Of a stretch of 17,595 bases of DNA, positions 1 through 17,595 are shown piece by piece. The notes beneath the pieces were generated by a model, which was not told the DNA's origin, did no database searches, and saw nothing but the letters and a program-made list of their open reading frames with translations. Source of the stretch: Balneolaceae bacterium. GTDB lineage: Bacteria; Bacteroidota; Rhodothermia; Balneolales; Balneolaceae. Positions within the stretch are counted from its first letter, which is position 1. Every line of letters starts with the position of its first letter. The translations under genes and the position numbers were made by a program. The stretch lies in assembly GCA_003555185.1 (NCBI GenBank), contig PWFZ01000402.1:1-17595 (forward strand), written 5' to 3'.

Positions 1-1
1 C

Positions 2-238
2 GAATTCGAAGAAGATACTGAAGTGGAACTGACCGCTACCCCGGAAGATGGTTGGTCATTTGTGGAATGGGAAGGTGACCTGGACGGAAGTACAAACCCG
101 CAAACCATTACCATGGATTCCGACAAAAGTGTAACGGCTGTATTTGAAGAAGATGATAGTAACAATGGGAACGATGGAAGCAATGGAAACAATGGCAGCA
201 ATGGCAGCAATGGCAGCAATGGAAATAATGCTAAATAA
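2..238 (+). CDS. C-terminal end of a secreted InlB B-repeat protein (5' partial)
   Basis: The reading frame is open from the left edge, so the true start lies outside the window; the GTG at 23 is only an internal codon. The visible 78 residues hold one divergent InlB B-repeat-like unit (pattern VELTATP..GWSFVEWEGDL, then ITMDSDKSVTAVFEE). Such beta-rich modules occur in tandem in surface or secreted proteins of Bacteroidota and relatives. It is followed by an acidic EEDD stretch and a low-complexity tail of Asn-Gly-Asn/Ser triplets ending NNAK. Nothing catalytic is visible. The protein is probably extracellular or cell-surface; the role of the full protein cannot be inferred. The family call is fairly secure, but the tail is not a recognisable sorting signal. 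Confidence 0.75.
   Translation, partial: EFEEDTEVELTATPEDGWSFVEWEGDLDGSTNPQTITMDSDKSVTAVFEEDDSNNGNDGSNGNNGSNGSNGSNGNNAK
164..229 (+). repeat. 9-bp tandem repeat encoding the Asn-Gly-Ser tail
   Basis: About seven in-frame 9-bp units occur here. The last three complete ones (191-217) are exact AATGGCAGC copies, and the earlier ones are variants such as AATGGGAAC, GATGGAAGC and AATGGAAAC. They encode N-G-[N/S] triplets. Exact short tandem copies of this kind expand and contract by slippage without changing frame, so tail length may vary between strains. Confidence 0.8.
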
Positions 239-373
239 TGAGTTATCTGTATAACAAAACAGCATCGGAATATAACATCATCTATCCTCAACCCTTTATT
301 TTACAATGACATACTGTTTAAGTGCTGTTAAATAGATATAAGTAAAAAAAATAGCTTAATAAAGCTGACTGTT

Positions 374-1489
374 ATGAGAAAATCACTGAAAGATGTTACA
401 TCAGTACTGGTGCTTGGCACCGAAAGTATCATTGTTTTACCCGTTACCAGATCATTAGGACGGTTATTACCAACGGCTAAAATTTATACCCTATCCCCTG
501 AAAAAAATGGTAGGCCGCCTTGGTGTTCATCAAAATATATTGATGATTGTTATTATTTTTACTCCACTGACAATTCAAGGAATTTGCATGAATTAATTGA
601 ATGCATAAAAATTACTCAAGCCGACATCTTATTGCCGGCAGATGAAAATTATGTGCGATTTTTGGCAGAATATCAGGATATAATTAAAAATCATGTACTT
701 CTCCCACCACTTCCGTCTCCTGAATTACTCGACCAATTAGTTCCTAAAGACCAATTGAATGAATTTTTAAAGGCGCATGATTTACCTCATCCGAACAATT
801 TCAGCATTAATGATCCGGAACTTTTCAACCGGGATATCAGATCAACTCCACTTTTATTAAAATCTGTGAGGGGGTCATCCGGAACCGGTATGAGAAAAGT
901 AATAGACGAAAATGAATTACGGGATATCATCAAAAATGTAAATCCTAACGACTATTTTTTACAGGAAGAGATCAAAGGAGAAATCATGGGGTGTAGCTTT
1001 CTGGCTATCGAAGGGGATATAAAAGCATATTCAATTCAAAAAAATCTGGCAAAAACCGGTTACAACTTCTCCACAGAAATGAAGTTTATTTATCATAATG
1101 ACATTTACAATACAACCTGTCGCCTGGTAAAGGCCGCCGGGTATAGCGGGCTTGCAAATCTTGACTTTTGTATAGATGAAAATGACGGTCAGGCTAAACT
1201 GATTGATTTTAATGCCCGGTTCTGGGTTTCATTATTGGGAGCAAAAGCCGCAGGAATTGACTTCACTAAATTGTACTGTTTAGCCGCACTTGGCCAAAAT
1301 ATTGAGCAACAGCACTACAATGAGTGCATATACAAAATGGGCAACAGCTCAATAAAATATCAAATAAACCGGGTTGCAAACCTTTTTAGACCCTCTTTAT
1401 CAAAAAGTATTCATACAGATTTGTGGGATAGAGTTTGCGACCCCGAACCAGAGATCAATCGATATATGAATAATCGATACAGGAACTGA
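374..1489 (+). CDS. ATP-grasp carboxylate ligase-like protein
   Basis: 371 aa with no signal peptide, so cytosolic. Layout: an N-terminal Rossmann-like pre-ATP-grasp region (VLVLGT at 11-16; ILLPADENYV around 85-94, as in carbamoyl-phosphate-synthase-like ATP-grasp proteins), a lid and ATP-binding segment around 160-173 (LLKSVRGSSGTGM, K163 the likely phosphate-binding lysine), and the metal/ATP-binding strand pair ANLDF (261-265) and LIDFNARF (276-283; D278, N280). Family enzymes join a carboxylate to an amine or thiol through an acyl-phosphate. The substrate cannot be read from sequence. The ATG at 374 has only a weak A-rich upstream region. It converges on the lytic transglycosylase gene, with about 42 bp between the stops and no obvious terminator. 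It may act in surface-glycan or small-peptide modification, but that rests only on proximity to the EPS genes. Confidence 0.8.
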   Translation: MRKSLKDVTSVLVLGTESIIVLPVTRSLGRLLPTAKIYTLSPEKNGRPPWCSSKYIDDCYYFYSTDNSRNLHELIECIKITQADILLPADENYVRFLAEYQDIIKNHVLLPPLPSPELLDQLVPKDQLNEFLKAHDLPHPNNFSINDPELFNRDIRSTPLLLKSVRGSSGTGMRKVIDENELRDIIKNVNPNDYFLQEEIKGEIMGCSFLAIEGDIKAYSIQKNLAKTGYNFSTEMKFIYHNDIYNTTCRLVKAAGYSGLANLDFCIDENDGQAKLIDFNARFWVSLLGAKAAGIDFTKLYCLAALGQNIEQQHYNECIYKMGNSSIKYQINRVANLFRPSLSKSIHTDLWDRVCDPEPEINRYMNNRYRN

Positions 1490-1531
1490 GTGATTCAATG
1501 ATTACAGCCTCCGTATTGTTATCGAAGGTTT

Positions 1532-2905
1532 CTAACGACTCAGCATAACTATGTTTTCACCGTTGTTGTGCTGCTCATTAAATGTTGTGGAAAACGAATG
1601 AATTGCCTGATACCTGCTGTAACGGTTAAGTACATCTTCTACATAATTAACCGTTTCCGTACCCCTTTTATATCCAAAACGTGCATGTTGATAATACTCA
1701 GGATCCATCAATTTAAGAAGGGCATCCGCAATGTTGCGCCATTCGTCGGGTTCATTTCCAAGCTGAACAGCCAGTTCTCGTGCATCAGCAAGATTGCCCA
1801 TCCCTACGTTGTACGCTGCAAGAGCAAATGAGTGTTGATTAAGCGAATCCAGATGGGCTTCCCGTGTTAAATGTTTCTTAAGATATCGTACACCTTCGCG
1901 AATATTGATTTCCGGATCAAATAGATGTGACTTATTTTTTACCTGAGAAAACCGAGGGATAATTTGCATAAGACCAAGTGCTCCTGCAAGACTTTCTGCA
2001 CCGGGATCAAATGCTGATTCTTGTGCCATCACGGCTATCACCAGCTTCCAATCTACACCGGCTTCGTCTGCTATGGATCTAACCATATCATCGTATGGTG
2101 ACAGATACCCGGAGTAAATAGTATCGTAAGCACGATCTCCATACCGGCTCTCCAAACGATCAGTTTTAAAGTAGCGGCGATTTAAATTATTCAAATATGC
2201 TGACCTAAGAATACGTCCATCCGACTCCCGAATTTGCAGATGCTTCTCCATAAACTCATCCATTTTCTGCTTTAAGACGGATGCATTTTTACGAGTTGCC
2301 CAGGCAAGTGTATCGCTTTTCACAACTATAATTCCCGGGGTAATTCTACCAATGTAATATGCTACTGTTTCGTACTGTTCACCACCTAAAACCTCTAGAC
2401 CTACCCCATCATCAGCGACTCCTATCAAAGATATATGATCTACTTGATGTTCGCCTGTCTCAGATAACTGATCAATAAAATTGTATGGTTTTGAGAATTG
2501 CACACGATCAAGGCGCTCATTTGTTATTTCAAAATGATCAGCTATTATGTCCCCTTCCCCCTTGTTTAGAATATCTATTGGATCTTCATCATAGCCGATA
2601 AGTACCACTTCTACTTTCAGGCCGTTTTCCCTTGCAAAGCGGGAAACAAGTTCAAATTCAAACCCGCGATCCATTCCATCAAGTAAAAAGTAAGAAGTGG
2701 AGTTATAACGGGTGATCATTCGGATGGTGCCCCGCTCCTTAATTTCTTCGTAATCAGCGAAATATACAGGTTCTGAACTTTTTTCTTCTACTTCTATCGG
2801 TTCAAAGTAGTCGATTTTTGCGCACGAATAGATTCCTGATATGAACAGAAAAATCAGGCTGGCAGCCATAATTTTCCTGGAATTTTGTTTAGATGGTTTA
2901 ACCAT
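1532..2905 (-). CDS. MltF-like membrane-bound lytic murein transglycosylase (lipoprotein)
   Basis: 457 aa from the ATG at 2905. A TTG eight codons upstream is possible, but the ATG follows the purine-rich AAGAGAGAG by about 8 nt and places the signal peptide correctly. Residues 1-28 form a lipoprotein signal ending IYSC (C28). Residues about 50-145 resemble lobe I of a family-3 periplasmic solute-binding domain (GTIRMITRYNS, GFEFELVSRFA, ADHFEITNERLDRVQFSKPY). The SLT catalytic domain covers about 265-430, with the catalytic Glu in VIAVMAQESAFDP (E296), GALGLMQIIP (308-317) and AAYNVGMGN (363-371). It should cleave peptidoglycan glycosidic bonds to 1,6-anhydro ends from the periplasmic face. 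The part between the binding lobes and SLT is short for the family (see findings). Confidence is high for the enzyme class. Confidence 0.9.
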   Translation of the reverse strand: MVKPSKQNSRKIMAASLIFLFISGIYSCAKIDYFEPIEVEEKSSEPVYFADYEEIKERGTIRMITRYNSTSYFLLDGMDRGFEFELVSRFARENGLKVEVVLIGYDEDPIDILNKGEGDIIADHFEITNERLDRVQFSKPYNFIDQLSETGEHQVDHISLIGVADDGVGLEVLGGEQYETVAYYIGRITPGIIVVKSDTLAWATRKNASVLKQKMDEFMEKHLQIRESDGRILRSAYLNNLNRRYFKTDRLESRYGDRAYDTIYSGYLSPYDDMVRSIADEAGVDWKLVIAVMAQESAFDPGAESLAGALGLMQIIPRFSQVKNKSHLFDPEINIREGVRYLKKHLTREAHLDSLNQHSFALAAYNVGMGNLADARELAVQLGNEPDEWRNIADALLKLMDPEYYQHARFGYKRGTETVNYVEDVLNRYSRYQAIHSFSTTFNEQHNNGENIVMLSR

Positions 2906-3205
2906 TTTAAAGACTCTCTCTTTTACCAACGTTTTTTATAAGCCATAACCAGGCATATCTTCTCATCTTCAGAGAAATTGAGGAGCACATTAAAAATTGC
3001 CCCGATAGATCCCAATCAATAATGCAAATTGGTCTTACCTAATAGAACTCTCTGTTTTTAGATTTTCCAAAAACCTGCACCCCGATACACATCTATTATA
3101 AGTGAAGCCGGTTCATTCTTTATCGAAAACTGAACATAATTACGTATGCAACAAAATCAACCCTCTCCCTTACAAGGAAAGAGGGTTTAATCCCATTATC
3201 TGCAA
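2906..3205. other. Intergenic region between two minus-strand genes
   Basis: About 300 bp without a credible gene. It holds the terminator-like hairpin at 3159-3187 for the upstream gene. The remaining bases near 2906-3100 must hold the promoter of the transglycosylase gene, but no -35/-10 pair or sigma-54 motif is convincing. The plus-strand frame open across 3102-3533 is the antisense of the small secreted protein. Confidence 0.5.
3159..3187 (-). terminator. Hairpin terminator downstream of the small secreted protein
   Basis: On the plus strand AACCCTCTCCCTT, an AC loop and AAGGAAAGAGGGTT form a long near-perfect stem with one bulge. On the minus strand, 19 bp after the TAA at 3206, the hairpin is followed by GATTTTGTTG, a modest T-tract. 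It probably ends transcription of the 3206-3652 gene. Confidence 0.6.
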
Positions 3206-3652
3206 TTACGTTAATAGTATTATCAAAATGATGATCAGTAGCGCTGTAGTAACACTAATGGTTACAGTGCGGTTGGCCTGTTCGAAATACTGTTGTGAGT
3301 ATTCGGAAAAATCAACGAGATCCTCATCCTGTATTTCAGTAAACCCATCCTGGCCGTTCAATTCGTTCTGTTTTTCTTCGATTCCGCTTCTAAAGGAATT
3401 TAGCTGGGCTTTTTCATCTTCAGAAAGTTGTGTTATCGATTCAAGCCGATCTACAGCTGTAATCATTTTACTAAATGATGTATTTAACAAGGCTCGCTGT
3501 TCATCCGCATGCTCTGCTTTTTCAACATTCTGAACGGCTTCATTGAAATGCTTTTTAAATGTTTCCGTAACAGAAGACTGTGCTATTGCAACAGATTGAA
3601 GGGCGAATAGCAACATTACAGATGTTATTGATAAAAGGTATACTTTTTTCAT
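3206..3652 (-). CDS. Small exported helical protein with C-terminal membrane anchor
   Basis: 148 aa; I do not recognise the family. Residues 1-25 are a clear Sec signal peptide (KK, hydrophobic core, AIAQ with probable cleavage near 24/25). Residues about 26-125 are charged and predicted helical, with regular hydrophobic spacing (VQNVEKAEHADEQRALL, LSEDEKAQLNSFRSGIEEKQNEL), suggesting a coiled coil or helical bundle. Residues about 128-148 (TVTISVTTALLIIILIILL) form a single C-terminal transmembrane segment. The mature protein should therefore be a periplasmic helical domain tail-anchored in a membrane. It is flanked by its own terminator and an AT-rich upstream region, so it is probably monocistronic. 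AGAGAG lies about 18 nt before the ATG, too far for a standard ribosome site. Confidence 0.75.
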   Translation of the reverse strand: MKKVYLLSITSVMLLFALQSVAIAQSSVTETFKKHFNEAVQNVEKAEHADEQRALLNTSFSKMITAVDRLESITQLSEDEKAQLNSFRSGIEEKQNELNGQDGFTEIQDEDLVDFSEYSQQYFEQANRTVTISVTTALLIIILIILLT

Positions 3653-4026
3653 TGTACGTTAGGTTAAGTTATCTCTCTTGCTATATATTAATTGACAAAT
3701 AATCGTTCACTTAAAAGAATTTTATAATGTATTTTTAAACAAACTTTTAAAACGTATTTATACAATATTCTTTAACAAAATTACTCTTGTGAGAAAATAT
3801 GTAGAACCTTTCGGTGGCGGACGTTACATATAAATAAAGAAATGTTACTAAACTTACAGATTTACCTGCTTTGGCTGACTACCCAAACTTCTCATACAGT
3901 TTTAAGATAACCTTTAACATGTGTGTCTCTGACAGGCTTATTATTACTTATCTCTAATATCTGTAAATACTGGCTCTATGAGGACTTAAAAAAGTTCTGT
4001 GCTATCGATTCAGCTAAAATTAGAAT

Positions 4027-4161
4027 TTAGATCATGATGCAAATATTCTGTAGTATCCCATTTCTTCTTTCGACCACAACCTTACAAAGATCGAAATAAG
4101 TATTGTTGACAAACAGACCTTTTCTAAGAAACCATTGCTTAACCTTTCCTTTAAATGCCAT
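4027..4161 (-). CDS. Short orphan ORF with strong ribosome-binding site (possible gene remnant)
   Basis: 44 codons from the ATG at 4161 to the TAA at 4027. It is preceded by TAAGGAGTGCA, one of the best Shine-Dalgarno matches in the window although only about 4 nt from the ATG. The product starts MAFKGKVKQWFLRKGLFVNN and is basic and amphipathic. The opening pattern (basic helix, then RKGLFV, then a hydrophobic NGILQ strand) resembles the beginnings of some FkbM-like methyltransferases. If so, this is a truncated remnant, because the frame stops just where the nucleotide-binding strand would start. It could equally be a small genuine peptide or chance. Confidence 0.3.
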   Translation of the reverse strand: MAFKGKVKQWFLRKGLFVNNTYFDLCKVVVERRNGILQNICIMI

Positions 4162-4388
4162 TGCACTCCTTAGGTAGCAAATTAAGTTATATTATTAATT
4201 TAAAAAGAATTTATACGATTGAAAGACTGAAAAACTTTGCCTTACTCTAGATTTCACCGTGTTTTTTTAAGCACTAAAAGTAATTTACTGTAAAATCTAT
4301 AATCATTTTAAAATTAAATGTAATGTCTGTGTAGCTAATAGTATTCATCTTTGAATTGCATCAATTATTATCTATTTGGCAATAGGAG

Positions 4389-4406
4389 TGGTTAGAGTTC
4401 TAACCA
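4389..4406. promoter_or_regulatory. Perfect 8-2-8 palindrome upstream of the activator gene
   Basis: TGGTTAGAGTTCTAACCA is a perfect inverted repeat of 8 bp arms with a 2-bp centre, about 90 bp before the ATG of the sigma-54 activator. It is nested in a looser ATTTGG...CCAAAT pair. The form suits a dimeric regulator operator; there is no T-tract, so a terminator is unlikely. Confidence 0.45.
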
Positions 4407-4435
4407 AATAAAATCAAGATACTACTTGCATCACC

Positions 4436-4453
4436 CGTTAGGTTTACCTGACG
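4436..4453. promoter_or_regulatory. Imperfect 8-2-8 palindrome upstream of the activator gene
   Basis: CGTTAGGTTTACCTGACG has 8-bp arms with one mismatch and a 2-bp centre, 42 bp before the ATG at 4496. It has the same 8-2-8 architecture as the palindrome at 4389 but a different arm sequence. It might be an operator. Confidence 0.3.
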
Positions 4454-4495
4454 TTAGCTGTAAGAATAGTCGTTAAATAAAAGAGAGATTAAATT

Positions 4496-5593
4496 ATGGA
4501 AAATGATACCGTGGATGATAGAAAGTCTACTAATACTAAAAACATCGGAGATTCTCGTGAAAAACCTGTTCTGATTACAAAAAGCCCCGCTATGCTTGAT
4601 TTATACCGCAAAATCAAATTGGTGGCAAAAACAAAGGCGACGGTTTTAATAACCGGTGAAAATGGAACAGGTAAAGAGGTTTTTGCCAGTCTTCTGCACT
4701 ATCACAGCAAAAACAGTAACAAGCCTATGGTAACCGTAAACTGCGGAGCCATTCCCGGTGAACTTGTTGAAAGTGAATTACTAGGTCACGAAAAAGGCGC
4801 TTTTACAGGTGCTATCGCGCAAAAAAAAGGGTGCTTCGAAATGGCCGATAAAGGTACTCTGTTCCTCGACGAAATTGGAGAAATGTCCTTAAATGCTCAG
4901 GTTAAATTGTTGCGAGCTGTTGAAATGGGCACCTTTCGCAGAGTAGGTGGTAAAGAAGAGGTTCATGTTGATGTGACCTTAATTTCGGCTACCAATAAAA
5001 TTTTAAGTGATCAGATTAAAGCAGGAAGCTTTCGGGAAGATCTTTTTTATCGGTTAAATGTTGTAGAGTTATATATACCACCGCTCCGACACCGAAAAGA
5101 GGATATCCCACTGCTGGTAGAATTCTACAAAAATGTTTACTGCGATCTTTACGAGCTGCACGACGCAGATTTTACAAAAGAAGCATTAGAGGTATTGATG
5201 AACTATGACTGGCCTGGAAACGTACGTGAATTAAAAAATACCATAGAGAGATGTATAGTTCTTCTTGAAGGAAGTAAGGTTACACCCGATATGTTGCCGG
5301 TTTCAATTTCCAAAGCAAAATCAAAATATTTCAACGGCTTCTCTGATGATTCAAACAGCTACCTTCATATTCCGGTTGGAACCAGCCTGGATGAAATTGA
5401 AAAACAAGCTATTAAACAAACTCTTCGATCTGTAGATAATAATAAAACAGAAGCGGCAAAATTGTTAGGGTTTGCCAGAAAGACCCTGCACAACAAACTT
5501 GACAGATACGACTCAGAGAGCTACAGTACTATACAAAATAATAAAGCCAAGCCCGAAAAATCGGACTTGGCTGAAGTTTCAGCGATGAGTTAA
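4496..5593 (+). CDS. Sigma-54-dependent transcriptional activator without sensory domain (PspF-like layout)
   Basis: 365 aa. Only about 23 residues precede the AAA+ domain, so there is no receiver, GAF or PAS domain. All core motifs are present: Walker A GENGTGKE (54-61), the sigma-54-contacting GAFTGA (101-106), Walker B TLFLDEIGE (121-129, D125/E126), the arginine-finger segment FREDLFYRLNV (179-189) and WPGNVRELKN (239-248). A Fis-type helix-turn-helix covers about 303-337 (IEKQAIKQTL to TEAAKLLGFARKTLHNKL). It should hydrolyse ATP to open sigma-54 promoters such as that near 16783. Lacking an N-terminal switch, it may be controlled by a partner protein, as PspF is by PspA. AAGAGAGATT precedes the ATG. 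The last about 16 codons overlap the terminator of the converging GH5 gene. Confidence 0.93.
   Translation: MENDTVDDRKSTNTKNIGDSREKPVLITKSPAMLDLYRKIKLVAKTKATVLITGENGTGKEVFASLLHYHSKNSNKPMVTVNCGAIPGELVESELLGHEKGAFTGAIAQKKGCFEMADKGTLFLDEIGEMSLNAQVKLLRAVEMGTFRRVGGKEEVHVDVTLISATNKILSDQIKAGSFREDLFYRLNVVELYIPPLRHRKEDIPLLVEFYKNVYCDLYELHDADFTKEALEVLMNYDWPGNVRELKNTIERCIVLLEGSKVTPDMLPVSISKAKSKYFNGFSDDSNSYLHIPVGTSLDEIEKQAIKQTLRSVDNNKTEAAKLLGFARKTLHNKLDRYDSESYSTIQNNKAKPEKSDLAEVSAMS
5538..5572 (-). terminator. Rho-independent terminator for the GH5/FN3 lipoprotein, inside the activator gene
   Basis: Plus-strand arms at 5545-5556 and 5561-5572 flank a 4-nt AAAA loop. Read on the minus strand, the 12-bp stem is complete with one G-U pair, the loop is TTTT, and it is followed by TTATTATTTT. 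This is a good intrinsic terminator about 65 nt after the stop of the GH5 gene at 5638. On the plus strand the same hairpin has a C-A mismatch and no T-tract. It lies within the last codons of the activator. Confidence 0.75.
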
Positions 5594-5637
5594 ATGAATC
5601 TCATGCTTCAGGAATAAGTAACTTCATGAAAATGGAG

Positions 5638-7887
5638 TTACTTAAGGCCCCTCATGTTGTCTATATGTTGTTTGAACTTGTTATAAAGCTCTGTATCCTC
5701 ACGTCCGCCGGGATAGCAGATATTTCCGCCAAATTCCCAGCACTTTTCGCCATCGGCAACAAGTTGCCACAACAGGTTTCCATCCACTTTAAGATCTTCG
5801 ACCTGCTCGTAAAGATCATCATACATTGCGTGAACGTTGTCATTAGCCCAAGCCGGGAAACCAAATTCACCAATTATAAATGGCTTATCATGGTTATCAG
5901 CAATTCGCTGGTGATCAACTAACCAGGCACGCTGTGCTGTTAACATATCATCAGTTACGTTTTGGCCAAATCCCCATTCGTTAGGGTACCAGTGCGCACT
6001 CCCGAAATCAATTTCAGGGATGGCTGTATTCTGGATATAACTGGTTCCGAGTTGTGCCCGAAGTACATACGTATTGCTGTAATCTTCCACTGTATATTCA
6101 GATGGAGTTCCATCATCAAAACCCTCTTCACCCGTTCCTACCAAGTGATTCGAGTCGATTGATTTGATGTACTGAGCAATTTCCTGATACCAGTCTCGCA
6201 ATACTGCCGGGTTTCCATTGCTGTTTCGGCCTTCGTTCATTATTTGCCATGCAAAAATAGCAGGCTCATCTTTGTACTTCACTCCGGTTACTGTATTCAC
6301 ACGGTTTAGAAGCATATCGATGTAATCCTTAAACCATTTCTGAGTTTCGCTATTGTTCATAAAGAACTCCATATTTCGAGACGGATTGGATGCACCGGCC
6401 CAAGTATTATACTGGCAGATACCGCCTAACTCATCCCAATAATTAACAAATGGAATGATAAACTTAATACCGCGCTCTTTACCTTTTGCAATAACCCTGT
6501 CAAGATCACGCAGTGCAGATTCGCTGTACTCACCCGGTGCAGTTTGAATTACGTTTTCATTCGAGTCATGCCTGCTATATCCGCAATCATACCCATCATA
6601 AAAACCCCACATTCGAAGTACGGTTACACCGGATTCTTCGAATAGGTTAAATGCACGATCCACCACCCCTGAATTTATTTTCTCATAGTTTGGCAGATAA
6701 TAAGCGTTAGTACCGGCAAAACGGTAGGTTTCACCATTTAATACAAAATTAGAGTTTTGGGTTGTAACAAAATCTCCGGAAGAAGGTGGTGCTGTATATG
6801 ACTCTGATTCCGTTGATAAGGACCAGACATCTGACCACTCATCGTGGGCACCTTCTACTTTCACTCGCCAATAGTACTCTTTCTCGTAATCCAGATCTTC
6901 AACAGAGTATGATGAACCGGTTACTGTTTCTTCCATAAGAACAAAACCAAATGATGGATCATCAGAAAGCTGATATTCATATCTATTGAACCCGCTCTCT
7001 TCTTCCCATGTAAATTCGAGATTTGTCGACAAATCCGTGTCGCCATCAGCCGGAGAAATCAGCGTTACTTTTGGATGTGTTGTGTCATCTGAGTCGTCAT
7101 CACCTGAGTCACCAGAATCATCACCGTTGTCACCATTATCTCCATCATCGGGGTCATCACCGTCATCGCCAGAATCATCTGTGCCATCTCCTGTTTCAAC
7201 TAAGAAACTCCATACGGAAGACCATGGACCGTTTCCGGCTTCCAACTCCGGAGCAACTCTCCATGAGTATTCTCCGGCTTCCAGGTCATCAACATTAATA
7301 GAAGATGATGATACCAGCGTATCCACGATAAGCTCGGTAAAATCGGCATCAGCTGACACCTGGTAGTTATAATTTTCCACATCTTCCATGGCATCCCATT
7401 CAAACTTGATTTCACCCTCTTCGAGGTTTATGCCATCATTTGGGGAAATCAAATCTACAGCGCCGGGTTCGGCTTCAGATTCTCGTGTGGTGAAGCTCCA
7501 CACCTCTGACCACGGACCTGAGTTACGTTGTTTTATCGGAAAAACTTTCCAGTAATAGGTAGTTCCGCGGGTTAAAGAAGTAGCATTAAAAGATATAGAA
7601 GCATTATCAAATGAATCGGCTTCAATCACAGTATCAATTACTGCTGATTCAAAGTTTTCCGTTTCGGAAACCATTAATTCATATGTTCTAGCTCCCCTAA
7701 TTTGTTTCCATACCAGTTCAACATTTATTGACTGATCTTTCGCACTGTTTTCAGGAGATAACAGTTCTAACTGTTCTTCCGTATCTGTATCAGTATCACC
7801 AACACCTGGATCAACAGAATCGCATTGGGTTATAAAGGCGAATACCACAATCAGTGGCACTGCCAACTTAAGAATTGTTGTTTTCAT
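5638..7887 (-). CDS. GH5 (mannanase-like) glycoside hydrolase lipoprotein with FN3-like modules
   Basis: 749 aa. Residues 1-22 are a signal ending FITQC; C22 is the likely lipidation site although Gln at -1 is atypical. Then come two fibronectin-III-like modules (about 40-135 and 143-231, each ending PWS.VWSF), an Asp/Gly/Ser linker (232-268), a third module (about 273-362) and a GH5 catalytic domain (about 372-749). The acid/base is in QIMNEGR (N551-E552) and the nucleophile in IIGEFGFP (E674). AHWYP (631-635) and WQLVADG (707-713) are typical active-site segments. The closest match by pattern is the endo-beta-1,4-mannanase type. It is probably surface-anchored and acts on the locus's own EPS or on external mannan. 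The catalytic domain is nearly the same as in the next gene. The start at 7887 gives the signal directly. Confidence 0.9.
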   Translation of the reverse strand: MKTTILKLAVPLIVVFAFITQCDSVDPGVGDTDTDTEEQLELLSPENSAKDQSINVELVWKQIRGARTYELMVSETENFESAVIDTVIEADSFDNASISFNATSLTRGTTYYWKVFPIKQRNSGPWSEVWSFTTRESEAEPGAVDLISPNDGINLEEGEIKFEWDAMEDVENYNYQVSADADFTELIVDTLVSSSSINVDDLEAGEYSWRVAPELEAGNGPWSSVWSFLVETGDGTDDSGDDGDDPDDGDNGDNGDDSGDSGDDDSDDTTHPKVTLISPADGDTDLSTNLEFTWEEESGFNRYEYQLSDDPSFGFVLMEETVTGSSYSVEDLDYEKEYYWRVKVEGAHDEWSDVWSLSTESESYTAPPSSGDFVTTQNSNFVLNGETYRFAGTNAYYLPNYEKINSGVVDRAFNLFEESGVTVLRMWGFYDGYDCGYSRHDSNENVIQTAPGEYSESALRDLDRVIAKGKERGIKFIIPFVNYWDELGGICQYNTWAGASNPSRNMEFFMNNSETQKWFKDYIDMLLNRVNTVTGVKYKDEPAIFAWQIMNEGRNSNGNPAVLRDWYQEIAQYIKSIDSNHLVGTGEEGFDDGTPSEYTVEDYSNTYVLRAQLGTSYIQNTAIPEIDFGSAHWYPNEWGFGQNVTDDMLTAQRAWLVDHQRIADNHDKPFIIGEFGFPAWANDNVHAMYDDLYEQVEDLKVDGNLLWQLVADGEKCWEFGGNICYPGGREDTELYNKFKQHIDNMRGLK
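7084..7194 (-). repeat. Asp/Gly/Ser-rich low-complexity linker segment
   Basis: Encodes residues about 232-268 of the GH5/FN3 protein, almost only Asp, Gly, Ser and Asn in patterns such as DDGDN and GDNGDD. It separates the second and third FN3-like modules. Such stretches act as flexible linkers and can bind calcium. The DNA (CATC/CACC-rich on the plus strand) is repetitive and prone to length change. Confidence 0.65.
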
Positions 7888-7889
7888 TA

Positions 7890-8026
7890 TGAGCGTTTTT
7901 AGAATTGATCATTCCAAAATTGAGCATAGTTAAGCCGGCCCATTTAGATTTGAGCTTTCTAAATCGGATACTTAGTAGCTGAGCAACTTCGGAACTGAGC
8001 GTTTTTATTTAGAGCGTTTTGAGAAC
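7890..8026. repeat. Degenerate ~15-bp repeat array, leader of the GH5/FN3 gene
   Basis: On the plus strand, units start at 7890, 7906, 7921, 7936, 7951, 7966, 7980, 7996 and 8011, with spacings of 14-16. Most begin TGAGC or TGATC, followed by T-rich then A-rich sequence (example TGAGCGTTTTTAGAAT). The units at 7936 and 7966 are the most diverged. In the mRNA sense each unit ends GCTCA. The array starts 3 bp before the start codon and fills the leader or promoter. A homologous array of the same length precedes the next GH5 gene. Confidence 0.7.
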
Positions 8027-8102
8027 TCGATAAACCTTTTATGTAAGTCTTACCGATTACATTCAATCTTACGTTGATTGAAATTTCACTACATCGAATT
8101 AT

Positions 8103-8128
8103 AAACCGAGCGCATAAAAGCCCGGTTT
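8103..8128 (-). terminator. Stem-loop after the second GH5 gene
   Basis: Arms AAACCGAGC (8103-8111) and GCCCGGTTT (8120-8128) pair on the minus-strand transcript with one G-U pair and an 8-nt loop, 15 nt after the stop at 8143. The following sequence is not a clean T-tract (ATAATTCG), so it may be a weak terminator or an mRNA 3'-end stabiliser. Confidence 0.45.
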
Positions 8129-8142
8129 ACTTACATTCGGCC

Positions 8143-9429
8143 TTACTTAATGTTCTTCATATTGGTAACATGTTCCTGAAACTTCATATAGAGGTCGGCA
8201 TCTGCACGGCCTGCGGGATAACAAATATTACCACCGAATTCCCAGCATTTTGTGCCGTCTGCAACTAACTGCCATAACAAATTTCCATCTATCTGTATAC
8301 TTTCAGCATGCTCGTATAAGGCATCATACATTGCATGTACGTTGTCATCAGCAAAACCAGGAAATCCAAACTCACCGATCACAAATGGTTTGCCATGGCT
8401 GTTGGCAATTTCCTGATGATCATCAAGCCATGCGCGTTGTGCTACGAGCATTTCGTCATCTACAGTGGTTCCAAACCCAAATTCATTTGGATACCAATGA
8501 GCTGTTCCAAAATCTATTTCAGGGATAGCCATGTTAAGTACATAACTTGTGCCATTTTCGGACCGAAGTGGATAGGTATTTTTGTAATCTTCAACAGTAT
8601 ATTCTGATGGAGTGCCCTCATCAAACCCTTCCTCACCGGTAGACACCAAGTGATTTGAATCTATCGACTTAATATACTGAGCCATTTCCTGGTACCAGTC
8701 GCGTAGAACCTGTGGATCACCGCCTGCATTTCTACCTTCATTCATTATTTGCCATGCAAATATTGCAGGTTCATCTTTATATTTCACTCCTGTTACGGTA
8801 TTTACCCGGTTCAGCAGCATATCGATGTAATCCTTAAACCATTGTTGGGTTTGACTGTTAGAGATAAAGAACTCCATATCGCGGGATGGGTTTGACGCAC
8901 CCGCCCAGGTGTTATACTGACAAATACCGCCTAATTCATCCCAATAATTGATAAATGGGATGATGAATTTCACGCCGTGTTCTTTCCCTTTGGCAATTAC
9001 ATTATCAAGATCCCGAAGTGCTTCTTCGCTATATTCGCCGGGCGCTGTTTGCATAACGTTTTCATCAGGATCGTTTTTACTGTATCCACAGTCGTAACCA
9101 TCATAAAACCCCCACATCCGAATTACCGAAATTCCCGTGTCCTCAAACAGCTTAAAAGCCCGGTCTACAACCGATGAGTTTAACTTTTCATAATTGGGCA
9201 GATAATAAGCATTGGTACCGGCAAAATGATAGGCCTCATTATCCAGTACAAAACCAGAGTTTTGTACCTCAACAAATGAGCTGTTTACCGGTTCTTCAGT
9301 ACCTGTAATATCCCCGTCACCGGATGGATTTACTTCGTTTAGATCTGTGTTCGATGAAACTGAGTCGCATTGGGTTAAAATGGCTAATACCAAAATAACA
9401 GGTACAACCAACTTTAAGATTGGTTTCAT
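8143..9429 (-). CDS. GH5 (mannanase-like) glycoside hydrolase lipoprotein, short form
   Basis: 428 aa from the ATG at 9429. An ATG three codons upstream (9438) is possible, but 9429 matches the start of the paralogue at 7887 and leaves the upstream ATG inside the repeat array. The signal ends AILTQC and is followed by DS, the same atypical Gln-Cys lipobox as the paralogue. After an acidic linker of about 25 residues the catalytic domain follows directly; the FN3 modules are absent. Numbered from 9429, the acid/base is E231 in QIMNEGR and the nucleophile E353 in VIGEFGFP. Blocks such as WDELGGICQYNTWAGASNPS are identical to the larger enzyme, so this is a recent duplication. Predicted surface-bound endo-glycanase. 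Confidence 0.9.
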   Translation of the reverse strand: MKPILKLVVPVILVLAILTQCDSVSSNTDLNEVNPSGDGDITGTEEPVNSSFVEVQNSGFVLDNEAYHFAGTNAYYLPNYEKLNSSVVDRAFKLFEDTGISVIRMWGFYDGYDCGYSKNDPDENVMQTAPGEYSEEALRDLDNVIAKGKEHGVKFIIPFINYWDELGGICQYNTWAGASNPSRDMEFFISNSQTQQWFKDYIDMLLNRVNTVTGVKYKDEPAIFAWQIMNEGRNAGGDPQVLRDWYQEMAQYIKSIDSNHLVSTGEEGFDEGTPSEYTVEDYKNTYPLRSENGTSYVLNMAIPEIDFGTAHWYPNEFGFGTTVDDEMLVAQRAWLDDHQEIANSHGKPFVIGEFGFPGFADDNVHAMYDALYEHAESIQIDGNLLWQLVADGTKCWEFGGNICYPAGRADADLYMKFQEHVTNMKNIK

Positions 9430-9431
9430 GT

Positions 9432-9570
9432 TGAGCATTTTTTAGAATTGAGCACTAAAACTGATCATTCTACAGCAGGCCATTTTGGACTTGAGCTTTC
9501 CAAAAGCAGAGCGCCTTAGAAATGATCAGCTTTAGATTAATTGAGCTTTTTTGTTTGGACTAATTACTTC
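9432..9570. repeat. Degenerate ~15-bp repeat array, leader of the short GH5 gene
   Basis: Plus-strand units start at 9432, 9449, 9462, 9477, 9492, 9508, 9523, 9542 and 9556, with spacings of 13-19 and mostly 15. Most start TGAGC, AGAGC or TGATC. Units 1, 4 and 5 align closely with units 1, 4 and 5 of the 7890 array (for example TGAGCATTTTTTAGAAT and TGAGCTTTCCAAAAGC), showing shared origin. Other units differ in length and order (TGATCATTC is unit 3 here and unit 2 there), so the array has been remodelled since duplication. Confidence 0.7.
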
Positions 9571-9794
9571 TGTTTAAAGCATTTTGTATCAGCAGAAATT
9601 ATTTACGAAATTTTGCAAATAATTTTTGCGTGGAGTCTCTTAAGCTCAATGCACCAATTATGTTTCATTAATTTTCCAAAAAAATGACAAGAGAATTTAT
9701 CCGCCCCGATAAATAAAAGACAAACAATTATTTATCGGAATATTAAAATTAGAGGCCTTTAATAAACGGTTATAGTAGTATTCGCCTTAAGTAT

Positions 9795-9822
9795 AAATAT
9801 AGTTTTATATTGAACTATATTT
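9795..9822 (-). terminator. AT-rich inverted repeat after the operon-end GH5 gene
   Basis: AAATATAGTT (9795-9804) and AACTATATTT (9813-9822) are perfect 10-bp inverted arms around 8 bp, about 70 bp past the stop at 9890. The stem is AT-only apart from one G-C pair and is followed on the minus strand by ATACTTAAGG, so termination is uncertain; it could instead be an operator. Confidence 0.35.
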
Positions 9823-9889
9823 GAAAGGAAACAAGGTTCCAGAATTGCATGGAAATAGAAAAGAATAACAGGCAATCCTTATGCTCATA

Positions 9890-11146
9890 TTATTGAGCTC
9901 TAGGGACGTACTGAACATTTTCGACATGCTGCATAAATGTTTTGAAGAGATGAGTGTCTTCTCTGCCACCGGGCCAGCAAATATTCCCTCCATATTCCGG
10001 ACACTTTACATAGTCGGCGGTTAATTGCCAGAATAAACTTCCGTCCAGTTTAATCTCTTCGGCTGTGCGCCATAAAGATGTATACATGGCAACCACCCTT
10101 TCATCACCCCACCCTGGGAACCCATATTCTCCTAAAACAAAAGGTTTCCCGTAATCAGCGGCGATTCTTTGATGATCGGTTAGCCACGCATTCTGAGCTC
10201 TTAAAAGATTTTCTGTGATATTATATCCAAACCCAAATTCCGATGGATACCAATGAGCATTTCCATAATCAATTTCAGGTATGGCTGTGTTCATTACATA
10301 ACTCGTTCCTTCATTCGCTCGCAGTGCATATGTATTACTGTATTCACTTAAACTATACTGGTCGGGAGTGTTATGGTCGAACCCTTCCTCCCCGGTGCCT
10401 ACCAAATGATTTGGATCGATTGATTTGATGTACTGTGCCATTTCACGGTACCAATCGCGAAGTATTTTTGGATCCTGTCCCCTGTTTCGCCCTTCATTCA
10501 TTATTTGCCACGAGAATATTGCCGGCTCATCTTTGTAAGCAACACCGGTATAAGTGTTCACACGGTTCAGAAGCATTTTAATATAATTCCGAAACCATTC
10601 CTGGGTCTTATCATTCGAAAGAAAAAATTCCATATTCTGTGATGGTTTTTCGGCTCCTGCCCACGTATTATACTGGCATATGCCTCCCAACTCATCCCAA
10701 AAATTAATAAAGGGCAGTATAAATCGAATATTCTGCCGTTTACCTCGGGCAATTATATAATCAAGATGGCGTAAAGCCTCCTCATTATAGATCCCCGGAG
10801 CAACCTGAATAACATTTTCATTGTCATCTACAGCGCTGTATCCACAGTCGAACCCATCGTAAAAAGCCCACATTCGTACAACCGTAATACCGGCTACATT
10901 AAAGGCATTAAACGCTCTTTCCACTACTGTAGGGTCTAGCTTTTTATAATTGGGCAGATAGTAGGCGTTGGTGCCGACAAAACGAAATTCACCTCCATTT
11001 AATAAAAATGTCCCCTCAGAAACTTCTGCGAAAGACGTCATTTTATCGGGCGGGTTATAAAAATTATCTTGCAGTTCTAAAAACGGTGATACAGCAAGTA
11101 CAACGAGAAACCATACATATATTAAATTTATTCCCTTGATCGTCAT
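9890..11146 (-). CDS. GH5 (mannanase-like) glycoside hydrolase, operon-encoded third copy
   Basis: 418 aa. The N-terminus (about 1-22) is a signal peptide or membrane anchor without a lipobox Cys, unlike its two paralogues. The catalytic domain starts near residue 37. The acid/base is E218 in QIMNEGR and the nucleophile E340 in VLGEYGFP; AHWYP (297-301) and FWQLTAD are conserved. It differs from the other two at many positions (GEYGFP instead of GEFGFP), so it is the older branch. It starts 12 bp after the GNAT gene and is the last gene of the EPS operon, so its expression is tied to EPS export. A role in trimming or releasing the cognate polymer is an inference from position. Confidence 0.9.
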   Translation of the reverse strand: MTIKGINLIYVWFLVVLAVSPFLELQDNFYNPPDKMTSFAEVSEGTFLLNGGEFRFVGTNAYYLPNYKKLDPTVVERAFNAFNVAGITVVRMWAFYDGFDCGYSAVDDNENVIQVAPGIYNEEALRHLDYIIARGKRQNIRFILPFINFWDELGGICQYNTWAGAEKPSQNMEFFLSNDKTQEWFRNYIKMLLNRVNTYTGVAYKDEPAIFSWQIMNEGRNRGQDPKILRDWYREMAQYIKSIDPNHLVGTGEEGFDHNTPDQYSLSEYSNTYALRANEGTSYVMNTAIPEIDYGNAHWYPSEFGFGYNITENLLRAQNAWLTDHQRIAADYGKPFVLGEYGFPGWGDERVVAMYTSLWRTAEEIKLDGSLFWQLTADYVKCPEYGGNICWPGGREDTHLFKTFMQHVENVQYVPRAQ

Positions 11147-11158
11147 GTTATAAATGTT

Positions 11159-11932
11159 CTAAAGTTCGATAGTGATTGCATTCCTATGCTGATAGGTTTT
11201 TTGAGAGAAAATCTCTTTTTTAACCCCCATTTGCTGATTATATATTTTAAGAAGTTTTTCAGGTACAGGATGAAAAGATACAGTGTGGCGAAAAAAGAAC
11301 ATTCTGCTTTTTCTCAAAATATATGGTTCGAAACCGGAACGGTGACAGCCCTTTAAAGAAGGAATGTTATTTACATCAACAAATGTAATTACCCATCTTA
11401 CATTCAATGATTCTGCTTTTTTCGCGATTTCTGCCATGGCAGCGGGCATAATTCTAAGTCCGCTAAAATCAGGATTAGCGTAAGCCCCCTCTAATAATGC
11501 TTCCGAATCCTTTAGAGTCGGAAATATACCTTTAAAAAATTCTGATACTTTTTCTCTGTGTTGGTAACCAATTAACCACTGCATGTAGCAAGGCTTTTCA
11601 TGGTTGGCGAGGGCAACATAACAGGTTGGTATCTCAGCATCTACCATTGCCTTCTGCCTGGCGATAAGCCGCGGGTCAACAGGGTTCTTAGCTGTGTTTT
11701 CAAGCAGATCGGGCACATCTACTTCTTTTAAAGGCCGTATAGACAAATCAACTCTTGCCGACGGTGACTCGAATTCTGCCTCTAAATCTCTTTTCAAACC
11801 AAAAGATAGCGAAGTTGAATAAATTCGATTTGTAAGTTCTTTAAAAAAAATTTGAAAATCTCCATTTAAGATAAGTTGCCATGCATTTTTCAGTGAAGAA
11901 AGTGTAAGATTGTATGAATGTTTTTTTAACAT
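11159..11932 (-). CDS. GNAT-like acyltransferase of the EPS operon
   Basis: 257 aa, no signal peptide. Residues about 60-215 have a GNAT-like pattern: a substrate-recognition opening (LSIRPLKEVDVPDLL), a central strand region (CYVALANHEKPCYMQWLIG), then WVITFVDVNNIPSLKGCHRSGFEPY (about 179-203), where N-x-x-S-L-x-x-x-x-x-x-GF is the usual C-terminal GNAT signature. The classic acetyl-CoA loop R/QxxGxG/A is only poorly kept (SGLRIMPAAMAEIA). It may acylate a sugar or amino-sugar precursor. A good ribosome site, AAAGGGAG, lies about 8 nt before the ATG, and the gap to the preceding gene is 18 bp. The N-terminal about 55 and C-terminal about 40 residues are unassigned. Confidence 0.7.
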   Translation of the reverse strand: MLKKHSYNLTLSSLKNAWQLILNGDFQIFFKELTNRIYSTSLSFGLKRDLEAEFESPSARVDLSIRPLKEVDVPDLLENTAKNPVDPRLIARQKAMVDAEIPTCYVALANHEKPCYMQWLIGYQHREKVSEFFKGIFPTLKDSEALLEGAYANPDFSGLRIMPAAMAEIAKKAESLNVRWVITFVDVNNIPSLKGCHRSGFEPYILRKSRMFFFRHTVSFHPVPEKLLKIYNQQMGVKKEIFSQKTYQHRNAITIEL

Positions 11933-11950
11933 AGTTGTTCTCCCTTTATA

Positions 11951-13876
11951 TTAATGTGATACGACAATCGTATCGGGTGCTGCCTCTACCAAATTTTCCG
12001 AATTATTCAAATCCTTAAAACTTACGTTCAGCTTTTTAATCGTAATGTCTTGTCTTAGTGCAATCTCTCTTAACCGTTTTAGATTTTCGCTCTTGATATT
12101 TTCGTCACAGAGTAATACAGAGTCTATTTTTTTACTCAGATCTGTTTTCTTTAATTTCCAATGTCCGCCCAACACAGGATAACCATATATTATTTTGCCC
12201 TCTAAGTTTGGATCATCATCCAGAAATCCGACTACCTTAATTTCATTTTTACGCGAGTTAATTATTTTATGCAGCAACATAGTTCCGTTTTCTCCGGCAC
12301 CATAAATGAGGACATTTTCTCCCGAATCTTTATCCCTGTTAAACCAAAAGCTTAGTGCCTGGTATGCCATTCTGAATCCAAGGACAAAGGTTAGGAGGAA
12401 ATAAAAATTTAAAATCAGAAACTGTACAGTTATTGTAAATGGAAGCACTTTTGTCACCGAAAGAACAACTGCTGTAGCAATCATAGAGTAGAATACCGAG
12501 CCGATGATGTTCAGCACATTCCCTATTCCAAACTGATTCATTTTTTCCCGGTACAGGCCGCTAATCCATAATGTAGCAAACTGTACCGTTAGTAAAATCG
12601 CCAGTGTATTTTCAAAACTTAATAGCTCAACTGATACCGGATTTATACTTCGCACCAGGGCATAGCTAAGTGCGTAGGAAGCAGTGATGAACATAATATC
12701 AGCCATACGAATGAGGGCCGAACGATTTAATATCCATTTTTCGTAGAATGGCATCATTAACCCATTATTGAAAATAGCCATTTCGCGATAACGAAGTTGT
12801 TTTATCCCCATAAATAGAATTACGACCACTGCAATTGCGAGTGCTACAAGCCTTTCAACTGTATCTATTTGTGTGTAAAGCAGAGCACTGATTGCGAATA
12901 ATATGGACACACCGTAAAGTACTAACACTGTGCCTTTGTGGCTCAATCCCATTGATAAAAGCCTGTGGTGAATATGAGATTTATCCGGAGTAAACATGCC
13001 GTGTAGCCGGCGAGTAAGAGATTGTGGTTTACCTTCCGGATTTCTCTGCAAAAAGCTACCCATGAGCCTTCTCAACATCGAAATAAGTGTATCTGCAATA
13101 GGAAGTGCGAGCACCAAAATCGGGAAAAAAAGAGCGAAACCGGTTGTCAATTTTGCCGTTGTTTGTATTGATAATAGTGCCAGGGCGAATCCAATAATAA
13201 GGCTGCCTGAATCACCTAAAAATATTTTTGCAGGATTGAAATTGTATCTTAAAAATCCAATCAAAGATCCTGCAATGATAAGTGATAATAATGCTGGTAC
13301 TACGTGCCCTGAAATTGCTGACACTGTAAATATTGCCAAACAGGCAATTGCGCCCCCTCCGGCGGTAAGTCCATCCAGGCCGTCAATGAGATTAAATGCA
13401 TTTGTAATACCTACAATCCAAAGGATAGTAAGTGGGAAATCGATAATTTCAACATTCAAAACTCCCATGCTTATGGGATTCGTAATGATGGATATTTTAA
13501 AACCTGCGAAATAGATAATGGCTGCCAGCAGAAGCTGCACGCCAAATTTTATTTCGGGAGAAAGGGGTTTAAGATCATCCCAAAAACCAAGAGTGAACAG
13601 GGCAACGAAACAGAAGCCTATAACAGCCGCAGTTCTGGTGTTTTCGATAAGATGAGTTAACAGATCCGGGAATAGAAAGTAAACAACTGAAACAGATACT
13701 ATCGAACTGAGAAAAATTGCCAATCCGCCAATTCGAGGCATAGTGCGAGTATGAACTTTGCGATCACCGGGCTCATCGGTCGCACCAATTCTAAAGGCAA
13801 ACCTGATGACCAGCGGAGTGATCAGCAGTGAAAGCAGAACCGGCAGCAAAAAAGCGATAATAAACGTGGTAATCAT
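11951..13876 (-). CDS. WecA-type glycosyl-1-phosphate transferase fused to CapD-like nucleotide-binding module
   Basis: 641 aa polytopic membrane protein. Residues 1-360 are a WecA/MraY-family transferase: RKVHTRTMPRIGG (39-51), GFWDDLKPLS (98-106, D100/D101), NAFNLIDGLDGLTAGG (159-174), FLGDSGS (219-225) and HIHHR (301-305). It should move a sugar-1-phosphate from a UDP-sugar to undecaprenyl phosphate and so start EPS repeat units. Residues about 385-510 add further membrane helices, and 518-620 form a Rossmann-like domain (NVLIYGAGENG at 521-531, VVGFLDDDP at 548-556) as in the N-terminal half of CapD/FlaA1-type or WbaP-type proteins. The C-terminal dehydratase or transferase domain of those families is absent. 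Average WecA is about 350 aa, so this is a true fusion in one open frame. Confidence 0.88.
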   Translation of the reverse strand: MITTFIIAFLLPVLLSLLITPLVIRFAFRIGATDEPGDRKVHTRTMPRIGGLAIFLSSIVSVSVVYFLFPDLLTHLIENTRTAAVIGFCFVALFTLGFWDDLKPLSPEIKFGVQLLLAAIIYFAGFKISIITNPISMGVLNVEIIDFPLTILWIVGITNAFNLIDGLDGLTAGGGAIACLAIFTVSAISGHVVPALLSLIIAGSLIGFLRYNFNPAKIFLGDSGSLIIGFALALLSIQTTAKLTTGFALFFPILVLALPIADTLISMLRRLMGSFLQRNPEGKPQSLTRRLHGMFTPDKSHIHHRLLSMGLSHKGTVLVLYGVSILFAISALLYTQIDTVERLVALAIAVVVILFMGIKQLRYREMAIFNNGLMMPFYEKWILNRSALIRMADIMFITASYALSYALVRSINPVSVELLSFENTLAILLTVQFATLWISGLYREKMNQFGIGNVLNIIGSVFYSMIATAVVLSVTKVLPFTITVQFLILNFYFLLTFVLGFRMAYQALSFWFNRDKDSGENVLIYGAGENGTMLLHKIINSRKNEIKVVGFLDDDPNLEGKIIYGYPVLGGHWKLKKTDLSKKIDSVLLCDENIKSENLKRLREIALRQDITIKKLNVSFKDLNNSENLVEAAPDTIVVSH

Positions 13877-13918
13877 AAAGGTTCTGACTAGTGGTTATTG
13901 TTTCTTGTACGGCATCGT

Positions 13919-14737
13919 TTACAAGTTATAAGGTAGTTTCCAGTTCATAGAAAATGGCAGGTGGTGACTCTCAATTACCTCTCCATGCGAAAGTACTGCC
14001 CCTTGTATAATGGCATTTTTCAACTGCCTTACATTTCCCGGCCAAGAGTAGAGTATGCATTCATTAATGGCTGCCTGAGACATGCTTAGACTATCCCAAT
14101 CCGGCTCAGTCAATTTTGCTTCTTCTAAAAAGGTTCTGATTAACAGAGGAATATCTTCTTTCCTTTCTCGCAATGGTGGCAGCATTATCGACATAGGATT
14201 GAGAGATTTTAACAGCTTACTCCACACCTCGGTTTTCGTTAAACACTGGAATGCATCCTGGCTAATGGAAATAATTAGCCTGGGTGAAAGTGCCGGATTA
14301 TACTTGAAAAGTTGATTACAGCCTCTTGTATAGGAATCAATTACATTGAGCATAAATGAACTGGATAACTCCGAAAACTGATCCAGATACAGAATACCAC
14401 CACCGGCTTTTTCCAATACATCATATTTAATTTGTAAATGCTCATTTTCGAAGTGAATATGCTCCCAGAATGCATCTTTAAATTCAGCTTCATTAACGTC
14501 GATGCAGTAAAATGAATGAAATGGACCATCTGATCTATTGCTGTAACTATGAATACTATGTGCCAGCCTTTTTTTACCCACACCAATTTCACCTATTAGT
14601 ATCACATGCTTTTCCAGGCGGGCAATACTTTTTACTTTTTTAAAAATATCTTTCATCAGGGAGCTCTCTGTATGGAAACTATTCCGCTCTGATTGATTAT
14701 TTTTTTGTTGTGTAAGATTATTTGATGAGGCGATCAT
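13919..14737 (-). CDS. Degenerate sigma-54-activator-like AAA+ protein in the EPS operon
   Basis: 272 aa. The fold signature of a sigma-54 activator AAA+ domain is clear: Walker A GEIGVGKK (49-56), GGGILYLDQFSEL (112-124), MLPPLRERKEDIPLL (185-199) and WPGNVRQLKN (232-241). Key parts are missing. The GAFTGA loop is replaced by sequence around FENEHL (96-101), Walker B reads D119-Q120 instead of D-E, the FREDLFYRL arginine-finger segment is gone (VWSKLLKSLN instead) and there is no helix-turn-helix. It may bind ATP but should not remodel sigma-54 or bind DNA. It lies 4 bp after the PorV-like gene and 42 bp before the WecA fusion. It may be a partner or inhibitor of the intact activator at 4496; that is an inference. 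Confidence 0.85.
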   Translation of the reverse strand: MIASSNNLTQQKNNQSERNSFHTESSLMKDIFKKVKSIARLEKHVILIGEIGVGKKRLAHSIHSYSNRSDGPFHSFYCIDVNEAEFKDAFWEHIHFENEHLQIKYDVLEKAGGGILYLDQFSELSSSFMLNVIDSYTRGCNQLFKYNPALSPRLIISISQDAFQCLTKTEVWSKLLKSLNPMSIMLPPLRERKEDIPLLIRTFLEEAKLTEPDWDSLSMSQAAINECILYSWPGNVRQLKNAIIQGAVLSHGEVIESHHLPFSMNWKLPYNL

Positions 14738-14741
14738 AGCA

Positions 14742-15713
14742 TTAAAATTGAAAGGTTAGTCCTAGTTGGTGAAAGTTTTCCCCTCTTTGGTCTCTGGGCG
14801 CAACCATGTAGTCGAGGATAAAAGGACCAGTATCAAATCCGATTCCAAGACGCGGAATAAATTCAGACAGGCCAATGTGAAATATTGCGCCACTCCTGAT
14901 GGCGAAATATGGAAATGGCAGAAGTTCAATTCCTCCTTTGTACCAAATACCGTCTTCACCAAACCGCTTTTCGTTCGCAAGCGATATAGAAAGAAATGTT
15001 CTCCTGTTGGTGTTGAAGCGAAATGTAGAACCTAGTTCAAGTTTCTGCCCCAGTCTTTGGTTATATAGATTGGTTTCTCCCGCTTCGTTAATTAAATAAT
15101 GTGCATCTCTGCCAATCCCTCTAAAAGACAACCCATAAGAAATGTTTTCGGCCGGTGCGTAAACAAGGCCTAAATCGGCAAAGTAGGTTAGGAATTCTGT
15201 CTCATCATTGAAGGTGTATGACAAGCTTTGAAGTATTCCTACGCTAAACACCTCGGTTACAGCATAAGCATACGCTAAATCTGCATGATATTGCTCCACA
15301 TCCGGTTCGGGTAACCGGGCTGAACCGCGGTAGTTAATTTCATCGAACCCGCTCATTGTTAACCCTGCTCTTGCAGTAAAATGATGCCGGTCAATAATTA
15401 TCGTAGGCAGTGTGAAATCGTGCTGCATTAAATTTGTATCCCAATTATGGTAAGAATTAAACTGGGCATCTCTCCCGTTGTTAAACAGTCCGGAAAGAGC
15501 CGGGTTTATTCCAATCGAAGTGCGTCCGTACGCATCGGCCAGTGTTGCACTTCCCATCGACAATGTTCGTGTATCAAATTTATGTACCCGTAACGAACCC
15601 TCATTGTCTCCTGTTTCTGTTTGCGCTATAGCAAAAGGCTGACAAAAGAGAACGAAAATAAAAGAAAGGGCAATCAGGATCTTTGAATAATATGTTGGTC
15701 TTATATTCATCAT
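14742..15713 (-). CDS. PorV/PorQ-like outer-membrane beta-barrel protein
   Basis: 323 aa. Signal peptide about 1-30 (cleavage after FAIA, before QTETG). The mature start has the hallmark of PorV/PorQ-type barrels, MGSATLADAYGRTSIGINPALSGL (52-75, the MG.A..A..D....I..NPA pattern), followed by alternating amphipathic strands and a C-terminal LGLTFQF ending in Phe, an outer-membrane insertion signal. In Bacteroidota such proteins assist type IX secretion or act as FadL-like channels. Here the position directly after the wza-like gene suggests a role with EPS export or attachment. Its ATG shares one base with the wza stop (TAATG), so translation is coupled. A second ATG is the next codon. Confidence 0.8.
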   Translation of the reverse strand: MMNIRPTYYSKILIALSFIFVLFCQPFAIAQTETGDNEGSLRVHKFDTRTLSMGSATLADAYGRTSIGINPALSGLFNNGRDAQFNSYHNWDTNLMQHDFTLPTIIIDRHHFTARAGLTMSGFDEINYRGSARLPEPDVEQYHADLAYAYAVTEVFSVGILQSLSYTFNDETEFLTYFADLGLVYAPAENISYGLSFRGIGRDAHYLINEAGETNLYNQRLGQKLELGSTFRFNTNRRTFLSISLANEKRFGEDGIWYKGGIELLPFPYFAIRSGAIFHIGLSEFIPRLGIGFDTGPFILDYMVAPRDQRGENFHQLGLTFQF

Positions 15714-16429
15714 TATCTGAAGACTCTAAAGATTCCGAAAAGAACGACTACGTCGCGTAAAAACTCTGACATTTCCCGTACCACATTCTCTCTCCTTGGC
15801 ACATATACAATGTCTCCCGGGCGAACCAGAAGTTCCTCAGAGTTCATCTGACCCGTATCCAGATAATCCAGCAAATCCAGTTTTACATATGTATCGGGCA
15901 AAGCCTGCCGGTAAAGTTTAACCCGGCTTAGATCAGCCATTTCTGTATGACCTCCTGCAGTAGCAATGATTCTGAATATGGATATTTGATCAGCTACCGG
16001 GTAGTTGTCCGGTCTGGATACCATTCCTATTACAGAAACAATCATTGAATCCGTATTTCTTATGGACACTGTTAATAGAATTTCTCCTCTAACATACTCC
16101 TCAAGCTGGTGTTCAAGGGTTCTTTCTAACTCTTCTTTAGTAAGTCCAATAACAGAAATCTCTCCAAGAAGAGGAATAGCAATCGTCCCCATTCTAGAAA
16201 CCGTTGTAAGTGTATTGAAACTCGGCTGCTCCCAGACGAGAATTTCAATCTCATCCCCGGGGCGCACCTTATAGGTATCTTCTTGAATTTCAGTTGATGG
16301 TGACGGTAGCTCAGAAACTTGACTACTCCTGTCAGCACTTATGTCCCGGGTAGTTGAACATGCCTGAATCATTATCATAAAACCGACAATGAAGAGGATG
16401 TTTATGGTAGGCTGTAGTTTTTTTCTCAT
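15713..16429 (-). CDS. Wza-like polysaccharide export lipoprotein
   Basis: 238 aa. Lipoprotein signal ends MIQAC (C24). Residues about 51-125 are the polysaccharide-export domain (YKVRPGDEIEILVWEQPS, GTIAIPLLGEISVIGLT), about 129-210 an SLBB domain (ISVIGMVSRPDNYPV; LVRPGDIVYVP), and 215-238 a C-terminal amphipathic helix that would form the outer-membrane pore, as in Wza. Full-length Wza is about 380 aa with two or three SLBB-type domains, so this is the short form common outside Proteobacteria. It is the first gene of the six-gene operon. There is no Shine-Dalgarno; a possible sigma-54 promoter lies about 50 bp upstream (16480-16500). Confidence 0.92.
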   Translation of the reverse strand: MRKKLQPTINILFIVGFMIMIQACSTTRDISADRSSQVSELPSPSTEIQEDTYKVRPGDEIEILVWEQPSFNTLTTVSRMGTIAIPLLGEISVIGLTKEELERTLEHQLEEYVRGEILLTVSIRNTDSMIVSVIGMVSRPDNYPVADQISIFRIIATAGGHTEMADLSRVKLYRQALPDTYVKLDLLDYLDTGQMNSEELLVRPGDIVYVPRRENVVREMSEFLRDVVVLFGIFRVFR

Positions 16430-16479
16430 AATAATTGAGTCATTGTAAAAATTGTTTAGTTAGTGGAATTGATTGCTAG

Positions 16480-16500
16480 TAGACAACAAATGTGCCAAAC
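16480..16500 (-). promoter_or_regulatory. Candidate sigma-54 promoter for the wza operon
   Basis: On the minus strand TTTGGCACATTTGTTGTCT has a consensus -24 element (TTGGCAC) with GG at 16496-16495 and the correct 10-bp spacing to the -12 element. That element reads TTGT instead of TTGC, one mismatch. Expected transcript start is near 16471, about 42 nt before the ATG. Confidence 0.5.
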
Positions 16501-16774
16501 TATTTTCAATAGAACTTATTCTTATCTATAAGTAATTAATTATATATGACTTAAGAGTGTTTATTAGAAGGGGTAAAACTACTTTTTTGGTAATGGTTTT
16601 GTTTGATTAGGGTATTAAATGCACACCGGAAAGAGCTCCCTTGAGTAAATACGAATCAAATTGTGTATCAGGCTCCTCTTTTTTTCTTAAGCCTAAAAAA
16701 TATTCCTCTCAAAATAGCCCCTAACAATACTTATAAAGGCATTTTTACGATACACCACTTGTAGCCAATCAACT

Positions 16775-16791
16775 TTGGCATAACAATTGCA
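16775..16791 (+). promoter_or_regulatory. Sigma-54 (-24/-12) promoter for the wzz-like gene
   Basis: TTGGCATAACAATTGCA matches the -24/-12 consensus (YTGGCACGRNNNTTGCW) at every key base: GG at 16777-16778, a 10-bp spacer and GC at 16789-16790. Only the C and G after TGGCA differ. Expected transcript start is near 16802, about 46 nt before the ATG at 16848. Confidence 0.75.
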
Positions 16792-16847
16792 AATATTCGA
16801 TCAACAATACTTCAACAGGTTTTTCCAATACTTAACTATTGATACTT

Positions 16848-17595
16848 ATGTACGAAATGAAAGACGTTGCCCAGGATATGAAGAGCGCGGTGAAACGCCG
16901 CGGCTCGTTACTCATTATTACGCCGATACTATTTGTATTGGCTGCAGCAGTTGCCATCTACTTTATAGAACCTAAATATGAATCCTCAACAACCCTGTTG
17001 GTTCAGGAAGACGAGAGTCTGAATCCCGCTATACTATACGAAATGGGTTTGGATGTTAATAACAGGGACCAGAGCCAGTCGCTGAATGAGATTCTTTTTA
17101 GCAGATCCACCATGAACATGTTAATTGACAGTTTGGGCCTATATGAGGAGCTGGATCAGGATATGAACATACAGCGATTGATAAACAGGATTCAAAAAAG
17201 TATTTCTGTTGAATCTAAAGCATCCGACTCATACGAAATAAGTTATGTGAGTAAAGATCCTGAAAAAGCCCGCGCCGGTGCAGAGCTTCTCACCAATCAC
17301 TTTATTAATACAAAACTAAGGCTTGCAAGCCGTAAACACGAAGAGACTGTAAATTTTTTCACTAATAAGTTAGAAGAGATAGAAAGTATTGTTGATCAGC
17401 AAAGAGATCAGACCGTTACCACAACTTCCGAACGAATGAGGAATTTACCAAGCAGTTCTGAAGCGTTACAGAGCCGGCTACAAAACATCGAAGAGCAATT
17501 AAATTCTATCGAGCTAAGACTTATTCAGGAAGAAGAGAAACTGGCTATTCTCAACTCATTTCAAAGCGAACCTAATTTAAGCAATGCCAACAGGC
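16848..17595 (+). CDS. Wzz/GNVR-type chain-length (polysaccharide co-polymerase) protein, 3' partial
   Basis: The frame is open from the ATG at 16848 to the window edge, 249 complete codons. A second ATG at 16857 is possible. A cytosolic basic N-terminus (about 1-20) is followed by TM1 (SLLIITPILFVLAAAVAIYF, 20-39) and the beta-strand pattern PKYESSTTLLVQEDES (42-57) typical of Wzz. Then come DPEKARAGAELLTNHFINTKL (about 133-153), as in the tyrosine-kinase-linked group, and a long periplasmic coiled coil (from about 163). It should sit in the inner membrane and set polymer length together with the wza-like product. No kinase domain is visible within the window; one may be downstream or in a separate gene. 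It is the first gene of a rightward unit under the sigma-54 promoter. Confidence 0.88.
   Translation, partial: MYEMKDVAQDMKSAVKRRGSLLIITPILFVLAAAVAIYFIEPKYESSTTLLVQEDESLNPAILYEMGLDVNNRDQSQSLNEILFSRSTMNMLIDSLGLYEELDQDMNIQRLINRIQKSISVESKASDSYEISYVSKDPEKARAGAELLTNHFINTKLRLASRKHEETVNFFTNKLEEIESIVDQQRDQTVTTTSERMRNLPSSSEALQSRLQNIEEQLNSIELRLIQEEEKLAILNSFQSEPNLSNANR

Follow-up and report, generated by a model that had tools for sequence, protein, structure and literature searches.

What kind of element precedes the two GH5 lipoprotein genes of this locus, and does it act as DNA or as RNA? The sequence-only reading of the window (the whole stretch of DNA analysed, 17,595 nucleotides from a Balneolaceae bacterium whose genome, G000, is 2.66 Mb and 74.6% complete) had described two homologous leaders, each built of about nine degenerate units of roughly 15 bp. 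It had left two interpretations side by side: a multi-site platform for a DNA-binding regulator, or a structured or translation-controlling 5' UTR. Our analysis argues for the second. We propose, with a probability of about 0.55, that the leader is a cis-acting structured 5' UTR of GH5 lipoprotein mRNAs, one whose fold keeps the start site accessible and may rearrange into an adjoining hairpin. It is a real, conserved element, tied to these GH5 lipoprotein genes and probably acting at the RNA level, and folding predictions indicate that its approximately 120 bases probably form a hairpin structure just ahead of the start codon.

The gene content of the window is that of a polysaccharide cluster: three GH5 genes, all on the minus strand (Table 1), are accompanied by genes for a family 4 glycosyltransferase, a polysaccharide export protein and two AAA proteins of the sigma-54 type. 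The nearest solved relatives of the 431-aa GH5 are endo-beta-1,4-mannanases. The third GH5 (9890-11146) begins 12 bp past the preceding ORF and, as originally read, has no leader; our two-hairpin model (R1) and our rod model (R2) each hit nothing in the window except the two known leaders. One of the AAA proteins (13919-14737), a sigma-54 interaction protein, adjoins the polysaccharide export genes and has no DNA-binding domain recognised by Pfam, and the second (4496-5593) carries an HTH_8 domain. A tandem 18/27-bp repeat lies near the window edge (161-230).

Table 1. Genes, leaders and predicted folds in the window, with the support for each.
Feature	Position	Strand	Support
GH5 lipoprotein gene 1, 749 aa, behind leader W1	5638..7887	-	
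GH5 lipoprotein gene 2, 431 aa counted from ATG 9438, behind leader W2	8143..9438	-	
Leader W1, through its ATG	7885..8006	-	full-length R1 and R2 matches; W1 in training set
Leader W2, through ATG 9429	9427..9552	-	R1 and R2 matches; W2 in training set
AAAACGCTC/AAAAGCTC stretch	about 8006 (W1) and 9552 (W2)		
Predicted rod of W1, 31 pairs, end at -22 from ATG	7909..7998	-	minimum-energy fold, shuffle p 0.017
Predicted rod of W2, 32 pairs, end at -26 from ATG 9429	9455..9535	-	minimum-energy fold, shuffle p 0.033
W1 hairpin A: ATTTAGA, loop AAGCTCAAA, TCTAAAT	7942..7964	-	p 0.002; pair counts, eight leaders
W1 hairpin B: TTTTGGAA, loop TGATCAA, TTCTAAAA; competes with rod base	7897..7919	-	p 0.002
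W2 hairpin A: TTTTGGA, loop AAGCTCAAG, TCCAAAA	9483..9505	-	p 0.002
W2 hairpin B: TTTTAG, loop TGCTCAATT, CTAAAA	9440..9460	-	p 0.020; forced fold
W1 last GCTCA unit, 2 nt ahead of ATG 7887	7890..7894	-	
W2 last GCTCA unit, 2 nt ahead of ATG 9429, within possible longer start ATG 9438	9432..9436	-	

Because the GH5 genes lie on the minus strand, the units read GCTCA or GATCA in the mRNA. Positions 7890-8026 hold five GCTCA and six G[CA]TCA, whereas dinucleotide shuffles average 0.34 and 0.43 (neither count was reached in 2000), and positions 9432-9570 hold four and six, against means of 0.53 and 0.63 (reached by 1 and 0 of 2000 dinucleotide shuffles). This enrichment, far above that of the shuffles, confirms that two homologous repeat leaders stand upstream of GH5 genes; TGAGC in mRNA sense occurs in neither interval. 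The count of about nine units each holds for degenerate units, but exact G[CA]TCA units number only six per leader, or seven if GCTC and GATC are counted. Both arrays end 2 bp ahead of an ATG, that of the first at 7887 and that of the second at 9429, within the 2-3 bp that had been stated; in gene 2 an upstream in-frame ATG (9438) falls at the last unit. Spacings between successive G[CA]TC lie near multiples of 15 (15, 16, 29, 30, 15 and 16 in the first leader; 19, 15, 16, 30, 13 and 17 in the second). The expected excess of identity at lag 15 was present in the first leader (0.377 vs 0.262, p 0.0075) but weak in the second (0.339 vs 0.264, p 0.05), and significance at lag 45 was confined to the first leader (p 0.0005; second leader, p 0.14). 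Neither the best lag within 10-30 (p 0.08 and 0.60, respectively) nor the top count of any 5-mer (p 0.26 and 0.66) was significant. Tandem Repeats Finder reported neither array, and a repeat finder picked up a single direct pair across the two leaders, located in the first; the repetition is therefore degenerate.

GH5 matches were found in 21 of 92 family genomes; of 244 class genomes, 12 gave strong ones (E up to 1e-60). Ten related loci lie in named genomes, seven of them labelled Balneolaceae, Balneolales or Balneola and the rest Rhodothermia, Cryomorphaceae and Mollicutes. In a tree of the catalytic domain (no supports were read) the operon-type GH5 copies split from the lipoprotein type. 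Within the lipoprotein type, one clade holds both window genes with L038 beside them, together with L033, L036, L040 and L035; its sister clade comprises L031, L032, L034 and L037, and L081, L082 and L005 fall outside. The tree omits L040b, which precedes a remnant only, and L006 and L009, whose genes are cut by contig ends. Within L040 (591-760) we observed a second copy of the leader (591-716) followed by a GH5-type signal peptide broken by a stop; this is a remnant, all that survives of a duplication that took in both leader and signal peptide. The upstream regions of L089 (400-623) and L090 (450-728), which precede the GH5 genes of G093 and G096, are long and similar to each other, with other hairpins, scattered GCTCA and no rod as defined below.

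The units are conserved among these relatives, as had been anticipated. When an HMM trained only on the leaders of five relatives (L033, L040, L040b, L009 and L036) was searched against nine sequences, its best matches were W1 (E 4.7e-7), L035 (2.7e-5) and W2 (1.2e-4); it matched neither L037, L031 and L034 nor the leaders of L006, L038, L089 and L090. Between lineages, leader identity was 0.53-0.70, compared with 0.32-0.39 at the four-fold sites of the same genes, which are saturated, and within L033, L036 and L040 it was 0.75-0.88, compared with 0.61-0.69. Shuffled leaders, when aligned, gave a mean identity of 0.32-0.34 and a maximum of 0.49 (five pairs, 60 shuffles each). Leader identity thus exceeds both four-fold sites and shuffles, and we therefore consider the leader to be under selection.

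We then compared the nine GCTCA-type leaders (W1, W2, L033, L040, L040b, L009, L036, L035 and L006). Exact G[CA]TCA recurs at set distances from the start codon: six leaders have it at -113 to -117, six at -67 to -73 and six at -23 to -25. In L006 the middle site is at -44, and L037, outside the nine, likewise has a site at -25. The arms on either side of the middle site can pair over 6-8 positions, G-U included, and close loops of 9-10 nt (AAGCTCAAA, AAGCTCAAG, AGGCTCAAA), and the stems differ between leaders (ATTTAGA/TCTAAAT, TTTTGGA/TCCAAAA, ATTAGA/TCTAAT). In L006 the whole stem is replaced, by GTTAATTA/TAATTAAC, and GCTCA is kept, which shows that the stem is replaceable while the motif stays; this leader has three further unpaired GCTCA ahead of its ATG. 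The -23 site has stems of 6-9 pairs in six leaders and a weak one in L037 (5 pairs, p 0.052), and the units at -117 and -7 form no stem. Altogether 13 of 29 G[CA]TCA sites in 13 leaders have a stem score of at least 6 (p 0.002-0.02 each, uncorrected). On an alignment of eight leaders, hairpins A and B had 95.1% paired cells, against 17.6-57.4% when slid. Their covariation score was reached by 3 of 500 shuffles, albeit from few independent sequences, and their number of double-change pairs by 56 of 500; extra pair types showed no excess (216 of 500 shuffles reached the count). The earlier statement that the array was kept while its units turned over is thus roughly right, except that part of the turnover consists of paired arms changing together.

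The best folds of the first seven leaders tried each contained one long imperfect hairpin, hereafter the rod, with hairpin A at its tip. We scanned positions -125 to +3 of 15 leaders for rods that comprise 23 pairs or more and end between -20 and -26, a cut-off set after the leaders had been seen; control starts were simply first ATGs. The 15 leave out the loci cut by contig ends (L005/L088, L032, L026 and L027), duplicate records and the leaderless operon-type GH5 copies. Ten leaders (W1, W2, L033, L040, L040b, L009, L036, L037, L031 and L034) have an unbranched predicted rod that qualifies, with its end between -22 and -26, and five (L035, L006, L038, L089 and L090) do not. In L035 the rod appears once the leader is trimmed; L038 has neither units nor rod, despite its place next to the window genes in the tree. 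Among the controls, 65 regions upstream of other open frames in the retrieved loci, rods of 23 pairs or more occur in 16, one of which ends at -20 to -26 (Fisher p 2e-8; 1e-5 when the leaders are counted as 6 of 11 lineages).

Measured against shuffles, the rod reached p 0.013-0.047 in the first seven of these ten (W1, W2, L033, L040, L040b, L009 and L036) and 0.056, 0.070 and 0.159 in L037, L031 and L034 of the sister clade. On the eight-leader alignment it had 78.8% paired cells, against 30.8-47.2% when slid, with no excess of extra pair types (455 of 500 shuffles reached the count). L037 and L031 have 12 paired columns in common, with one double change, and either of them shares three with L034, with none; the rods of the sister clade thus agree more in position and form than in demonstrated base pairs. 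The energies of the folds are modest (z -0.26 to -2.52 in the initial folds and +0.68 to -3.15 in the folds of the 15), and L040 and L036 fold little better than shuffles. R1 scored higher than R2 on their three shared matches (136.1 vs 130.1, 103.4 vs 96.4 and 97 vs 91.6 bits), and L037 was reached by R1 alone (E 0.01).

The predicted folds stop just outside the initiation region, which, together with units in one sense only, their fixed distances from the AUG and hairpins that keep the loop and change the stem, supports the structured 5' UTR of the original alternatives. In Flavobacterium, the region from -20 to +20 has lowered structure, and structure tunes initiation (PMC6847099); the rods described here, ending at -22 to -26, lie just outside such a zone. 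The initiation region is more open than its upstream in W1, W2, L037 and L031, with differences of 0.36-0.42 compared with 0.28 at the controls' 99th percentile, and is not unusually open in L040b. An in-frame ATG lies 9 nt upstream in W2, L033, L040 and L009, and W1, L036, L035 and L037 have none; where present, it could be the true start, and the fold would then lie closer to it.

Similar TCTAAA strands occur in a 5' unit and in the last unit, and either strand can pair with the TTTTAGA/TTTTGGA arm near -30. Because the two compete for this one arm, the rod may re-pair into hairpin B. Forcing hairpin B costs 3.1 kcal/mol in W1, 9.7 in W2, 3.9 in L033, 1.7 in L040, 3.3 in L040b, 2.2 in L009, 8.2 in L036 and 6.3 in L035. 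Forcing the rod-base register of L033 is free in L040, L040b, L009 and L036 and costs 3.1, 7.0 and 14.2 kcal/mol in W1, W2 and L035, which use other registers. Given these costs (1.7-9.7 kcal/mol) and a hairpin B that is broken in L036, we doubt the switch in W2 and L036. The predicted fold switch is cheap in some leaders and costly in these two, and amounts to anatomy rather than proof.

Under the structured-UTR reading, the rod would keep the ribosome landing zone free and perhaps also guard the 5' end of the mRNA, and hairpin B, ending 9-10 nt ahead of the conserved AUG, would hinder initiation. The apical loop (mostly AAGCUCAAA) would be the likely docking site of a trans factor, either a protein or a small RNA, that tips the balance, and the repetition would then represent a pairing strand present in several competing copies, together with copies of a single loop. 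Riboswitch-like switches are comparable in that two mutually exclusive pairings may form by the start codon, and they differ in that no ligand-binding core is recognised here: Rfam returned no match for the window and 13 related loci at gathering thresholds, or for the W1 stretch at E up to 1. Structured 5' UTRs are already a known kind of element; the repeat-and-loop architecture of this one is unusual and has no Rfam family, and we found no description of such a leader in the literature searched, at the level of titles and abstract openings.

A simpler alternative is that the hairpin merely shields the 5' end of the mRNA from nucleases and involves neither switch nor partner. The open initiation region behind a long hairpin fits this view, as does the persistence of the rod in leaders whose hairpin B is broken or missing (L036, L031 and L034). 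The mRNA of E. coli ompA is protected from nucleases by such a 5' stabilising stem-loop, and it resembles our leader in having a 5' UTR hairpin and an unpaired stretch ahead of the start. However, the leader here repeats a conserved loop motif outside the hairpin, and plain stabilisation leaves unexplained both the conserved GCUCA loop and the GCTCA copies adjoining the ATG in W1, W2 and L006. We regard it as unlikely to be the whole account.

An RNA element of this kind should be distinguished from an array of DNA operators, in which several copies of a transcription regulator bind TGAGC/TGATC sites at the promoter. The repetition of a short motif, some units that are palindromic in DNA (TGATCA, and GAGCTC in relatives) and the sigma-54-type regulators encoded nearby are consistent with operators. 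The units nevertheless occur in one orientation only and at a fixed distance from the AUG, their spacing of 13-19 bp does not fit the DNA helix, and the stems change on both sides. Moreover, our pattern and model searches, which are of limited sensitivity, found no leader upstream of genes other than GH5 (R1 in 92 genomes and R2 in 244), and the further copies looked for ahead of other kinds of genes did not turn up. The multi-site DNA platform is accordingly not favoured, and we consider it distinctly unlikely.

These searches were as follows. The exact hairpin pattern gave seven mismatch-free matches in the 92 genomes, all at GH5 leaders or at the L040b remnant. With up to two mismatches there were 69 matches in 44 of the 92, compared with 66 for the reversed control, so most of the loose matches are chance. 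First-look candidates numbered hundreds in most genomes, and R1 and R2 scoring was carried out under strict filters. Among the best 38 candidates scored per genome, R1 gave seven strong matches and one weak match in the 92 family genomes; among the best 14 scored per genome, R2 gave eight strong matches in the 244 class genomes. All strong matches of both models are training sequences, and the known leaders L006, L031, L034 and L037 were missed. With few candidates scored under strict filters and known leaders missed, these results do not prove absence elsewhere, only that no other strong copy surfaced. The weak R1 match, in G083 (E 0.003), runs antisense to an open frame of 612 codons, and we attribute it to chance. 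Within G000, GCTCA pairs 13-17 nt apart occur 22 times, compared with twice for the reversed pattern; two of the 22 are the leaders and 20 lie elsewhere. The generic loop pattern RGCTCAA has 493 sites in this genome.

Alternatively, a small RNA could pair with the GCUCA loops near the start codon, in the manner of the FopS/GibS RNAs of Bacteroides. FopS sRNAs pair close to the start codon and thereby block translation, and they also bind three glycoside hydrolase mRNAs (PMC11697453). The likeness lies in the same kind of site, namely control at the translation start of mRNAs for glycan-processing enzymes within the wider Bacteroidota; unlike those targets, the leader here is itself built of repeated units and hairpins. 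Rfam scans, the sole search made for a partner RNA, returned no match. A small-RNA target appears quite improbable. That the leader is instead the relic of a pentapeptide-repeat coding sequence, its 15-nt period being five codons, is highly improbable: one L033 frame does read SNLKT SDSKA SSILE S SNLIM ANLRK TDFRE LNSKN and resembles Pfam PF00805 (E 0.027), but this was one of five peptides tried and scored 14.5 bits against a cut-off of 20.2, W1, W2 and L009 contain stops or frame shifts, differences from L033 by codon position (L040 9, 3, 3; L040b 9, 5, 5; L036 12, 7, 12; L009 12, 5, 5) show no concentration at third positions, and the neighbouring frame, which the first-position excess would suit, has stops in L033 and L040.

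As regards protein partners of a structured 5' UTR, leaders controlled by CsrA/RsmA carry several GGA-bearing loops, one of them near the start codon. The present leader is similar in having several copies of a short motif, partly in hairpin loops and one beside the start codon, and differs in that the motif is GCUCA, not GGA. We rejected it as a CsrA-regulated leader: its loops hold GCTCA or GATCA and no GGA, and csrA (PF02599) was found in none of five genomes (our own, 74.6% complete, and others at 90-99%), compared with 3 of 14 control genomes. An RRM-type (RbpB-like) protein was likewise rejected as a general partner, PF00076 (RRM_1) being present in one of five leader-carrying genomes (G025) and not found in G000, G064, G065 and G077. 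More speculatively, and with a rather low expectation on our part, the leader might represent a new RNA control in which an RNA-binding factor of Balneolales-type bacteria would recognise GCUCA both within loops and next to the start codon, following a CsrA-like logic although no CsrA turned up, and would flip the leader between the rod, with its start site open, and the start-proximal hairpin, so that the output of secreted mannanase-like enzymes matches exopolysaccharide synthesis. We found no account of post-transcriptional control in this Balneolales-type group in the literature searched. A compact leader with repeated loop motifs and changing stems offers a handle on the regulation of mRNAs without Shine-Dalgarno sequences, and it also bears on the balance between making exopolysaccharide and the enzymes that may cut it.

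Promoter-like sites were not above chance (5 vs 6.6 expected). Directly upstream of leader W2 (9592-9629) we observed two abutting 19-nt arms that are 84% complementary; they are possibly a regulator site or a promoter region.
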